A DNA stretch of 64,000 nucleotides from positions 5,642,001 to 5,706,000 of the forward strand of contig NZ_JAGGMR010000001.1 in NCBI RefSeq assembly GCF_017875645.1, written 5' to 3'. The notes beneath the pieces are model-generated. The model did not search any database. It was given only the letters and a program-made list of their open reading frames with translations, and was not told the DNA's origin. Of this stretch, positions 1 through 64,000 are shown one piece after another. Each line of letters starts with the position of its first letter. Positions within the stretch are counted from its first letter, which is position 1. Both the position numbers and the translations under genes were made by a program. The stretch is from Nocardia goodfellowii. GTDB taxonomy: Bacteria; Actinomycetota; Actinomycetes; Mycobacteriales; Mycobacteriaceae.

Positions 1-46
1 CCGTTCGCGGGGGACGAACCCCAGGTCTTTCGAGGAGCAACCGGCG

Positions 47-1477
47 ATGAGCACAGAAGCTGTCGAGAACCGTCGTCACAAGGTGGTGGTGATCGGTTCG
101 GGGTTCGGTGGCCTGTTCGGCACCAAGCACCTCAAGCGCGCAGACGTCGACGTCACCCTGATCTCCAAGACCTCCACCCACCTCTTCCAGCCGCTGCTGT
201 ACCAGGTGGCCACCGGCATCCTGTCGGTCGGCGAGATCGCGCCCGCCACCCGCCTGGTGCTGCGCAAGCAGCGCAACGCGCAGGTGCTGCTCGGCGATGT
301 CGTCGACATCGACCTGCAGAACAAGACGGTCACCTCGCTGCTGCTGAACCAGGAGACGGTCACCCCCTTCGACAGCCTGATCGTGGCGACCGGCGCGCAG
401 CAGTCCTACTTCGGCAACGATCAGTTCGCCACCTACGCGCCCGGCATGAAGACCATCGACGACGCGCTCGAACTGCGCGGCCGCATTTTGGGCGCGTTCG
501 AGGGCGCCGAGCTGGCGACGACCCAGGAGATGCGGGACCGCCTGCTCACCTTCGTGGTGATCGGCGCCGGCCCGACCGGCGTCGAGTTGGCCGGGCAGAT
601 CGCCGAACTCGCCGATCGCACGCTCGAAGGCACCTTCCGCAATATCGATCCGCGCGACGCCCGTGTCATCCTGGTCGAGGGCGCGGGCGCTGTGCTCGGC
701 CCGATGGGCCCCAAGCTCGGCGGCCAAGCCCAGCGCAAGCTGGAGAAGATGGGCGTCGAGATCCAGCTGAACGCCATGGTCACCGATGTCGACGCGCACG
801 GTGTCACGGTCAAGGATTCCGACGGGACCATCCGGCGTATCGAGTCCTCCACCAAGGTGTGGTCGGCCGGTGTGCAGGGCAGCCCGCTGGGCAAGATGCT
901 GGCCGAACGCTCCGAGGGCACCGAGGTCGACCGTGCCGGACGCGTCGTCGTCGAGCCCGACCTGACCCTCAAGGGTCACCCCAACGTCTTCGTGGTCGGC
1001 GATCTGATGTCGGTCCCCGGCGTCCCCGGCATGGCGCAGGGCGCGATCCAGGGCGCCACCTACGCGGCCAAGGCGATCAAGGCGGGCCTGAAAGGCGCAC
1101 GGCCCGAAGACCGTAAGCCGTTCAAATACTTCAACAAGGGCTCCATGGCGACGATCTCGCGGTTCAACGCCGTGTGCCAGATCGGCAAGCTGGAGTTCGG
1201 CGGGTTCCTGGCCTGGCTGGCCTGGCTGGGCCTGCACCTGTACTACCTGGTCGGCTACCGGAGTCGCCTGATCACCGTCATCCAGTGGTTCGTGTCCTTC
1301 CTCGGCCGCAGCCGCGGCCAGATGGCGGCAACCGAGCAGTGGGTCTTCGCCCGGCTCGCGCTGGAACAGGTCAACTCCGACGAGGAAGAGGCCGACGAAC
1401 TCGCGGCCGCCTTGGGAGCGCCTCCCGGCAACGGTCGAGCCCCCGGGCGCGCGACCGCCGAACGCCAAGTCGGCTAG
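47..1477 (+). CDS. ndh: Type II NADH dehydrogenase (NDH-2)
   Basis: Single-subunit, non-proton-pumping NADH:menaquinone oxidoreductase that feeds electrons into the respiratory chain from the inner face of the membrane. The FAD motif GSGFGG lies at residues 17-22 and the NADH motif GAGPTG near 172-177. A second FAD-contact segment, VVGDLMSVPG, lies near 313-322. A hydrophobic C-terminal stretch (LAWLAWLGLHLYYLVGY, from about 388) fits membrane attachment. The length of 476 aa is close to mycobacterial Ndh. The ATG follows a GAGGAGC ribosome site. In M. tuberculosis ndh sits convergent to ureD; here they are still convergent but with a few genes between them. Strong call. Confidence 0.95.
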   Translation: MSTEAVENRRHKVVVIGSGFGGLFGTKHLKRADVDVTLISKTSTHLFQPLLYQVATGILSVGEIAPATRLVLRKQRNAQVLLGDVVDIDLQNKTVTSLLLNQETVTPFDSLIVATGAQQSYFGNDQFATYAPGMKTIDDALELRGRILGAFEGAELATTQEMRDRLLTFVVIGAGPTGVELAGQIAELADRTLEGTFRNIDPRDARVILVEGAGAVLGPMGPKLGGQAQRKLEKMGVEIQLNAMVTDVDAHGVTVKDSDGTIRRIESSTKVWSAGVQGSPLGKMLAERSEGTEVDRAGRVVVEPDLTLKGHPNVFVVGDLMSVPGVPGMAQGAIQGATYAAKAIKAGLKGARPEDRKPFKYFNKGSMATISRFNAVCQIGKLEFGGFLAWLAWLGLHLYYLVGYRSRLITVIQWFVSFLGRSRGQMAATEQWVFARLALEQVNSDEEEADELAAALGAPPGNGRAPGRATAERQVG

Positions 1478-1516
1478 GGCTTTTCTCGCAGGTTCAATCC
1501 GCACACCCGCAACTGT

Positions 1517-1561
1517 TGTGGCCGGGCCAGATTCGCGAACAAGCGGATCGGTCCGGCCACA
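1517..1561 (+). terminator. Possible hairpin downstream of ndh
   Basis: Arms TGTGGCCGG (1517-1525) and CCGGCCACA (1553-1561) pair perfectly but enclose a 27-nt loop, and no T-tract follows. It could help end ndh transcription. Weak call. Confidence 0.3.
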
Positions 1562-1694
1562 GGCATATTTCGGCTACTCAGCTAATTTTTGGCTAAGAAT
1601 TTTGTGAAATCGGGTTCCGCAGCGACCCATCCATGTCGCGCGCGGATCCGAATGTGAGACGTCGAACATGCACTTCTCTGAGGAAAGGCGATTG

Positions 1695-2456
1695 ATGCCC
1701 ACAGGCAAACACAGAGCTCCGGCCCCGCCGTCCAAGATCGGCCCGGTGGTCGCGGCGGGCGCGGTTCCGCTGGTGCTCGCGCTGGTCGGCTCCGGTACCG
1801 CGAACGCCGACCCGACCGAGGCCGGCACGTCCACGCAGCACGCGCAGTGGCCCGCGGCCGATGTCCCGAATGCGATGCCGTACGAGGGCCTCGACATTCC
1901 GGACAACACCCGTAGCTCGCTGCAGTGGTCGCGTCCGCTCCCGGACAAGCGGTACCTCGCGCCCGTGGGCGTGCTGCATCCGCCGGTTCCGGTGGCACCC
2001 GTGCCGCCGATCGCGCCGCCGCCCGGGCAGTTCCGCTTCGGTGATGTCACCGTGCCGACGCCGGACTGGATCAACGAAGAGCAGGCGATCCAGATCAACG
2101 ACAACTCGGCCATGGCCGAGGCGAATCTGGCGACGTTCCTCGATTCGGTCGGCATGGAACGCAGCCGGTCCGACCGGATCGCCGGTCAGACGGTCGGCAC
2201 CGCGGCCGTCGGCGCTCTCGCGGGTGCCAGTGCCGCGGCGCCGATCGCGGTCACCTCCGCGCTCGTCGGCGGTGTGCTCGGCCTGGTGGTCGGCGCGCCG
2301 TTCATTCCGGTCGGCATCTTCGCCGGACCGGCACTGGGCGCGGCGATGGGCGCGGCCGTGATCACCGTGCCCGCCGCGGTGGTCGGTGCGGCGGCCGGTG
2401 GTGTGGTCGGCGCGGTCAACGCGTACAACGCACCGTCGCGGGTTGTCGGAGACTGA
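1695..2456 (+). CDS. Secreted protein with Gly/Ala-rich hydrophobic C-terminus, unknown function
   Basis: About 253 aa. The N-terminus MPTGKHRAP is followed by a hydrophobic run (PVVAAGAVPLVLALVGSG) ending in ANADP, a typical Sec signal with cleavage near residues 31-33. The middle is proline-rich (PPVPVAPVPPIAPPPG). The last 90 residues are a run of small and hydrophobic residues with many Gly and Ala, capable of spanning or packing against a membrane. I chose the ATG at 1695 because GAGGAAAGG lies 6 nt upstream; an in-frame ATG at 1668 lacks such a site. I do not recognise a catalytic family. Exported small proteins of this composition are common in Nocardia and Rhodococcus. Confidence 0.75.
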   Translation: MPTGKHRAPAPPSKIGPVVAAGAVPLVLALVGSGTANADPTEAGTSTQHAQWPAADVPNAMPYEGLDIPDNTRSSLQWSRPLPDKRYLAPVGVLHPPVPVAPVPPIAPPPGQFRFGDVTVPTPDWINEEQAIQINDNSAMAEANLATFLDSVGMERSRSDRIAGQTVGTAAVGALAGASAAAPIAVTSALVGGVLGLVVGAPFIPVGIFAGPALGAAMGAAVITVPAAVVGAAAGGVVGAVNAYNAPSRVVGD

Positions 2457-2488
2457 ACACGCTCCGCATTCGATAGTGCTCGCATACA

Positions 2489-2526
2489 AGGCGGGATTCC
2501 GACAACGTCGTCGGAATCCCGCCTTT
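2489..2526. terminator. Bidirectional intrinsic terminator
   Basis: A perfect 16-bp stem (AAGGCGGGATTCCGAC at 2489-2504 pairing with 2511-2526) has a 6-nt loop and lies between two convergent genes ending at 2456 (+) and 2542 (-). It has A/T residues at both flanks, so it can serve both strands. Confidence 0.8.
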
Positions 2527-2541
2527 GCGTTGCCGAGCCGG

Positions 2542-2943
2542 TTACCGCACAGCTACCTGCGCGGCTTTGGTCGCGTCATGCTCCACCGCCCACTCGGCCA
2601 GCGCCGAAAGCCGCTCCAGCAGCGTCAGTCCCGGCGGTGTGAGGCTGTATTCCACCGTGGGCGGCACGGTCGGATGTACCTCACGGCGTACCAGCCCGTC
2701 GGCTTCCAAGGTGCGCAAGGTACGGGTCAGCATGCGACGGCTGATGCCTTCGACAGCCCGGTGCAGTTCGTTGTATCGGTGGGTGCGTTCGCCCAACAGC
2801 ACCAGCACCACCAGCGTCCACTTGTCCCCGATGCGGTGCAGCAACTGCCCGACCGGGCACGCGGCCAATTCCGCCGCCGGGACCGGGCGCGGCAGCTGGA
2901 ATGCCAGCACAGCGGGAACATCGATGTGCCTATCGGACATCAC
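2542..2943 (-). CDS. HxlR-family winged-helix transcriptional regulator
   Basis: 133 aa, the usual length for HxlR/MarR-like one-domain regulators. The conserved CPVGQLLHRIGDKWTLVVL segment (residues 30-48) includes the redox- or ligand-sensitive cysteine that many HxlR proteins carry. The recognition region SRRMLTRTLRTLEADGLV and the wing TVEYSLTPPG follow. It is divergent from the SDR gene at 3019 with only 75 bp between them, the classic layout for a regulator controlling its neighbour and itself. The first two codons are both ATG, so the start is uncertain by one residue. Confidence 0.9.
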   Translation of the reverse strand: MMSDRHIDVPAVLAFQLPRPVPAAELAACPVGQLLHRIGDKWTLVVLVLLGERTHRYNELHRAVEGISRRMLTRTLRTLEADGLVRREVHPTVPPTVEYSLTPPGLTLLERLSALAEWAVEHDATKAAQVAVR

Positions 2944-2983
2944 AGTGCCTTCTTTCGGTCCGGCGCAACGCGATCCAGGCTGA

Positions 2984-2997
2984 CTGTGTCAGCACAG
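2984..2997. promoter_or_regulatory. Inverted repeat in the HxlR/SDR divergent promoter region
   Basis: CTGTG-TCAG-CACAG is a perfect inverted repeat between the divergent HxlR and SDR start codons, so it is a plausible operator for the HxlR protein. It is called from position and symmetry only. Confidence 0.35.
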
Positions 2998-3018
2998 CCA
3001 GCATAGGGAGGAACGACC

Positions 3019-3864
3019 GTGCCGAACCGAAATCCCAAAACGGTGATCATCGCCGGCGGTACCAGCGGAATGGGGCGCGCCACCGCCCTGGGCCGCCTGG
3101 CACACGGAGACCGCGTCACCGTCATCGGCAGCGACGCCGGCAAGGGCGCGGCGCTGCTGGAACAGGCCGCAGATCCGAACCTGCGGTTCATCCAGGCGGA
3201 TCTGTCCTCGGTCGCCGAGGTCCGCCGAGTCGCGCGGGAAATCGCTGAAGTACACACCGCCGTCGACGCTGTGGGCCTGTTCGCCAACCGCTTGAATCCG
3301 AAGCGCCGTGTCACGGCCGACGGCCTGGAAGACACCTTCGCCCTGTACTACCTGAGCCGCTATCTCCTGGCCCAGTACCTGCAACCGCTACTCGACCGCA
3401 GTTCGTCCCCGGTGATCATCAATGTCGCGGGAGTGGGAGCCACCGCCGGTGCCGTCCGCTGGGACGACCCGCAGCTGTCCCGCGGCTACAGCATGATCCG
3501 CGCCCAACTACAAGCGGGCCGCGCAAACGATCTGGCCGGGGTCGGCTACGCCCAACTGGCCACCACTACCCGCTACGTGCTCTACCACCCCGGTTTCACC
3601 CGCACCGGCAGCAAGAACCATCCAAACCCCATGGTGCACAACGTGATCAGTACACTCGCGCGATTCTTCGCCCGCCCGGTCGAGAGCGCCGTAGCGCCCA
3701 TCGTCGAATGGATCGACCATCCGCCCGCGGATCCGCTCACCGCGATCGACCGGGGCAAACCGGTCCCGTTGTCATTGTCCACACTCGACCCCGCCGACGC
3801 GGTCCGGCTCAGGGCCTACACCGAAGATCTGCTCGGCACCCTGGCCGCCCCACAACAGCTCTGA
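3019..3864 (+). CDS. Short-chain dehydrogenase/reductase (SDR) family protein
   Basis: 281 aa NAD(P)-binding oxidoreductase. The glycine-rich cofactor motif GGTSGMG lies at residues 13-19 after a short beta strand (TVIIA). The catalytic-site tyrosine is probably in GYSMIRAQ, where the usual YxxxK lysine is an arginine, so activity may be altered. The GTG start has AGGGAGGA upstream. It is divergent from the HxlR gene, which probably represses it, and such pairs often answer reactive aldehydes or quinones. The substrate cannot be read from sequence. Its stop lies 3 bp from the 3' end of the structured RNA on the other strand. Confidence 0.88.
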   Translation: MPNRNPKTVIIAGGTSGMGRATALGRLAHGDRVTVIGSDAGKGAALLEQAADPNLRFIQADLSSVAEVRRVAREIAEVHTAVDAVGLFANRLNPKRRVTADGLEDTFALYYLSRYLLAQYLQPLLDRSSSPVIINVAGVGATAGAVRWDDPQLSRGYSMIRAQLQAGRANDLAGVGYAQLATTTRYVLYHPGFTRTGSKNHPNPMVHNVISTLARFFARPVESAVAPIVEWIDHPPADPLTAIDRGKPVPLSLSTLDPADAVRLRAYTEDLLGTLAAPQQL

Positions 3865-3867
3865 CTG

Positions 3868-4016
3868 CGGCACAAGACGGGCGTGCTGGTGCGACCGGGT
3901 TTTTAGGCAGGTGTGCCACCACTACACCACGGAAGACGCCTGCGCTTCCGGCGGGAATCGAACCCGCGATCTCCTGCGTGACGGATAACCGATCATCTCC
4001 GGCCCGTCTTGTGCCG
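3868..4016 (-). ncRNA. tRNA-mimicking structured RNA, candidate bacterial Y RNA (YrlA type)
   Basis: Read on the minus strand this is a circularly permuted tRNA-like fold. The ends pair in a perfect 15-bp helix (CGGCACAAGACGGGC with GCCCGTCTTGTGCCG). Inside is an imperfect helix (GATCGGTT against AACCCGGTC) with one bulged C. Then comes an anticodon-stem-like GCAGG/CCTGC, a T-arm (GCGGG-TTCGATT-CCCGC), an acceptor-like CGGAAG/CTTCCG closed by a loop, and a D-arm (GTGT-AGTGGTG-GCAC) with the GG pair of the tRNA elbow. There is no CCA end and no anticodon loop. YrlA RNAs bind Ro60/Rsr with one end and mimic tRNA with the other; this order of arms is their hallmark. No Ro60 (TROVE) gene is in the window. 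Confidence 0.75.
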
Positions 4017-4021
4017 GTCCC

Positions 4022-4027
4022 ACCGTA
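4022..4027 (-). promoter_or_regulatory. Possible -10 element for the tRNA-like RNA
   Basis: TACGGT (TANNNT pattern) on the minus strand lies 6 nt before the predicted 5' end at 4016. No good -35 is seen at 17 nt; a TTGACT at 4051-4056 overlaps the ureD stop codon but is 23 nt away. Confidence 0.35.
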
Positions 4028-4052
4028 AACGGTTGTGTGCCCGCGCATCCAG

Positions 4053-4712
4053 TCAATTTGTCGCAGCGGCCAGGGTGCGGGCCACGCGGGTATAGAGGCT
4101 GCCGCCCGCGGCCAGTGGCAGCAGGGCGCCGTCGACGCCGTGGGTCTCGGCGGCGCGGGGATCCGGGTAGCGCAGTTCGCTGTCGAGAGCACGAGGAGCG
4201 GCGAGCGGGTCATCGGTGGGCGCGTCGCTGCCGAGATGCAGGCGGTGCCGGAGCAGCGGGACATCGGCGAGGTCGGCGAGGAAGTCACCGCGCCATTCAC
4301 CCGTGTCCTCGCCGGTGCGCCCGATCTGGACGCGTTCGCGGATCCGGACCCGCGAGTCCGGGGCCAACCGGACAGTGGTGCGCGTGTGGTGCCGCGCGCC
4401 GCCCGCGACGATGGTGGGCTCCGGATCGAAATCCAGTTCCGCTCCCGGGCCGATCTCGAAATGCCAGTGCGCCGACGACAACGGCGTGGCCACGCTGGGC
4501 AGCGCGATGCTCGCCGCGACCGAACGCACCGTCAGCCGGGCGCCGGCGCCCACGACGATGCGGATGTCGAGTTCGTCGCCGCCCAGCGGGGTCGCGGCCG
4601 TGCCGATCAGGTGCACCTGATCCGGCGCCGTGCGGCGGGCGGACAGCCCGCCGACGGCGTGGATCTCCGGTAACGACCCGCGGGCCGCCACGATGCGTAA
4701 CTCAGTGCGCAA
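4053..4712 (-). CDS. ureD: Urease accessory protein UreD
   Basis: 219 aa, the short actinobacterial form. UreD (UreH) binds apo-urease and, with UreF and UreG, forms the complex that inserts nickel into the active site. Visible family features are the [12 protein letters not shown] beta-helix segment and the later [19 protein letters not shown] run typical of UreD beta sheets. It is the last gene of ureF-ureG-ureD, and its start overlaps the end of ureG by 11 nt, so the two are translationally coupled. No ureE is present, as in mycobacteria. Unusually, the structural genes ureABC lie about 10 kb away. Confidence 0.93.
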
Positions 4713-5418
4713 CAGCGGAATCGGCGGCGTGCGAGTCGGCGTGCGCGATCAGGCGCAGCTGTTCGCGGACCCAGGCCAGGACCGGGGTAGCGGCCGGGTC
4801 GTCGGTGAGCGAGATCAGGGCGGTGGGCCGGCTCTCCCGGACCTTGGCGGCGTCGCGTTCCATCACACCGAGATCCGCGCCGACCAGCGGGGCGAGGTCG
4901 GTCTTGTTGATCACCAGCAGATCCGAGAAGGTCACGCCGGGACCACCCTTACGCGGCACCTTGTCGCCGCCGGCCACGTCGACGACGAAGATCTGCACGT
5001 CGATCAGGCCGGAGGAGAAGGTCGCGGTCAGGTTGTCGCCACCGGACTCGACCAGGATCAGGTCCAGCGGCGGGTTCGCGGCGATCAGGTCGTCGATGGC
5101 GTCCAGGTTCGCGGTGATGTCGTCGCGGATCGCGGTGTGCGGGCAGCCGCCGGTCTGCACGGCGGTGATCCGCTCGTCCGGCAGCACGGCGTGGCGGCGC
5201 AGGAAGTCGGCGTCCTCGGTGGTGTAGATGTCGTTGGTGAGCACGGCGATGGACAACTCCTCGCGCAATTGCCGGCACAGCGCCGCGGTCAGCGCCGTCT
5301 TACCGGAGCCGACCGGACCGCCGATCCCGATCCGCAGCGCTTCGCCCGGCGTGCGCTGCCGCTTCGGGCGGTCCTGCGAATGATCGTGCGGTTCACCGTC
5401 GATCAGGTGCGGGGGCAT
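4702..5418 (-). CDS. ureG: Urease accessory GTPase UreG
   Basis: 238 aa SIMIBI-class GTPase that drives nickel delivery to urease. The P-loop GPVGSGKT lies at residues 34-41 after RIGIGG. The nickel-binding Cys-Pro-His of the family appears in [12 protein letters not shown], and ESGGDNL and NKTDLAP (guanine specificity) are also present. The N-terminal tail has a few histidines ([10 protein letters not shown]), a shortened form of the His-rich tails that store nickel. It sits between ureF (29 bp upstream) and ureD (overlapping). Confidence 0.96.
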
Positions 5419-5446
5419 GGTGAATCTCCTTCTCTCGGTGACAATC

Positions 5447-6097
5447 TCAGCTTGCGAACAGCGGCATTTCGCGGTGCAGATGTCGCTCGGCGAGCACGTC
5501 CTGCAGCGGATCCGACAGTGCCGCCAGGCCGGTCACAGCCGCTGCCGCGGTGTGATCGCAGAGCTCGGCCAGCCGCACTGTGCACAGGGCGATCGACGCC
5601 GGATCGAGCGCCAGCAGCCGTTGCGCGGCCGTCGCGGCGCCGGTCAGCGTGGTGTAGACCACAACACCCGCGATCTCCTCCGGGGTCACCCCGCAGGCCG
5701 CGCCGACCGCGCCGAAAACCGTGGACAGATGCGGCCGCGTACCCAGCGCGGCCCAATCCTGGTGCGGCCACACTTGTTTCGCCAATCGCAAAAATCCACG
5801 GCCCTGCGCCCGGGAAGCGGTCCGCGCCGCGGGCGACGGTGTTCTGGCATCGGCCTCGAGCTCGGCGCGCCGCACCGTCAACTCCCCCGCGCACACCGCG
5901 GCGGCCAGGGACGCGGCCACCAACCCGGACGTCCGGATCCGGCGCCGTAAATACAACTCGACGGTCCGCACGTCACGCACCAGGCCCGAGGCGACGGCTT
6001 CCTCGACCCCGCCGGAATGCACGTGCCCGCCGATCGGCAGGCGGGAATCCGCGAGGGCGAACAACATCGCCAAATTTGTCGCGGAGCTCTTGTGCAC
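5447..6097 (-). CDS. ureF: Urease accessory protein UreF
   Basis: 216 aa all-helical chaperone that bridges UreD and UreG and gates GTP hydrolysis during nickel insertion. The hallmark [18 protein letters not shown] near the N-terminus matches the family SxLPxGxFxxSxGLE pattern. The start is a GTG; the first ATG lies ten codons in, just before the conserved segment, so the exact N-terminus is uncertain. It is first in the accessory operon; a separate promoter or read-through from the SDR gene ending at 6169 would drive it. Confidence 0.93.
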
Positions 6098-6168
6098 CGC
6101 ACGATCCTATGCTCCGGCGTGTCGTACCCTGCGCCCCGGTCAGACCGCGCGGTCGCCGGACGACGTTT

Positions 6169-7047
6169 TCAGGCTCGCCCGCGGCGGAAAGCCCGCTCCA
6201 TGAAGCGCGCGGTCTGGCTGCGGCTCAGGTCGGTCCAGGCTTGCAACGGGGCTTGCCACCAGGGGGCGATTTCGCGGGGACGGGCGGTGACGGCGTGGCA
6301 GATCAGATCCGAGGCCTCGTCGACGGTGAGACCCGGGATATTGCTGAAATCGGTCGGGGCGCTCATCCGGGTGTGCACGAGCGGCATATAGATGGAAGTG
6401 GTCGTGACGCCGTCGCCCGCGATCTCGGTGGCGACCGTACGCAGCCAGGTGTCGAAGGCGCCCTTCGACGCGCCGTAGGCGGACCACCGGGGCGTGGGCG
6501 GCATGAGCAGACCCCAGGTGGCGACGTTCACGATGTGGCCCTGCTTGCGCTCGCGCATGTGCGGCAGCAGGGACAGCAGCAAGCGGACCGGGCCCAGGTA
6601 GTTGATGTCCATGGTGCGGGTGAAATCGTGGAAGCGGTCGTAGGATTCGTCGATCGGGCGGCGAATCGACTTCCCCGCGTTGTTGATCACCACGTCGACG
6701 TGGCCGTGTTCGCTGAGCAGCGTGCCGGCGAGGGCTTCGACCGCGGCGAAGTCGGTGAGATCGACGGTGTAGGTGTGGGCCGCACCGCCCTCGCCCCGGA
6801 TATCGGCGGCGACGGCGGCCAAGTCCGCCGTCGACCGTGCGACCAACAGCACCACGGCACCGGCCGCGCCGAGCTTGCGTGCGCTGGCCTTACCGATGCC
6901 GTGTGAGGCCCCGGTGATCAGCACGATGCGGCCCGAAACCGCGTCGTGCAAGGATTTTTCGTCGGGGCGCGAGGTCGGATAGAGCAGCCGGGTGGCGACC
7001 CGTTCGGCGAGCGGTCGCCCGTTGGCAATGGGCTGTGTCTCAGTCAC
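6169..7047 (-). CDS. SDR-family NAD(P)-dependent oxidoreductase
   Basis: 292 aa classical SDR with all signatures: cofactor motif TGASHGIG (near residues 46-53), NNAG (near 121) and the catalytic SAYGASK tetrad region (near 190). The C-terminal extension (PWWQAPLQAWTDLSRSQTARFMERAF) resembles fatty-acyl or lipid-type SDRs of Actinobacteria. Its end is 71 bp upstream of ureF on the same strand; its start is followed by about 100 bp without features before the MFS gene. The substrate is unknown. Confidence 0.92.
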   Translation of the reverse strand: MTETQPIANGRPLAERVATRLLYPTSRPDEKSLHDAVSGRIVLITGASHGIGKASARKLGAAGAVVLLVARSTADLAAVAADIRGEGGAAHTYTVDLTDFAAVEALAGTLLSEHGHVDVVINNAGKSIRRPIDESYDRFHDFTRTMDINYLGPVRLLLSLLPHMRERKQGHIVNVATWGLLMPPTPRWSAYGASKGAFDTWLRTVATEIAGDGVTTTSIYMPLVHTRMSAPTDFSNIPGLTVDEASDLICHAVTARPREIAPWWQAPLQAWTDLSRSQTARFMERAFRRGRA

Positions 7048-7150
7048 GCGTCAAATGTATTGCGCCGTAGGAGTTTTTGCCTGCCACATCGGGTAGAAAC
7101 TCGAACATCGCACCGTCGCGGCAGGCGGGAAGAGATTATCCGGCCGCAGT

Positions 7151-8629
7151 TCAGTGCGCGTGCGCGTCGCCCAAGACGGTGTTCTTGCGCATCGCCACCC
7201 GCGCTACCACCGCCATAACCAGCAGAATGACCGCGCCCGCCGTCGTCGCCAGATGCATACCATCGACGAAGGATTCGCGTGCGCGCTCGGCCAGCGCGGC
7301 ATCGCCCCCGGCCTCGTGCAACGTTTCACCCAGGGTCTCGGCATAGTCGCCGCCGTTACGGAACACCAGCGCCGCGAGCGAACCCAGCAGCGACAGGCCG
7401 AGCGCGTTCCCGAGTTCAAAGCTGGTCTCGGAGATGCCGACCGCCGAACCGGCGCGTTCCGCGGGCACCGACGACACCGCGACATCGGAGACCAGGGTGA
7501 AGGCCAGGCCGTAGCCGATACCGGCGATGGTGGATCCGGCGATGTACCAGCCAATTCCACCGTGCACACCTACTCCGAGCAGCATCAGGTTGCCCAGCGC
7601 CGCGAGCAGCAGCGCCAGCACGAACGTCGATCGGACACCGATCTGGCGGCCCAACCGAGCGCCGCTCATGGAGAAGATGAACACCGCCACCGCGCTCGGA
7701 ATACCGAGCAGTGCCGCGGCCAACGGGTCGCGCCCGGTGACCGACTGCAGGTACATGCTGGTCAGATAGCCCAGGGCGGCCAGCGACATCATGCCGGTAA
7801 GGCTGGACCCGATCGCCACCGAGAACGCGGGCCGGGTGAACAGCCGCAAATCCAGCAGCGGTTCGGTCAAATGGGTCTGCCGACGCACGAACAAGGTGAG
7901 CACGACGATGCCGATCACGGCCAGCGCCAGCGCCTCGACGTCGATCCCCTCGGCCGCCGCGTGTTTGACGGCGTAGATCAGCGGCAGGATGCCGCCGATG
8001 GACAGCGCGACGCTGGGCAGATCGATCGGCCCCAGCGCACTGGAGCGATGCTCGGGCAGCAGGACCGGCCCCAGGGCGAGCAGCACCAGCAGCACCGGCA
8101 GGTTGATGAGAAACACCGATCCCCACCAGAAGTGATGCAGCAGCAGCCCGCCGATGATCGGGCCGACCGCCGAACCACCGGCGAAGAACGCAGTCCATAC
8201 GCCGATCGCGGCGGCGCGCTGCCGAACGTCGGGGAAAAGGCTGGAGATGAGCGCGAGGCTGGACGGCAACAGTGTCGCGCCGCCCACACCCATCAGCGCG
8301 CGGGCGACGATGAGCACCACGGCGCTGGGCGCGAACGCGGCCAGCACGGACGCCAAGCCGAATACCGCCGCGCCGGCCAGCAGAATTTTCCGCCGCCCGA
8401 TGCGGTCGCCGAGATTGCCCATGGTGATGAGCAGGCCGGCGATCATGAAGCCGTAGATGTCGAGGATCCACAGCGCCTGGGTGGCGGAGGGGTCCAAGTC
8501 CACGGTCAGGGTGGGCATGGCCAGGAACAACACCGAGACATCCATCGAGACCAGCAGCACCGGTAGCAGCAATACCGCCAATCCGAGCCACGCCCGCCGC
8601 GTGCCGGTGGGCGACTGCACCTGTGTCAT
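7151..8629 (-). CDS. MFS efflux transporter, DHA2 (EmrB/QacA) family
   Basis: About 492 aa with roughly 14 hydrophobic segments, as expected for proton-driven multidrug exporters of the QacA type. The motif A loop LGDRIGRRKIL follows the second segment. The start is the ATG at 8629 because GAGAGGAAA lies just upstream; a longer reading starting at 8692 would cross the operator region. It is divergent from a TetR gene at 8723, with two palindromes between them, so it is almost certainly repressed by that TetR and induced by its drug ligand. Confidence 0.92.
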   Translation of the reverse strand: MTQVQSPTGTRRAWLGLAVLLLPVLLVSMDVSVLFLAMPTLTVDLDPSATQALWILDIYGFMIAGLLITMGNLGDRIGRRKILLAGAAVFGLASVLAAFAPSAVVLIVARALMGVGGATLLPSSLALISSLFPDVRQRAAAIGVWTAFFAGGSAVGPIIGGLLLHHFWWGSVFLINLPVLLVLLALGPVLLPEHRSSALGPIDLPSVALSIGGILPLIYAVKHAAAEGIDVEALALAVIGIVVLTLFVRRQTHLTEPLLDLRLFTRPAFSVAIGSSLTGMMSLAALGYLTSMYLQSVTGRDPLAAALLGIPSAVAVFIFSMSGARLGRQIGVRSTFVLALLLAALGNLMLLGVGVHGGIGWYIAGSTIAGIGYGLAFTLVSDVAVSSVPAERAGSAVGISETSFELGNALGLSLLGSLAALVFRNGGDYAETLGETLHEAGGDAALAERARESFVDGMHLATTAGAVILLVMAVVARVAMRKNTVLGDAHAH

Positions 8630-8652
8630 CGAAGGGTTTCCTCTCGCTGCTC

Positions 8653-8688
8653 GCGTACGGCGTACGCACGACCAAGGGTACAGTGTAC
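8653..8688. promoter_or_regulatory. Two palindromic operators in the MFS/TetR intergenic region
   Basis: GCGTACGGCGTACGC (8653-8667) and GTACAGTGTAC (8678-8688) are both perfect palindromes around a single central base. They share the half-site GTAC and sit about 25 bp centre to centre between divergent MFS and TetR genes, the expected binding sites for the TetR dimer. Confidence 0.6.
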
Positions 8689-8722
8689 GCATGCGTCATC
8701 GAAACGAACAACGAGACATGGG

Positions 8723-9391
8723 ATGACTGAGCCGAAACTCACCCGAGCCACGATCGTCGATACCGCGATCGCCCTCGCCGACCTCGAGGGTCTGGACGCG
8801 GTATCCATGCGGCGCATCGCCGAGCGGATGGGCGTCGGCGCCATGTCGCTGTACCGGCACGTGGCCAACAAAGACGAACTGATCGCGCTGATGACCGACG
8901 AGGTCGCCCGGCGCAACCCGTACCCGCCCACCGAAGGCAAGGGCTGGACGTGGCGCGACCGGGTCCGCATCGCCGCCGAGATCGATTGGGCGCTCTACCA
9001 GCAGCATCCGTGGGTGCTGCTGACCTTCGCCATGCCGCGCTACAGCTTCGGCCCGCACGGACTGGCCTGCCTGGCCTGGCTGGTCGAAGGATTCCGCGAA
9101 CTGGGCGTGCCCGCGCGGGAAGCGATGCAGATGTCGTTCTCGGTGTGGAACTTCATCTCCGGCGCGACCCTCCCGCATATCAGCTCGGACCTGTTGGAGC
9201 GCAAGAAGATTCAGCCCGAGGAGACCAACGGGCTGCGTGCCCTGCTGGAGGGCAGCCCCACCACGCCGGTCCCGGAAGCCCTGGCGGACCTGATCGGCAA
9301 GGGCGTCAGCGACCTGACCCAGGAGGACCTGCTCTACGCCGGGCTGACCACGCTCTGCGATGGATTCGAGGCGCGGCTCCGGCAGGCTTGA
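8723..9391 (+). CDS. TetR/AcrR-family transcriptional regulator
   Basis: 222 aa. The N-terminal helix-turn-helix runs through residues 5-50 (ATIVDTAIALADLEGL, MRRIAERMGVGAMSLYRHVANKDEL). The C-terminal two thirds form the helical ligand-binding and dimer domain of the TetR_C type. It is divergent from the MFS exporter and next to a quinone oxidoreductase 34 bp downstream on the same strand, so it likely controls both. The ligand is not predictable. Confidence 0.93.
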   Translation: MTEPKLTRATIVDTAIALADLEGLDAVSMRRIAERMGVGAMSLYRHVANKDELIALMTDEVARRNPYPPTEGKGWTWRDRVRIAAEIDWALYQQHPWVLLTFAMPRYSFGPHGLACLAWLVEGFRELGVPAREAMQMSFSVWNFISGATLPHISSDLLERKKIQPEETNGLRALLEGSPTTPVPEALADLIGKGVSDLTQEDLLYAGLTTLCDGFEARLRQA

Positions 9392-9425
9392 CCCCAACCT
9401 CCCTCGAGGTTGCAAGCTCAGGGGC

Positions 9426-10391
9426 ATGCACGCGATCCGGCTCCATGCCTTCGGCCCCGCCGAGAACCTCCGATACGAAACCGTCGGCGACCCCGCGCCC
9501 GGCGCGCACCAGGTGCGGATCACCGTGGCCGCGGCGGGAGTGCACCTCGTCGACACCGCCCTGCGGCACGGCAGGCCCGGCCCGTACCCGCTGCCCGAGC
9601 TACCGACGATCCCGGGCCGCGAAGTCGCCGGAACGGTGGAATCGGTAGGAGCCGAGGTTGATTCGTCCTGGCTCGGCAAGCGCGTGGTGACCCACCTTGG
9701 GTCCGCGCCCGGCGGCTACGCCGAGCTCGCCATCGCGGATTCCGCCCGGCTGCACGTGATTCCGGAGAATCTGGACCCCGCCGAGGCGATCGCCATGATC
9801 GGGACCGGCCGGACCACCATGGGCATCCTGCAGTTCACCGACCTCGGACCGGACAGTGTCGCTGTCGTCACCGCCGCGGCCGGTGGCATCGGCACCCTGC
9901 TGGTCCAAGCCGCGAAGAACGCGGGCGCCTACGTCATCGGGCTCGCGGGTGGTCCCGGCAAGGTGGCGCGGGTCGCCGAGAACGGCGCGGACCTCGCTGT
10001 CGACTATCTCCGGCCGGGCTGGGACGAGCGGTTACGCGAATACCGGCCCACCGTCGTGTTCGACGCGGTGGGCGGCGAAATCGCCAGGGCCGCAGTCGAT
10101 CTCCTGCGCACTGGCGGACACCATGTGGTCTATGGCTTCCCCGGTGGGCCGCTCGGCATCTCCGAGCGCGAACAGCGAGAGCGCGGCATCACCTCGCAAG
10201 TCGTGCTCGGGCCACCGATGATGCAGCGCGCCGGAGGCGATATCCGGGTACTCGAGGACCGGTCGCTGGCCGAGGCCGCGGCCGGTCGGCTGCGGCCCGC
10301 GGTCCAGCGCTTCCCGCTCGCGGACGCGGCCGGCGCCCACCGCGCCCTGGAAACCAGGGCGACGATGGGCAAGGTCGTGCTGATTCCCTAG
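9426..10391 (+). CDS. Quinone oxidoreductase-like zinc-independent medium-chain dehydrogenase
   Basis: About 321 aa MDR-superfamily NADPH:quinone reductase or enoyl reductase. The GroES-like N-terminal domain begins MHAIRLHAFGPAENLRY and contains the LPTIPGREVAGTVE segment. The nucleotide motif AAAGGIGTLLVQAAKNAG lies near residue 150. The zinc-binding cysteines of alcohol dehydrogenases are absent. The start at 9426 is supported by CAGGGGC upstream and by homology of the first residues. It is downstream of TetR, fitting a role in detoxifying a quinone-like inducer. Its stop codon overlaps the stop of the convergent methyltransferase. Confidence 0.9.
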   Translation: MHAIRLHAFGPAENLRYETVGDPAPGAHQVRITVAAAGVHLVDTALRHGRPGPYPLPELPTIPGREVAGTVESVGAEVDSSWLGKRVVTHLGSAPGGYAELAIADSARLHVIPENLDPAEAIAMIGTGRTTMGILQFTDLGPDSVAVVTAAAGGIGTLLVQAAKNAGAYVIGLAGGPGKVARVAENGADLAVDYLRPGWDERLREYRPTVVFDAVGGEIARAAVDLLRTGGHHVVYGFPGGPLGISEREQRERGITSQVVLGPPMMQRAGGDIRVLEDRSLAEAAAGRLRPAVQRFPLADAAGAHRALETRATMGKVVLIP

Positions 10392-11052
10392 TCGAGAACC
10401 AAGGCGTAGGCGAACCCGTCCCAGCCCTTCGCGCCGACGGTCTGCAGCACGGTGGCATCCAAACGCGGTTCGGCGGCGAGCAATTCGACGACTTCGCGGC
10501 TGCCGCGGATCGCGGGGTCGGTCGAGCCGGCGTCGGCGAGACCGCCTGGCGGACCACATTGTCGACGATGATCACCGAACCGGGACGGGTCAGCCGCAAC
10601 GCCCAGCGCACATAGTTCGGATTATTGACCTTGTCGGCATCCAAGAACACCAGATCGAACGGTTCCGGGTTCTCCTCCGCCAGCACCGGCAGACTGTCCA
10701 GCGCCGCGCCGACCCGGATCTCCACCCGGTCACCGACACCCGCCCGGTCCAGGTTCTGCCGCGCCACCTCGGCATGGCGCGGCTCGTATTCCAAGGTCAG
10801 CACCTGTCCGGCCTTGCCGACCGCCCGAGCCAGCCACACCGTGCTGTAACCGCCCAGGGTGCCGACCTCCAGCACCCGGCGCACCCCGGCCGACCGCGCC
10901 AGCAGATACAGGAACTTCCCCTGCGGCGCGGACACATCGATCGCGGGCAGCCCCGCCTTGGCGTTCTCTTCCAGCACCGCCGCGGTCTCCGGGTCCCGGA
11001 CCAGGTTCTCCACCAGGTAGCTGTCGACTTCAGCCCATTCAGCACTCGTCAT
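10388..11052 (-). pseudogene. Frameshifted class I O-methyltransferase
   Basis: The first 165 or so codons encode a catechol-type SAM-dependent O-methyltransferase. They begin MTSAEWAEVDSYLVEN and include the SAM motif VLEVGTLGGYSTVWLA, the acidic FDLVFLDADK and IIVDNVVR. After VVRQ the frame is lost. Shifting by one base at about 10543-10548 restores a typical C-terminus (GLADAGSTDPAIRG, then LQTVGAKGWDGFAYALVLD and a stop at 10388), giving the usual length of about 221 aa. Either the gene is broken by a one-base deletion or the assembly has an error there. The restored stop overlaps the stop of the quinone oxidoreductase. Confidence 0.85.
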
Positions 11053-11279
11053 GATCGCCAGTCTGCCACCGGAGCACGGCGCTCGGGCCGCTCGAGCAGG
11101 TCTCCGATGTGCGGCGCGGAAACCGGTCGCGGTTCGAAAGGCAGGTTGTCTGGAACCTGGCAACAATCCTCTTCGTGATTAGGCCGAATCCAGACCAGAG
11201 TGCAGGCCGGGATAGTAGGGTCCCAAAGCGGAACCAGCGCGTCTCACTTTGAGGCGCTCATGCGGAGCGGAGCATCAGG

Positions 11280-12119
11280 ATGAGTGGCAGTCGGAAGCTG
11301 TGGGCGGCGATAGCGGCGGGGCTGTTGAGCACGGGCCCAATGATGCTCGCACCGAACGCCACGGCAGCACCCGCCGACGGCGGCGCGGAGTACGTGGCGC
11401 TCGGAGATTCGGGCGCCGCGACGACCGGCGTGCAGAAGTTCGACCCGAGCGCCCCACTGCAGTGCATCCGGTCGACAGCGAACACACCAAAACTGGTGGC
11501 CGAGGCACTGGGCGTACGCCTGGACGACCGCACCTGCAGCTCAGCCAAGATCAAGGACCTCACCACGCCCCAAGGCCCCGGTGTCCCACCGCAATTCGAC
11601 GCCCTCGGCCCGAACACCAAACTGGTGACGGTGCACATCGGAGCCAACGACACGAATATGACCAGATACGTGCTCAACTGCCACACCGCAGGAGCACGAC
11701 CATGCGCCGACCCAGCCTGGGACGCCGATATCGACGCCATCGCCGCGCCATACTCCACCGCACTGCAACGCATCTCGGAACTGGCCCCGAACGCTGAAGT
11801 GTACGTCGACGGCTGGCCACTGTACGTCCGTGAAGGCGGCTGCCCCGAACTTATCGGACTACGCCCGACCGACGCCGCGACCGTCCAACGCGCCTTCGAC
11901 CGCCTCAACACGATTGTCGCCGCCGGCGCCGCCGCCCACGACGCGACCTACATCGACACCCGCACCCGAGCCATCGGCCACGATATGTGCGCACCTGAGG
12001 GCGTCCGCTGGTTCGACCCGGTCCTCGCCACCGAAACTTTGATCCCCTACCACCCCACCCCCACCGGCATGCGCGGCATCGCCGACATCATGCTGGAGGC
12101 GATACGGTCCACGCGCTGA
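11280..12119 (+). CDS. Secreted SGNH/GDSL-type hydrolase
   Basis: 279 aa exported esterase/lipase. A Sec signal (LWAAIAAGLLSTGPMML to NATAA) is cleaved near residue 30. The block I nucleophile is in ALGDSGAA (Ser44). The block III GAND is at about residues 120-123, and the C-terminal catalytic histidine is in PYHPTPTGM. The family's usual Asp three residues before that His is replaced, so a different acid may serve. Several cysteines (for example LQC, RTC, NCH, PCAD) fit disulfide bonding outside the cell. Substrates could be lipid or acetyl esters of the wall. Confidence 0.88.
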   Translation: MSGSRKLWAAIAAGLLSTGPMMLAPNATAAPADGGAEYVALGDSGAATTGVQKFDPSAPLQCIRSTANTPKLVAEALGVRLDDRTCSSAKIKDLTTPQGPGVPPQFDALGPNTKLVTVHIGANDTNMTRYVLNCHTAGARPCADPAWDADIDAIAAPYSTALQRISELAPNAEVYVDGWPLYVREGGCPELIGLRPTDAATVQRAFDRLNTIVAAGAAAHDATYIDTRTRAIGHDMCAPEGVRWFDPVLATETLIPYHPTPTGMRGIADIMLEAIRSTR

Positions 12120-12817
12120 TCGAGCGGGGGCGCAACGTCTTCCGCACGGGGCCGTTGATCAGCAGCACAACGCGTCCACCTATCGGAAGCGGCCCGGTCC
12201 ATTGACGGAGCGCGCAACAGGTTCCGGCTGCCGGAAGCAGCCACGACCGGATACTCAGCCACGCAACACGTTCCGGCCGCCGGACAACCAGCGGAGATAG
12301 ACCGCAAGACATGATCTTCGAGGTCGCTCAACGAACGTGTGTCACGGCAACACGCGCGGCACGCCGACGCCGCCTTGCAGCTGGCCGTGTGGCACTCCCG
12401 GACGTTCGGGAGTTCTTTATCATCTGGCTGGATCGGAAATACGTAGATGACCGGCACCAGCCGCTTGAACTGCCAAGTGGGCTGCGATACTTGCTCAGTT
12501 GTTTCAGGTCGATTGGCAACCTGACGCAACAATCATCAGGCGCGCAACGGTTTTCGACCATCTCTGCCGATCAGCCGCGAAACGCGGTTCAAACCTCGCG
12601 AACCCGCGCAACGCTGGCACGCCATGTTCACTGGCGTGGGCGAGATTGTCGAGTCCCAGCGCCGGTGAGGGTGGCGAGGCGGTGGGCGCGGCGTATCACC
12701 GCAGCGTATCCCGCCCCGCCAATCAACCGCACGACGCGCTCCTTCCCGCAGCGGCCACGTCCCCAGATCAGGTGCGCAACGATGTCCAGCTGCCCGAAGC
12801 GGCTATGGGCCCCTTGA
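12120..12817. other. Gene-poor 698-bp intergenic region with degenerate GCGCAAC-type repeats
   Basis: No convincing gene on either strand; open frames have arginine-rich, atypical composition. The heptamer GCGCAAC or close variants recurs at about 12134, 12211, 12261, 12540, 12606 and 12775. It is often followed by CTTCC or GTTCC and a GCCGGAA- or CGGAAGC-like segment (for example around 12207-12235 and 12258-12280). This looks like a decayed array of a short interspersed repeat. Confidence 0.5.
12394..12420 (+). terminator. Intrinsic-terminator-like hairpin in the gene-poor region
   Basis: ACTCCCG (12394-12400), loop GACGTT, CGGGAGT (12407-12413), followed by TCTTTAT. It is far (275 bp) from the SGNH hydrolase stop, so it may end either that transcript or an unannotated small RNA. 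Confidence 0.5.
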
Positions 12818-13591
12818 TCAGGCGTGGGCTCGGTAGGCCGGGTCGGATTCCTCGCGGTGCGCCTCCACGGTGATGGCGAGGATGCGGTCCAGGTCGGCGG
12901 CGAGGAGTGGGCGGTCGGCAGGCGACGCCTTCAGTGTGCCGCCGTTGCGGACGATGTAGCGGCCATCCGGGTAGTCCATGATGTGGAAACCGCGAGACGG
13001 TGCGGGGCGTTTGTCGAAAGCTGGGCCCGCGTACACCGCGACATGCACGACCGCGCCGCGAGGGCGTTCGAAGAAGCGGGCGGCGAGTTTGCGTGGTGAG
13101 ACCGGAGCGTCGTCGTGGAAACCGCGGAAGGGGCCGTCCTCTTCGAGATCGTGCCGCGACACTTCGATGCCCTCGCCGCTCCCCCGCGGCGTATTGGGCA
13201 GCTGAGCCAGCACGCGGCGGGAAATCTCGTGCGCTGGAAGCATTGTCATTCGCACCTTGCCGCCGCTGTCCGGCGCGTCGGTCGGCTCCTGCACCAACAG
13301 CACCGCATGCTGATAGTGCACCGCCGCGTGCACCCGCAACTTTTCCGTCCCCACCTTGCCGGCGACCTCGATGCGCGCCTCCGGCTCCGCCAGGATCCGC
13401 AACGCGGCGAACATGCTCTCGTCGAAATGCTTGTGCAGCGCCGCCGCTTCAGCTTTCCACGCTCTGTCGTAATCGGCGATCGTGTCCGCGGTCGACCGGT
13501 ACTGCAACGGGTACGGCAGCACATCCCGGTCAGCCGCCCGCCACAGCACCTTGAACGCCAGCGGTGTGAACGTCCACTCGCGCTTGCTCAT
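12818..13591 (-). CDS. EspG-family ESX (type VII) secretion-associated chaperone
   Basis: 257 aa. EspG proteins are cytosolic chaperones that hold PE-PPE type substrates until the ESX machine exports them. The family pattern shows in WTFTPLAFKVLWRAADRDVLPYPLQY at the start (residues 6-31), a central beta region and the C-terminal ADLDRILAITVEAH helix. It follows the PPE-like gene with a 4-nt ATGA overlap, so substrate and chaperone are translated together. It is the last gene of a four-gene ESX-accessory operon (15870 to 12818) that contains no membrane or ATPase component. Confidence 0.85.
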   Translation of the reverse strand: MSKREWTFTPLAFKVLWRAADRDVLPYPLQYRSTADTIADYDRAWKAEAAALHKHFDESMFAALRILAEPEARIEVAGKVGTEKLRVHAAVHYQHAVLLVQEPTDAPDSGGKVRMTMLPAHEISRRVLAQLPNTPRGSGEGIEVSRHDLEEDGPFRGFHDDAPVSPRKLAARFFERPRGAVVHVAVYAGPAFDKRPAPSRGFHIMDYPDGRYIVRNGGTLKASPADRPLLAADLDRILAITVEAHREESDPAYRAHA

Positions 13592-14931
13592 TCGCCGATC
13601 ACCGGCGGGACCGTCTTCACGCGATGCTCCGGATCCAATCCGGTCAGGATCTCGCCGTTCTCCTGGTTGATCAGATAGTCCTTGGTCTGATGTTCCTTGT
13701 CGTCATCACCTTGACCGCGGGCTCCACCCATAGCGCCCATGCCCGGCATACCGGACATGCCGGCGCGGGCCGCGGCCGCGCGGTTCGGATTCTGCGCGGC
13801 AGCGGCAGTAGAACCGGGGGTACCCGAGACTGTTTTTCCCGCCCCAGGATTCGCGGTGCCAGGTGTGCCGGAACCTGGGACGCCCGAGCGCGGCACCCCG
13901 GAGCCGGGGATACTCGAACCGGGCACATTGGAACCGGGGCTACCTGAACCGGGGACATTCGAGCCAGGAACACCTGAACCCGGGACATTCGTACCGAGTT
14001 TCGGGTCAGTCGCTTTCGGTGTCTCGGCGGCGGCCGGGACAGTAGCCGCCGGGGTGGTCGGAGCGTCGGTCGTGGCCGGGTTCGTCGACGGATCGGTCGT
14101 ACTCTGCGGAGCGGCGCTGGGATCCGGCTGGGTCGTCTCCGGCTTCGCCTCGGTCTTCGGCTCACCCGTGTTGTTGGGCGCCGTCGGGCCGCTGGACAGT
14201 GGTTGCGTGCCGTCGGAGGGCGTCTTGGGAACCACCGGCCCCGGTACCGCGGTGTCCTGCACCGGGTTGTACGGCTTCGGCACCAACGGCACCTTATCGT
14301 CGGCCTCCTTGACGGCCGGGTAGAAGACGTTCTTCACGATATTCGCCGCCGCCGACTGGTACGACTCTTCCCGATGCTCGTTCAGCTTCCAGGTGGGGCC
14401 CGGAACCCAGCTGGCGATATTGCTGGTCAGAGTGGTATCCGGCGCTTGCTGGACATTGGGCTTGGTGAGGTCGATGGCCGAGCGGACCAGCTTCACCTTC
14501 TCCGACACCAAAGCGACTGAATCGACCATGGTGCTCGACTTCTTCACGTACTCGGTGATACCGGTCGCCGCCGAATTGGCCGCTTCTCCTTGCCATTTGG
14601 CCTCTATGGCCTTGGTCATTTCAAGACCGAAGTTCACGAACCCGTCGTTCAGTTGGTTGCGTAAACCTTCCCAACGCTCATGCAGCGCCTTGACCGTGCC
14701 CGGATCCATCACCTGCACTCTTTCGTACAGGTCATCCAGTTTCTCCGGATTCTCATACGTTGACTCCGGCACCTTCGACGCTTGGAACTCAAGACCGCTA
14801 TCGCCCACCAGCTCCTGAATCCGGTTGCGCGCCTGCGTTGCTTCGGGGCTCTCATCCTTCCCGACGTCCGGTGGTCCGGATTTACTCGACTCCCAAAGTG
14901 CAGCGGCAATTCCCGCGAATAGCAGACCCAT
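13588..14931 (-). CDS. PPE/WXG-like ESX substrate with proline-rich repeat C-terminus
   Basis: 447 aa. The first 190 residues are helical, with a WQGEAA (WxG-type) turn near residue 113, consistent with a PPE- or WXG100-like helical hairpin. Residues about 215-300 are rich in Pro, Thr, Ser and Ala. They are followed by about ten copies of a five-residue PGS[GNS]-x unit (VPGSG, VPGSN and variants) and a Met/Gly patch (GMSGMPGMGAMGGARG). The C-terminus is acidic and structured. The gene is coupled to the downstream EspG gene. It is likely exported by an ESX system encoded elsewhere; the repeats could form an extended stalk. Confidence 0.75.
   Translation of the reverse strand: MGLLFAGIAAALWESSKSGPPDVGKDESPEATQARNRIQELVGDSGLEFQASKVPESTYENPEKLDDLYERVQVMDPGTVKALHERWEGLRNQLNDGFVNFGLEMTKAIEAKWQGEAANSAATGITEYVKKSSTMVDSVALVSEKVKLVRSAIDLTKPNVQQAPDTTLTSNIASWVPGPTWKLNEHREESYQSAAANIVKNVFYPAVKEADDKVPLVPKPYNPVQDTAVPGPVVPKTPSDGTQPLSSGPTAPNNTGEPKTEAKPETTQPDPSAAPQSTTDPSTNPATTDAPTTPAATVPAAAETPKATDPKLGTNVPGSGVPGSNVPGSGSPGSNVPGSSIPGSGVPRSGVPGSGTPGTANPGAGKTVSGTPGSTAAAAQNPNRAAAARAGMSGMPGMGAMGGARGQGDDDKEHQTKDYLINQENGEILTGLDPEHRVKTVPPVIGE
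13860..13995 (-). repeat. Tandem 15-bp coding repeat (PGS-x pentapeptides)
   Basis: About ten units of a 15-bp repeat encode PGS[GNS][VSIT]-type pentapeptides within the PPE-like protein. Unit differences are mostly synonymous or conservative, so the array is likely to vary in copy number between strains. Confidence 0.7.
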
Positions 14932-14943
14932 GAAGTCCCCCGA

Positions 14944-15318
14944 TCAGCTCAACAGCTTGTCTTGTTCGCCTGCGTTGACTTTGTCTTGAGATTCGTACTT
15001 TTCCACGGAAACTTGGATGGTGTCGCGGATAAGCTTGAGAACTTCGATATGGTCCATCAACGCGGCGTCAACGTTGCCTTCGCCGCCTATGGCCTTGCGA
15101 CCGAGCATCTGAGCCAGGGCCTCGGCACACTTGAAATTGCCAAGTCCGGTGACCGTCTCCAGGTTCTTCAGGTCTCTGCGAAGTCCGTCATAAAGATCGA
15201 TCTGCTTATTGCAAGCATCGCGGCAATCTTTGGCTACAGACTGATCCAAATACAGTCGGCCCGCTTTAGCTTCTTCTGCGAGAAACTTCCACCGCGTTAC
15301 CTCCTCACCCATTGCCAT
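14944..15318 (-). CDS. Small helical ESX-operon protein
   Basis: 124 aa, mostly helical with many Lys, Asp and Glu and no signal peptide or membrane segment. It begins MAMGEEVTRWKFLAEEAKAG and ends with charged residues (KVNAGEQDKLLS). The size and helix content resemble WXG100/ESAT-6-like partners, although the WxG turn itself is not evident. The ATG is preceded by AGGAGATTGAC. It lies between the DUF3558 lipoprotein (12 bp) and the PPE-like gene (12 bp), so it is probably the partner of the PPE-like protein. Confidence 0.75.
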   Translation of the reverse strand: MAMGEEVTRWKFLAEEAKAGRLYLDQSVAKDCRDACNKQIDLYDGLRRDLKNLETVTGLGNFKCAEALAQMLGRKAIGGEGNVDAALMDHIEVLKLIRDTIQVSVEKYESQDKVNAGEQDKLLS

Positions 15319-15330
15319 GTCAATCTCCTA

Positions 15331-15870
15331 TCAGCGCGGAAAAAGCGGCACGACGACCTCTGCAGCCTTGTTGGCTCTCTGGCAGGGAGGCTCGACATTA
15401 GTTGAAGATGCACGGTTGTAGATCGAAATGCTAAATGCGCCTTGCGCCGCTGGAAAGACCAAGTCGCAATCCTCGTTGGCTGTATCACGTGCGCGGTGGT
15501 ATGTCACACCACTTCGTCCCGCGACTGCGATGTCCTTAAAATCTGTATTTCCGTCCTTCTTTTTGAAGTCATCTATGCCGAACGTCGTCGACCAAACGAC
15601 CAGGTCGAAGTCAGCGTTATTCCAGCTGCACACCTTCCACCCCGGCTCCTCTACGCCCGCCACCCCGGACTCCTTGGTTTCCGGCTTCACTCCTACCTGT
15701 TTGAGCGCCTGATCCGATACCTGCGTGCACGGGTCCCATAACGTCGCTGTAGCCGCCGATGTATTTGTGGCAGTCGGCCCACCCTTCCCCTCGGTCTTCG
15801 ACCCACACCCCGAAGCCACCAGCACCACCCCGGCCAGCGCCGCTACCGTCGCTGTTGTCCGTCGTCCCAC
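15331..15870 (-). CDS. DUF3558-family lipoprotein
   Basis: About 179 aa. A signal peptide with lipobox VLVASGC places the acylated cysteine at about residue 22. Downstream is the DUF3558 pattern: LWDPCTQVSDQALKQVGV, the WKVCSWNNADFDLVV strand pair, and late cysteines (EDCDLVF, PPCQ). I place the start at GTG 15870, with GGAGG 5 nt upstream, rather than the ATG at 15906, because it gives a standard short N-region. DUF3558 lipoproteins are actinomycete-specific and often sit beside ESX or PPE-like genes. First gene of the operon. Confidence 0.85.
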   Translation of the reverse strand: MGRRTTATVAALAGVVLVASGCGSKTEGKGGPTATNTSAATATLWDPCTQVSDQALKQVGVKPETKESGVAGVEEPGWKVCSWNNADFDLVVWSTTFGIDDFKKKDGNTDFKDIAVAGRSGVTYHRARDTANEDCDLVFPAAQGAFSISIYNRASSTNVEPPCQRANKAAEVVVPLFPR

Positions 15871-16243
15871 CAATGCCTCCGCTCCCAGGCCGTCATAGAT
15901 GCCCATAGTCTAGGACGCGCACCCGCTCGCGCCGGTTCCGTTGCGTCCAAAGCCGCGCTACACCTTCGCAGCCTCGGTGTGCACCTTCCTGTCGTACTCA
16001 CGAATCCGGCGAGGTCGTCCATCGCCTCGCCGGATTCGCCCAAGCGCTGTCCACACCAGTCCGGCGTTGACTCCGCCCCAGGCCGCGTTCAGCCGGTCCT
16101 ACTTACTTCGACGCGACCCAGTCGCTACCGGTTCCATCGACTTTCCGAAGTCGACTACCGCACCGCTGCACAAGACCGCATACCGGTCAGGTCCCTGGCG
16201 GCCTGCGTCGCACCCCGTTCCATCGCCCACGCGGCAATCAGGC
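15871..16243. other. Intergenic region between ureC and the ESX-accessory operon
   Basis: Apart from the strong hairpin at 16001-16038 I see no gene here. It must hold the promoter of the DUF3558 operon and the end of the ureABC transcript. Confidence 0.5.
16001..16038 (-). terminator. Strong hairpin downstream of ureC
   Basis: A perfect 14-bp stem (CGAATCCGGCGAGG at 16001-16014 with 16025-16038) and a 10-nt loop lie about 205 bp after the ureC stop. There is no clear T-tract. It is probably a transcription barrier between the urease and ESX-accessory operons. Confidence 0.55.
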
Positions 16244-17965
16244 TCAAAACAGAAAGTAGCGCTGCGCCATGGGAAGTTCGGTCGCGGGTTGCTCGGTCCA
16301 CACCTCACCATCGATGCGGACCGTAAAGGTGTCCGGGTCGACTTCGATGTGGGGCATGGCGTCGTTGTGCGGCATGTCGGCTTTGGTGACGGCGCGAACA
16401 TTCTTGACGGGAGCAAGTTTTCGGCGCAGGTTCAGGCGGTCGGCGAGTCCGTCGTCGATGGCGTGTTCGGAGACGAAATGCAGGGAGGTGGCGGCTGCGG
16501 CTACCGGGGCGGCGCCGAACATGGGGCGCGGGAGGACCGGCTGCGGGGTGGGGATGGAGGCGTTGGCGTCGCCCATCGCGGCCCAGGCGATCATGCCGCC
16601 TTTGAGGACCGCGTGCGGGCGCACGCCGAAGAACGCCGGTTCCCACAGCACGAGGTCGGCGAGTTTGCCGACTTCGACGGAGCCGACCTCGTGGTCGAGG
16701 CCGTGCGCGACCGCGGGCGCGATCGTGTATTTGGCGATGTAGCGCCGCACGCGGGCGTTGTCGGCGGCGCCGTCTCCGGGCAGGGCGCCGCGGCGCTTCT
16801 TCATTACGTGCGCGGTCTGCCAGGTGCGCATGACCACTTCACCGATGCGGCCCATGGCCTGGGAGTCGCTGCCGATCATGGAGATCGCGCCGAGGTCGTG
16901 CAGCAGGTCTTCGGCGGCGATGGTCGAGGGACGGATGCGGCTTTCGGCGAACGCCAGGTCCTCCGGGATGGAGGCGCTGAGGTGGTGGCACACCATCAGC
17001 ATGTCGAGGTGTTCGTCGAGAGTGTTGACGGTGTGCGGCCGAGTGGGGTTGGTGGAGCTGGGCAGCACATTGAGATGGGAAGCGACGGTGATGATGTCGG
17101 GTGCGTGGCCGCCGCCCGCGCCCTCGGTGTGGTAGGCGTGGATGCCGCGCCCGGCGATGGCGCCGAGGGTGTCCTCGACGAATCCCGCTTCGTTCAACGT
17201 GTCCGAGTGCAGCGCCACCTGGACACCGCTGGCGTCGGCCACGCGCAGGCAGGCGTCGATCGCGGCGGGGGTGGAGCCCCAGTCCTCGTGCAGTTTGAAA
17301 CCCGCTGCGCCGCCGCGCAATTGCTCCCACATCGATTCGGCGCTGACCGTGTTGCCTTTGCCGAGCAGCACGATGTTCATCGGCCAGCTGTCCAGCGCCT
17401 CCAGCATGCGGGCCAGATGCCAGGAGCCGGGGGTGACGGTGGTGGCCTTGCTGCCTTCGGCCGGACCGGTGCCGCCGCCGATGAGCGTCGTGATGCCGCC
17501 GCCGAGCGCCTCCTCCATCAGCTGCGGGCAGATGAAGTGCACGTGGCAGTCGATGGCCCCGGCGGTGACGATGCGACCGTTGCCCGCGATGATCTCCGTC
17601 GACGGGCCGACCACCAGGTCCGGATGCACTCCGCTCATGGTGTCGGGGTTGCCGGCTTTGCCGATGGCGCAGATACGCCCGTCTCGAATACCGAGGTCCG
17701 CCTTGATGATTCCCCAGTGGTCGATGATCACGACACCGGTGATCACGGTGTCCGGGGCACCGTCCGCGCGGGTGGCTCGGGACTGCCCCATGGATTCGCG
17801 CAGCACCTTGCCGCCGCCGAAGACGGCTTCCTCACCGGCGAGACCCGGTCCGCCGGAACGGTCTTCGGTGATCTCGATCAGCAGATCGGTGTCCGCCAAG
17901 CGGATTCGGTCACCCGTGGTCGGCCCGAACAGCTCGGCGTAACGGGCACGGCTCAGTTCGGTCAT
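16244..17965 (-). CDS. ureC: Urease subunit alpha
   Basis: 573 aa catalytic subunit; hydrolyses urea to ammonia and carbamate with a dinickel centre in the cytoplasm. The nickel-binding HVH is at 141-143 ([12 protein letters not shown]). The lysine that becomes carbamylated is K224 in GFKLHEDWG. The flap cysteine and histidines are in [22 protein letters not shown]. The length is standard. The gene lies 3 bp after ureB. Accessory genes do not follow directly as they do in M. tuberculosis ureABCFGD but are about 10 kb downstream. Confidence 0.98.
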
Positions 17966-17968
17966 GTC

Positions 17969-18286
17969 CTACCTTGTCGAATCCAGGTGGCCGGGCGGGT
18001 CCAGGCTGATGCCGTGCACTTCCCGGGTGCCGCCCAGTGGAACCAGCGATACCCGCTGGGCCAGACCGGGTTCGAAGCGCACAGCGGTGCCGGCGGGAAT
18101 ATCGAGGCGGTGCCCGTAGGCGGCGGCGCGGTCGAATTCCAGGGCGGCGTTGGACTGCGGGAAATGCACGTGGCTGCCGACCTGCACCGGTCGATCGCCG
18201 GTATTGACGACTTCGAGCGCGAGTCGCTCAGCGCCGGCGTTCAGCTCGATAGCGCCTTCGGCGCACAGGTATTCACCGGGAATCAC
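17969..18286 (-). CDS. ureB: Urease subunit beta
   Basis: 105 aa, typical of the separate beta subunit found in three-gene ureases. It begins [18 protein letters not shown]. It contains the family stretch [21 protein letters not shown] and the [14 protein letters not shown]-terminal strand. It lies 3 bp from both ureA and ureC, so the three are one tightly coupled operon. Confidence 0.97.
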
Positions 18287-18289
18287 GCG

Positions 18290-18592
18290 CTATCCGATCG
18301 GATTGTGGACGGTGACGAGCTTGGTGCCGTCCGGGAAGGTGGCTTCGACCTGAACGTCGTGAATCATCTCCGGCACACCCGCCATGACATCGGTGCGCGC
18401 GAGCACGGTGCGACCCGAGGACATGAGTTCGGCGACCGTGCGTCCGTCGCGGGCCCCTTCGAGCACGTGATCGGTGATCAGCGCGACCGCCTCGGGGTGG
18501 TTCAGCTTGAGTCCGCGGGCCTGCCGGCGCCGGGCCAGTTCGGCCGCGTAGCTGAGCAGCAGCCGCTCCTGCTCGTGCGGTGACAGTCGCAT
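18290..18592 (-). CDS. ureA: Urease subunit gamma
   Basis: 100 aa gamma subunit, beginning [20 protein letters not shown], the family N-terminus. It also has the conserved [21 protein letters not shown] and [12 protein letters not shown] segments. I use the ATG at 18592, although the frame extends upstream, because all family members begin with MxLxPxEQE. First gene of the structural operon; its promoter should lie in 18593-18673. Confidence 0.97.
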
Positions 18593-18673
18593 CCGGGCTC
18601 CTCGCCGGTCGGAAGGGATGGGTGACGGACATTCTGGCACGCCCGTGCCGCCGGTGTGGGACGAGCGTCGGCC

Positions 18674-19117
18674 TCAGCTTCGCTTGGGCAGGTTTTGCAA
18701 CCGCACCTGCCCGCGCGCGATGACCCGGTCCTGTTCGTCGGTGACGACGACCTGCCACAGCTGCTGCAGCCGCCCGCGGTGGATCGGCGTGGCCTCGGCG
18801 GTCAGGGTGCCCGCGCTCACGGCGCGCAGGAAGTCGGTGTTGTTGTTGACGCCGACGACATTGCCCTGGTCGCCGTACCAGTACTGACCGCCGGTGCTGG
18901 CCAGCGATTCGATGACGGTGCACAGCACGCCGCCGTTCTGAATCCCGGCCGGCTGGTACAGGTGCGGCTTCACCACCCATTCGCCGCACACCCGGTCGGG
19001 CCCCACCTCGGTGAAGCGCAGCCCGATCAGATCGGTGAAGGTGCCCTCGCTGTACTTGGTCATCATCTCGGGTGTCAGTTCGCCGATCGAGGTGGGCGCA
19101 AGCGGTTTGTCGGTCAT
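18674..19117 (-). CDS. PaaI-type hotdog-fold thioesterase (Rv1847-like)
   Basis: 147 aa acyl-CoA thioesterase of the PaaI/4HBT group. The hotdog core shows in GLRFTEVGPDRVCGEWVVKPHLYQPAGIQNGGVLCTV, where QPAGIQNGG is the catalytic helix region. A second half carries NNTDFLRAVSAGTLTAEATPIHRG, as in the family. It precedes ureABC on the same strand, exactly as Rv1847 precedes ureA in M. tuberculosis. The ATG lies only about 12 nt after the T-rich tail of a terminator hairpin, so translation may start from a leaderless or very short-leader transcript (TAGGCT is a possible -10). Confidence 0.9.
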   Translation of the reverse strand: MTDKPLAPTSIGELTPEMMTKYSEGTFTDLIGLRFTEVGPDRVCGEWVVKPHLYQPAGIQNGGVLCTVIESLASTGGQYWYGDQGNVVGVNNNTDFLRAVSAGTLTAEATPIHRGRLQQLWQVVVTDEQDRVIARGQVRLQNLPKRS

Positions 19118-19129
19118 AACTCAGAGCCT

Positions 19130-19170
19130 AAACAGAGCGGCGGGCCCCACCCGAAGGTGGAGCCCGCCGC
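19130..19170 (-). terminator. Intrinsic terminator
   Basis: GCGGCGGG pairs with CCCGCCGC (8 bp, 19163-19170 with 19137-19144) and an inner CCACC/GGTGG around a 4-nt loop; the minus strand continues TCTGTTTAGG. It lies 20 bp before the thioesterase start. Confidence 0.75.
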
Positions 19171-19227
19171 GGCAAGGAACGGGGAGTCGACCGCAGCCCT
19201 CGGGACTCCCGCTCGATCCGAACGCCG
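19130..19227 (-). ncRNA. Candidate IdeR-controlled small RNA, positional counterpart of MrsI (ncRv11846)
   Basis: A good promoter under an IdeR-type box ends near 19234, and an intrinsic terminator ends near 19130, leaving a transcript of about 98 nt with no reading frame. Predicted structure: a first hairpin pairs GGGAGTC (19210-19204) with GACTCCC (19188-19182). Next comes an unpaired linker (CGTTCCTTG), then the terminator stem GCGGCGGG/CCCGCCGC with inner CCACC/GGTGG and a TTCG-type loop. In mycobacteria the iron-sparing small RNA MrsI is controlled by IdeR and lies just upstream of the Rv1847 gene on the same strand. This candidate sits just upstream of the Rv1847-like gene on the same strand. 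Expression and targets are inference. Confidence 0.7.
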
Positions 19228-19233
19228 AAAACG

Positions 19234-19263
19234 AGTATAGGTCAGGCTTACCTAAGTTGGCAA
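19234..19263 (-). promoter_or_regulatory. Promoter with overlapping IdeR/DtxR box
   Basis: Minus strand: -35 TTGCCA (19258-19263), 18-nt spacer, -10 TATACT (19234-19239). An iron box (19237-19255) matches 16 of 19 positions of the TTAGGTTAGGCTAACCTAA consensus and overlaps spacer and -10, so iron-loaded IdeR would block transcription. The box covers the stop codon of the FhuF-like gene. Confidence 0.75.
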
Positions 19264-19964
19264 GTGTCTGGCACGACGGAGGGGCTGCGCCGCACCGGCA
19301 AGCCGCGTTCCTCCAGTGCCATCAGCAGCCCCTGACCGCGCCGGGCCGCCTCGACCGGGCTGGTGCGGGCCAGTTCCGGCACGTAAGTGCTTGCGCCGAC
19401 AATGGATTCACCGACCAGCGCCCAGAACCGCCGCGCCCCCAGACCGGCGCACCGCGCCAGCGCCTGCTGGATCAACGTCAGCGAGGAGGCGCAGCGATGC
19501 GCCAGCCACACATACATCGCCCGCTCACAGGGGAAGGTCACCACGCCGGATTCACCCGCCAGGCGATCACCGGGCAGCACGCGAATCGTGGTGTCCACCA
19601 AGCCCGCCCAGTCGATCCCGCCGTCGTTGTCGTTGTGGATCCACAGGTTCTCGAGTCCGGGATCCCAGGCCCGGCCCTCGACCATCAGCAGGGCGCTCAC
19701 CCGGCCGATCACCGCGTGGATCAGCGCCGTCGCAACGACTTCGGCGGCGATGTCCGCACTGATCATCTCCGCGGCATGCCGTCGGTACATCAGCTCGATG
19801 CGACCCTCACCCAGCCCGGTGGCGAGCTGCCACCAGCGCCGCTTGCCCTGATCAGCCATGTCGGCAACGGCGTAGACGCGCGGATGTTCCGGTTGCAGCG
19901 CACGCAATCGGGTGCAGGCGCGGTCGAACGGCTGCTGCGAGCGGATGGTCATGGGCTCGAGCAT
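19248..19964 (-). CDS. FhuF-like siderophore-associated protein without the Fe-S cysteine motif
   Basis: 238 aa. The sequence resembles the iron-transport FhuF group: AAEVVATALIHAVIGRVSALLM, then LWIHNDNDGGIDWAG and a LPGDRLAG strand. Classic FhuF reductases end in a paired-cysteine motif (CCxxxxxxxxxxCxxC) that binds a 2Fe-2S cluster; here only isolated cysteines remain, so redox activity is doubtful. The start at 19964 has GAGGAGG upstream. It is divergent from the FecCD importer with a shared IdeR box, so a role in iron release from an imported siderophore is a reasonable inference. Confidence 0.7.
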   Translation of the reverse strand: MLEPMTIRSQQPFDRACTRLRALQPEHPRVYAVADMADQGKRRWWQLATGLGEGRIELMYRRHAAEMISADIAAEVVATALIHAVIGRVSALLMVEGRAWDPGLENLWIHNDNDGGIDWAGLVDTTIRVLPGDRLAGESGVVTFPCERAMYVWLAHRCASSLTLIQQALARCAGLGARRFWALVGESIVGASTYVPELARTSPVEAARRGQGLLMALEERGLPVRRSPSVVPDTCQLR

Positions 19965-20004
19965 CGAACCTCCTCGGTGTCGGCTCCGTTGTGGGTCGAC
20001 ACCG

Positions 20005-20034
20005 AACATAGGTTAGCCTTACCAGACCTAGCAA
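20005..20034. promoter_or_regulatory. IdeR/DtxR-type iron box in divergent promoter region
   Basis: The box at 20008-20026 matches 15 of 19 positions of the IdeR consensus (core TAGGTTAGCCTTACC). For the minus-strand FhuF-like gene it overlaps TTGCTA (20029-20034), an 18-nt spacer and TATGTT (20005-20010). This is the same geometry as the promoter at 19234-19263. It is also 46 bp upstream of the FecCD start, so it likely controls both directions. Confidence 0.8.
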
Positions 20035-20071
20035 GAGTGAATGTTGAATCAGTCAGGAGAAGTTCCACCCA

Positions 20072-21118
20072 GTGACACTCCTCGGCACGATCAGGCGACG
20101 ACGCCGGATCGGACTTCTCCTCAGCGCCGCGCTGCTCTGTCTCGCGGCGCTGGCGAGTATTGCCGTCGGAACCCGATCCCTTTCTCCGGCCACGGTTTAC
20201 GACGCCGTACACACCGCGCTGACCTGCGCGAGCGGGCCGTTCGAATGCCCCGCGCGGTCGACGGCGGAGGAGATCGTGCGCGGACTCCGGCTGCCCCGCA
20301 CGGCACTCGCCCTGGTGTGCGGCCTCGCGCTCGGCATCACCGGCGCGCTGATCCAGGGCTACACCCGCAACCCGCTCTCCGACGCCGGGCTGCTCGGATT
20401 GAACTCGGGGGCGGCCTTTCTCGCCGCGTTGAGCGTCTACCTGTTCAGCTTCACTGCTCCGCGGCAGTACATCGGTTTCGCCTTCGCCGGGACATTGCTC
20501 GCCGGACTGGTGGTCTTCGGCGCGTCCTCGCTGGGCGGCGGCAAGGCCAGTCCGTTGAGCCTCGTACTGGCGGGCGCTGCCGTAGCCGCGTTCCTGCAAG
20601 CGATGACGAATGCCGTTGTGCTGCTGGACCCCGCCGCACTCGACACCTACCGATTCTGGGTGGTCGGCACTGTCGCCGGACGTGACGCCCAGGTGTTCTG
20701 GCAGGTATTGCCGTTCCTGATGATCGGTTCGGTCCTGGCGGTGGCCGCCGCGCCCGGCCTGAACCTGCTCACCCTCGGTGACGAGGTGGCGCGCGGTCTC
20801 GGCGTGCACATCGGTCGCAGCCGGGCATTGGGTCTCGCCGCGATCGTCCTGCTGTGCGGCGCGGCCACCGCCGCGATCGGTCCGATCGTGTTCTTGGGGC
20901 TGATCGTGCCGCATCTCGCGCGCGTGCTCACCGGACCCGATTACCGCTGGCTGATCCCCTGTTCCGGGCTGCTCGGCGGGCTGCTCCTCCTCGTCGCCGA
21001 CATCGCGGGCCGGGTCGTCAACCGGCCGGGTGAACTCGAGGTCGGCGTTATGCTCGCGGCTATCGGGGCACCGTTCTTCATCGCTCATGTGCGCCGCCGG
21101 AAGCTGGTGAGCCTGTGA
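20072..21118 (+). CDS. Iron-siderophore ABC transporter permease (FecCD family), subunit 1
   Basis: 348 aa integral membrane permease with about ten hydrophobic segments. It carries the family stretch RLPRTALALVCGLALGITGALIQGYTRNPLSDAGLLGLNSGA near residues 72-110 and the cytoplasmic coupling region GLIVPHLARVLTGPDYRW. The start is a GTG with AGGAGAA upstream. It overlaps the second permease by 4 nt (GTGA). No substrate-binding lipoprotein gene is in the cluster, so it must be elsewhere. Iron repression through the box at 20008 is expected. Confidence 0.93.
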   Translation: MTLLGTIRRRRRIGLLLSAALLCLAALASIAVGTRSLSPATVYDAVHTALTCASGPFECPARSTAEEIVRGLRLPRTALALVCGLALGITGALIQGYTRNPLSDAGLLGLNSGAAFLAALSVYLFSFTAPRQYIGFAFAGTLLAGLVVFGASSLGGGKASPLSLVLAGAAVAAFLQAMTNAVVLLDPAALDTYRFWVVGTVAGRDAQVFWQVLPFLMIGSVLAVAAAPGLNLLTLGDEVARGLGVHIGRSRALGLAAIVLLCGAATAAIGPIVFLGLIVPHLARVLTGPDYRWLIPCSGLLGGLLLLVADIAGRVVNRPGELEVGVMLAAIGAPFFIAHVRRRKLVSL

Positions 21119-22209
21119 CGGTCACGGAACACACTGTGCTGCAGAATGTTCGGCCTGCCGCCCGGGTCGGGCCGATATCGCTGGTGTGGCGGCCCGCGAT
21201 GGTGACGATCATCGTCATGCTCGCGGCATTGCTGTCGGTGGCATTCTGCTGGCATGTGGCACAAGGCGATTCGCCGATCCCGCTGAGCCGGGTGCTCGAT
21301 GTGTTGTCCGGCGGCGGGACCCGCTCGCAGCGGTTCATCGTCCTGGAATCGCGTCTGCCGCGCGCGCTCACCGCGGTACTCGTCGGCGCCGCGCTGGGCA
21401 TGTCGGGCGCGATCACGCAGTCGATTCTGCACAACCCGCTGGCCGGCCCCGACATGCTCGGCATCACGACCGGCGCGAGCGTCGGCGCGGTCGCCGTCAT
21501 CGTCGGCACCGGCGCGACAACGGGTTTCGCGGCCACCATCGGCGCGCCGCTGGCCGCGCTCGCCTGCGGTCTGCTCACCGCGATGCTGATCTATCTGCTG
21601 GCCTGGGGCCGCGGCCGGACCGGCGAAAGCGGCGCGACCGGTTTGCGGTTGGTGCTCGTCGGCATCGGCGTGAACGCGGTCATGGTCGCCGCCCTGAGCT
21701 GGCTGGTCGCCCGCGCGTCGCTGCTGGACGCGATGCGGGCGCAGCAATGGTTGACCGGCTCGCTGAACGCCGTCGACCAGGGCAGACTCGTGCCGACCGC
21801 CTTGGCGCTGGCGCTGGTCGCCGCGGTCGCGCTGATCTCGGCGCGCACCTTGGCCGCACTGCGCCTCGGCCACGAAACCAGCCGGGTACTCGGTGTGCGC
21901 ATCCAAACCCAGCAGGCGCTGCTGATCGGCGCGGCCGTGGCGGCGGCCTCGATCGCGACCGCCGCCGTCGGACCGATCTCGTTCGTAGCGCTGGCCGCAC
22001 CGCAGATCGCGCGGCGCCTGCTGCGAACCCCCGGCGAACCGCTTGTCGGCTCGGCGCTCGTCGGCGCCCTCGGCGTGGTGGGCTCGGACGTGGCGGCTCG
22101 CACCTTGTTTCCCGTCGACCTGCCCGCGGGCATCCTCACCGCCGCGTGCGGCGGACCGTTCCTGTTGTATTTGCTTGTGCGTATGAATCGGAAGGCGACC
22201 CTGTCATGA
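21115..22209 (+). CDS. Iron-siderophore ABC transporter permease (FecCD family), subunit 2
   Basis: 364 aa partner permease. A cytoplasmic N-terminal tail is followed by multiple membrane segments and the matching family motif ITQSILHNPLAGPDMLGITTGASVGAV. The coupling helix region is VALAAPQIARRLLRTPGEPL. It is translationally coupled at both ends, with a 4-nt overlap to subunit 1 and an ATGA overlap to the ATPase. Together they form the heterodimeric channel for a ferric siderophore. Confidence 0.93.
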   Translation: MTVTEHTVLQNVRPAARVGPISLVWRPAMVTIIVMLAALLSVAFCWHVAQGDSPIPLSRVLDVLSGGGTRSQRFIVLESRLPRALTAVLVGAALGMSGAITQSILHNPLAGPDMLGITTGASVGAVAVIVGTGATTGFAATIGAPLAALACGLLTAMLIYLLAWGRGRTGESGATGLRLVLVGIGVNAVMVAALSWLVARASLLDAMRAQQWLTGSLNAVDQGRLVPTALALALVAAVALISARTLAALRLGHETSRVLGVRIQTQQALLIGAAVAAASIATAAVGPISFVALAAPQIARRLLRTPGEPLVGSALVGALGVVGSDVAARTLFPVDLPAGILTAACGGPFLLYLLVRMNRKATLS

Positions 22210-23033
22210 CCACCGCGAATCCCGATCACCGACTGGCCGCCGAGGAAGTCACCCTCGGTTACGGCGACCGGGTCATCGTCGACGGGCTCACCCTCGACAT
22301 CGCCCCCGGCGTCGTCACCACCGTCATCGGACCCAACGGCTGCGGCAAGTCGACGCTGCTGCGCTCGCTGGGCCGGTTGCTCAAACCGCATGAGGGCCGA
22401 GTAGTGTTGGACGGCAAGGCGATCTCGTCGATGAAGACCAAGGATGTGGCGCGAGTCGTCGGCATGCTGCCGCAGACCCCGGTCGCGCCCGAGGGTCTCA
22501 CCGTCGCCGATCTCGTAGCTCGCGGTCGGCATCCGCATCAGTCCTGGCTGCGGCAGTGGTCGGCGACCGACGAGGCCGAGGTGCTGACCGCGCTCGAGCA
22601 GACCGGCATCGCCGATCTCGCCGACCGCCCGCTCGACGAACTCTCCGGCGGTCAGCGCCAGCGTGCCTGGATCTCCATGGCGCTGGCCCAGGGCACCGAC
22701 ATCCTGTTGCTCGACGAGCCGACCACCTACCTCGACCTCGCGCACTCGCTGGAAGTGCTCGATCTGGTGGACCGGTTGCACGACGACATGGGCCGCACCG
22801 TGGTGATGGTGCTGCACGATCTGAATCTCGCGATCCGCTACAGCGATCAGTTGATCGTTATGCGCGCCGGGCAGATCATCGCCCAGGGCGCGCCCGGCGA
22901 CATCATCAGTGCCGAATTGTTGCAGGAGGTCTTCGGGTTGAGCGCGACGGTGCTCGAGGATCCGGTCTCGGGGCGTCCCATGATCGTGCCGATCGGCACG
23001 CGGCATGTTTTGGCGTCCACGCGAGTGAAGTAA
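22206..23033 (+). CDS. Iron-siderophore ABC transporter ATP-binding protein (FecE/FepC type)
   Basis: 275 aa ATPase. Walker A GPNGCGKST is at residues 42-50. The Q-loop is in GMLPQTPVAPEGLTV. The signature is LSGGQRQRAW, Walker B is ILLLDEPTTYLDL, and the switch histidine is in MVLHDLNLA. The length and the TTYLDL D-loop are typical of siderophore importers. The start is fixed by the ATGA overlap with the permease; a longer in-frame reading through the permease is not coding. Last gene of the uptake operon. Confidence 0.95.
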   Translation: MTTANPDHRLAAEEVTLGYGDRVIVDGLTLDIAPGVVTTVIGPNGCGKSTLLRSLGRLLKPHEGRVVLDGKAISSMKTKDVARVVGMLPQTPVAPEGLTVADLVARGRHPHQSWLRQWSATDEAEVLTALEQTGIADLADRPLDELSGGQRQRAWISMALAQGTDILLLDEPTTYLDLAHSLEVLDLVDRLHDDMGRTVVMVLHDLNLAIRYSDQLIVMRAGQIIAQGAPGDIISAELLQEVFGLSATVLEDPVSGRPMIVPIGTRHVLASTRVK

Positions 23034-23082
23034 TACAGTGTCGGCCGGACTATGACGAATCCCACACAGCAATCAGACAGTT

Positions 23083-23097
23083 ACGACATCGTGTAGT
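23083..23097. promoter_or_regulatory. BlaI-type operator candidate upstream of blaI
   Basis: ACGACA-TCG-TGTAGT is an imperfect dyad of the ACNACA-N3-TGTNGT form, close to the TACNNNTGTA-like sites bound by BlaI/MecI proteins. It lies 36 bp upstream of the blaI start, which suggests autorepression. Confidence 0.5.
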
Positions 23098-23132
23098 ACG
23101 CAATTGTGTCGTTGAGTCCGTAAACTTGTGGG

Positions 23133-23510
23133 ATGGCAGGACTTGGTGAACTCGAGAAAGCGGTCATGGACCAGCTGTGGTCCAGCGACGAACCGCAAAC
23201 GGTACGGCAGGTGCACGAGGCATTGGCCGCACGTCGCGAGCTTGCCTACACCACGGTGATGACCGTGCTGCAGCGTCTGGCGAAGAAGAACCTGGTGGTT
23301 CAGCGCCGCGATGATCGGGCCCATCGTTATGCGCCGGTGCACACCCGCGACGAGCTCGTGGCGAGCCTGATGTTCGACGCGCTCCAGCAAGCGGAGGAAA
23401 AGGGCAGCCGCGCAGCGGCACTCGTACACTTCGTCGAGCAGGTCGGACGCGACGAAGCCGACGCGTTGCGCGAGGCACTCGCTAAGCTCGAAGACAACGA
23501 GGGGACGTAA
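23133..23510 (+). CDS. blaI: BlaI/MecI/CopY-family transcriptional repressor (Rv1846c-like)
   Basis: 125 aa winged-helix repressor. The N-terminus GELEKAVMDQLWSSDEPQTVRQVHEALAARRELAYTTVMTVLQRLAKK matches BlaI closely; the TTVMTVLQRL recognition helix is at residues 41-50. The C-terminal helical dimer region carries the protease-sensitive area. It is followed 42 bp later by an M56 peptidase, as in M. tuberculosis Rv1846c-Rv1845c. In mycobacteria BlaI represses beta-lactamase and ATP synthase genes; no beta-lactamase gene is in this window, so its target is elsewhere. Confidence 0.92.
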   Translation: MAGLGELEKAVMDQLWSSDEPQTVRQVHEALAARRELAYTTVMTVLQRLAKKNLVVQRRDDRAHRYAPVHTRDELVASLMFDALQQAEEKGSRAAALVHFVEQVGRDEADALREALAKLEDNEGT

Positions 23511-23552
23511 ACTCCTCGCGTCCCAGGCCCCACAACGCAGTGAGCTGAGTCG

Positions 23553-24491
23553 ATGAACGCAACCGCGCCGGTATTCGCCGGACTCGCTTTGCTTCTCGCG
23601 GGGCCTGCTCCAGCTCTGCTGAGCCGCTCGACCTGGCCTTACCGGGTACCGCGCGCGGCACTCGTGTTGTGGCAGGCCATCGCGCTGGCCGCCGTGCTCT
23701 CCGCGTTCGGTTCCGGCTTGGCCATCGCGGCCGAATTGCTGGTGCCGGGACCCGACGGCCGCCCGACCACCTCCCCCACCGCGGAGATCGACGTGCTCGG
23801 GCTGCCGCTGTGGCTGGCTTACGTGACGGTGTTCGCACTGACGCTGCTGGTCGGCGCGCGCCTGATCTTCTCCGTCATCCGGGTGGGCGTGCATACCCGG
23901 CGGCGGCGCAACCGGCATCGCATGCTGGTCGATCTGCTCGATCAGAGCGGTCCGCACCGGCGCGCGGCCGATATCCGGGTGCTCGCCGCCACCGAACCGA
24001 TCGCCTACTGCCTCCCGGGGCTACGCCAGCGGGTGGTGCTCAGCGAAGGCACGCTGACCAACCTCGACGACGCCGAGGTCACCGCGATCGTCAGCCATGA
24101 ACGCTCCCATCTGCGCGCCCGCCACGATCTGGTGCTCGAAGCGTTCACCGCCGTGCACGAGGCGTTTCCGCGGGTGGTGCGCTCGAAAGCCGCGCTCGGT
24201 TCGGTCAAATTGCTCATCGAATTACTCGCCGACGATTCCGCGGTCAAGGTCACCGGGCCCAAGCCGCTGGCGCGCGCGCTGGTCGCGTGCGCCAAGTCCA
24301 CCGCGCCGCAGGGCGCGCTCGCCGCGGGCGGGCCGACCACGCTCATCCGTATCCAGCGCTTGAGCGGACAGATCGGTGATCTGCGTCTCGCGTCGGCCGC
24401 TTACCTGGGCTCCGCCGCGATCCTGGTGGTGCCGACGCTCGCCGTCGCGGTACCCTGGCTGGTCGAGATCGGTCGGCTTTTCCGAAGCTGA
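23553..24491 (+). CDS. M56-family membrane metallopeptidase (BlaR1-like, Rv1845c-like)
   Basis: 312 aa. Hydrophobic segments near residues 5-22, 36-60 and 85-110 precede a cytoplasmic peptidase domain. The zinc motif HExxH is HERSH at residues 182-186, preceded by VTAIVS and followed by LRARHD as in the family. A late hydrophobic segment (SAAILVVPTLAVAVPWL) follows. There is no penicillin-sensor domain, as in the short mycobacterial form. It probably inactivates BlaI after a cell-wall signal. Confidence 0.9.
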   Translation: MNATAPVFAGLALLLAGPAPALLSRSTWPYRVPRAALVLWQAIALAAVLSAFGSGLAIAAELLVPGPDGRPTTSPTAEIDVLGLPLWLAYVTVFALTLLVGARLIFSVIRVGVHTRRRRNRHRMLVDLLDQSGPHRRAADIRVLAATEPIAYCLPGLRQRVVLSEGTLTNLDDAEVTAIVSHERSHLRARHDLVLEAFTAVHEAFPRVVRSKAALGSVKLLIELLADDSAVKVTGPKPLARALVACAKSTAPQGALAAGGPTTLIRIQRLSGQIGDLRLASAAYLGSAAILVVPTLAVAVPWLVEIGRLFRS

Positions 24492-24664
24492 CTCCGGCTC
24501 GATCGGTTCGATCGGCTCTCCACGTTCGGCTGGACCATGTACCGCCCGACCCCGATCTTCGCTATCGACCACGAGTGCCCGAAAACGGCGCACCGTGCGG
24601 TGAACCTCAACCGTGTTCACCGACTCCGAACAGTGCGAGTTGCGCTGAACACGAAAGGCACCAC

Positions 24665-26311
24665 TTGACCCCCTCGACTCCTGCCACCACGGCCCCCGCC
24701 GTGACCTTCGCGGAGCTGGGACTACCCGCCGTCCTCGTCCAGACGTTGCGCCGCAACGGGATCGAGGCGCCCTTCCCCATCCAGGCCGCCACCTGCCGCG
24801 ACGCGCTGGCGGGCAAAGACGTCCTCGGACGCGGGCCCACCGGCTCCGGCAAAACCCTCGCTTTCGGCCTGCCGATGCTGACCCTGCTGGCCGGTAATGC
24901 CGGCGCCAAGCCCGGCCGCCCGCGCGGCCTCGTGCTGGTGCCCACCCGCGAGCTGGCCACCCAGATCGAACGCGCCCTCGACGAGCTCGCGCTCGCGCTC
25001 GGCCTGCGCATCGCCTCCGTCGTCGGCGGCGCGCCCATCAAGCGCCAGGCCGACCGGCTCGCGCGCGGCGTCGATCTGCTCATCGCCACGCCCGGTCGCC
25101 TGGAAGACCTGATCAAGCAGCGCTCCGCGGACCTGTCCGACGTGCGCATCACCGCGCTCGACGAAGCCGACCACATGGCCGACATGGGCTTCCTTCCCCA
25201 GGTCACCAAGCTGCTCGATCGCACCCCGAAAGACGGTCAGCGCCTGCTGTTCTCGGCCACCCTCGACGGCGACGTCGACAAACTGGTCAAGAAGTACCTG
25301 CACTCCCCCGTCACGCATTCCACCGCGCCCGCCTCGGCCTCGGTCTCGACCATGTCGCACCACCTGCTCTACGTGCGCGACAAGTTCGACAAGCGCGCGG
25401 TGGCCACCGAGATCGCCGCCCGTGACGGCCTGACCATCATGTTCGTGCGCACCAAGCACGGCGCGGACCGTCTGGCCAAGCAGTTGCGCGGTGCGGGCGT
25501 CAACGCCGGCGCGATGCACGGTGGCAAGGCTCAGAACAATCGCGAACGCACCCTGGCCGCGTTCGCCGACGGCACCACTCCCGTGCTGGTCGTCACCGAC
25601 GTCGCCGCGCGCGGCATCCACATCGACGGCATTTCCCTTGTCGTGCATGTGGATCCGCCCGCCGAGTCCAAGGCCTACCTGCACCGCGCGGGCCGCACCG
25701 CGCGCGCCGGCGAGGACGGTGTGGTCGTCACGCTGGTCACCACCGAGGAGCGCGCCGAGGTGGAGAAGATGACCCGCAAGGCGGGCGTCGACGTCGTCGG
25801 CGTGACGGTGCGACCGGGCGACCGAAAGCTGATCGAGATCACCGGTGCCAAGCAGCCTTCGGGCGTGCCGATCGCACCGGCGGCCGCGCCCGCGGTAAAC
25901 GCGCCCAGGACCGGCGGCCGTTCCACCGGCGGCGGCCGACCCCGCCGCGACGGCAGCGCCGACTCCAACGGTTACGCGTCCTCGCGCCGTTCCGACGGAT
26001 CCGGCCGTCCCGCAACAGGTTCCGGCCGCTCGGGCGCGACGCGCGGGTCCACTGGCGGCGCGAGCCGTGGCGCAGGATCCGCTGGCCGCACCGCCGGTGC
26101 AGTCCGCGGTACGAGCACTCCCGCGCGTGCTGAGAGTGGCGCTCGCACCGCCACCGCGCCCAAATCGACTGGTGCCCACAGCCGTTCCACCGGGGCCGCG
26201 TCCACCGGTCGCGCGACGCGCGCGAGTGGCACTGACACGCCCGGAAACGCGCGTCGCCGCGCCGGTCGCCCCCAGGGCTCCCCGGCCCACCGCAACCGCG
26301 GAGCAAACTAG
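24665..26311 (+). CDS. DEAD-box RNA helicase
   Basis: About 548 aa ATP-dependent RNA helicase. The Q-motif region is FAELGLP to APFPIQ, and motif I GPTGSGKT is at residues 57-64. Motif II is DEAD in ALDEADHMADMGF (near 175), motif III is SAT, and motif VI is HRAGRTARAGE. The last 130 residues are a low-complexity basic tail rich in Arg, Gly, Ser, Thr and Ala, typical for RNA binding and cold or ribosome-assembly roles. I choose TTG at 24665 (GAAAGG upstream); the reading frame continues upstream but without family similarity. Confidence 0.92.
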   Translation: MTPSTPATTAPAVTFAELGLPAVLVQTLRRNGIEAPFPIQAATCRDALAGKDVLGRGPTGSGKTLAFGLPMLTLLAGNAGAKPGRPRGLVLVPTRELATQIERALDELALALGLRIASVVGGAPIKRQADRLARGVDLLIATPGRLEDLIKQRSADLSDVRITALDEADHMADMGFLPQVTKLLDRTPKDGQRLLFSATLDGDVDKLVKKYLHSPVTHSTAPASASVSTMSHHLLYVRDKFDKRAVATEIAARDGLTIMFVRTKHGADRLAKQLRGAGVNAGAMHGGKAQNNRERTLAAFADGTTPVLVVTDVAARGIHIDGISLVVHVDPPAESKAYLHRAGRTARAGEDGVVVTLVTTEERAEVEKMTRKAGVDVVGVTVRPGDRKLIEITGAKQPSGVPIAPAAAPAVNAPRTGGRSTGGGRPRRDGSADSNGYASSRRSDGSGRPATGSGRSGATRGSTGGASRGAGSAGRTAGAVRGTSTPARAESGARTATAPKSTGAHSRSTGAASTGRATRASGTDTPGNARRRAGRPQGSPAHRNRGAN

Positions 26312-26611
26312 CCTGCGCTGGTAGGCCCCGGCCCGAATACGGTGTATACCAACGCTGAGCGACACTTTCCGAAATGTTGCCGCTCAGCGTTGGAAGCCTC
26401 GATACTCGAGCTGCGCACCACCGATGTCGCCGAACACCCGCGACAACAGGCGCGCGGCGAGAACAGCCTCGACCTGCCCGACAGTTACGACTTGCTGCCC
26501 ATCGCGGTGATCTGCGCCCTGGGCTCCGAGCAATCGGCATCCAGGCACTCAACCAGGACGCGCCGATCGCGTTCGAGTTTGATCACCTCAGCGCATCGCG
26601 CGGTGGACACT
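26312..26611. other. Intergenic region between the helicase and the DMT-like transporter
   Basis: It holds a strong hairpin (26349-26393) and presumably the promoter of the transporter. The open frame that runs through it into the transporter has no family similarity, so I treat it as non-coding. Confidence 0.5.
26349..26393. terminator. Strong hairpin downstream of the helicase gene
   Basis: CCAACGCTGAGCG (26349-26361) and CGCTCAGCGTTGG (26381-26393) form a perfect 13-bp stem. The loop (ACACTTTCC then GAAATGT) can itself pair in part, extending the structure. No T-tract; it probably ends helicase transcription on its own or with Rho. Confidence 0.6.
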
Positions 26612-27460
26612 GTGCCCGTGCCACATCATCCGCTAGCCGCCATCCTCTGCGCGCTTGTCGCTGCCCTGCTGTTCGCGGTCGCTGCCGTTGCTCAGCAGCG
26701 GGCGGCCGCGGCGGTGCCGGAGGGTGCGTCTCTGCTGGGTTCGCTGGTGCGGAACCCGCGCTGGTGGGCCGCGATCATCGGGGACGCGGGCGGCTACGCC
26801 ATGCAGGTGGCCGCGCTCGCGCTCGGACCGGTTCTGCTGGTACAGCCGATTCTGGTGAGCGCTTTGGTTTTCGCGTTGCCGCTCTCGGCGCGCCTCAATG
26901 CTCGCCGGGTTTCCGCTCGCACCTGGGGCATGGCGCTCGCGCTGGTTGCCGCGCTGGCCGGATTTCTCATTATCGGCGACCCGACCGAAGGCAATCCGAC
27001 TGCGGCGCTGAGCGATTGGTTGTGGCCGCTGGCGATCCTGTTGGGGCTGATAGCGATCGCGGTGCTTGCCGGGCTCCGTAGCGACCCGACCCGCCGCGCC
27101 CTGCTGTTCGGCGCCGCGGGTGGTTCGCTGTATGGCTTGGCCGCGGCCCTCACCGCCGGCGTCGCCGGCCAGTTCTCGCGCGGCTTTCTCCCTCTGCTCG
27201 TCGATTGGCAGACGTGGGCGTTGGTCGCCGCCGGGCTCGTCGGGCTCTACCTCCAGCAGCAGGCCTTCCACGTGGGCCCGCTGGCCGCCTCACTGCCCGC
27301 CGTCACCATCACCGAGCCGCTGGCCGCGGCCTTCCTCGGCCTCACCGTCCTCGACGAGCGCTTGCGCACCAGCGGATTGGGGATCATCGCCATCGCGGTA
27401 GCCGTAATCGTCATGTGCGCCACCACGATTCGACTCTCCCGCACCCAGGCCGAGACCTGA
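26612..27460 (+). CDS. DMT/EamA-like membrane transporter
   Basis: About 282 aa with around nine to ten hydrophobic segments in two halves, the drug/metabolite transporter pattern. The second half is typical (FHVGPLAASLPAVTITEPLAAAFLGLTVLDE), a hallmark of the EamA repeat ending in an acidic residue. The GTG at 26612 has GGTGGA 5 nt upstream; codons before it lack membrane character. The substrate is unknown; such proteins in Nocardia are often annotated only as DMT transporters. Confidence 0.82.
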   Translation: MPVPHHPLAAILCALVAALLFAVAAVAQQRAAAAVPEGASLLGSLVRNPRWWAAIIGDAGGYAMQVAALALGPVLLVQPILVSALVFALPLSARLNARRVSARTWGMALALVAALAGFLIIGDPTEGNPTAALSDWLWPLAILLGLIAIAVLAGLRSDPTRRALLFGAAGGSLYGLAAALTAGVAGQFSRGFLPLLVDWQTWALVAAGLVGLYLQQQAFHVGPLAASLPAVTITEPLAAAFLGLTVLDERLRTSGLGIIAIAVAVIVMCATTIRLSRTQAET

Positions 27461-27464
27461 AGGC

Positions 27465-28037
27465 TCAGTCGACGGTCAGGTGGTAGGTCGTGTCGACCCA
27501 GAACCCGCCGCCGGTGCTCGCTTTGATCTCCAGCACGTAATGTCCGGGGACCAGCGGAGCCAGCCCGGCCCACAGTCCCCAGGCGCGGCGACGCCTCAGC
27601 GAGGCCCGCAGCGGCCGCACCTTCGCCCAGAAGGGCGGCGAGACGAACTCACGCAACTCGAGCGGCACACCGTTGAGATAGGCCTTCGCCGAGACGACGT
27701 CCATGGTCAGCGGCTCTTTCGAGACCCGCATCGTGTGCACCGTATTGATCACCGGGAAGAACAGCGCCCTTCCCGAGGGCACGGCGCACCGGCGCACGAC
27801 CCGCCCGCCATAGGTACCCGCGAGGAACCAGACCTCCGCGGACTGATTCCAGGCCGCGTGCTCGCCGGTCTCGTCGGCGACCGGACTGCGATCGGCGGGG
27901 GCCGACAACGCCCACTGCCACCAGCGCGCCGCGAGATATCCGCCGTCCCGCTCGCTCAACTCCCACGAGCTGCCGCTCCGCACCCCATCGTCCATGCCAC
28001 ACTCCGCGAACAGCCCACCCACGGGCACCCACTCCAA
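27465..28037 (-). CDS. Conserved protein of unknown function
   Basis: 190 aa, or 176 aa if the ATG at 27995 is used (MDDGVRSGSSWELSERDG). The pattern WNQSAEVWFLAGTYGGRVVRRCAVPSGRALFFPVINTV occurs in a widespread bacterial family usually annotated as hypothetical and often exported. The C-terminus (LVPGHYVLEIKASTGGGFWVDTTYHLTV) looks like an immunoglobulin-like beta sandwich. No signal peptide is visible, so this copy may act inside the cell or lack its leader. It is convergent with the transporter at 27460 and divergent from guaB1 at 28114. Confidence 0.7.
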   Translation of the reverse strand: MEWVPVGGLFAECGMDDGVRSGSSWELSERDGGYLAARWWQWALSAPADRSPVADETGEHAAWNQSAEVWFLAGTYGGRVVRRCAVPSGRALFFPVINTVHTMRVSKEPLTMDVVSAKAYLNGVPLELREFVSPPFWAKVRPLRASLRRRRAWGLWAGLAPLVPGHYVLEIKASTGGGFWVDTTYHLTVD

Positions 28038-28044
28038 CCGCTAG

Positions 28045-29550
<1,506 letters not shown>

Positions 29551-29596
29551 TACCCGGTTGGTCGGGCTCGGGCTCGACACACCCGCGGAATTCGGT

Positions 29597-29630
29597 TACC
29601 GGCCCACGCGTCGCCTCGCGTGGGCCGGTA
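29597..29630 (+). terminator. Hairpin terminator after guaB1
   Basis: A perfect 14-bp stem (TACCGGCCCACGCG with CGCGTGGGCCGGTA) and a 6-nt loop, about 47 bp after the guaB1 stop. It is followed by CCATCATTGG, without a real T-tract. Confidence 0.65.
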
Positions 29631-29683
29631 CCATCATTGGCACAGCCGGAACATCCGGCTCTTCCCCCGCCGAAAGGAACAAG

Positions 29684-29821
29684 TTGTCACCCGCGTCCAA
29701 GGGCGCCACCAAGGAGGGCTCCTCTACCGAGCCGGGTGACAAACCCGGCGCCCTCCATCCCGCAACAGTCCCTGCCGATTCCGACGACCCCTCCCAACGC
29801 GGCCGCGACGGGTGGTGCTGA
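29684..29821 (+). CDS. Possible 45-aa leader protein overlapping the CNNM start
   Basis: TTG start with AAAGGAAC upstream. It encodes a hydrophilic Ser/Gly/Pro/Asp-rich peptide beginning MSPASKGATKEG and ending GRDGWC. Its stop (29819-29821) lies just before the GTG used for the CNNM protein, so it could couple translation of the membrane protein. GC at third positions is moderate. No family recognised. Low confidence. Confidence 0.35.
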   Translation: MSPASKGATKEGSSTEPGDKPGALHPATVPADSDDPSQRGRDGWC

Positions 29822-29823
29822 TC

Positions 29824-31296
29824 GTGTCAGTCGTACTCACCGTGCTCAGTCTGGTCGGGTTCATCGCCCTGACCGCCGGCACCGCGCTGTTCGTCGCCGC
29901 GGAATTCTCCCTCACCGCGCTCGAACGCAGCACCGTCGAATCCCATGCCCGCGACGGCGACCGCCGGGCCCGCATGGTCCGCCAAGCGCATCGCACGCTG
30001 TCGTTTCAGCTCTCCGGCGCCCAGCTCGGCATCACCATCACGACCTTGGTCACCGGTTACATCGCCGAACCCATCCTGGCTCGCCTGCTCGCACCGTTGT
30101 TCAGTGCGGCGGGGCTCAGCGCAGGTGTCGCACAAGGCATTTCGCTGGCTCTCGCGCTCGTCCTGGCGACCTCGCTGTCGATGATCTACGGCGAGCTGGT
30201 GCCCAAGAACATCGCGATCGCCAAGCCCATGGCCACCGCGCGGTTCACCGCGGGCCCCATGGTCGCGTTCTCCACGATGTTCAAGTGGATGATCAATTTC
30301 CTTAACAACACCGCCAACTGGGTGGTGCGCCGCGTCGGTGTCGAACCGGCCGAGGAATTGCGGTCCGCCCGATCCCCGCAGGAGCTGGGTTCGCTGGTAC
30401 GCACCTCCGCACTGCGCGGCGCGCTGGATCAGCGCACCGCGCAGGTCGTGGACCGCTCGCTGCAGTTCGGTGAGCGCAGCGCCGAAGAATTGATGACCCC
30501 CCGGGTCAAGATCGAATCCCTGGATCAGGACGACACGATCGCCGACCTGCTCGAAGCCGCCGGACGCACCGGGTATTCCCGGTTCCCGGTCATCGACGGC
30601 GACCTGGACAACACCCTCGGCGTCGTGCACGTCAAACAGGCGTTCCTGCATCCGGTGAGCGCCCGCCGCACCATTCCGCTGCGCCGGCTCGCCGCGCCCG
30701 TGCCGATCGTCCCGGCCAGTCTCGACGGCGACGAAGTGCTCGAACGCGTCCGCGCCGACGGCATGCAGGTCGCGCTGGTCGTCGACGAATACGGCGGCAC
30801 CGCGGGCATCGTCACCATGGAGGACTTGATCGAGGAGATCCTCGGCGACGTGCGTGATGAGCACGACGAGGAGGAACGCGACGTGCGCCGGGTCGCCGAC
30901 GGCTGGGACTGCTCGGGTCTGCTGCGCATCGACGAGGTGTCCCGGGCGACCGGATACGACGCGCCCGAGGGCGAATACGAAACCCTGGGCGGGCTCGTGC
31001 TCACTCGGCTGGGCCGGATCCCGGTCGTGCACGACGAGGTCGTGCTGCCGAATTCGCCGGCCCATCACCGGCATCCGTACGAGACCGAGGAGGGCGGCTG
31101 GATCGCCCGGGTAGAGCGGATGGACGGGCGGCGGATCGACCGCGTGCGGTTGATCCCGGTCACCGGTGAGGCGCTGGAGGCGCGGGAACGCAAAGCCGAC
31201 CGCAAGACCCAGCAGCTCATCGATGACGCCAACCAGGCGGATCAGGCCGAATTGACGCAGGCGGAGTACAACCACGCGGAGCACAGTCATGGGTGA
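29824..31296 (+). CDS. CNNM/CorC-type membrane protein (hemolysin family, Rv1842c-like)
   Basis: About 490 aa. The DUF21/CNNM transmembrane domain covers residues 1-185 and contains ALTAGTALFVAAEFSLTALERS and the SMIYGELVPKNIAIAKP motif. A CBS pair (about 210-335) includes VLVVDEYGG-like sequence (VALVVDEYGGTAGIVTMEDLIEEILGDV). A CorC/HlyC C-terminal domain and a charged tail follow. The family is linked to Mg2+/Co2+ export. The start is uncertain between GTG codons at 29812 and 29824. It overlaps the second CNNM gene by 8 nt. Confidence 0.9.
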   Translation: MSVVLTVLSLVGFIALTAGTALFVAAEFSLTALERSTVESHARDGDRRARMVRQAHRTLSFQLSGAQLGITITTLVTGYIAEPILARLLAPLFSAAGLSAGVAQGISLALALVLATSLSMIYGELVPKNIAIAKPMATARFTAGPMVAFSTMFKWMINFLNNTANWVVRRVGVEPAEELRSARSPQELGSLVRTSALRGALDQRTAQVVDRSLQFGERSAEELMTPRVKIESLDQDDTIADLLEAAGRTGYSRFPVIDGDLDNTLGVVHVKQAFLHPVSARRTIPLRRLAAPVPIVPASLDGDEVLERVRADGMQVALVVDEYGGTAGIVTMEDLIEEILGDVRDEHDEEERDVRRVADGWDCSGLLRIDEVSRATGYDAPEGEYETLGGLVLTRLGRIPVVHDEVVLPNSPAHHRHPYETEEGGWIARVERMDGRRIDRVRLIPVTGEALEARERKADRKTQQLIDDANQADQAELTQAEYNHAEHSHG

Positions 31297-32353
31297 TCTG
31301 TTCGGAATCGTGCTCACGGTCGTACTGCTGGCCGCCAACGCCTTCTTCGTCGCCGCCGAGTTCGCGTTGATCTCGGCACGTCGGGACCGCCTGGAAGCCC
31401 TTGCGGCGCAGGGCAAACGCAACGCCGACACGGTGATCCGCGCCGGGGAGAACCTGTCCATGATGCTGGCCGCGGCTCAGCTCGGCATCACCATCTGCTC
31501 GATCCTGCTCGGCCGGGTCGGTGAGCCCGCGGTGGCGCACCTGCTCGAAGGCCCGTTCGAGTTGCTGGGCCTGCCGCAGGGGCTGCTGCATCCGGTCGCG
31601 TTCGCCGGCGCGCTCACCATCGTGGTGATCCTGCACATCCTGTTCGGCGAGATGATTCCGAAGAACATCGCGCTGGCCGGCCCGGAACGCAGTGCGCTGC
31701 TGCTGGTTCCGATCCATCTGGCGTGGCTGCGGCTGGCGCGGCCGTTGATCGCGATCTACAACTTCGCCGCCAACCTGTCGCTGCGCATGCTGCGGATCGA
31801 ACCGAAGGACGAGCTGCAGGCCACCGTCTCCAGCGTCGAATTGGCCGAGATGATCGGCGAGTCCCGGTCCGAGGGTCTGCTCGACGAGGAGGAACACCGC
31901 CGCCTGACCCAGGCGCTGGGCACCTCCGATCGCACCATCGCCGATGTCATGGTGCCGCTGGCCACCACCCGCTCGGTGCCGTTGCGCGGCAACGGGACCA
32001 CCCTCGGGGATATCGAAAACGCCGTCGCCGAGACCGGGTTCTCTCGCTATCCGGTGCGCGCCGACGACGGCTCGCTGGTCGGCTACCTGCACGTCAAGGA
32101 TGTGCTGGACAAGGTCGCCGATGAAAACGCGGGCCCGAGTACGCCCATCCCGCGCACGGATATCCGTCCGTTGCCGACGATGGGCGCGGTCACCACGCTG
32201 TACGAGGCCCTGGCCCGTTTGCGCCGCACCAGCAGCCACCTGGGCCGGGTCGTGGACAACCACGGCAACACCATCGGCATCGTGGCGCTGGAGGATCTGG
32301 TCGAAGAGTTCGTCGGCACCGTGCGCGACGGGACCCACCGCGTGGCCGAATGA
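31289..32353 (+). CDS. CNNM-type membrane protein, short form (Rv1841c-like)
   Basis: 354 aa. The DUF21 domain at the N-terminus has FFVAAEFALISARRDRLEAL and ILFGEMIPKNIALAGPE. It is followed by a CBS pair (MVPLATTRSVPLRGNG to GNTIGIVALEDLVEEFVG). The C-terminal CorC/HlyC domain of its neighbour is missing. It is translated with the previous gene (8-nt overlap), so the two likely form a heteromeric Mg2+-related transporter. Confidence 0.92.
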   Translation: MGDLFGIVLTVVLLAANAFFVAAEFALISARRDRLEALAAQGKRNADTVIRAGENLSMMLAAAQLGITICSILLGRVGEPAVAHLLEGPFELLGLPQGLLHPVAFAGALTIVVILHILFGEMIPKNIALAGPERSALLLVPIHLAWLRLARPLIAIYNFAANLSLRMLRIEPKDELQATVSSVELAEMIGESRSEGLLDEEEHRRLTQALGTSDRTIADVMVPLATTRSVPLRGNGTTLGDIENAVAETGFSRYPVRADDGSLVGYLHVKDVLDKVADENAGPSTPIPRTDIRPLPTMGAVTTLYEALARLRRTSSHLGRVVDNHGNTIGIVALEDLVEEFVGTVRDGTHRVAE

Positions 32354-33213
32354 CCGTCCAGGTTCTGCCCGAGGTCGAGTGGCGGGCGCGTGCCGTCGAG
32401 CACCGCGCCCGCCTCGACAAGCTCGTCGGCCCGTACCTCGACCGGCGGGCCGCCGGCTCGTCGCATCCGGTGATCGACTTCCTGTTCACCTACTACGGGC
32501 ACAAACCCGCCCAATTACGGCGCTGGCACCCGGGTTTCGGCATCGTCCTCGCGGGCGCGCGTGAATACGACGGCGCACGTGGCTATCACCGTGTCGACGC
32601 GGGCTACACCGCCGATCCGGCCTTCCTCGCGAAGCGCCGCGACACCATCGAGTTCGCCGCGAACCTGTTGCGCGCCACCGCCTCCCGGCCCGCTCAGCTG
32701 TCCTGCTTCGGATTGCACGAGTGGGCGATGGTCTACCGCACCGAGGATGTCCGCCATCAGCAGGTGCCTCTGCGGCTGGGTCACGCGGGCACCGACGCGG
32801 TGGTCGAGTCGATGTCGTTGCGCTGCACGCACTATGACGCTTTCCGCTTCTTCACGCCCGACGCTGTCGGGCGCAATGCCCAGCCACTGACCCGCGCCGA
32901 TCAGATCGAACGGGAGCAGCCCGGCTGCCTGCACGGCAATATGGACCTCTACAAATGGGGTTTCAAGCTGGCACCCCTGGTCCCCTCGGACCTGATCCTC
33001 GACACCTTCGAACTCGCCTGCACCGCCCGCGAACTCGACATGCGGGCCAGCCCGTACGACCTCACCGGCTACGGCTACGAACCGATTCCCATCGAGACCC
33101 CGGCCGGGCGCGCCACCTACGTCCGCCGGCAGTCCGAGATCGCCGAGCACGCCGCGCTACTCCGGACGAAGCTGCTCGGGACGTACCGGATGCTGCTGGC
33201 TCGAACAGCCTGA
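32350..33213 (+). CDS. Conserved actinobacterial protein, sometimes annotated 3-methyladenine DNA glycosylase
   Basis: 287 aa soluble protein starting inside the stop of the CNNM gene (ATGA overlap), hence co-translated. Recurring segments are HPVIDFLFTYYGHKPAQLRRWHPGFG, LSCFGLHEWAMVYR, LRCTHYDAFRFFTP and GNMDLYKWGFKL. I recognise these from Nocardia and Rhodococcus proteins labelled as a glycosylase. I cannot see the helix-hairpin-helix or catalytic Asp of AlkA/Tag glycosylases, so the label is doubtful. The many conserved His, Trp and Tyr residues suggest an enzyme. Confidence 0.75.
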   Translation: MTVQVLPEVEWRARAVEHRARLDKLVGPYLDRRAAGSSHPVIDFLFTYYGHKPAQLRRWHPGFGIVLAGAREYDGARGYHRVDAGYTADPAFLAKRRDTIEFAANLLRATASRPAQLSCFGLHEWAMVYRTEDVRHQQVPLRLGHAGTDAVVESMSLRCTHYDAFRFFTPDAVGRNAQPLTRADQIEREQPGCLHGNMDLYKWGFKLAPLVPSDLILDTFELACTARELDMRASPYDLTGYGYEPIPIETPAGRATYVRRQSEIAEHAALLRTKLLGTYRMLLARTA

Positions 33214-33222
33214 GATCACCTC

Positions 33223-33278
33223 TTGAAACGGAACGGATCATTCTGCTACTCTCATAACAGAACAAAACATTCCGTTCC
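33223..33278 (+). promoter_or_regulatory. Promoter with overlapping inverted repeat upstream of the epoxide-hydrolase-like gene
   Basis: -35 TTGAAA (33223-33228), 18-nt spacer, -10 TACTCT (33247-33252). GGAACGGAT (33230-33238) lies in the spacer and its inverted partner ATTCCGTTCC (33269-33278) ends about 4 nt before the AAGGAGA ribosome site. A repressor binding both arms would block transcription. Confidence 0.6.
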
Positions 33279-33290
33279 AAGGAGATCATC

Positions 33291-34397
33291 GTGAACGACA
33301 TCCGCCCCTTCCAGATCGACATCGCCCAGGCCGACCTCGACGATCTCCGCGACCGCCTCGGCCGGGCGCGCTGGACGCCGGCGCTGCCCGGCGCCGACTG
33401 GAGCAAGGGCGTCCCGGTCGACTACCTGCGAGGCCTCGCCCAGTACTGGGCCGACGAATTCGATTGGCGGAAGGTCGAAGCGGAGCTGAACCAGTTCCCG
33501 CAGTTCATCACGGAAATCCAGGGCCAGCCGATCCATTTCAAGCACATCCGCAGCGAGCGGCCGGATGCGCAGGCGCTGCTGTTGCTGCACGACAATCCGG
33601 GTGCGGCGATGGGGCTGCTGGATGTCCTCGAACCGCTCTCGCGGGACTTCCATCTCGTGGTGCCGTTCATGCCGGGCTTCGGGTTCTCCACCCCGCTCAC
33701 CAGCACCGGTTGGACGGTCCCGCGGGTCGCCTCGGTCTTCGCGGAGTTGATGGATCGGCTGGGCTATGACCGTTTCGGCGCGCACGGCGGTGGCGGCGGA
33801 GCCAACGTCTCACTCGAGCTGGGCCGGCAGGTGCCCGACCGGATGATCGGCCTGCACGTCAACGCCTATGTCGCGATGCCCGGCGAGGATGTCGAGGGAC
33901 TGACCGAAGCCGAGCAGGCGCGGATGGCCACCGTCGAGCGGTTCATGCAAGACGGATTCGCGTTCAACATCATGATGTCGACCCGGCCCCAAACCATCGC
34001 GCACAGCCTCAACGACTCCCCCATCGGCCTGCTCGCCTGGATCGTGGAGAAGTTCAAGGAGTGGAGCGACTCGAGCGCGGAACTCCCCGAGCAGGCCATT
34101 CCCAAGGATCGCATGCTCACCGATGCGAGCATCCAATGGTTCACCGGCACTTCGGGTTCCATCGCGCAGAGCTACCACGACGTCGCCCACGATCCGACCG
34201 CGTGGGGCCCGAAGGAGCGCGTCACCGTGCCGACCGCGTTCGCGCTGTCCGCCGGGGACGTCACCATCCGCCGCTGGGCCGAGCGGGACGCGAACGTGGC
34301 GCGCTGGACCGAATTCGACCGGGGCGGCGCCTATCTCGCACTGGAGGCACCCGAACTCGTTGTCGCCGACATCCGGGAGTTCTTCGGCAGTCTGTGA
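33291..34397 (+). CDS. Epoxide-hydrolase-family protein lacking catalytic residues
   Basis: 368 aa alpha/beta-hydrolase with the N-terminal epoxide hydrolase (EHN) region: PFQIDIAQADLDDLRDRLGRARW and the WRKVEAELNQFPQF lid. The family's HGWPG oxyanion motif is HDNPG at 100-104. The GGDWG nucleophile loop is GGGGG at 166-170, so the catalytic Asp is Gly168. The C-terminal GGHF is GGAY, so the catalytic His is Ala347. It therefore cannot hydrolyse epoxides by the known mechanism and is probably a binding or regulatory protein, or has a new activity. GTG start with AAGGAGA upstream; regulated promoter in front. Confidence 0.85.
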   Translation: MNDIRPFQIDIAQADLDDLRDRLGRARWTPALPGADWSKGVPVDYLRGLAQYWADEFDWRKVEAELNQFPQFITEIQGQPIHFKHIRSERPDAQALLLLHDNPGAAMGLLDVLEPLSRDFHLVVPFMPGFGFSTPLTSTGWTVPRVASVFAELMDRLGYDRFGAHGGGGGANVSLELGRQVPDRMIGLHVNAYVAMPGEDVEGLTEAEQARMATVERFMQDGFAFNIMMSTRPQTIAHSLNDSPIGLLAWIVEKFKEWSDSSAELPEQAIPKDRMLTDASIQWFTGTSGSIAQSYHDVAHDPTAWGPKERVTVPTAFALSAGDVTIRRWAERDANVARWTEFDRGGAYLALEAPELVVADIREFFGSL

Positions 34398-34409
34398 CAC
34401 CCCCTGTCG

Positions 34410-34441
34410 GACGACCCCGGTGTCCGCACCGGGGTCGTCCC
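34410..34441 (+). terminator. Intrinsic-terminator-like hairpin
   Basis: A perfect 14-bp stem (GGACGACCCCGGTG with CACCGGGGTCGTCC) and TCCG loop, 12 bp after the stop of the epoxide-hydrolase-like gene; followed by CACATTGTGG. Confidence 0.7.
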
Positions 34442-34576
34442 ACATTGTGGTGCGAATCCCCAGAAACCGCGCCCGAAGTTACCGGCAGTTACTACCATTC
34501 AGTCAGTTCGCACGCCAACTGTCTGAGTCGGCTGTGTGCACGCACTCGAACCGACGAAAATTTGGGAGACGCGACG

Positions 34577-36151
34577 ATGCGTTCACCGACGAGACCGCGC
34601 CGCATGAAACCGCTGGCCTTGCTCACCGCGGGCGTGCTCGCGGCCATGTTGCTGCCGGACAGTGCCTCGGCCGACCTGCACTCCGATATCGGCACCGCGG
34701 TCCAAGAACTCCTCGATGTCGGCCGCACCGCGGTGCCGCGCGCCGACTGCGGACCGGGATCCATGCCGGAACCCGGTCTGCAAGGCGATGTTCCGGCCGC
34801 CGATCGCACCAGCGGACGCTCCACGCTGGGCTACCGCTGCAATATGTCGATGCTGGGCCAGTTCGCCGGTCGCGGTGCGGGTATCACCTCCACGAGCTTC
34901 GAACACTGCGCTTACCTGGGTTCCTTCTTCCCCGGCGACCTGATCAGCGAGGGCCGCGGCGTGCAGGTTCTCGATGTCTCCGACCCGGCCCGTCCGCGCC
35001 CGACCGCCACGCTCACCGAACCCGCCATGCTCGCGGGCACCTGGGAAAGCTTGAAGGTCAACGCGGAGCGCAAACTGCTCGTCGGCACCGGTGTCCCAGT
35101 CGGTGAGGGCGTCGGCTACCTCTCGGTCTACGACATCTCCGATTGCGCTCACCCCCGCCTGCTCAACCCCGGCCCCGGTACCAATCTGCTGATGCCGCTG
35201 CCCATCACGACGCACGAGGGCGGCTTCTCTCCCGACGGCCGAACCTACTGGGCCTCCGGTATCGCCCCCGGTTTCGTCAGCGCCGTCGATCTCACCGATC
35301 CCGCGCATCCGCGCGTCATCTGGCAGGGACTCACCGGCATCGAAGCGCACGGTTTCGGCATCAGTCCCGACGGCAACCGCATGTATCTGTCCGCGCTCGC
35401 CGGTTTCACCGTGCTCGATATCAGCGCGGTGCAGCGCCGCGACCCGAACCCGCAGGTGCACCACATCGGCCGCACCTTCTGGACCGACGGCTGGGCCACC
35501 CAGCACAGCGTCCCGGTCACCTATGACGGCAAGCCGTACCTGTACACCGTCGACGAAGGCGGTTCCGGCGGCGTCAAACTCATCGACATCACCGACGACA
35601 CCAAGCCCAAAGTCGCGGCGAAGGTCAAGCTGGAAATCAATCTGCCGCAACACATCGACAGCAATATCGGCTCCTCGATGGGCGGCTCCATCTTCGCCTA
35701 CGAATCGCACTACTGCGCCGCCGACCGCGCTGCGAACCCGACCGCGCTCGCCTGCGGCTGGATTTCCTCCGGCATCAGGGTTTTCGATATCCGCGATCCG
35801 TTCGCCATCCGGGAGATCGCCTACTTCAACCCGCCCGCCCGCACCGGCCGCAACCTGGAACTGTGGAATTCCCCGCACGCCCTGGCCTCCCTCATCGGCG
35901 TCCCGTTCATGACCGCGCCGTCACTGGCCCGCTCCGTGCTCGAAGGCCAGTTCAACCCGTGGGACGCACTCACCCAGCGCTCCGGCCACGTCGCTTTCGG
36001 TGATGTCTCCACCGACTGGTGCCTCTCGCCGCCGGAATGGCGCGGCAACCAACTGTTCGTCACCTGCTCCGACAACGGCTTCATGGCGCTCCAACTGGAC
36101 AACGACGTGTACACCGCGCCGGAGAATCAGCAGTCCATCGTCGGGTCGTAA
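34577..36151 (+). CDS. Secreted LVIVD-repeat (beta-propeller-like) protein
   Basis: 524 aa. A signal peptide (LALLTAGVLAAMLLPDSASA) is cleaved near residue 32. LVIVD-type repeats follow, each a strand such as VQVLDVSDPARPR, LSVYDISDCAHPR, VSAVDLTDPAHPR, FTVLDISAV, VKLIDITDDTKPK and IRVFDIRDPFAIRE. This indicates about six blades of a propeller. Cysteine pairs support an extracellular location. The function of LVIVD proteins is mostly unknown; adhesive or ligand-binding roles are inferred. The DUF305 gene starts 2 bp after the stop, so the two are co-expressed. Confidence 0.85.
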   Translation: MRSPTRPRRMKPLALLTAGVLAAMLLPDSASADLHSDIGTAVQELLDVGRTAVPRADCGPGSMPEPGLQGDVPAADRTSGRSTLGYRCNMSMLGQFAGRGAGITSTSFEHCAYLGSFFPGDLISEGRGVQVLDVSDPARPRPTATLTEPAMLAGTWESLKVNAERKLLVGTGVPVGEGVGYLSVYDISDCAHPRLLNPGPGTNLLMPLPITTHEGGFSPDGRTYWASGIAPGFVSAVDLTDPAHPRVIWQGLTGIEAHGFGISPDGNRMYLSALAGFTVLDISAVQRRDPNPQVHHIGRTFWTDGWATQHSVPVTYDGKPYLYTVDEGGSGGVKLIDITDDTKPKVAAKVKLEINLPQHIDSNIGSSMGGSIFAYESHYCAADRAANPTALACGWISSGIRVFDIRDPFAIREIAYFNPPARTGRNLELWNSPHALASLIGVPFMTAPSLARSVLEGQFNPWDALTQRSGHVAFGDVSTDWCLSPPEWRGNQLFVTCSDNGFMALQLDNDVYTAPENQQSIVGS

Positions 36152-36152
36152 C

Positions 36153-36797
36153 GTGGAACGGAACATCCCCGGATGGATCCGGCTCGCCGCGCTGACGGCG
36201 GCCGGATTCACGCTGCTGGTTCTCGGCGCGGCCCTGCGCCCGCTCCTCTTCGAGGAAACCCCCACGGCCGCAACCGTTCTCAACACGGTGGAGGTCGGTT
36301 TCGCGCAGGATATGACCGCACACCACCAGCAGGCCCTGCTCATGGTGCAGCGTCTGGATCCCGGCGCCGGCCCCGCCGTACGGCGGCTGGCCCAGCAACT
36401 CGCCGACACCCAGCGCATGGAAATCGGCACCATGCTCGGCTGGTTGCGCCTGGCCAACGCGGCACCGCTGTCATCCCGTCCGATGGCCTGGATGCATACC
36501 GAACGGACTGCGCCACAACATCATTCGCCCGCGACGACCACACTCCGGGATACGACGATGCCGGGCATGGCCACCATGGCCGAACTAGACACACTCGCGG
36601 CCGCCAAAGGCCGCGACGCGGAAATCCTGTTCCTGCAGCTGATGATTCGCCACCACGAAGGCGGAACCACCATGGCCGAAGCCGCCGATGAACTCCTGCG
36701 AGCGGGGCCCGTCAAGGAAGCGGCCCGCGCCATGTTCCAGGCCCAGAGCCAGGAGATCGGGATCATGAGTGTGCTGCTGACCCAATTGCGGGCATAG
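36153..36797 (+). CDS. DUF305-family membrane-anchored protein
   Basis: 214 aa. One N-terminal hydrophobic segment (IRLAALTAAGFTLLVLGAAL) anchors an extracytoplasmic helical domain. DUF305 shows two histidine-pair helices, MTAHHQQALLM and MIRHHEGGTTM, plus a central Met/His-rich linker (MPGMATM, TAPQHHSP), which fits metal, probably copper, binding. The GTG start, 1 bp after the LVIVD stop, has no ribosome site of its own, suggesting translational coupling. A periplasm-side metal or ferritin-like role is inferred. Confidence 0.85.
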   Translation: MERNIPGWIRLAALTAAGFTLLVLGAALRPLLFEETPTAATVLNTVEVGFAQDMTAHHQQALLMVQRLDPGAGPAVRRLAQQLADTQRMEIGTMLGWLRLANAAPLSSRPMAWMHTERTAPQHHSPATTTLRDTTMPGMATMAELDTLAAAKGRDAEILFLQLMIRHHEGGTTMAEAADELLRAGPVKEAARAMFQAQSQEIGIMSVLLTQLRA

Positions 36798-36940
36798 TCG
36801 ACCTGCTCGACGTCGATGGTAAGCCGAGCGTCGCCGTTGCAGACCCCGCCGCCCCACGTGCCGATCTCGGAAACCGCCCCGGACCAACCGACCTTACGAC
36901 CACCGCTCGCCGTCGTGCAGGCCACCGTGAGCAAGCGCCT

Positions 36941-37534
36941 TCACGACCTGCTCACGTCGATTGTCGTGCCATGGGCATCGCCGTGCACGGCGTCGATGTA
37001 GGCCTGGGCGACGTCGACGACCGGGGTGCCGTCGGCAGGATTCATGCCCAGGCCGACCAGGGTCTCGCGCACCCAGCCGGGGCTGACGATATTGAGACGC
37101 ACGCCGCGCGGCATCTCGGTCGCCGCGGCCTGCACGAATGCCTCCAAGCCCGCGTTGATCAGGTAGCCGAGCGAGCTTCCAGGGACCGGCTCAGCGAACC
37201 GGCCGCTGGTGAGGGTCAGCGAGCCGCCGTCTCGTATGTGCGCGAGCGCGCGCCGAACCAGATTCACCTGCCCGACAAGTTTTCCGTCGAGACCGCGCCA
37301 GAATTCGCTGTCGGACAAGACATCCAGTGGGGTCAGTCCGCCGCTCACGGCGCAGCACACCACTGCGTCCACTGCTCCGACCTGCGCGAACAGAGCATCG
37401 ATGGTTGCGGTGTCCGTCAGGTCCACCCGCACCGCTCCGCGGCGTGCGGCGCGCACCACGTCATGGCGTGCCGTAAAGGCCTCGGCGACGGCGCTGCCGA
37501 TCGTCCCCGTCGCGCCGATCACGAGAATCTTCAT
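36941..37534 (-). CDS. Short SDR-family protein
   Basis: 197 aa Rossmann protein: MKILVIGATGTIGSAVAEAF (GATGTIG cofactor motif), then VDLTDTATIDALF and LTLTSGRFAEP. The catalytic Tyr-Lys pair of classical SDRs is absent (GYLINAGLEAF in its place), as in a group of short SDRs with unclear chemistry. The start at 37534 has GAAAGAGGA upstream. It is divergent from an XRE regulator, which probably controls it. Confidence 0.85.
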   Translation of the reverse strand: MKILVIGATGTIGSAVAEAFTARHDVVRAARRGAVRVDLTDTATIDALFAQVGAVDAVVCCAVSGGLTPLDVLSDSEFWRGLDGKLVGQVNLVRRALAHIRDGGSLTLTSGRFAEPVPGSSLGYLINAGLEAFVQAAATEMPRGVRLNIVSPGWVRETLVGLGMNPADGTPVVDVAQAYIDAVHGDAHGTTIDVSRS

Positions 37535-37617
37535 AGTGTCCTCTTTCTCCGGTCCAGATCGTGGCTGGTGTGCCGGAAACCAGCCTGCGGCAGGGCAATT
37601 GCCGGACCCAGGCCTCC

Positions 37618-37650
37618 GCTGGATGTACACCCGCGCTGGGTATATCCAGC
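37618..37650. promoter_or_regulatory. Inverted repeat between SDR and XRE genes
   Basis: GCTGGAT (37618-37624) and ATCCAGC (37644-37650) are perfect arms, with ACACCC/GGGT further inside. It sits 43 bp before the XRE start and 84 bp before the SDR start, a likely regulator site. Confidence 0.45.
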
Positions 37651-37692
37651 AGGTGCAGGCTCGCCGGCCGCGAATCCTCGACACTGGTAGGT

Positions 37693-38613
37693 ATGAGCAC
37701 ACACGCCGAGCTGGGTGAGTTCTTGCGATCGCGGCGAGCCCGGCTGCAACCGGGCGATGCCGGGCTTCGCCCCTATGGTGGGCGGCGCCGGGTTCCGGGC
37801 CTGCGCCGCGAGGAGCTTGCTCAGCTCGCCGGGGTGAGCGCCGGCTACTACACCCGGCTCGAGCAAGGGCAAAGCCCCAATGCCTCGGACGCCGTTCTCG
37901 ATGCCGTTGCCCGCGTCCTGCGTTTGGACGAGGCCGAGCGTGCTCATCTGTACTCGCTGGCCCGGCCGACGCCGAAGGGTCGCCGCCGCGCAGTCGAGCC
38001 CGAGCGGGTGCGGCCGGGGGTACGGCTCATGATCGACTCGTTCGGGGACGTGCCCGCTCTGGTCATGGGCCGCTTCGCCGACGTCCTCGCGTGGAATCGG
38101 ATGGCACACGCTCTGCTGGCCGGTCACCTCGATTTCGACGCGCCGGACCGCCCCGGCGACCGGCCCAATATCGCCCGCTTGGTATTCCTCGATCCGCACA
38201 CGCGTGAGCTCTATGACGACTGGCCCCGGAAGGCCAGGTCCACAGTCGCCGACCTGCGACTGATCGCCGGGCGGTACCCCGGCGCGCCCGCCCTGGGCAG
38301 CCTGATCGGCGAATTGACGCTCGGCAGTCCCGAGTTCGCGAGACTTTGGGCCGCGCATACGGTGGGCGATTGCGGTGGCGCCGCCCGTATCTACCACCAT
38401 CCCATGGTGGGTGGCATGACGCTGAGGACCGAGTTCATGACTCTCCCGGAGGACGAGGGGCAGCGTGTCGCGGTGTTCAATGCCGAACCGGGCTCCCCCT
38501 CCGAGGCGGCCCTTCGAATCCTCGCCGATCTGACTGCCGCCGAGACAACGGCGAGCACAGTTCGTGATATCGCCGATGTGGACGAGACTTCCTCCGGTTC
38601 CACTGTGTCATAG
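37693..38613 (+). CDS. XRE-family regulator with MmyB-like ligand-binding domain
   Basis: 306 aa. The helix-turn-helix is at residues 5-70, including RRVPGLRREELAQLAGVSAGYYTRLEQGQ, the signature of this large actinobacterial family. The MmyB-like C-terminal domain follows (VMGRFADVLAWNRMAHALL, LVFLDPHTRELYDDWP), thought to bind a hydrophobic ligand. These regulators usually control an adjacent divergent SDR gene, as here. Confidence 0.93.
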   Translation: MSTHAELGEFLRSRRARLQPGDAGLRPYGGRRRVPGLRREELAQLAGVSAGYYTRLEQGQSPNASDAVLDAVARVLRLDEAERAHLYSLARPTPKGRRRAVEPERVRPGVRLMIDSFGDVPALVMGRFADVLAWNRMAHALLAGHLDFDAPDRPGDRPNIARLVFLDPHTRELYDDWPRKARSTVADLRLIAGRYPGAPALGSLIGELTLGSPEFARLWAAHTVGDCGGAARIYHHPMVGGMTLRTEFMTLPEDEGQRVAVFNAEPGSPSEAALRILADLTAAETTASTVRDIADVDETSSGSTVS

Positions 38614-38713
38614 AGCCTTTCGGCCCGTACGCCGCCCGCAGGGGTCGGTGAGCTTCCTCTCATCGAGCCGGTTATCCAGCTGGAAACATTGCTTCGCCGT
38701 GTCGGCTCTGCAA

Positions 38714-38737
38714 CTGTAAGTAGGTACTTACTTACAG
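38714..38737. promoter_or_regulatory. Perfect palindromic operator in front of the TetR gene
   Basis: CTGTAAGTA and TACTTACAG are exact inverted arms around GGTACT. It ends 1 bp before the AGGAGGTG ribosome site of the TetR gene, so a bound TetR would block its own operon. Confidence 0.8.
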
Positions 38738-38747
38738 AGGAGGTGCG

Positions 38748-39383
38748 GTGGGATCACCCGCTCGGGAGCGGATCATCACCGAGGCGTTGCGGCTGTTCGG
38801 GGCGCGGGGTTTCGCCGGGACCACCGTGGCGCAGATCGAGTCGGCGGCAGGGCTTTCGGGCGGATCGGGTGCGCTGTACCGGCACTTCCCCTCCAAGGAC
38901 GCGCTGTTGCTCGAGGCGGTGCGGTCGCGGCTGGTCGACCGCGGCGAGTGGGAGCGGTTCCGCGAGCCCGACTTCTCGATCGCCGGACTTCTCGAAGAGC
39001 TCGCCCCCGGTGCGGCGACAGTGGACAAGGTACTGGCGCTGTGCCGGATCGGTTTGACTCGCCTCGAGCACGACCGCGACGTCACCCGGATCCTGATGCG
39101 CGACAACACGATCGCACCGAGCGTGCTGGAGGTGTTCCAGCGCGAGGAGTACAGCGTCGTGACCTCCGTGGTGGCACGTGGGCTCGCCGAACTCGCCGGC
39201 CCGGACCACGACCTGGACGTGGACGCCGCAGCGGCCGTGCTGGTCGGGGCCATCGCCCATTTCTGGCTGATCCGCGACATCTTCGACGGCGTGCACCCCG
39301 CCGGGCTCGACAGCGAACGCTATCTGCGGGCGAGCGCGGAACTCATCGCGGCGCGGCTGGCCGCATCCAACGAGAAGGAGTGA
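38748..39383 (+). CDS. TetR-family transcriptional regulator
   Basis: 211 aa. The N-terminal helix-turn-helix (ERIITEALRLFGARGFAGTTVAQIESAAGLSGGSGALYRHFPSKDAL pattern, residues 5-52) is followed by a helical ligand domain. GTG start 2 nt after a near-perfect AGGAGGTG. It lies 7 bp upstream of the FAD oxidoreductase, with which it forms an operon controlled by the palindrome at 38714-38737. Confidence 0.92.
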   Translation: MGSPARERIITEALRLFGARGFAGTTVAQIESAAGLSGGSGALYRHFPSKDALLLEAVRSRLVDRGEWERFREPDFSIAGLLEELAPGAATVDKVLALCRIGLTRLEHDRDVTRILMRDNTIAPSVLEVFQREEYSVVTSVVARGLAELAGPDHDLDVDAAAAVLVGAIAHFWLIRDIFDGVHPAGLDSERYLRASAELIAARLAASNEKE

Positions 39384-39390
39384 CAGGACA

Positions 39391-40584
39391 ATGGCGACCG
39401 ATCACATCACCGTCATCGGCGGCGGGTTCGCGGGACTCACGGCCGCCATCGCCTGCGCCGAATCCGGCGCGGCGGTAAGGCTTTACGAGGCGCACCAGAC
39501 CCTCGGCGGTCGGGGGCGTGCGACGGCGGCACCCTACATCGCCCACGAAGGCGCGCACGTCTTCTACGCCGATGGCCCGCACTACACCTGGCTGCGGAAA
39601 CGCGGTTTCGTGGCCGGACTCGGCCTGCCCAGCCCCCGCCAGGCGGCGCGGATCGGTTTCCGGATCGATCGGCGGGTGCGCAAGGCTCCCCCGGTCGGGA
39701 TGCTGCGCGCGCAATCCCGCGCCTTCCTGACGGCGCCGGTCGACCTGGACTTCCACACCTGGGCGGCCGGTCGCTGGGGTGAGCGGACCGCGGCGCAGCT
39801 GGCGCACGCGATCAGCGCGGTGACCTACGACGCCGATACCGGGCGACTGTCGGCCGCGTTCGTGTGGGAGTTGTTCCAGCGGGTGTTCGGACCGCGGGTG
39901 CCGGCGGTGCGCTGGGTCCGCGGCGGTTGGCAGACGGTGGTCGACCGGATGGGCGAGCGCGCTCGCGAACTGGGCGTCGTGATCGAGACCCGCGCTCGGG
40001 TGGGCGAGGTGTCCACCGCGGCCGGACCCGTCATCATCGCCACCGAGCTGGCCGCGGCGCGCGCCCTGCTCGCGGACAAGAGTCTCAGCTGGACAAGCGG
40101 GCATGCCGCGCTACTCGACCTGGCCGTGCACTCCGATCGCCGCGACCGCAACCTCGTCTTCGACCTCGACGAGGGCGGATTCCACGAGAGTTACACCATG
40201 CAGGACGACACCATCGCCCCGGCCGGGGAGTCACTGTTCCAGCTGCAAATGCCGGTGCGGGACAACGAATCCCGTGCCGACGCCCAGGCCAGGCTCGCTG
40301 CCTTCGCCGACGCCGTCGTGCCGGGGCGGGCCGAGCGCACCACGTTCACCCGCACCGCTGTCGCCAAAGGCCGCACCGGAGCCCTCGACCTGCCCGGCCA
40401 GACCTGGCGGGACCGGCCGGCGATCGAGCGTGGCGACGGGGTCTACCTGGTCGGCGATATGGTCGCCGCGCCCGGCATGCGCGGCGAGATCTCGATCAAC
40501 AGCGCCGTGCACGCCGCGGCGGCCGCGGTCGCCGAGCTCCAGCGCGCATCCCGAGGTCAACGTGCGCACCAGATAGACGAGTAG
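39391..40584 (+). CDS. FAD-dependent oxidoreductase, phytoene-desaturase-like
   Basis: 397 aa. The N-terminal FAD motif is VIGGGFAGLTAAIACAESGAAV with the GGRGR continuation typical of amine oxidase/carotenoid desaturase flavoproteins. The C-terminal FAD segment is GVYLVGDMVAAPGMRGEISINSA. The protein is shorter than phytoene desaturases (about 500 aa) and belongs to an unassigned branch. It is co-transcribed with its TetR. A carotenoid oxygenase remnant 760 bp away hints at a former isoprenoid-modifying locus. Confidence 0.85.
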   Translation: MATDHITVIGGGFAGLTAAIACAESGAAVRLYEAHQTLGGRGRATAAPYIAHEGAHVFYADGPHYTWLRKRGFVAGLGLPSPRQAARIGFRIDRRVRKAPPVGMLRAQSRAFLTAPVDLDFHTWAAGRWGERTAAQLAHAISAVTYDADTGRLSAAFVWELFQRVFGPRVPAVRWVRGGWQTVVDRMGERARELGVVIETRARVGEVSTAAGPVIIATELAAARALLADKSLSWTSGHAALLDLAVHSDRRDRNLVFDLDEGGFHESYTMQDDTIAPAGESLFQLQMPVRDNESRADAQARLAAFADAVVPGRAERTTFTRTAVAKGRTGALDLPGQTWRDRPAIERGDGVYLVGDMVAAPGMRGEISINSAVHAAAAAVAELQRASRGQRAHQIDE

Positions 40585-40613
40585 CTCCAGAACCCTGATT
40601 CAAGAGGCCCGGG

Positions 40614-41141
40614 TCAGCGCGGACGTGGCACATTCTGGGGAAATTGTCCCTGCATGTTGCCTGGCGGATTGTAAAGAGCGACAGCGACGGTGTAGCCGCC
40701 CTCCGAGGCGTATCCGATACCAAGTCCGGTGCTGGCCTTCCACACCAACTGCGTGAAATGGCCCGTTTGCATACTGAACCCGGGGTTGTTGTAGTCGTAG
40801 GCGGAGACCTCGTCATACCACATCTTCGTGGCCATCTGCACAAAGGAGACAGCGCCCCAGTTGCCCTGTCCCCCAACGAGATTCTCCCCCGCCCCGTTCT
40901 TGTAAGGACAGCTGTGATCGATCGTTCCCTTGGTGGCGTAGTACTTCGCGCATTGCTGCGCCCGGCTGTTCATGTTCTGGGTCGAGGTCATCGCGGGAGA
41001 ACCATGCTTCGCCCGGTACTGGTTGTGCAGGGTAAGCCCGGTCTGCGCGTAATCGCTCTGCCCGGCGGCAGTGCCCCCGCCGGAGATGAGCGCGGCGAGC
41101 ATCACCGCGGCGACAACTGATACCAATCGACCGACACGCAC
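40614..41141 (-). CDS. Secreted CAP-domain (SCP/PR1-like) protein
   Basis: 175 aa. A signal peptide ([22 protein letters not shown]) is cleaved near residue 27. The CAP domain then shows [16 protein letters not shown], the [15 protein letters not shown] pair, GAGENLV and [11 protein letters not shown]. The two histidines and glutamate are the conserved CAP cavity residues. Such proteins act outside the cell, with sterol- or lipid-binding or hydrolase-like roles proposed. GTG start with GGGAGG upstream. Convergent with the FAD oxidoreductase, 29 bp apart. Confidence 0.9.
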
Positions 41142-41348
41142 GACGACCTCCCAAGGCAGAGCAGGACACAGCAGAAACGAACCACACGCACCTCGGGACG
41201 CGCACTGGCCGTGAGCGTTTCGGGATCAGATGAGCGTACCCGGACTCGCAGCATTGCTCGTCGAATTCCGACCTGCTCGCTGAACGTTGTACTGGGCGTT
41301 CGCGCAGCGGCCCGGTCACCGGCACCCGCGTACCGACACTGTGGCGAG

Positions 41349-41504
41349 ATGGTGACGAGGACCTTGGCCCACAACCACGCCGACCGAACCAGCTATCTGA
41401 TGATTCTCGACGCCACCGACCTCACCGCACAGCCGCTGGCTCGAATCCATCTCCCCGTTCGCGTCCCCACCGGCTTCCACGGCAACTGGCTACCCATCCA
41501 CTGA
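41349..41504 (+). pseudogene. C-terminal remnant of a carotenoid oxygenase
   Basis: A 51-codon open frame translates to a segment containing [18 protein letters not shown] and then [17 protein letters not shown] with a stop three codons later. This matches the very end of carotenoid cleavage dioxygenases, where the fourth iron-ligand histidine sits in the GFHG motif. The remaining 400 or so residues with the other three histidines are not found upstream; the CAP gene lies there instead. It is therefore a deletion remnant. Confidence 0.8.
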
Positions 41505-41520
41505 CCTCCGCGACCGGGAT

Positions 41521-42744
41521 TCAGAAAGTGCCGTGGGTGGGTGGTGGGGTGTTGTGGAGTAGGGCGCGGCCGAGGTGGTGGTATTTCCACCGGACGGGGT
41601 CGTGCAGGGTGTGGGTGCGGGCGTTGCGCCAGAAGTGGTGGAGGTTGAGATCTGCTGCGGCACTGCGGGTTCCGCCTACTTCGAACAGGGTGGACGATAC
41701 GTCGACCGCCGCGCGATCGGCGACGATCTTGGCCGTCGCGACGGCGAGGGACGCCTGGGCGGCCAGGGTGTGTTCGCCGGGGTCCGGTGTGGTGATCGCC
41801 GAATCGACGGCGGCTCCCGCGGCCGCGAGGGCCGCCTCGGCCGTCACCACCGTGACTGCCAATTCGCCGAATCGCTGGATGAGTAAGGGGTCGTCGATGG
41901 CGCGGTCGACGCCGGCCTCGAACCAGGGCCTGGCCTGTTCGCGCACGAATTCCGTTGCGGCGGTGAGTGCTCCACGCGCGATGCCCGTATCGATCGCGGC
42001 ATGCAGAAGCTGGGCGTACGCCCCGTAGGCGGTGGGTCCGGCGAGGGCTTTCGCGCGGGGAACGAGTTGCTCGGACCGCACCCGTGCATTGTCGAATTCG
42101 ACGGTGCCGCTGCCGGTGGTGCGCTGGCCGAGACCGTTCCAATCGTCGACGATCCGTACGCCTGGCGTCCGGGCGGGCAGGAATGCGATGTACTCGCCTG
42201 CGGGAAGGCCGCTGCCCGCGTCGGGGTCGTCGAGCCGGGTGAGTACGGCGAGCAGGTCGGCGAACAGTGAACCGGTGCAATAGTATTTCGTGCCGTCGAT
42301 GCGGAATTCGTGGCCGACCGGACGCACAGTGGTGGAAATGTTGGTGATGGTCCTGCCGCCGCGTTCGGACTGGGCGTTCGCGATGCGCGCGCCACCGAGG
42401 ACCGCTCCGAAGAATTCGCGTTGCTGTGGCGCGGTACCTGCCAGGCGCAACAGATTCAGATAGACGAAATGGCTGTGCGGGATCTGCGCGATATTCGGGT
42501 CGGCCACCGCCAGCAGCCGCACCACCTCCGCCACCGTGCTGGGCCCCAGATCGGCCCCACCGAATGCGGTGGGCACGGTGATCGCGAGCAAGCCCGACGA
42601 TGCCAACCGGTCCAGTTGTGCGTACGGCAATTCGCGGTCGCGGTCGCGGACCGCGGCGGCGGGCGCGAACTCGCGGGCGAGTTCGGCCGCGACGGTCACG
42701 GCCTCGGTGGCGGAGGTGATGCGATGGGCGGTGGCCGCGGTCAT
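41521..42744 (-). CDS. sfnB: SfnB-type acyl-CoA-dehydrogenase-like flavin monooxygenase
   Basis: 407 aa in the acyl-CoA dehydrogenase fold but of the SfnB/DszC oxygenase branch. Landmarks are the N-terminal helices, AITVPTAFGGADLGPSTVAEVVRLLA, the flavin segment ANAQSERGGRTITNI, and the C-terminal signature ALFEVGGTRSA-like (LFEVGGTRSAAADLNLHHFWRNARTHTLHDPVRWKYHHLG). These enzymes use reduced flavin on sulfones and sulfoxides during sulfur starvation. It overlaps sfnG by an ATGA; last gene of the five-gene operon. Confidence 0.85.
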   Translation of the reverse strand: MTAATAHRITSATEAVTVAAELAREFAPAAAVRDRDRELPYAQLDRLASSGLLAITVPTAFGGADLGPSTVAEVVRLLAVADPNIAQIPHSHFVYLNLLRLAGTAPQQREFFGAVLGGARIANAQSERGGRTITNISTTVRPVGHEFRIDGTKYYCTGSLFADLLAVLTRLDDPDAGSGLPAGEYIAFLPARTPGVRIVDDWNGLGQRTTGSGTVEFDNARVRSEQLVPRAKALAGPTAYGAYAQLLHAAIDTGIARGALTAATEFVREQARPWFEAGVDRAIDDPLLIQRFGELAVTVVTAEAALAAAGAAVDSAITTPDPGEHTLAAQASLAVATAKIVADRAAVDVSSTLFEVGGTRSAAADLNLHHFWRNARTHTLHDPVRWKYHHLGRALLHNTPPPTHGTF

Positions 42745-43859
42745 CAGCCGACCACCGCCGCGGGAACCCGGGCCGCCTCGAGTTCGCGGACCAACGGCAG
42801 CACCTTGGCACCGAAGTATTCGATCTCCTCCTGGAAATGCAGGAAGCCACCGAGAATCAGGTCGACGCCGAGATCGCGATAGGCGACGATCCGTTCCGCC
42901 ACCTGCTCGGGGGTGCCGATCAATTGGGTGCGGAAACCGTCGTTGTACTGCACCAGATCTTCGAAGGAAGAATCCGCCCACATGCCCTTGCGGTCGCTGG
43001 TCGAGGCGCCCGCCTGCTGCACCGCGTCCCGGAATCCCTCGACCGCGGGCTTGTTCGCCTTCTCGATGATCTCGCGCAACGTATCGCGCGCTTCCTTTTC
43101 GGTGTCGCGGGCGATGATGAATCCGTTGAGCCCGAATTTCACCTCCCGCTCGTTCTCGCGGGCGACGGTGCGCAGGTCGTCGAGTTGTTCGGTGACGCCG
43201 TCGAAGTCCTTGCCGTTGGAGAAATACCAGTCGGCGTGTCGGCCGCCATTGCGTCGGGCCGCCGTCGAGTTACCGCCCTGGAACAGTTCGGGATTGGGCC
43301 GTTCCGGGGTGTTGAGCGGTTTCGGCTTGAGGGTGAAATCACGGATACGGTAGAAGTCGCCGCCGTAATTCACCTCGTCCTCGGTCCAGATCTTGCGGAT
43401 CACCTCGAGGAATTCGCCGCTGCGCCGGTACCGTTCGTCGTGCTCGAGCCACGGTTCGCCGAGGGCCTGGAATTCCCCCGCGAACCAGCCCGACACCACA
43501 TTGATCGCGAACCGCCCGTTGGAGAGGTGGTCGGCGGTGGCGCCGAATTTCGCGAGCACCGCGGGGTGCCACAGCCCGGGATGGATAGCGGCGATCACCT
43601 TCAGCCGTTCGGTGGCCAGCAGCAGCGCCAGGCTGAACGAGGTGGACTCGTGCTGGAATTCGGCGCCGTAGGAGGCGGTGTAGCGGACTTGGGACAGGGC
43701 GTAGTCGAAGCCGTTGCGTTCCGCGGTCTGCGCGAGCTTCTTGTTGTATTCGTAATCCCAGCCGGTGCGCTGTTCGATATCGCTGGTGACGAGGCCACCG
43801 CTCACGTTGGGGACCCAGTAGGCGAACTGGATCCGATCTGCGATCCGCTCGGTTGTCAT
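42744..43859 (-). CDS. sfnG: FMNH2-dependent dimethylsulfone monooxygenase
   Basis: 371 aa luciferase-like (LLM) TIM-barrel. The N-terminus IQFAYWVPNVSGGLVTSDIEQRTGWDYEYN and the FGATADHLSNGRFAINVVSGWFAGEFQALGEPW region are characteristic of SfnG, which turns dimethylsulfone into methanesulfinate using reduced FMN. ELFQGGNSTAARRNGGRHADWYFSNGK is the flavin phosphate region. It is coupled to sfnB downstream and lies 58 bp after the styrene-monooxygenase-like gene. Confidence 0.92.
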   Translation of the reverse strand: MTTERIADRIQFAYWVPNVSGGLVTSDIEQRTGWDYEYNKKLAQTAERNGFDYALSQVRYTASYGAEFQHESTSFSLALLLATERLKVIAAIHPGLWHPAVLAKFGATADHLSNGRFAINVVSGWFAGEFQALGEPWLEHDERYRRSGEFLEVIRKIWTEDEVNYGGDFYRIRDFTLKPKPLNTPERPNPELFQGGNSTAARRNGGRHADWYFSNGKDFDGVTEQLDDLRTVARENEREVKFGLNGFIIARDTEKEARDTLREIIEKANKPAVEGFRDAVQQAGASTSDRKGMWADSSFEDLVQYNDGFRTQLIGTPEQVAERIVAYRDLGVDLILGGFLHFQEEIEYFGAKVLPLVRELEAARVPAAVVG

Positions 43860-43917
43860 AGCTTGCTCCAGAGTTCGTGCGGCGGGCCGGCCCACCGCAT
43901 GCGAAAGGGGGTTGTCG

Positions 43918-45300
43918 TTATCCGACGGCGACCGGCGCGAACGTCGAACGCGCGAAGCGGCCCGCCGGTGTGAACTTCGCCAGCAGTTCGCCCGCGTCCA
44001 CACCGGTGACCTGCGTGATGTACGCGGCGGCGTCGGCGGGAGTGTCGATGTCGAGGAAGGGCTGCGGCCGGTGCAGCAGCCCGACCAGCGCCGAGGCGAA
44101 GCGGGGGTCGACGGCGGCGGTGGCGAAGAACTGTCCACCGATATCGGCGAACTCCGGGTCGCTGAGGAACAACCGGGTCACCTTGGCGGCGGCGTCGCTG
44201 CGGGCGGCGAGGAACGCGGCGTACTGGTCGGCGATCCACTGCTCGTCGAAGGGTCCGTCGTGGACGGCGGCGGCCGCCACCAGCCGCTGCGCCTGGATCA
44301 GGCCACTCTGCGCGCCCTGCCCGGCGACGGGGTCGTAGGCGACGGCGGTGTCCCCGAGCGCCGCGACCGCGCGGCCACTCTCGGTGCGTCCCACACCTGC
44401 CCGCACGACCGGTCGGACCGCGCCTTTGAGCCAGGAGTGCGGGTCTTCGGCGATCACCTGGGTCGCCTGCACCTCCGGCAGGTCCCAGTCGATGTAGTCG
44501 CGGTAGAGGTCCTTCACGATCCGCAACGCCGATTCCGCGGAATCCGCTGCGGCGAAACGGGTTTCCCAGTCGCTTCCCGGACGCGCCCACCCCAGGAAAG
44601 CCCAGCTCGGACCCACGTCCTTGTGCAGGTACGGCCCCCACCACGCTTCGCCCTGTTCGGCGAGGATGGAGAACAGGCTGTGCGCACCCCCGGCGGGACC
44701 GCGGTGCGCGAACACCCCGGAGTCGTAGCCGAGGCCCGTCACGGTAACGGTGAGCAGCGAGCGTTGCGGCTTGTCGTAGACGGTGCGGGTGGTGTCGATC
44801 GGGAAGAGGTCGGACAATCCGCCGCGACCGGTGGCGACCAGGGTGAGATCGTTGGCGGCGGCGATCGCGTCGAGCGACTGTGGTGTGACATTGTCGACGA
44901 CGAATTCGCCGCCGCCCGCACGGAAGGCGGTCAGCCGCTCGTCGGCCTTGAGCCGGGTATCGACCGCGACCCCGACATACCCGTCGAAGGTGCCGTCGAA
45001 CGCGATGAGCTCGGCGTTCTCCGGCCCGGCGATGCGCACACTGAGCCCGGTGTGACGGGGTGCGCGGCCGGTGTAGCTGTCGAGCCCGAGCGCGGCTTCG
45101 GCCTGCTGCGCTTCGCCGAATTCCAGGGCGGTGCCGGTGGCGGGCACATCGTCGCGCAGCGAGCGTTGATCTCGATCGCTGTAGAGGGTGACGGTGAAAC
45201 CGGCGTCGAGAAGACCTAGCGCCGCAGTGACGCCGGCTTGGCCGGCGCCGATTACCGCGGCCGAACGAGTGGAGCGGGAAACGGGAGTCTGCGATGTCAT
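43918..45300 (-). CDS. Styrene/indole monooxygenase-like flavoprotein
   Basis: 460 aa FAD-dependent monooxygenase of the StyA type (group E). The FAD-binding N-terminus is AAVIGAGQAGVTAALGLLDAGFTVTLYSD, and the middle motif GLSDLFPIDTTRT and LGDTAVAYDPVAGQGAQSG complete the cofactor site. StyA enzymes epoxidise styrene or oxidise sulfides to sulfoxides with FADH2 from a reductase. No StyB reductase is adjacent; a shared flavin reductase elsewhere would serve the whole operon. Its presence in a sulfur operon suggests sulfide oxidation as its step, which is inference. Confidence 0.85.
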   Translation of the reverse strand: MTSQTPVSRSTRSAAVIGAGQAGVTAALGLLDAGFTVTLYSDRDQRSLRDDVPATGTALEFGEAQQAEAALGLDSYTGRAPRHTGLSVRIAGPENAELIAFDGTFDGYVGVAVDTRLKADERLTAFRAGGGEFVVDNVTPQSLDAIAAANDLTLVATGRGGLSDLFPIDTTRTVYDKPQRSLLTVTVTGLGYDSGVFAHRGPAGGAHSLFSILAEQGEAWWGPYLHKDVGPSWAFLGWARPGSDWETRFAAADSAESALRIVKDLYRDYIDWDLPEVQATQVIAEDPHSWLKGAVRPVVRAGVGRTESGRAVAALGDTAVAYDPVAGQGAQSGLIQAQRLVAAAAVHDGPFDEQWIADQYAAFLAARSDAAAKVTRLFLSDPEFADIGGQFFATAAVDPRFASALVGLLHRPQPFLDIDTPADAAAYITQVTGVDAGELLAKFTPAGRFARSTFAPVAVG

Positions 45301-45361
45301 AGTGGAATACTGCGCTGACCGTCACCCGATGAAGAGTGTTGCGATCAGCGCGAATTGATCC

Positions 45362-46786
45362 CTAGCTACCCACTGGTTCCGCCACGGGCTCGGGCCGCGG
45401 CAGCACGGTCGAATGCGCGGCACCGACGCGGTATCCGGCGCCACGATGGTGCGACGGGAGCCGGTCGCCCGCACCGAACAACGCGTTGCGCAATGTCCCC
45501 TGCTCGTATTCGGTGCGGTATACCCCACGTTCGGTCAATACCGGAACCACGTGGCGGACAATATCTTCGAACGTACCGGGAGTGATCGCGTAGGCGAGGT
45601 TGAACCCGTCGATATCGGTGTCGGCAACCCACTCCTGCAGTAAGTCGGCGACGCTTTCTCCCGAACCGGTGAATACCGGTCCCATGCCGCCGATTCCGGC
45701 CCAGCGACCGATGTCCCGCACCGTCCACTCGCGGCCGTCATCGTCGAACTCCTGGAACGCGGCGACCGCGGACTGGATGGCGTTGCTGCGCACATCACCG
45801 ATCGGGTCGTCGAGGTCGTACTGCGACAGGTCGATACCCATCCAGCCCGACATGAACACCAGTCCCCCTTCGACGCTCGCGTAGGACAGATATTGCTCGT
45901 GTTTGGCCCGTGCCGCCTCGTCCGTCTCATCGGTGATGATGGTGGCCAGCGCGTAGATCCTCGCCTCGTACCGCCCACGCCCCGCCGCCTCGAGCGCATC
46001 GCGAATCCGTGAAACCGTCTGCGCCAGAATTCGTTTGGACGGGCCCGCGATGAAGATCGCTTCGGCGTTCTCGGCCGCGAACCGTACCCCGCGCGGTGAC
46101 GCGCCGGCCTGATAGATCACCGGTGTGCGCTGCGGTGACGGTTCGGACACGTGGATCCCCGGCACGGTGTAGTGCTTGCCGAAGTGCCCGATGTGATGCA
46201 CTTTCGCGGGATCGGTGTAGATGCCGCGGTCGGCATCGCGAAGCACGGCGTCGTCCTCCCACGAACCCTCCCAGAGCTTGTAGAGCACCTCGAGGTATTC
46301 GTCGGCCCAGTCGTAGCGTTCGTCGTGGTCGAGTTGATCATCGTCCCCGAAATTCCTTGCCGCGGAGGGCAGATACCCGGTGACCACATTCCAGCCGAGT
46401 CGCCCGCGAGTGAGGTGGTCGAGGGTGGACATGCGGCGGGCGAACGGAAACGGATGCTCGAATCCGGTGCCGGTGGTGATCCCGAATCCGAGGTGCTCTG
46501 TCACCGCGGCCATCGCCGACACCAGCAGCAGCGGGTCTGCGACCGGTGTCTGCGCGCCCTGGCGCAACGCGGCCGTGTCGTCGCCGCCGTACACGTCGTA
46601 GGTGCCGAGGACATCGGCGATGAAGATGCCGTCGAACCGCCTGCGTTCCAACAGCTTCGCCAGTTCGGTCCAATAGCGGATGTCGGTGTAGCGGTGGGAC
46701 TGGTCTTCGGGATGACGCCACAGCCCCGGTGACTGGTGGGCGACGCAGTTCATGTCGAACGCGTTGAACCGGATCAGTTTGCTCAT
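45362..46786 (-). CDS. LLM-class NtaA/SnaA/DszA-type monooxygenase
   Basis: 474 aa flavin-dependent monooxygenase. The N-terminus FNAFDMNCVAHQSPGLWRHPEDQSHRYTD is the clear signature of the NtaA/SnaA/DszA group. RGRLGWNVVTGYLPSAARNFG and VIYQAGASPRGVRFAAENAEAIF are the flavin-site segments. DszA opens dibenzothiophene sulfone; relatives act on nitrilotriacetate or sulfones. Its start overlaps the stop of the upstream DszC-like gene, so the pair mirrors the DszC-then-DszA order of steps in sulfur removal. Confidence 0.9.
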   Translation of the reverse strand: MSKLIRFNAFDMNCVAHQSPGLWRHPEDQSHRYTDIRYWTELAKLLERRRFDGIFIADVLGTYDVYGGDDTAALRQGAQTPVADPLLLVSAMAAVTEHLGFGITTGTGFEHPFPFARRMSTLDHLTRGRLGWNVVTGYLPSAARNFGDDDQLDHDERYDWADEYLEVLYKLWEGSWEDDAVLRDADRGIYTDPAKVHHIGHFGKHYTVPGIHVSEPSPQRTPVIYQAGASPRGVRFAAENAEAIFIAGPSKRILAQTVSRIRDALEAAGRGRYEARIYALATIITDETDEAARAKHEQYLSYASVEGGLVFMSGWMGIDLSQYDLDDPIGDVRSNAIQSAVAAFQEFDDDGREWTVRDIGRWAGIGGMGPVFTGSGESVADLLQEWVADTDIDGFNLAYAITPGTFEDIVRHVVPVLTERGVYRTEYEQGTLRNALFGAGDRLPSHHRGAGYRVGAAHSTVLPRPEPVAEPVGS

Positions 46787-48012
46787 CGTGTCACCGATTC
46801 CGTTGCGCCGGTGCGGCGTTCGCCCGCGCTCCAACCGAACGGCAACTCGGTGCCGTTGAGCAGGTGGTCACCGACCGCGCGGGCTTTGAAGAGGGCGGGG
46901 TTGTGCACGGAAACGGTGCGCGCGTTGCGCCAGTGCCGGTCCAGACGCAGCTGTTCGGACACGATCGAGGCGCCACCGAGTTCGAACAGCTGTGTCGTGG
47001 CGGCGAGCACGATGTCGATCACTCCGAGTTGCGCTTGGGCTGCGGCCAATTCGGCGGCGACGAGATCCTCGGGGTCCTGCGCTCCGGCGTCGAGGACCCG
47101 GTCCAGAATGTCCGCGACGGCCAGGACTGCCGCCCGGGCGGTGAACGCCGCCGCCGACAGCTTGCCGATCACCTGCTGCACAAGAGGGTCCTCGCGCGGC
47201 AGGTCAGCCGCGGCGTGGGTGTAGGTACGGGTGCGCGCGCTCACCCATTCCCTGGCGTCGCGTTCGGCGCGGGCGGCGATTCCGGCGAGCACCGCGAGCT
47301 GCACCAGTTGCAGGTAGGCGGTGCCGTAGGTGGGGCCCGCGACACCGTAGCCGGGACCGAGGACGCGGTCCGGTGCGACCACGACATCGGTGAACTCCGT
47401 GGTGCCGCTGGCGGTGAGTCGCTGCCCGAAACCGTCCCAGTCGTCGCGTTGCACCACGCCCTCGGCGTCCGCGTCGACCAATACCCCGACCCGCGCACCG
47501 TCCTGGTCGGCCGCGACCAGGATGTGGTCGGCGAACAGCGAACCGGTGCTGTAGTACTTCACACCGTTGAGCAGCAACCGGTCACCGTCGCCGGTCAACC
47601 GGGTGTGATACCGGTCGACCGCGCCGACGCCCGGTTCGGTGATCGCGTTACCGACCAGGGTGCCCGTCGCGACCGCCCGCAACCACCGCTCCCGCTGCGG
47701 CCCCGGCTCGGCCAGCAGCTGATCCTCCACGAACGACCAGTGCACGCGCAGCGCCTGCGGCAGATTCGATTCCGCGGCCGCCAGGTCGATGAGCAGCCGG
47801 AACAGCTGGCGCACACTCGCACCGTACCCACCGAACTCGACCGGTACCCGCAGCGCACCGAACCGGGCCTCCGTCAGCCAGGTCACCTCTTCGTACGGCA
47901 ATCTCCGGTCGACCTCCCGCGCCACCGCACCGACGGCGATCCGGTCGAAAATCGGGGCGAAGACGGCGTCGAGCTCGGCATCGGTAATCGAGGATGCGGT
48001 AGTGGAAGTCAT
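46783..48012 (-). CDS. DszC/SfnB-like acyl-CoA-dehydrogenase-fold monooxygenase
   Basis: 409 aa. Acyl-CoA dehydrogenase fold with ALRVPVEFGGYGASVRQLFRLLIDLAAAESN, GNAITEPGVGAVDRYHTRL and the branch-specific end LFELGGASIVSEQLRLDRHWRNARTVSVHNPALFKARAVGDHLL. That end marks the DszC/SfnB oxygenases rather than true dehydrogenases. First gene of the sulfur operon, with a hairpin in its leader (48021-48067). Confidence 0.88.
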   Translation of the reverse strand: MTSTTASSITDAELDAVFAPIFDRIAVGAVAREVDRRLPYEEVTWLTEARFGALRVPVEFGGYGASVRQLFRLLIDLAAAESNLPQALRVHWSFVEDQLLAEPGPQRERWLRAVATGTLVGNAITEPGVGAVDRYHTRLTGDGDRLLLNGVKYYSTGSLFADHILVAADQDGARVGVLVDADAEGVVQRDDWDGFGQRLTASGTTEFTDVVVAPDRVLGPGYGVAGPTYGTAYLQLVQLAVLAGIAARAERDAREWVSARTRTYTHAAADLPREDPLVQQVIGKLSAAAFTARAAVLAVADILDRVLDAGAQDPEDLVAAELAAAQAQLGVIDIVLAATTQLFELGGASIVSEQLRLDRHWRNARTVSVHNPALFKARAVGDHLLNGTELPFGWSAGERRTGATESVTR

Positions 48013-48020
48013 GCCCCCAC

Positions 48021-48067
48021 GATCGCGCAGCGGTGTGCCGGTTTCACCGGTTGCGCGCAGCGCGATC
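48021..48067 (-). promoter_or_regulatory. Nested inverted repeats in the leader of the sulfur operon
   Basis: GATCGCGC (48021-48028) pairs with GCGCGATC (48060-48067); inside, CCGGT-TTC-ACCGG (48038-48050) forms a second dyad. It lies 8 nt upstream of the first start codon, so it could be an operator or a leader hairpin. Confidence 0.45.
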
Positions 48068-48243
48068 GAAACGACCGGCAGGTTCGAACTCCCGGCGTGC
48101 CGCCGCATCCGCCCATTGACCTGTCTAGACCGCGAACCGGCACCTCATCGAACAAGTGCTCGAAAAGCCTGTGCCTGGGAGCTACGGGTTTTGCTGTGCG
48201 GCCTCGGGGTAGTCGACAGGCGCCCGCACGAAAGGAGGAATGC

Positions 48244-48336
48244 ATGCCAGATGCCGATCGAATCGAAAGGGCCCGGATGGCGATGGTCGCCGGGTACCGA
48301 CCGGACGATCTCCGAACTCGACTGGGAATGGGGTGA
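48244..48336 (+). CDS. Possible 30-aa leader peptide coupled to the DUF3140 gene
   Basis: The ATG follows AAGGAGG at an ideal 6-nt distance, the best ribosome site in this region. The peptide MPDADRIERARMAMVAG then YRPDDLRTRLGMG ends with TGA overlapping the GTG start of the DUF3140 gene (GTGA). Amphipathic, no known family. Either a real small protein or a translational starter for the next gene. Confidence 0.4.
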   Translation: MPDADRIERARMAMVAGYRPDDLRTRLGMG

Positions 48337-48677
48337 GCGCGTTGGCGGAGACCCACGTCGACGACGATCTGTGGGAAGAGTTCCACCGCGTCGTGAACAT
48401 GTCCTCCCGCGAGTTGCGGGATTGGCTACGCACCGAAAGCGCGGGCCCGGACACCGAAGCGTTACCAGACCACTCGGGGCCGCAGCTCGGCCGCCGAGTG
48501 CTGGCGATCCTCGGTAAACGGCGCACAGATCTGGTCGCCGACGATATCGAGGCCATGCGCGCGGTGGTGGACGAGGTGTCCGCCACCCGTCGATCGGACT
48601 TGGAACCGGTTGCCGGACAAGCGCATTGGCGACACCGACTGATGTCGCTAGGCCACGATCCGCTGAAGGGATCATGA
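48333..48677 (+). CDS. DUF3140-family protein
   Basis: 114 aa with the clear DUF3140 sequence: DDDLWEEFHRVVNMSSRELRDWLRTESAG, then GRRVLAILGKRRTDLVADDIEAMRAVVD and the ending WRHRLMSLGHDPLK. Small basic soluble protein of unknown role, widespread in Actinobacteria and often near stress genes such as ChaB and DUF2795 proteins, as here. I start at GTG 48333, which overlaps the stop of the 30-aa frame; an upstream ATG at 48240 is too close to the ribosome site. Confidence 0.88.
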   Translation: MSALAETHVDDDLWEEFHRVVNMSSRELRDWLRTESAGPDTEALPDHSGPQLGRRVLAILGKRRTDLVADDIEAMRAVVDEVSATRRSDLEPVAGQAHWRHRLMSLGHDPLKGS

Positions 48678-48796
48678 GCGCGAGCGGGACGGCCCGTTCG
48701 TTTCGGAATCGCTGAGCCGCCTTTATTCCGCCGAGAAAACACCAGAAGGCGTGGCAGCTCGCATCGATAAGTGCGATGAATCCGAGGAGGTCAGAG

Positions 48797-48982
48797 ATGG
48801 AACGAGGAAACAGCAAACACGGCCCCAAACAGGATGACGAACTGGCGCACGAACTCCAGGGCACTTTGCGCGGCAACCGATCCAGCCGGGCCGAGGAGTG
48901 GCGCGAGCCGGAACCGCTCGCCGATGACGATGTCGAGGTCACGGGCGAGCGCGCGATGCGCGAAAGGAATTCCGGAAGCTAG
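48797..48982 (+). CDS. Small protein matching the N-terminus of DUF2795-type proteins
   Basis: 61 aa. MERGNSKHGPKQDDELAHEL and the SRAEEWREPEPLADDD segment closely match the first 50 residues of actinobacterial DUF2795 proteins, which normally continue for another 80 or so residues. Here a stop follows RERNSGS and I see no continuation downstream. The ATG at 48797 has GGAGG upstream. It is either a truncated relative or a short natural form; probably a stress-related nucleic-acid or protein-binding tail. Confidence 0.75.
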   Translation: MERGNSKHGPKQDDELAHELQGTLRGNRSSRAEEWREPEPLADDDVEVTGERAMRERNSGS

Positions 48983-49161
48983 TCGGCCGGGGTCCGGCGC
49001 GAATCTGACGACCCACGAATTCCGCGAGCCGGATGCGCTCGGTCGCACGGCCGATGCCTTGCCGAGCGCATCCCGGGTCCGTCGCGATGCAGGCACACCA
49101 CGCCGCCCGCCGGGCTACCGGCGTCGGCCACCGCCACCTCGGCTACGCAGGCATCGGCGGC

Positions 49162-49196
49162 GCGGACGGCGGACGGCGGACGGCGGACGGCGGCGG
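49162..49196. repeat. Short tandem repeat (GCGGACG)4
   Basis: Four exact 7-bp copies of GCGGACG (49162-49189) followed by a partial fifth, in the gap between the small DUF2795-like gene and ChaB. A possible slippage hotspot; no function visible. Confidence 0.8.
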
Positions 49197-49238
49197 AGCT
49201 TCCGGCTCGACGCCCACAGGCCGAGCACCGAGCCACCC

Positions 49239-49658
49239 TCAGCGCGCTGCCGCGCTTTCGCGCCGATTCGCCTTCTTGATGGCGTCGACCAGCTGATCCT
49301 TGGTCATCGTGGAACGTCCTGCGATGTCGAGTCTGCGCGCCACATCCTGAAGATGCTTCTTACTGGCATTCGCGTCGACGCCCTCCGCGGTCTCTCCCCT
49401 GGCGTTCGGCCCTCCGCTTTCGGCGCGGGGGTCGGAGGGTCCCTTTCGCTCCTTGGGTTCCCAGTGATCGCCGACCTTCTCGTAGCTGTGTTTGAGCGCG
49501 GCGTAGGCCACTCGATGCGCGCGTTGCTCGTCGCCGTACTCCTGGATCGCGGAGTCGTAGGTTTCGGCGAAGGTGCGCTGCGCTTTGGACTCGGACTTAA
49601 CGAGAGTGCTCGGCAGCTCGCTCTTGATCGGTTTGCCGGCCTTCGTAGTTTTCGGCAT
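49239..49658 (-). CDS. ChaB-family protein with C-terminal Rho-N-like domain
   Basis: 139 aa. The ChaB domain covers residues 12-75 (LPSTLVKSESKAQRTFAETYDSAIQEYGDEQRAHRVAYAALKHSYEKVGDHWEPK). A disordered linker follows, then a small helical KKHLQDVARRLDIAGRSTMTKDQLVDAIKKAN, which is the Rho N-terminal/SAP-like fold for nucleic acids. ChaB proteins are small, stress-induced and of uncertain function. The first 62 nt overlap the 3' end of the sensor-domain gene. Confidence 0.9.
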   Translation of the reverse strand: MPKTTKAGKPIKSELPSTLVKSESKAQRTFAETYDSAIQEYGDEQRAHRVAYAALKHSYEKVGDHWEPKERKGPSDPRAESGGPNARGETAEGVDANASKKHLQDVARRLDIAGRSTMTKDQLVDAIKKANRRESAAAR

Positions 49659-50355
49659 TCTCGTCTCCTACGGTAGGCCCCTCGACACCGGCTACCCGTG
49701 TCCGTCCGGAACAAACAGCTGGGCTCACATCATCGAAGCGCCCCTGCATGACAGCGAGCCGGGTGAGCAGAGTCTGGGCGAAAGCGGCGTGCAGGGCGGC
49801 GCTGCCTCGCTGGACGACGGGCAGGGTAATCAGCGCTATGACTCCGATGATCGTGTAGAGGATCGTCCGGTTGTGGGCGGTGTCCGTGCCCATGATCGTC
49901 TCGATGAAGATGTCGTGGTCGTCGCCGTGCGGAATGAATCTGCCCCAGAACCAGAAGGTCAAGCCACCCAACGTCATCGACCACCAGACGACCGGCAGCA
50001 CGAACGTGACGATCGCGATCGGCAGGTTGACGACGGGATAGAGCAGATCCAGCCAACTCTGACTCTGCCTGATCGGTGCGGTGATCCGGCGAAACCATCC
50101 CGACCCCTCGACTGTCTTGCCGTAACCGGGGCGAGGGATCGCCTGCCCCGTCAACTGCTGCAGGCGTACGCGTTCGATATCGGCGAAGCCACGCGCGAGC
50201 AGCAGCGTCAACGCCAGCAGCGGAATGCCGAGAAAGATCACCATCGTGCCGATGCTCGCCGCGAGCAGTGGCACCAGGAGGCTGAAACTGACCACTGCGA
50301 GGGGCAGCCCCAAGAACGTGTACGCGAAGTCGTGGCCCAAGCGCCGGATCATCAT
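49597..50355 (-). CDS. Orphan membrane sensor domain protein
   Basis: 252 aa. Four hydrophobic segments in two pairs (near residues 18-50 and 110-135, then 165-185) with the FADIERVRLQQLTG helix between them match the membrane Sensor domain found at the N-terminus of actinobacterial histidine kinases. No kinase domain follows: the protein ends in a hydrophilic tail that reads into the ChaB gene. Could be a stand-alone sensor or a truncated kinase. It overlaps ChaB by 62 nt, so the two are co-expressed. Confidence 0.78.
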   Translation of the reverse strand: MMIRRLGHDFAYTFLGLPLAVVSFSLLVPLLAASIGTMVIFLGIPLLALTLLLARGFADIERVRLQQLTGQAIPRPGYGKTVEGSGWFRRITAPIRQSQSWLDLLYPVVNLPIAIVTFVLPVVWWSMTLGGLTFWFWGRFIPHGDDHDIFIETIMGTDTAHNRTILYTIIGVIALITLPVVQRGSAALHAAFAQTLLTRLAVMQGRFDDVSPAVCSGRTRVAGVEGPTVGDENAENYEGRQTDQERAAEHSR

Positions 50356-50450
50356 GCGGACGACGCTAGGACCACGCGATACGAGAGTTCATCCAGCCTG
50401 GGTAGGGGATCGAGATGCCTCTGGGGAGTGATGACAACCGCTGTGCAGTC

Positions 50451-51560
50451 TCATCGACAGCCCTCGAGAGTGGCGACCGACAGCTCGCCGACCACATCGG
50501 CGACGTCGTCGTGCCGACGTAATGCGGCTATTTGCCGCCTTGCCCCATTGCCTCGATGTAGCACCGAACTGAGCGTCTCGTGGACGAACTCTCGTTCGTC
50601 GAGGGCTTCCAGCGCCGGGTCGACGTAGTCGAGCAGACCGGCCACCAGCGTGCGGGCGGGCGCGATCCGGCGGGAAACGGGATCGAGACCATCGCCGTCG
50701 AGTCCGTAGCGCGCGGCGTTCCAATAGGCCGCACGCAACACTTCCTGCGGCACCTGCGGTGCGCCGTGACCTTGCTCCAGTGCCTGCCGTGCCGTCATCA
50801 CCACCGCGCGAACCAGGGTGGCCAGCAATGCGGTTTCGGCGACGGTCGCCGGTACGTCACTGACTCTGACTTCCACCGTGGGAAAGGATTCCGACGCCCG
50901 CACGTCCCAATACACCATCTTCGAATCGAGGGCGCTGCCGCTGAAGACAAGCATCTCGACCAGAGCGTCGTATTCGGCGACGGAGTCGAAGTAGGGCGGC
51001 GGACCGGCGCTGGGCCAACGGCGCCACAGCACGTTGCGCCAACTCGCATATCCCGTTTCGGATCCTCGATAGACCGCGGAGTTCGCCGTCAATGCCAAGA
51101 ACACCGGCAACCACGGTCGCAGATAATTACTGACTTGGACCGCGGTTTCGCGATCGGGGATCCCGACGTGCACGTGGCAACCGCTCAACCCCTGTTCATG
51201 CGCGACCATCCCGAACCTGTCCGCGATACGCCGGTAGCGGTCGGTGTCGGTGACCGGGAACTGCTGCGGCACCGTCGGCGGGACGGCTACCGCCAGGAGT
51301 CGAGCGCCGTTGTCCTGCGCGCACCGCGCCACATCACGCCGCAACCCGGCCAGTTCCTTCAGCAGCGCCGCGGAATCGGTATGGATCGCGGTGCTGGTTT
51401 CCACCTGGCAGGCGGTCAATTCCAGTTGCAGCTCGACGCCGAGCTTTTCGGCGGTAGCGGCGACCTCGGTATTTTTCGCGACCGGCGCTCCCGTGCCCGG
51501 ATCGACCAGCAAGAACTCCTCTTCGACGCCCACCGTCACCATCGTCGGATCGATCACCAC
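50451..51560 (-). CDS. YbdK-type carboxylate-amine ligase (glutamate-cysteine ligase 2 family)
   Basis: 369 aa. TVGVEEEFLLVDP at the N-terminus, GCHVHVGIPDRETAVQVSNYLRPWLPVFLALTANS in the middle and VEVRVSDVPATVAETALLATLVRAVV near the end are the GCS2 core motifs. The family makes peptide bonds between a carboxylate and an amine with ATP; actinobacterial members have weak gamma-glutamyl-cysteine ligase activity and the true substrate is unclear. GTG start at 51560 with GGGGAGG upstream. Confidence 0.9.
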   Translation of the reverse strand: MVIDPTMVTVGVEEEFLLVDPGTGAPVAKNTEVAATAEKLGVELQLELTACQVETSTAIHTDSAALLKELAGLRRDVARCAQDNGARLLAVAVPPTVPQQFPVTDTDRYRRIADRFGMVAHEQGLSGCHVHVGIPDRETAVQVSNYLRPWLPVFLALTANSAVYRGSETGYASWRNVLWRRWPSAGPPPYFDSVAEYDALVEMLVFSGSALDSKMVYWDVRASESFPTVEVRVSDVPATVAETALLATLVRAVVMTARQALEQGHGAPQVPQEVLRAAYWNAARYGLDGDGLDPVSRRIAPARTLVAGLLDYVDPALEALDEREFVHETLSSVLHRGNGARRQIAALRRHDDVADVVGELSVATLEGCR

Positions 51561-51725
51561 CGAACCTCCCCGGCCGCCGCGCTTGCTGAACCCGTAACCG
51601 AACTCATCGAGCCTCCTTGTCCGACCCACTACCCCAACCGCGACTCGCACCAGCCGCGCGGGCTCACCCGCCTGACTCGAAGATGCCCCCGAATCCTTAC
51701 GGCAAACCACGGGTGAATCGAACCG

Positions 51726-52391
51726 TCAGGTGCACTCCCGACTCGTCGGCGGCGGCTCGACGCCGGGCTGATCGAGGGCGCCGATAGCGCTACGGAGCTG
51801 GGCCTGGCCGTCGCCGAGACGGTAGGTGGCACACGCGATGGCCAGGTCACCGACGGCGACCCGGTCCGCGATCGTGGACGAGCGGCGCATGAGCAGTCGC
51901 GCGGTCTCCTCGACGTGCCGGGCTTCGAACTCCTCGACCTCGGTCAGCCCGGCACGCCGACCCCGCACGATCGAGGGAGTGACGCGGTCCACGACGCACT
52001 GGACGAACCCGCCCGGTGCGACGCCGTTGTCGAGCGCGTCGAGGGCGGCGGCGACCGCTCCGCACCTCTCATGGCCGAGCACCACGATGAGCGGAGCGCG
52101 CAGAACCGCTACGCCGTACTCGATCGACCCGAGCACCGCACTATCGATGACGTGCCCGGCGGTCCGGACCACGAACATGTCCCCCAGTCCCTGATCGAAG
52201 ATGATCTCCGTGGCGACCCGCGAATCTCCGCAGCCGAACACGACCGCCGAGGGCCGCTGCCCGTCGACCAGTCCCGCAAGGGCAGCCCGGGTGCGGCGCC
52301 GCGGCGTACCGGTGACGAACCGCCGATTGCCCGCACACAGGGACTTCCACGCGGCAATCGGGCTGGTGTGCGCCACATGCTCCGTTCGCAT
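51726..52391 (-). CDS. Beta-class carbonic anhydrase
   Basis: 221 aa. Zinc ligands are visible: CGDSR with Cys54, Asp56 and Arg58, and HERC with His107 and Cys110. VVRTAGHVIDSAVLGSIEYGV is the typical active-site wall. It converts CO2 and bicarbonate in the cytoplasm and supplies carboxylases. It has its own promoter; upstream is the hydrolase gene, also on the minus strand, 145 bp away. Confidence 0.95.
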   Translation of the reverse strand: MRTEHVAHTSPIAAWKSLCAGNRRFVTGTPRRRTRAALAGLVDGQRPSAVVFGCGDSRVATEIIFDQGLGDMFVVRTAGHVIDSAVLGSIEYGVAVLRAPLIVVLGHERCGAVAAALDALDNGVAPGGFVQCVVDRVTPSIVRGRRAGLTEVEEFEARHVEETARLLMRRSSTIADRVAVGDLAIACATYRLGDGQAQLRSAIGALDQPGVEPPPTSRECT

Positions 52392-52536
52392 ACGAACCCT
52401 CCGAATCGATGGATTCCCTCCACCGTGCCCACTCGAGGTGTTCGGAACACCGGCCGAAGGTCACATCGATTCGAGACCTTCGGCCCGACCCTCTCGCGGG
52501 GACTCGGTTACTTCCAGCAGGCTCGAGTCGACCGGT

Positions 52537-53913
52537 TCACGGCAGCAGTAGACCCCAGTAAACCGCCCACAGCACGAAACCGGTTCCGCTGACGGCCATT
52601 ACGAACCAACGGGTCCGCGCGCCTCTGGTCGCTCCGGTCAGTGTGCGGCGTCCCCGCACGAGAACCAGGCCCAGCGCTAGCACCGCGCACACGGCGACCA
52701 GCTGCAACGCCAGCCACGGCAGGGTCCGTCCGAACAGCAGGGGGCCGAAGGAGGTGGCGCGGGTGGTGAGGATGTAGCCGAGCTGGACGACGGTGCCGAT
52801 GATCCCGATCGTGGCCGCCGAGACCATGATGCGGGCGGGACGCGGGTCCGGGAGACGCCAGGCGCGCACTGCGCCGGTCAGCGCGTAACCGAGGAACGCG
52901 AGGACGATTCCGCCCAGCAGCACCAGGTTGACCGCGGCCGACTCCCACCAGGCCAGCGGCGCGAGATCGCGCACCGAGTGCCCCTGCGCCGCAGGCGGAT
53001 CCGCCCGTGGCGGCGTAGCCGAACCGGGCAGCCCGTGCACCCACTGCCCCATGAGTTCGCCGTAGCCGGGCGCCAGGCCGGGCAGTTTGTCGAAGCCGTC
53101 GGTGGTCGGCTGGCCGCCGTGCTGGGCACCGGGCAGAGTGACCAGCGTGTAGTTGGTTTTACCGGCTCGGTCGAACGCGGATCGGAAACCGCGCAGGCTG
53201 TCACCCGGCGGGGTCAGCCGATCGTGCTCGCCCCAGATGGCGAGCACCGGCAGTCGGAGTCGTTCCAGTACCGGAATCGGATCGTAGTCGGCCTGCGCGA
53301 ACTGTCCGGCTCCGACCAGATGACGAATCCCGTTGCGCGCCAGCGCATCGACCATCGATCCACGCACTCCCCCGGCCCCGAATCTGGTCTCGTTCGCCCA
53401 TGCCTGCTGTGTGGCCGGCGCGACCGAGTTCGCGCCGATGGTGATCAGGAAGGCGGCGTCGCTGGACCGCGAAGCGGCAAGCGGCGCAACCCATCCGCCC
53501 TCGGACAACCCCCACAGGCCCACCCGGGCGGGATCGACTTCCGGGCGGCTTCGCAGTGCGGCGAGACCTGCCAGCGCGTCATCTGCCAGCAGCGAATAGT
53601 CGCGATGCGCCGGCGTATATCCCTCGGTGCGCTTCTCGTAGCGCAGCGCGACGACGCCCGCGCGCGCGAACGCTTCGGCGGTCTGCACATAATGCGCGGA
53701 CCGGCCGTCACCCGATCCATGCACGAGGACGACACCGGGTCGGCCGGTGGAGCCGGCCGGCGCGTGCACCGTGCCGGTCGTGGTGCTCCCGTCACCACGG
53801 GCGAAGGTGATCTCCACCGTCGTGTGATCCTGCGCGTAGGCCGAGGGCATTCCGCAGCAGACAGCAGCGAATAGGGTGACGAGCACGGCGATATGTCGAA
53901 CGATCGAAAGCAT
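52537..53913 (-). CDS. Secreted alpha/beta hydrolase with four C-terminal membrane helices
   Basis: 458 aa. A signal peptide (IAVLVTLFAAVCCGMPSAYA) is cleaved near residue 27. The alpha/beta-hydrolase domain of the dienelactone-hydrolase/peptidase type follows: HGSGDG at 65-70, nucleophile Ser137 in GLSEGGW, Asp in GEHDRLTPP and His in GAQHGG. The last 120 residues hold four membrane segments (from LVLLGGIVLAFLGYAL onward). The enzyme domain is therefore displayed outside and anchored. The ArsR-type regulator ends 9 bp upstream; both probably form one operon. Confidence 0.88.
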   Translation of the reverse strand: MLSIVRHIAVLVTLFAAVCCGMPSAYAQDHTTVEITFARGDGSTTTGTVHAPAGSTGRPGVVLVHGSGDGRSAHYVQTAEAFARAGVVALRYEKRTEGYTPAHRDYSLLADDALAGLAALRSRPEVDPARVGLWGLSEGGWVAPLAASRSSDAAFLITIGANSVAPATQQAWANETRFGAGGVRGSMVDALARNGIRHLVGAGQFAQADYDPIPVLERLRLPVLAIWGEHDRLTPPGDSLRGFRSAFDRAGKTNYTLVTLPGAQHGGQPTTDGFDKLPGLAPGYGELMGQWVHGLPGSATPPRADPPAAQGHSVRDLAPLAWWESAAVNLVLLGGIVLAFLGYALTGAVRAWRLPDPRPARIMVSAATIGIIGTVVQLGYILTTRATSFGPLLFGRTLPWLALQLVAVCAVLALGLVLVRGRRTLTGATRGARTRWFVMAVSGTGFVLWAVYWGLLLP

Positions 53914-53921
53914 TTGGGGTC

Positions 53922-54506
53922 CTACTCGGCCGAAGTGGCGCCGGGCGCCGGGAAAGCCAGAAAACGGGTCAGCACGCGGCGGGCGCCGGGCCGGTTCCGC
54001 TGATGGGTGGCCTGGAAGCGCTTGAGCAACAGCAAGTAATCCTCGAAGAACTCCTCGATTTCGGCGGGCGTCGCGTAGACCGCGCCCCGTGAGAAGGGCA
54101 TGATGTCGGCCCACTCGCCGAGTTCGGCGCGTTCGGCCTCGAACTGCTGGAACATCGCGATGTCCTCGGCGAGGTGCTGCGCGAACAACCCTTCCAGCAG
54201 TTGGCGCAACTCTGGCGACTGGTCGCCGTGCATGCGGTACCGCAGATCCTTCGGTGGCGAACGCCACCACCGCTCCTTCCCCTTCGCCAACTCCGGGGCC
54301 TCCTCGATGAACCCGTGTTCGGCCAGCTGGCGCAGGTGGTAACTGGTCGCCCCGGTGTTCTCCCCCAGCAAGGCACCGAGTGCGGTGGAGGTCGCGGGCC
54401 CGTTCTCGGCCAGCGCGCGCAGGATGCGTTGCCGCAGGGGATGCGCCAATGCGCGCAGTGCGGCCGCGTCGGTGATCTCTCTGGGCGGCGGCATCTCGTC
54501 AGGCAT
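53922..54506 (-). CDS. ArsR-type winged-helix regulator
   Basis: 194 aa. The helix-turn-helix (ALAHPLRQRILRALAENGPATSTALGALLGENTGATSYHLRQLAEHGFIEE) occupies residues 18-70 and is the standard ArsR/HTH_20 fold. The C-terminal helices form a separate domain (EELGEWADIMPFSRGAVYATPAEIEEFFEDYLLLLKRFQA pattern) seen in regulators of membrane or lipid enzymes. It is operonic with the hydrolase and preceded by an inverted repeat. Confidence 0.9.
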   Translation of the reverse strand: MPDEMPPPREITDAAALRALAHPLRQRILRALAENGPATSTALGALLGENTGATSYHLRQLAEHGFIEEAPELAKGKERWWRSPPKDLRYRMHGDQSPELRQLLEGLFAQHLAEDIAMFQQFEAERAELGEWADIMPFSRGAVYATPAEIEEFFEDYLLLLKRFQATHQRNRPGARRVLTRFLAFPAPGATSAE

Positions 54507-54507
54507 A

Positions 54508-54557
54508 GTTGCAGAGTAGCCTTTGCAAACTCATCTATGCAAACATTTCTCTGCAAC
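54508..54557. promoter_or_regulatory. Operator region upstream of the ArsR-type gene
   Basis: GTTGCAGAG (54508-54516) and CTCTGCAAC (54549-54557) are perfect inverted arms; between them TTTGCAAA (54522-54529) is itself a palindrome and ATGCAAACA repeats it in part. The first arm begins 2 bp upstream of the start codon, so regulator binding would shut off the operon. Confidence 0.6.
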
Positions 54558-54592
54558 TCTCGCCGCCCCGCGGAAGCGGTTAACGTACGAAC

Positions 54593-54754
54593 ATGCAAGA
54601 CAGCGTGACAGTTCGAATGGCAGGGCCCGCCACGGAGATATGGCAGGGCCCGCCGCTGCGGCTGTACTGGCTGATCGCCGGTCGAGCACGCGACCGAACC
54701 AACCGGCAGGGCATGCGAGAAACGCTGGAACGGATCAAGGCCGTCGTCGAATAA
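54593..54754 (+). CDS. Small 53-aa protein of unknown function
   Basis: MQDSVTVRMAGPATEIW and then PPLRLYWLIAGRARD, ending RETLERIKAVVE. It has an amphipathic middle and a charged C-terminal helix, and codon use is GC-rich at the third position like its neighbours. A 15-bp direct repeat (ATGGCAGGGCCCGCC, 54617-54631 and 54644-54658) lies inside the frame. Divergent from the ArsR-type gene, so possibly under the same operator. No family recognised. Confidence 0.55.
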   Translation: MQDSVTVRMAGPATEIWQGPPLRLYWLIAGRARDRTNRQGMRETLERIKAVVE

Positions 54755-54888
54755 CGCTTTCCCTGAATCGCACTCGGTGATCCGTGGCCCTGGTTTATCA
54801 CCGGACGGTGTAAATAGATCGTGCTGGTTAATCGGTAGCATTCGTCGTGAAGGTCGTCACTGTGACTCGAGCGGAATGAGCATTGGCG

Positions 54889-55164
54889 ATGGTCGATATC
54901 ACCGCGTTCGACGTTTTGGCACAAATCAGCAAGTCCTCCCCGGAGGCACCGCCGGTGGCGGAGCAACTCCAGCAGATGTTGAGCTATTTGACTTGGCTCG
55001 TGTTGGGGTCCGGCATTGCCGCGATTGTCTTCGCGGCTGCGAGGTTCGCCTGGGAGAAATGGACCGGCAGCTGGCTGGAGTCACCGAAGATGGTGGCCGG
55101 CGCCATGATCGGCGGTCTGCTCGCGACCAGCGCGGGCACCATTATGAATACGCTGCTCACCTGA
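54889..55164 (+). CDS. Small membrane protein, two predicted helices
   Basis: 91 aa. A hydrophilic N-terminus (MVDITAFDVLAQISKSSPEAPPVAEQL) precedes two hydrophobic segments (LTWLVLGSGIAAIVFAAARFAW and VAGAMIGGLLATSAGTIMNTLL) separated by EKWTGSWLESPK. This arrangement resembles small pilin-like or holin-like proteins, but no motif decides it. ATG at 54889; a TTG at 54883 is an alternative. Followed 66 bp later by the STAS protein on the same strand. Confidence 0.65.
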   Translation: MVDITAFDVLAQISKSSPEAPPVAEQLQQMLSYLTWLVLGSGIAAIVFAAARFAWEKWTGSWLESPKMVAGAMIGGLLATSAGTIMNTLLT

Positions 55165-55230
55165 GCAGGTGCCGAGACGGATAGCCCGCTGTGCAAGACG
55201 AAGTGACCTCCACCTATCTAGGAGTTACCG

Positions 55231-55659
55231 ATGCTCTGTAGATCAGGAACGATCACCGTCGAGCTCGAAGAAGAGCACGATTCCGGGCGAATCCTCGTCG
55301 TAGCCGGAGAAGTCGACTCCCACACCATTCCTTCCCTGGCCGCCGCGCTGGAGTGCATCTTCGACGACCATCCCAGCCGTGTCCTGGTAGATCTGAGCGG
55401 CGTGTGGTTCATGGACGCCGCCGGTGTGAGCGTCCTCGCGAAAGCCAACGCCAGGGCTTGGCCGCATACGGTGTTCGCGGTCATCGCGACCGGTCCCGCG
55501 GCACGTCCACTGCAGCTGACCCGTCCGGACTGCGCGATAGCGGTCTACCCGCACCGCTCGATGGCACTCGCCTGCACCTCCGATGCCATCGAATTGCCCG
55601 AAACCCGGGAGACCGCAGCCGTTTCGGACCCCAGTCCCGCGATGGCGTCTTACGGCTGA
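55231..55659 (+). CDS. STAS-domain anti-sigma-factor-antagonist-like protein
   Basis: 142 aa. The STAS domain begins ITVELEEEHDSGRILVVAGEVDSHT and contains VLVDLSGVWFMDAAGVSVLAK. In SpoIIAA/RsbV proteins the corresponding segment is DSSG or DSTG and the first Ser is phosphorylated by an anti-sigma kinase; here it is D62-A63-A64-G65, so it cannot be phosphorylated there. It would act as a constitutively active antagonist or bind another partner. No anti-sigma kinase is adjacent. The C-terminal 40 residues are probably disordered. Confidence 0.88.
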   Translation: MLCRSGTITVELEEEHDSGRILVVAGEVDSHTIPSLAAALECIFDDHPSRVLVDLSGVWFMDAAGVSVLAKANARAWPHTVFAVIATGPAARPLQLTRPDCAIAVYPHRSMALACTSDAIELPETRETAAVSDPSPAMASYG

Positions 55660-55722
55660 CGAAGAGCCCGGCCCGGCGACCACTCGTCGCTCCGATTCCG
55701 CGGTCTGCGAAGATCTCTCGCC

Positions 55723-56925
55723 GTGGGGTCGTGGTGGCAGATACTTCTGAGCGGCGTCGGTGCGGTCCTGGCGGCGTTCATCGCCGGCGCCTACAGCGTG
55801 CGGAACGCCCGCAAACAACCCTTCGAAGTGCTACAGGCGCTGCTGAAGGTCACCGAGGACGGCGGCGGCGTGCTGACGCAGGCCGATCGTGCGGTCCTCG
55901 AAGACGCGGTTCATCGTGAGGTCGAGCGCATCGCTCAGTTGAACAACGCTCGGCGGCATGGCTTCTGGGCTTTCCAGCGGGAGCGGCTGCGCCTGGCGTT
56001 GCAGCTACCGTCGCGGAGCACGCGCCTGAGTTCGGTCGGACTGCCACTGCTGGCGGTCGCCGCGTGCACCTTCGTCGTCGCGCAGATCAATATGTACAAG
56101 TGGTGGGACAATGTCGCCGGGGGCGGTATCGGCGTACTCCTGGAATCGAATCGGGCCGCGCTCGCGCTGCTGGTCGCGAGTATCGGTGTGGCGCTGTGGT
56201 CGATAGCCCGGAGCGCGCTGCCGATCGTGCGCGTTGTACTGCGCTCGATTCACGTGCTGCCGGTCTACATGGTGACGACCGCGATCGCGATCATGATCTA
56301 TGTCCCGCCGATGGGATTCCTGGTGCCCTCTGTGCGGCTCGAGCTCGTCATTCTGGCGGCCATTCCCCTGGTGATCGCGGCGGCGATGTGGTCCTGGCTT
56401 CGTGTCGAACTACCACTGCTCAGAAGAAATCGGTCCCGGCGGCTGGCGCGGCGCCGACTGCGCGCCAGGCTGGCCCGCCGTCGCGCCCCCGTCACCACCG
56501 CCTCCGCGACCATGACGCTGCTGTCCCTCGGCCTGGTCGCCGCGTTCATGGGTATGGGAGTGTCGGCCGCGGTGGCCAAAGAGGATAAACCCGGCGCGGG
56601 CGGCTACCTGGAGTGGAGTGGATACCAGGCCGTCGTCGGTCCCGATTTCCAGAGGATCTGGGAGGACGAGTGGCTGAACGTCACCGCCGCGCCCGCTCCG
56701 ATGACTCTGGTCTACGAGGTCAGATACCGGAAGTTCACTCAGCCGCACTGGTGGGTGGACGTGATCGAACTCAGATTTCTGACCACCGCGGCGGAAATGC
56801 GAGCGGATGACCGGGGCCTGCGCATGGTGCAGAACGCCGAACGGTACGACCGCTATGTGACCGGCTTCATGATCTGCGCGGGTCCGCAGCCGGGCGCGAA
56901 ATGCTCACCATGGCAGCGACTTTAG
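55723..56925 (+). CDS. Polytopic membrane protein with extracytoplasmic C-terminal domain, unknown function
   Basis: 400 aa. An N-terminal membrane segment (WWQILLSGVGAVLAAFIAGAY) and a cytoplasmic helical region with QADRAVLEDAVHREVERI are followed by five further membrane segments. A very basic cytoplasmic loop (LLRRNRSRRLARRRLRARLARRR) and a soluble C-terminus of 105 residues complete it (ending FMICAGPQPGAKCSPWQRL with paired Cys). No family recognised. Same strand as STAS, 63 bp downstream, so the three genes 54889-56925 may form a membrane signalling unit. Confidence 0.7.
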   Translation: MGSWWQILLSGVGAVLAAFIAGAYSVRNARKQPFEVLQALLKVTEDGGGVLTQADRAVLEDAVHREVERIAQLNNARRHGFWAFQRERLRLALQLPSRSTRLSSVGLPLLAVAACTFVVAQINMYKWWDNVAGGGIGVLLESNRAALALLVASIGVALWSIARSALPIVRVVLRSIHVLPVYMVTTAIAIMIYVPPMGFLVPSVRLELVILAAIPLVIAAAMWSWLRVELPLLRRNRSRRLARRRLRARLARRRAPVTTASATMTLLSLGLVAAFMGMGVSAAVAKEDKPGAGGYLEWSGYQAVVGPDFQRIWEDEWLNVTAAPAPMTLVYEVRYRKFTQPHWWVDVIELRFLTTAAEMRADDRGLRMVQNAERYDRYVTGFMICAGPQPGAKCSPWQRL

Positions 56926-56983
56926 CCACGACCGCGCTCTGACTTCGACGAACGACAGGTCGCAGGTTGAGCCTCGGCGTAGC

Positions 56984-58174
56984 TCAGCCCGGCTTCCGCC
57001 ACGACGGGATCGTCAGGTAGGTCGCGCAGCGCAGCATCCACTCCACCGGCCCATACTGATGACCCCGCAACCACCACCCGCTCAACCCCACCTGCGCGGC
57101 GAAGGTCAGCAGCGCCAGTGCCAGCATCGTTGTGGGCGGCACCTGGTCGGCGAGGCCGAGCCCGTAACCGGAGTAGAGGGCCATCAGCACGACCGATTGC
57201 GCGATGTAGTTCGTCGCCGCCATTCGCCCTGCCGGAGCCAGCCATTCGAGGTAGCGCCGGAGGAACGGCGCGTAGACCGCCACCTGCATGATGGCGGCGA
57301 CGTAGGCCAACGTCATCAGCGGGTTGACGAGAGCCTGGAGTTCCGACCAGGTCTCGGGCTGGTCTATCCACCGCATGGTGTCGGCGAAAGTGACCAGCGA
57401 AACCGGCAGGCCCACAAGCAGACCGACCCGCACGGTTCGAGGCGCCCACCGGTACAGGATGTCGGGACGGTGCAGGATTCCTCGCTTACCCGCGGCCATG
57501 CCGATCAGCAGCAAACCGAGGCTCGGCAGGGCCTGCCCGAACCAGTTCAGCAGCATGAACTTCGGCCCGACCGTCGTCTGGGCATCCAGGGTCTCGGCGA
57601 AGCCGCGGGTGAAATCCGCTCGCAGACTCGGAAAGTCGAGCACGTTCCAGACTGCGTAGAAGGCCGCATCCATACCGGGCATCAGTACCGATGTGATGTA
57701 GAGCACGGCGCCGGCGATCCAGGCGGTGCGCGGGCGCAGGTGACGGCAGGCGATCAGAACCAGGCCCAGGACCGCGTACAAAGTGAGAATGTCACCGAGC
57801 CACAACAGGGACACGTGCGCGAACCCGATCGCGCCCAAGGCCACACATCGTCGCAGCAACCGAGCTCGCTCGGAGACCCGCGCCTGCCGCGCCGCCGCCA
57901 TCTGCAGGGTGAACGAATATCCGAACAGGAACGCGAACAGTAGGTAGAACCGGCCGGAGAACAGAGCGTCGAGTATCGCGAGTACCCAGTGCCCGTTGTC
58001 GCGCGACGACTGCTCGAAGTCGCGGGCGTTGCCGAAGTCCCACAGTTGCGTCGCGACGAAGACATTGACCACCAGGATGCCGAACAGGGCGAATCCGCGC
58101 AGGATGTCGATCTCGGTGATGCGCGTCGGCGGGGCTGCCGCGACGGGCGGCGCGGAATCGGGTGAAACGGACAT
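56984..58174 (-). CDS. DUF418-family membrane protein
   Basis: 396 aa, about ten to eleven hydrophobic segments. The N-terminus RITEIDILRGFALFGILVVNV is the clear DUF418/DUF405 signature. The C-terminal DUF418 domain shows LEWLAPAGRMAATNYIAQSVV and QYGPVEWMLRCATYLTI. Such proteins are predicted acyltransferase-like or transport proteins. Start uncertain: ATG at 58174 or 58192. Confidence 0.9.
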   Translation of the reverse strand: MSVSPDSAPPVAAAPPTRITEIDILRGFALFGILVVNVFVATQLWDFGNARDFEQSSRDNGHWVLAILDALFSGRFYLLFAFLFGYSFTLQMAAARQARVSERARLLRRCVALGAIGFAHVSLLWLGDILTLYAVLGLVLIACRHLRPRTAWIAGAVLYITSVLMPGMDAAFYAVWNVLDFPSLRADFTRGFAETLDAQTTVGPKFMLLNWFGQALPSLGLLLIGMAAGKRGILHRPDILYRWAPRTVRVGLLVGLPVSLVTFADTMRWIDQPETWSELQALVNPLMTLAYVAAIMQVAVYAPFLRRYLEWLAPAGRMAATNYIAQSVVLMALYSGYGLGLADQVPPTTMLALALLTFAAQVGLSGWWLRGHQYGPVEWMLRCATYLTIPSWRKPG

Positions 58175-58223
58175 CCGGAGACCGTATGCCATGGCCTCGG
58201 CATCGGCTGATCCGGTAGCGGGT

Positions 58224-59135
58224 CTATCGCACGCCCGGCGCCAATTCCTCATACAGACCTTGCAGGGCGGTGTGGTCGTCGTCGGTGCCGGTGTGCGGGC
58301 CGGCGAACCATCGGGCGTACTCGGCGATTTCGGCCAGGCGCCAGTCCAAGGCGAAGAGTTCGACCATTGCGGGGTCCGGATGCGGCAGGGCGGCAGCCGG
58401 GAGGTCGGCGTAGTCGCGTGGCGCCAGCGCCAGTGACTCCCAGTCGACCAGGCGCAGGCCGTCGGCGGTCACGACCTGGTTGTCGTTGTGTGGCTCACCA
58501 TGGGTGGGTACCCATGAATCTCGTTCGGCCAGGGCGGTTTCCGACAGCTCCAGGTAGCGGTGCGTCCAGTCCGCGATGTGATCGTGGTGCGCGGCCAGAG
58601 CGTTGCGGGCCGATTCGGCCAGTGGACCACTCGTCCATGGTTCGGCGGTGCGAGCGCGCAAGAGATCGGGAAAGTCGGCACCTACTTGCGGGGTCCATGA
58701 CCGCAGACCGGCGGGCGGAGCCGAGGCGTGCAGAGCAGCCAGCGCGCTGACGACCTGCCGCACATGGCTGGGCTCGCCGGCCTCGGCGCTGCTGGGGCTG
58801 CGGCCGCGCAGCCACGGCGTCGCGCTGAGCACACCCGCGCCGACATCGACGGTGAAGCGTCCGGACCGTGCGAGCAATGGCGGGCACACCACCTGCAGAC
58901 CGGCGTCCGACAAGGAGGCCGCCCCGGCATAGGCAGCCTCCAAAGACGCCGCGGTGTGTCGCGGCTCGAGCTGATCCAGCGTCACGAACAACACGGCTTC
59001 CCGGCCGGTCGCACGCCAATGATGCGCGCCGAATCCCCATGGCAGATAACTGATCTCGGCGATGTCGGGCAGCCACTGCGCCGCGACCACCTCCGCGATC
59101 GCCGCCGCACCGATAGCGGAAGGAGGGGTGAACAT
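58224..59135 (-). CDS. Aminoglycoside-phosphotransferase-like kinase
   Basis: 303 aa. Kinase fold with LPWGFGAHHWRATG near the N-terminus, the catalytic loop VPTHGEPHNDN (HGExxxxN instead of HGDxxxxN, so the usual catalytic Asp is a Glu) and the metal-binding LVDWESL. The family phosphorylates small hydroxyl compounds; the substrate could be a drug or a metabolite. The Glu change may lower activity. Confidence 0.85.
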   Translation of the reverse strand: MFTPPSAIGAAAIAEVVAAQWLPDIAEISYLPWGFGAHHWRATGREAVLFVTLDQLEPRHTAASLEAAYAGAASLSDAGLQVVCPPLLARSGRFTVDVGAGVLSATPWLRGRSPSSAEAGEPSHVRQVVSALAALHASAPPAGLRSWTPQVGADFPDLLRARTAEPWTSGPLAESARNALAAHHDHIADWTHRYLELSETALAERDSWVPTHGEPHNDNQVVTADGLRLVDWESLALAPRDYADLPAAALPHPDPAMVELFALDWRLAEIAEYARWFAGPHTGTDDDHTALQGLYEELAPGVR

Positions 59136-59248
59136 GAACTCCGCTCTCTACTCTCCAACGACTGCGGCACGCCCAACCGGCTTGTGGCCGACAAGTCAGC
59201 GGTGCCGAGCACAGAATGCGATCACGATGCAGTACACCCGCGCACCGA

Positions 59249-59863
59249 TCAAGTGGATTGATCTCCGGGCTGATCCCGCAGCACGCGGTAGCGAAGGTGC
59301 GTCACATCGCGGGCTTCCAGCCGCCGGATCAACTCGAGCTCGATGTGGTCGGGCCCCAGACTGTCGAACAACCGGCGTCCCTCGCCCAGTAGAACCGGCA
59401 CGAGGTGGATCTCCATCTCATCCAGCAACCCGGCCCGCAGCAGCGCTTGCGCCGCACCCGCGCCGTGCACGAGCACGGGACGGCCGCCCGCGGCGGCACG
59501 GGCGCGCGCGACACAGTCTCCGACATCGGTGACGAACCGCGCGCTGCCCGGCGGGACATCGTCGTCGTCGATGTGATGGGTGAGGACGAGGATCGGCACG
59601 CCGTCGTGGTGGTCGCCCTGCCAGCGCCCGGCCAACTCGAAGGTGCGCCGACCGGAGATCACCGCCCCGGTGGCCGAGGCTTCGCTGAACACCTGCCCGC
59701 TCGGGCCGTCCGACATCCGATCGTCGAGCCAGTTGAACAGCCGCCCGCCGTCGCGACCGAGTTCCTGCCCTGGACGGTCATCCGGGCCGGCGATGAAACC
59801 GTCCAGCGACATCGACATGTAGAGCCGGATCGGCGATTCGCCCTGCGAGATATCTGCGTTCAT
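59249..59863 (-). CDS. RibD C-terminal/DHFR-like reductase
   Basis: 204 aa. IRLYMSMSLDGFIAGPDD at the start and GAVISGRRTFELAGRW are the hallmarks of dihydrofolate reductase-like proteins of the RibD_C family, NADPH-binding reductases widespread in Actinobacteria with mostly unknown substrates. VLVHGAGAAQALLRAGLLDEMEIHLVPVLLGEGRRLFD completes the fold. Confidence 0.92.
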   Translation of the reverse strand: MNADISQGESPIRLYMSMSLDGFIAGPDDRPGQELGRDGGRLFNWLDDRMSDGPSGQVFSEASATGAVISGRRTFELAGRWQGDHHDGVPILVLTHHIDDDDVPPGSARFVTDVGDCVARARAAAGGRPVLVHGAGAAQALLRAGLLDEMEIHLVPVLLGEGRRLFDSLGPDHIELELIRRLEARDVTHLRYRVLRDQPGDQST

Positions 59864-59960
59864 GTCCGTTGAGACGAGCCCGGATCACCGAACTCATCGG
59901 TGACGCTTGCCGCTTCGACCCCGGCTTATTTCGCGGCGGTATATGTCCAGTGGCATTCGA

Positions 59961-60329
59961 TCAGGCACGGTCGTGCAGGGTGATCTGGTAGCCGTCGGGG
60001 TCGGCGAAGGTGAATGTCCGGCCGAAGGGGCCGTCGATCGGCGCGGAGACGATGGTGTGACCGTCGGCGGCGAGCGCATCGTGAATGGCCTGAACGTCGT
60101 TGGCGTGCAACCAGATCGCGGCTCCGATGCCGGGGTGCGCGACGGTGCTGAGATCGGTGCCGGGAATGATCTCGCGGAGCGCGAAGGCGATCGGCTCGGT
60201 CGCGAAGACGACGGCGTGTGGCGGTCCGGCCGGCGAGCGGACGAGGCCGAGGTACCGCTCGTAGAACGCCTGCGAAGCCGCGAGATCGCGCGCTTGGAGC
60301 GAGAGGAAATCGGGACCGGTGGCGGGCAT
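59961..60329 (-). CDS. VOC-family (glyoxalase/bleomycin-resistance fold) protein
   Basis: 122 aa. PDFLSLQARDLAASQAFYERYLGLVR is the first betaalphabetabetabeta unit; AIWLHANDVQAIHDALAADGH and GRTFTFADPDGYQITLHD form the second. The fold binds metals or sequesters toxic compounds. ATG at 60329 with AAGGAG upstream. Two operator-like palindromes lie just upstream, shared with the divergent isomerase-like gene. Confidence 0.9.
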   Translation of the reverse strand: MPATGPDFLSLQARDLAASQAFYERYLGLVRSPAGPPHAVVFATEPIAFALREIIPGTDLSTVAHPGIGAAIWLHANDVQAIHDALAADGHTIVSAPIDGPFGRTFTFADPDGYQITLHDRA

Positions 60330-60346
60330 GGTGCTCCTTCTGTACG

Positions 60347-60390
60347 TGTCAGTATCCTGACATAAATCACCATATGTCAGCATGTTGACA
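60347..60390. promoter_or_regulatory. Pair of TGTCAG-type palindromes
   Basis: TGTCAG-TATC-CTGACA (60347-60362) and TGTCA-GCATGT-TGACA (60375-60390), spaced 28 bp, sit between the VOC gene (18 bp upstream of its start) and the divergent gene at 60467. No regulator gene is adjacent. Confidence 0.65.
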
Positions 60391-60466
60391 TCGGTCAAGG
60401 CGTGCCGGACTCCGGTTGTCGAAAATCGGTGGCTCGTCAGGCCCGCGTGCGGTTGACTGCGCACTC

Positions 60467-61288
60467 ATGATTCCCCTCGATACCCGCCCGCTGTTCCGCG
60501 GCGAAAGGCAGGCGCTGCTCGAGCTGCTCGATTCTCTGGACGCCGCCGACTGGCAGCAGCCGACCGTATGTCCGGGCTGGAATGTGGCCGACATCGCCGC
60601 GCACATCCTCAACGATTACCTACGACGGATCTCCGGCAGCCGGGACGGGCACACCGGTGCGGTGTTCGCCGACGACGAGACCCTGCCGTCCTACTTGGCG
60701 CGCGTCAACGAGGAATTCGTGCGCGCGATGCGCCAAGGCAGCCCCCGGGTGCTCACCGATCTACTGGCACATCTTGGCCCCCAACTGGATTCGGTCTGGG
60801 CAACCACCGTCGATCTCACCGAACCCGCACGGCTCAACGTTTCCTGGGCGGGACTCGGTACCAGTCCGGCGTGGCTCGATATCGCCCGCGAATACACCGA
60901 ATTCTGGGTCCATCAGCAGCAGATCCGCGACGCGGTGTCGCGCCCCGGCGCGGACGACGCCGCGTTGCTGGGCCCGGTGCTCGTGACTTTTCTGCACGCG
61001 TTGCCGTGGGCACTACGCGAGCAGGCGCGGCCCGAGGGCACGACTGTGCGTTTCGAGATCAGCGGCCCCGCGGGCGGTCACTGGTCGGCGGTATCCGACG
61101 GTGCGCGCTGGGAGCTCACGACCGCGCAGGTCGACGAGCCCGCCGCGGTTGTTCGCATGGACCAGGACACCTTCTGGCGTCTGGCCAGTCGCGGGATCAC
61201 CGTCGAGGAGGCGCGTGCCCGAGCTGACCTTCGTGGCGATCCCGAGCTGACGGAGGCGGCGACGACATTGCTTGCCGTGGTCGTTTGA
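60467..61288 (+). CDS. Maleylpyruvate-isomerase-family mycothiol-dependent protein
   Basis: 273 aa. The DinB/MDMPI four-helix metal-binding domain at the N-terminus has PTVCPGWNVADIAAHILND (His46 a metal ligand) and EFWVHQQQIRDA (a second His). A C-terminal SCP2-like sheet (GPAGGHWSAVSDGARWELTTAQVDEPAAVVRMDQDTFWRLASRG) completes the fold. Mycothiol is the actinobacterial thiol, so this supports an actinobacterial host; the substrate is unknown. Divergent from the VOC gene. Confidence 0.9.
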   Translation: MIPLDTRPLFRGERQALLELLDSLDAADWQQPTVCPGWNVADIAAHILNDYLRRISGSRDGHTGAVFADDETLPSYLARVNEEFVRAMRQGSPRVLTDLLAHLGPQLDSVWATTVDLTEPARLNVSWAGLGTSPAWLDIAREYTEFWVHQQQIRDAVSRPGADDAALLGPVLVTFLHALPWALREQARPEGTTVRFEISGPAGGHWSAVSDGARWELTTAQVDEPAAVVRMDQDTFWRLASRGITVEEARARADLRGDPELTEAATTLLAVVV

Positions 61289-61353
61289 ATCACCGCGGCC
61301 GGAGCAAGCGGACCGCTGGCGGCGGGCGAACCTCCGCAGATACGTGACGCTGA

Positions 61354-61374
61354 CCAGGGATGGCCGATCCCTGG
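61354..61374. terminator. Hairpin between convergent genes
   Basis: CCAGGGAT-GGCCG-ATCCCTGG forms an 8-bp stem between the isomerase-like gene (ends 61288) and the convergent reductase (ends 61405). Confidence 0.5.
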
Positions 61375-61404
61375 CCAACGGCCCGCCGCCGGGTACGCGG
61401 GGGG

Positions 61405-61968
61405 TTACTTCGCTATCGCGTAGCGCACGAGCATCACTCCATTGGCGAACGAGGCGGCCTCGATCAGCTTCAGGTCTCGCCGATCGTCGAAAAGATGTGT
61501 GCCTTTGCCTCGGGTGACCGGGCAGACGAGCATCTGGATTTCGTCGACGAGGCCCGCGTCGAACAGCGAGCGCATGAGTGTCAAACTCCCGAACAGCCAG
61601 AGGTTCTTGCCGTCCTGGTCCTTGAGTTCGCGGACCGTGGCGACCGGGTCGCGGGTTACGGTCGCGGCGGGGAAGTCGCCCCAGGGCGCGTCGTCCAGTT
61701 TCGACGAGGCGACGAACTTGGTGAGGTTGTTGAGCTTCTCGCCGTACTCACCCTGATCCTCGGCATCGGCCCAGCCGGTCGATTGGGCGTAGGTGTTCGC
61801 GCCCAGAATCATTGTGTCAACCGAGTCGATAAGACCCAGCACGCTTGCCTTGAACACCTGGTCGGTGGTCTCCGAGAAGGGCTCCACCGAGACGAAACTC
61901 AGCCCTCCGTCCTCCTCCGCGACAATGTTGTCCGCGGTGACCCACTGCTGGACTATGAGCTTGCGCAT
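61405..61968 (-). CDS. RibD C-terminal/DHFR-like reductase, second copy
   Basis: 187 aa. MRKLIVQQWVTADNIVAEED, then DTMILGANTYAQSTGW and KNLWLFGSLTLMRSLFDAGLVDEIQMLVCPVTRGKGTHLFDD show the RibD_C pattern. It is distinct in sequence from the copy at 59249-59863, so not a recent duplicate. Confidence 0.92.
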   Translation of the reverse strand: MRKLIVQQWVTADNIVAEEDGGLSFVSVEPFSETTDQVFKASVLGLIDSVDTMILGANTYAQSTGWADAEDQGEYGEKLNNLTKFVASSKLDDAPWGDFPAATVTRDPVATVRELKDQDGKNLWLFGSLTLMRSLFDAGLVDEIQMLVCPVTRGKGTHLFDDRRDLKLIEAASFANGVMLVRYAIAK

Positions 61969-62101
61969 GGCGGTGATTCTCCTTCGTCGGGCGGCCCGTG
62001 ATCGCCGCTGTGCCCCTGGGACGGAGCCGGGCCGGGATTCTCGACATCAGGATTGCCGGGGAATGGAAACCGGCTCAGTACAGGGGCGGCGCCGGTTGCG
62101 C

Positions 62102-62509
62102 CTATCGACCCGGGTCGTACTCGTAAGCATTCGACGGCAGACCCGGCCGCGTCGGAAACGGGGTGATCCTGGCGTCGAGTGCGAACCCGATCTGCCCCAA
62201 TGTCACCGGCATCATGCAGTCCCGGCCGGGGTGGGTGTAGAGCTCCCGGCCGGGCGTGGGATCAGCGAAGCCGGTGACCGACTTGTTGTAGGTCCCCACG
62301 ATCGGACCACCGGCCAAATTCACGCCGACACAGTCGACTTCGAGAATGTAGGTGCCGTCCCCGCCGCAATGCGCCGCCGCACCTGTCGGCGAACGGTGCA
62401 GCGTGCAATCCCGGGGCTCGGCTCCCGCGGGCGCGGCGGCGACCACCGTCATCGTGGCCGCTCCGGCGATCAATAGCGACACACCGAGCACACTTCGCGT
62501 CTTACCCAT
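62102..62509 (-). CDS. Secreted small protein with conserved cysteines
   Basis: 135 aa. A signal peptide (VLGVSLLIAGAATMTVVAAAPAGAEP) is cleaved near residue 31. Four cysteines follow (RDC, AHC, DCVG, RDCMM), consistent with two disulfides in a small secreted domain of about 100 residues. I do not recognise the family. It is conserved in style with other exported Nocardia proteins of unknown role. Confidence 0.75.
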   Translation of the reverse strand: MGKTRSVLGVSLLIAGAATMTVVAAAPAGAEPRDCTLHRSPTGAAAHCGGDGTYILEVDCVGVNLAGGPIVGTYNKSVTGFADPTPGRELYTHPGRDCMMPVTLGQIGFALDARITPFPTRPGLPSNAYEYDPGR

Positions 62510-62580
62510 TGTCAGCTCCTTCGATTGTCGTTGATGAGGGACGATGCGCGACGCGTCGGTGGCCTCGCTGTGCGGCGGCC

Positions 62581-63342
62581 TCAGGGTTTGGTGGCGACAA
62601 CCAAGACGTTCTTGCCGAACAGTTTGCCGGTCATGCGCTGCAATGCCTTGCTGAGCGGAAAGACCAGCCGATCGTAGAAATGGAGCGCACGCGGATTGAT
62701 TGTGCCGTCGTCACTTCCGGCGATCTTGTACACGAGTGTCGCGAAGAAGCCGATCGGGTCGCAGTAGCGGGATTCCACGACCTCCAATCCCGCGTTGCGC
62801 AGGATGCGGTTCAACTGGGTGCGGCGATAGCGCCGGTAATGACCCACCTTGGTATCCATCGAGGTGAACAGGATTTCCAGCGCGGGCACATAGACGACGA
62901 GCGTGCCGCCGGAACACAACCGGGAAGCGATCTGCTCCAAGGCCTCCTGGTCGTTCTTGATGTGCTCGAGCACATTGAAGGTGTAGATGAGGCTGTAGGT
63001 ATCGGCGCCGGACTTGCGCGTGGCATCCTCGACCACGCAATAGCCCTTCGCATGCAGCAGCTTTCGCAGCTCCGTGTCCGGCTCGAGGCAGTCGGGGATG
63101 ATCTGTCGCGCGGACAACATATCGGCGTAAGTTCCGCTGCCCGCACCGAAGTCGAGGATTCGCAGGTTCGGCGACGTGACGTGTTTGTCGACACAGTCGA
63201 TCAGAAACCGGTTGTAGTTGACGGCGCCGGACATCGCTTCCAGGTTGTCCCGGCCGGTGTACACGAACTCGCTGGGCGTCAGAATCGATCCCCTTCGCTC
63301 GGAATGGAATGTAAACGACTCTCCGTTCGGAGATGATGCCAC
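62581..63342 (-). CDS. Class I SAM-dependent methyltransferase
   Basis: 253 aa. SAM motif I is ILDFGAGSGTYADML (residues 62-76). The post-motif and VLEH region (YTFNVLEHIKNDQEALEQI) and VVYVPALEIL follow, as in UbiE-like methyltransferases. The C-terminal region with several aromatic residues (HFYDRLVFPLSKALQRM) resembles proteins that modify glycans or lipids. GTG start at 63342. The target is unknown. Confidence 0.88.
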   Translation of the reverse strand: MASSPNGESFTFHSERRGSILTPSEFVYTGRDNLEAMSGAVNYNRFLIDCVDKHVTSPNLRILDFGAGSGTYADMLSARQIIPDCLEPDTELRKLLHAKGYCVVEDATRKSGADTYSLIYTFNVLEHIKNDQEALEQIASRLCSGGTLVVYVPALEILFTSMDTKVGHYRRYRRTQLNRILRNAGLEVVESRYCDPIGFFATLVYKIAGSDDGTINPRALHFYDRLVFPLSKALQRMTGKLFGKNVLVVATKP

Positions 63343-63402
63343 GTCGTTGATGCTCAGCCGGGATTTTGGGACCAGAAAACCGAATGGCTGCGCGGTTTCG
63401 GC

Positions 63403-64000
63403 TCAGCCGTCCGAGCGAGCGCGGCCGACAGCGAGCAGGGCGATCGGGACGATGGCAGCCAGAGCCGCGGCGAGAACCAGGAATGCCGTGGTGTCGCCGT
63501 AGGTCCGGGCCAGCGGCGCGACCAGAGCCAGCACGAGCGGCGGGCCGGTCTCCATCGCGGTGTTGGCCAGCCCACCGGTCGAGCCTTGCCGCGCGGGACC
63601 TGCGGCGGCCATCGTGATGGCCATCGCCGCCGAAAGGGCAAGTCCGACACCGAAGGGAAAGATCAGCAGCCCTGCCAGTTGCAGACCCAGATACGGACCC
63701 AGCGTGCTGACCAGCACCGTGCCGGCCGCTGCGAGCAGCAGGCCGGTGACGAGAACGGCACGGGCGCCATAGCGGCCGAGCAGTCGAGCCGCAGCCGGAC
63801 CGGCGAGCAGTACCACGATCGCGGCGGGCACGAAGGCCGCCGAAATGCCCGCCGGGCTGTATCCCACAGAGGCCAGATACAGAGTCAGCAAGTAGTACAG
63901 CGACGCGTTGGCCCCCGCCGAGATCAGGATCGCCGCCAACCCCGCCCGTCCCGGAATGGCCAGCACCGGAAGCAACGGCGCGGAGGAATGGCGTTGCGTC
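63403..64000 (-). CDS. MFS transporter (partial; 3' part of gene, 5' part outside the window)
   Basis: About 199 residues visible, running in frame past 64000. The visible part has six membrane segments (from LAAILISAGANASLYYLLTLYLASVG onward) and ends in LLAVGRARSDG. This is the C-terminal half of a 14-helix DHA2 drug exporter: the linker RHSSAPLLPVLAIPG precedes the first visible segment as it does in that family. Not followed by a regulator within the window. Confidence 0.85.
   Translation of the reverse strand, partial: TQRHSSAPLLPVLAIPGRAGLAAILISAGANASLYYLLTLYLASVGYSPAGISAAFVPAAIVVLLAGPAAARLLGRYGARAVLVTGLLLAAAGTVLVSTLGPYLGLQLAGLLIFPFGVGLALSAAMAITMAAAGPARQGSTGGLANTAMETGPPLVLALVAPLARTYGDTTAFLVLAAALAAIVPIALLAVGRARSDG

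Follow-up and report, generated by a model that had tools for sequence, protein, structure and literature searches.

A 64,000-nucleotide stretch of Nocardia goodfellowii DNA (the window; positions are counted from its first letter) carries a promoter, an iron box and a structured RNA with a terminator, and the best reading of their sequence is an IdeR-repressed orthologue of the mycobacterial RNA MrsI in which the seed has been kept and the targets have changed. MrsI, or ncRv11846, has reportedly been studied in M. tuberculosis and M. smegmatis by Gerrick et al. in 2018. In passages of three reviews it is an RNA of about 100 nt with an IdeR site and a terminator; its apical loop measures 7 nt and its seed 6 nt, and its targets are bfrA, hypF and fprA (PMC11188477, PMC8628891, PMC12101431); a passage of one of these places it between blaI and Rv1847 (PMC8628891). 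The proposed identity with MrsI rests on the locus, on a covariance model and on these published properties, and together they support an earlier sequence-only reading of this DNA as the MrsI counterpart.

When iron is plentiful, IdeR-Fe(II) would occupy the box over the -35 and -10 hexamers and block transcription. When iron is short, the promoter would fire and yield an RNA of about 95 nt ending at the terminator, whose apical loop would expose GGGCUG for pairing with CAGCCC in mRNA leaders. The paired mRNAs would encode dispensable iron-using or iron-storing proteins, and lowering their expression would spare iron. We infer IdeR binding, iron induction and repression by pairing from the analogy with MrsI, and the RNA is probably switched on by iron shortage. 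Taken as a whole, an explanation by a stand-alone, trans-acting sRNA gene, the Nocardia orthologue of MrsI, repressed by IdeR and iron-sparing through seed pairing, seems to us highly likely.

The element and its neighbours in the window

The element and the genes around it are as follows.

19258..19263, minus strand: -35 hexamer TTGCCA, from a promoter scan
19237..19255, minus strand: iron box TTAGGTAAGCCTGACCTAT, a predicted IdeR-type operator overlapping the promoter
19234..19239, minus strand: -10 hexamer TATACT, 18 nt from the -35 hexamer, from the promoter scan
19131..19227, minus strand: body of the MrsI-type small RNA, about 95 nt by prediction, from the fold and covariance models R1 and R2
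19194..19200, minus strand: 7-nt apical loop AGGGCUG of the predicted fold
19199..19194, minus strand: 6-nt core GGGCUG, the proposed seed, kept in 37/37 aligned relatives
19137..19170, minus strand: intrinsic terminator, stem of 15 bp and loop of 4, a covarying stem in relatives
18674..19117, minus strand: hotdog thioesterase, best solved-structure match Rv1847 of M. tuberculosis
16244-17965, 17969-18286 and 18290-18640, minus strand: ureC, ureB and ureA, downstream of the thioesterase
19248..20009, minus strand: upstream ORF, weakly FhuF-like (PF06276, E 0.023, below the cut-off)
20008..20026, minus strand: second iron box, weaker at 2 mismatches, with the FhuF-like gene on one side and the divergent permease genes for siderophores on the other
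20072..22209, plus strand: two FecCD-type siderophore permease genes (20072-21118 and 21115-22209)
23133..23510, plus strand: BlaI-type repressor, divergent from the RNA, on the other flank of the MrsI locus

The observation of a promoter, a box, a structured RNA and a terminator is confirmed. TTGCCA-18-TATACT lies where the sequence-only reading had put it and is the only sigma-70-like match within 16000-21000 (shuffle mean 0.4). The box had been credited with 16 of 19 consensus positions, which holds for the strand opposite to the RNA, the RNA strand giving 15; the 19-bp consensus and the pattern TWAGGTWAGSCTNACCTWW used for scoring are those which we take to be the accepted ones. With that assumed pattern, the box is the sole zero-mismatch match across the 8-Mb genome; allowing up to 2 mismatches on either strand gives 13 matches, against 0 for the reversed pattern. 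The terminator claimed downstream of the promoter is also there: its stem of 15 pairs (19170..19137) is the longest among three terminator-like matches in the 16000-21000 scan, although such matches by themselves are not rare (3 found versus a shuffle mean of 2.1) and the U tract is short. The RNA ends follow from these signals, the 5′ end being placed about 7 nt past the -10 hexamer and the 3′ end at the terminator. The predicted fold (-61.7 kcal/mol, z -3.75, equalled in 1 of 200 shuffles) consists of a hairpin with the 7-nt apical loop AGGGCUG and of the terminator hairpin.

The further claim that no reading frame lies between promoter and terminator calls for one correction. The 37 relatives compared share no start-like triplet ahead of the terminator hairpin; some of them have just a GTG inside that hairpin, and one is without any start-like triplet. 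The correction is that the upstream FhuF-like ORF runs with its last codons into the promoter and box, its stop being at 19248-19250. This ORF has no NCBIfam match, and its true start may be internal to the frame listed above. Rfam (4227 families) gave no match to 19000-19400 up to E 1.

On the downstream side, the thioesterase ATG is about 20 nt beyond the RNA end on the same strand. The names ureA, ureB and ureC are those which we presume for the ORFs spanning 16244..18640; as tblastn queries, these urease ORFs gave matches adjoining the thioesterase in part of the relatives. The Rfam family 5_ureB_sRNA (RF02514) matches 17509-17803 on the plus strand with 67 bits, antisense to ureC, which is probably similarity of the urease coding sequence and not an RNA gene. 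The BlaI-type protein has as its best solved-structure match 2g9w, which we take to be M. tuberculosis BlaI.

Structure, conservation and taxonomic range

Covariation supports the predicted structure. In an alignment of 37 diverse sequences, fitted to a covariance model, which favours structure, standard pairs fill 98.1% of the paired cells and both sides have changed in 22 of the 27 pairs; of 500 shuffles, none came up to the alignment in any of five covariation measures. When the partner was slid by 1 to 3 columns, pairing fell to 34-46%. The middle pair of the loop-closing stem is U-A in 26 sequences, C-G in 10 and A-U in one (n=37). GGGCUG is present in the loop of all 37 aligned relatives, an invariance that is partly selected for because the Nocardia and Rhodococcus rows were chosen by the motif and the remaining rows by a model built from them. 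Among the 30 best loci of the genus, picked by BLAST and not by motif, the loop motif is present in 30. Covariation in the stem, combined with a loop that stays the same, suggests a seed, as far as the aligned sequences go.

In other Nocardia the promoter, box and RNA are kept, the conservation on which the sequence-only reading depended. Of the 150 genomes searched in the genus, 147 have the element at the DNA level, and two of the three misses are genomes 78 and 85% complete. A scan of named genomes for the thioesterase gave 48 loci, of which 43 (38 Nocardia, 5 Rhodococcus) were examined further. Forty of the 43 have the RNA motif; L052, L064 and L069 are without it, and contig ends truncate L052 and L064. 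The five loci left out (L073-L076 and L078, L075 being Rhodococcus) are all without the motif. In all 40 motif loci the box matches at least 14 of 19 positions and the -35 hexamer is TTGNNN; the -10 hexamer is TATACT in 23 and a related hexamer in the others. Such conservation is far beyond chance.

For the wider range, covariance model R1 was built from 32 sequences and R2 from 37 diverse ones, with matches counted at E up to 0.01. L137 and L136 were excluded from alignment A4. Of 401 genomes searched in the family Mycobacteriaceae (GTDB), R1 matched 302, which belong to 21 of the 31 genera; in a search of genus g9 it matched 59/59. R2 matched 340 of 396 genomes, a few of them weakly, in genus g29, the genus closest to M. 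tuberculosis (BlaI identity up to 95%, Rv1847 up to 83%), and by these protein identities g29 is Mycobacterium. Among the matches listed, none lies at 2096766, the H37Rv coordinate published for MrsI. Genus g23 is Rhodococcus: the RNA sequence of its locus L114, as printed, is identical to that of the named Rhodococcus locus L066. A search of the order gave matches in 93 of 397 genomes, 25 of them outside the family. Because these 25 all score at most 33.6 bits, against at least 45.7 bits for full-length copies inside the family (one truncated copy has 38.3), the element looks restricted to the family on sequence, and it appears to be absent from some of its genera. We treated as noise the 25 out-of-family matches and those of two g3 genomes (34.0 and 25.9 bits), also two antisense covariance matches, and second matches without the loop (L306 and L307, for example). 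Taken at the level of sequence, the promoter, box, structure, conservation and locus are established.

Some small mycobacterial genomes depart from this picture. At L303 and L305 (genomes of 3.1 and 3.3 Mb) just fragments of the thioesterase are matched, and the RNA has decayed, with the loop or the terminator altered; the L303 copy deviates from the GGGCUG loop. Another small mycobacterial genome, G916, gave no RNA match.

The complement of the proposed seed before bfrA

CAGCCC, the complement of GGGCUG, was looked for within 70 nt before bfrA in 129 of the 130 leaders collected (L287 was dropped as too short; L149 and L162, broken bfr genes at contig ends, were unused). In g29 it is present in 22 of 29 leaders from genomes with the RNA, where it is the commonest of all 6-mers, and in none of 4 from genomes without an RNA match, which may be one clade. 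Over all genera, 56 of 116 RNA-positive leaders have it versus 0 of 13 RNA-negative ones, and the 29 other permutations of CAGCCC average 6.4 of 116 RNA-positive leaders; related genomes being non-independent, these counts are not significance tests. One genome, G417 (75% complete), was counted as RNA-positive without a listed R1 match, and two RNA-negative genomes are incomplete (G163, 66%; G238, 81%). Six of the 14 RNA-positive genera have CAGCCC in at least half of their bfrA leaders, where again it is the top 6-mer. Co-occurrence of seed and anti-seed at bfrA is thereby documented, in the leader sequences, for Mycobacterium and five other genera. Four Mycobacterium genomes (G255, G177, G314 and G393; L177-L182 and L202-L205) have two bfrA genes each, and CAGCCC is not ahead of every copy.

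The pairing rule between CAGCCC and bfrA, as read from the leaders, is not general, because CAGCCC is within 70 nt of the start in 0 of 7 leaders of Nocardia, 0 of 17 of g23 and 0 of 18 of g9, though the RNA is present in these genera; a single Nocardia leader has it farther out, at -87. By eye, many of the g9 (among L216-L254) and g23 leaders have GTTCG...CGAAC, an inverted repeat, immediately ahead of the Shine-Dalgarno sequence, and in these two genera, where the MrsI complement is absent, the repeat is perhaps another control of bfrA. The N. goodfellowii genome has no bfrA match above the TIGR00754 cut-off, the nearest being a distant ferritin-like match, so MrsI-type pairing at bfrA, a trait of function that homology does not require, was not found there.

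Seed matches before a Shine-Dalgarno sequence and ATG were also scanned for. The N. goodfellowii genome gave 29 sites versus 21 for the reversed control, and two other Nocardia gave 24 versus 23 and 19 versus 10. Thirty of the 72 sites were fetched, 10 of them from N. goodfellowii, and many of the fetched ATGs were inside longer frames. None of the 10 N. goodfellowii sites resembled an iron gene by eye; the two likeliest gene starts among them, also judged by eye, encode a permease-like and an MFS-like protein. The scan being uninformative against its reversed control, we claim no target in Nocardia from it.

Locus order, competing explanations and comparison with known RNAs

The sequence-only reading had put the RNA on the same strand as, and directly upstream of, an Rv1847-like thioesterase, in the place of MrsI. 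In the window the Rv1847-type gene is directly downstream and BlaI divergent upstream, and in 30 of 30 diverse loci the thioesterase comes after the RNA on its strand. A divergent blaI is within the 1.5-kb flank in 16 of the 30 loci and directly adjacent in 14, and these 14 are without a FhuF-like gene and still have a box of 13-15/19 before the RNA. Mycobacterium agrees: all 13 genuine copies that were read in g29 have the RNA at the homologous place between blaI and the thioesterase, and at L304, the locus closest to M. tuberculosis, nothing further was found between blaI and the Rv1847-type gene. A siderophore importer had also been described as inserted between the RNA and blaI. It is present in the window, but the arrangement is not simply a Nocardia insertion. 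Since a FhuF-like gene precedes the RNA in 13 of the 30 diverse relatives and in 9 of the 13 g29 copies, that gene is not a peculiarity of Nocardia.

The short distance to the thioesterase and the shared strand, which recur in the thioesterase following the RNA in all 30 diverse loci, would fit a leader or attenuator acting in cis on the thioesterase (and urease) genes, in which hairpins gate read-through and the box is the operator of the operon. Yet the RNA points away from the thioesterase in 4 of the 40 named motif loci (L043, L046, L050 and L051, all Nocardia), and in 15 of the other 36, likewise Nocardia, the gap between them exceeds 1 kb; the one gap of these that was read, at L031, holds by eye a carbonic-anhydrase-like ORF (2098-2928) next to urease. 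Because of the four inversions and the 15 long gaps, the RNA is unlikely to serve in general as a leader of the thioesterase, and we consider this explanation improbable. The opposite orientation in the four Nocardia suggests an RNA that moves independently. Still less credit is given to a 3′-UTR-derived RNA, whereby the box and terminator would end an iron-regulated operon and the short RNA would be processed from the FhuF-like mRNA. The promoter does overlap the last codons of the FhuF-like gene, for which there is a separate iron box (20008-20026), and the gene stands before the RNA in the 13 loci counted above. But the 14 loci with an adjacent divergent blaI keep the box before the RNA without any such gene. 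The 3′ end of the FhuF-like mRNA could be a second source of the RNA.

A doubtful but weightier alternative is that the sRNA has kept its place and seed in Nocardia while no longer sparing iron, the seed serving, for example, mRNAs of uptake or metabolism. The missing bfrA of N. goodfellowii, the anti-seed absent from all seven Nocardia bfrA leaders within 70 nt, and the permease-like and MFS-like proteins at the two likeliest starts agree with it. Against it, the box is kept in all 40 named motif loci, and the seed-site scan is without clear enrichment for anything. Returning to the IdeR-repressed MrsI orthologue, we lean slightly towards the view that MrsI did not arise in mycobacteria but is an ancestral iron-starvation RNA of the whole family, in which GGGCUG has been frozen and the targets have changed by lineage; bfrA would be a target in Mycobacterium and some genera only and other mRNAs in Nocardia and Rhodococcus, the bfrA site being absent as well where the RNA was lost (some Mycobacterium).

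No report of an MrsI-type RNA outside mycobacteria was found in the literature searched, most subscription papers being outside its scope, and there may be an earlier remark on a wider conservation of MrsI, for instance among the about 50 predicted conserved RNAs of PMC3388012. A search for the loop letters returned two papers, each on human biology. The present analysis takes an iron-sparing RNA whose function has been studied in Mycobacterium to a total of 21 genera, Nocardia and Rhodococcus among them, supplies a covariance model where Rfam is without a family, and names a probable seed. It also offers hosts outside the tuberculosis group for the study of iron sparing, among relatives of the mycobacteria, for which a passage of PMC7308464 states that no Hfq or ProQ homologue has been described. 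Nocardia keeps the loop as strictly as other genera do, though the best-known target, bfrA, is missing in N. goodfellowii; the frozen loop and lineage-specific bfrA sites form a natural series on the gain and loss of sRNA targets.

RyhB, PrrF, FsrA and IsrR are presented as iron-sparing sRNAs in a passage of PMC9410917. Like them as described there, the RNA is predicted to be repressed by an iron regulator, made when iron is short, and to silence iron-using proteins. Unlike them, it has its seed inside a closed hairpin loop, a different regulator and no Rfam family match. The likeness to MrsI is closer. Both genes are between blaI and an Rv1847-type thioesterase and read toward the thioesterase, though in the window the FhuF-like gene and the siderophore permeases separate the RNA from blaI. 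Also, the bfrA leader carries the seed complement in Mycobacterium, whereas the N. goodfellowii genome is without bfrA. The loop is closed by CCG/CGG in the window and by CUG/CAG in the MrsI-type RNAs of Mycobacterium. As in MrsI, there is a predicted IdeR box at the promoter, a predicted length of about 100 nt with an intrinsic terminator, and an apical loop of 7 nt around an unvarying core of 6 nt, which agrees with the published seed in the two respects compared, length and place.
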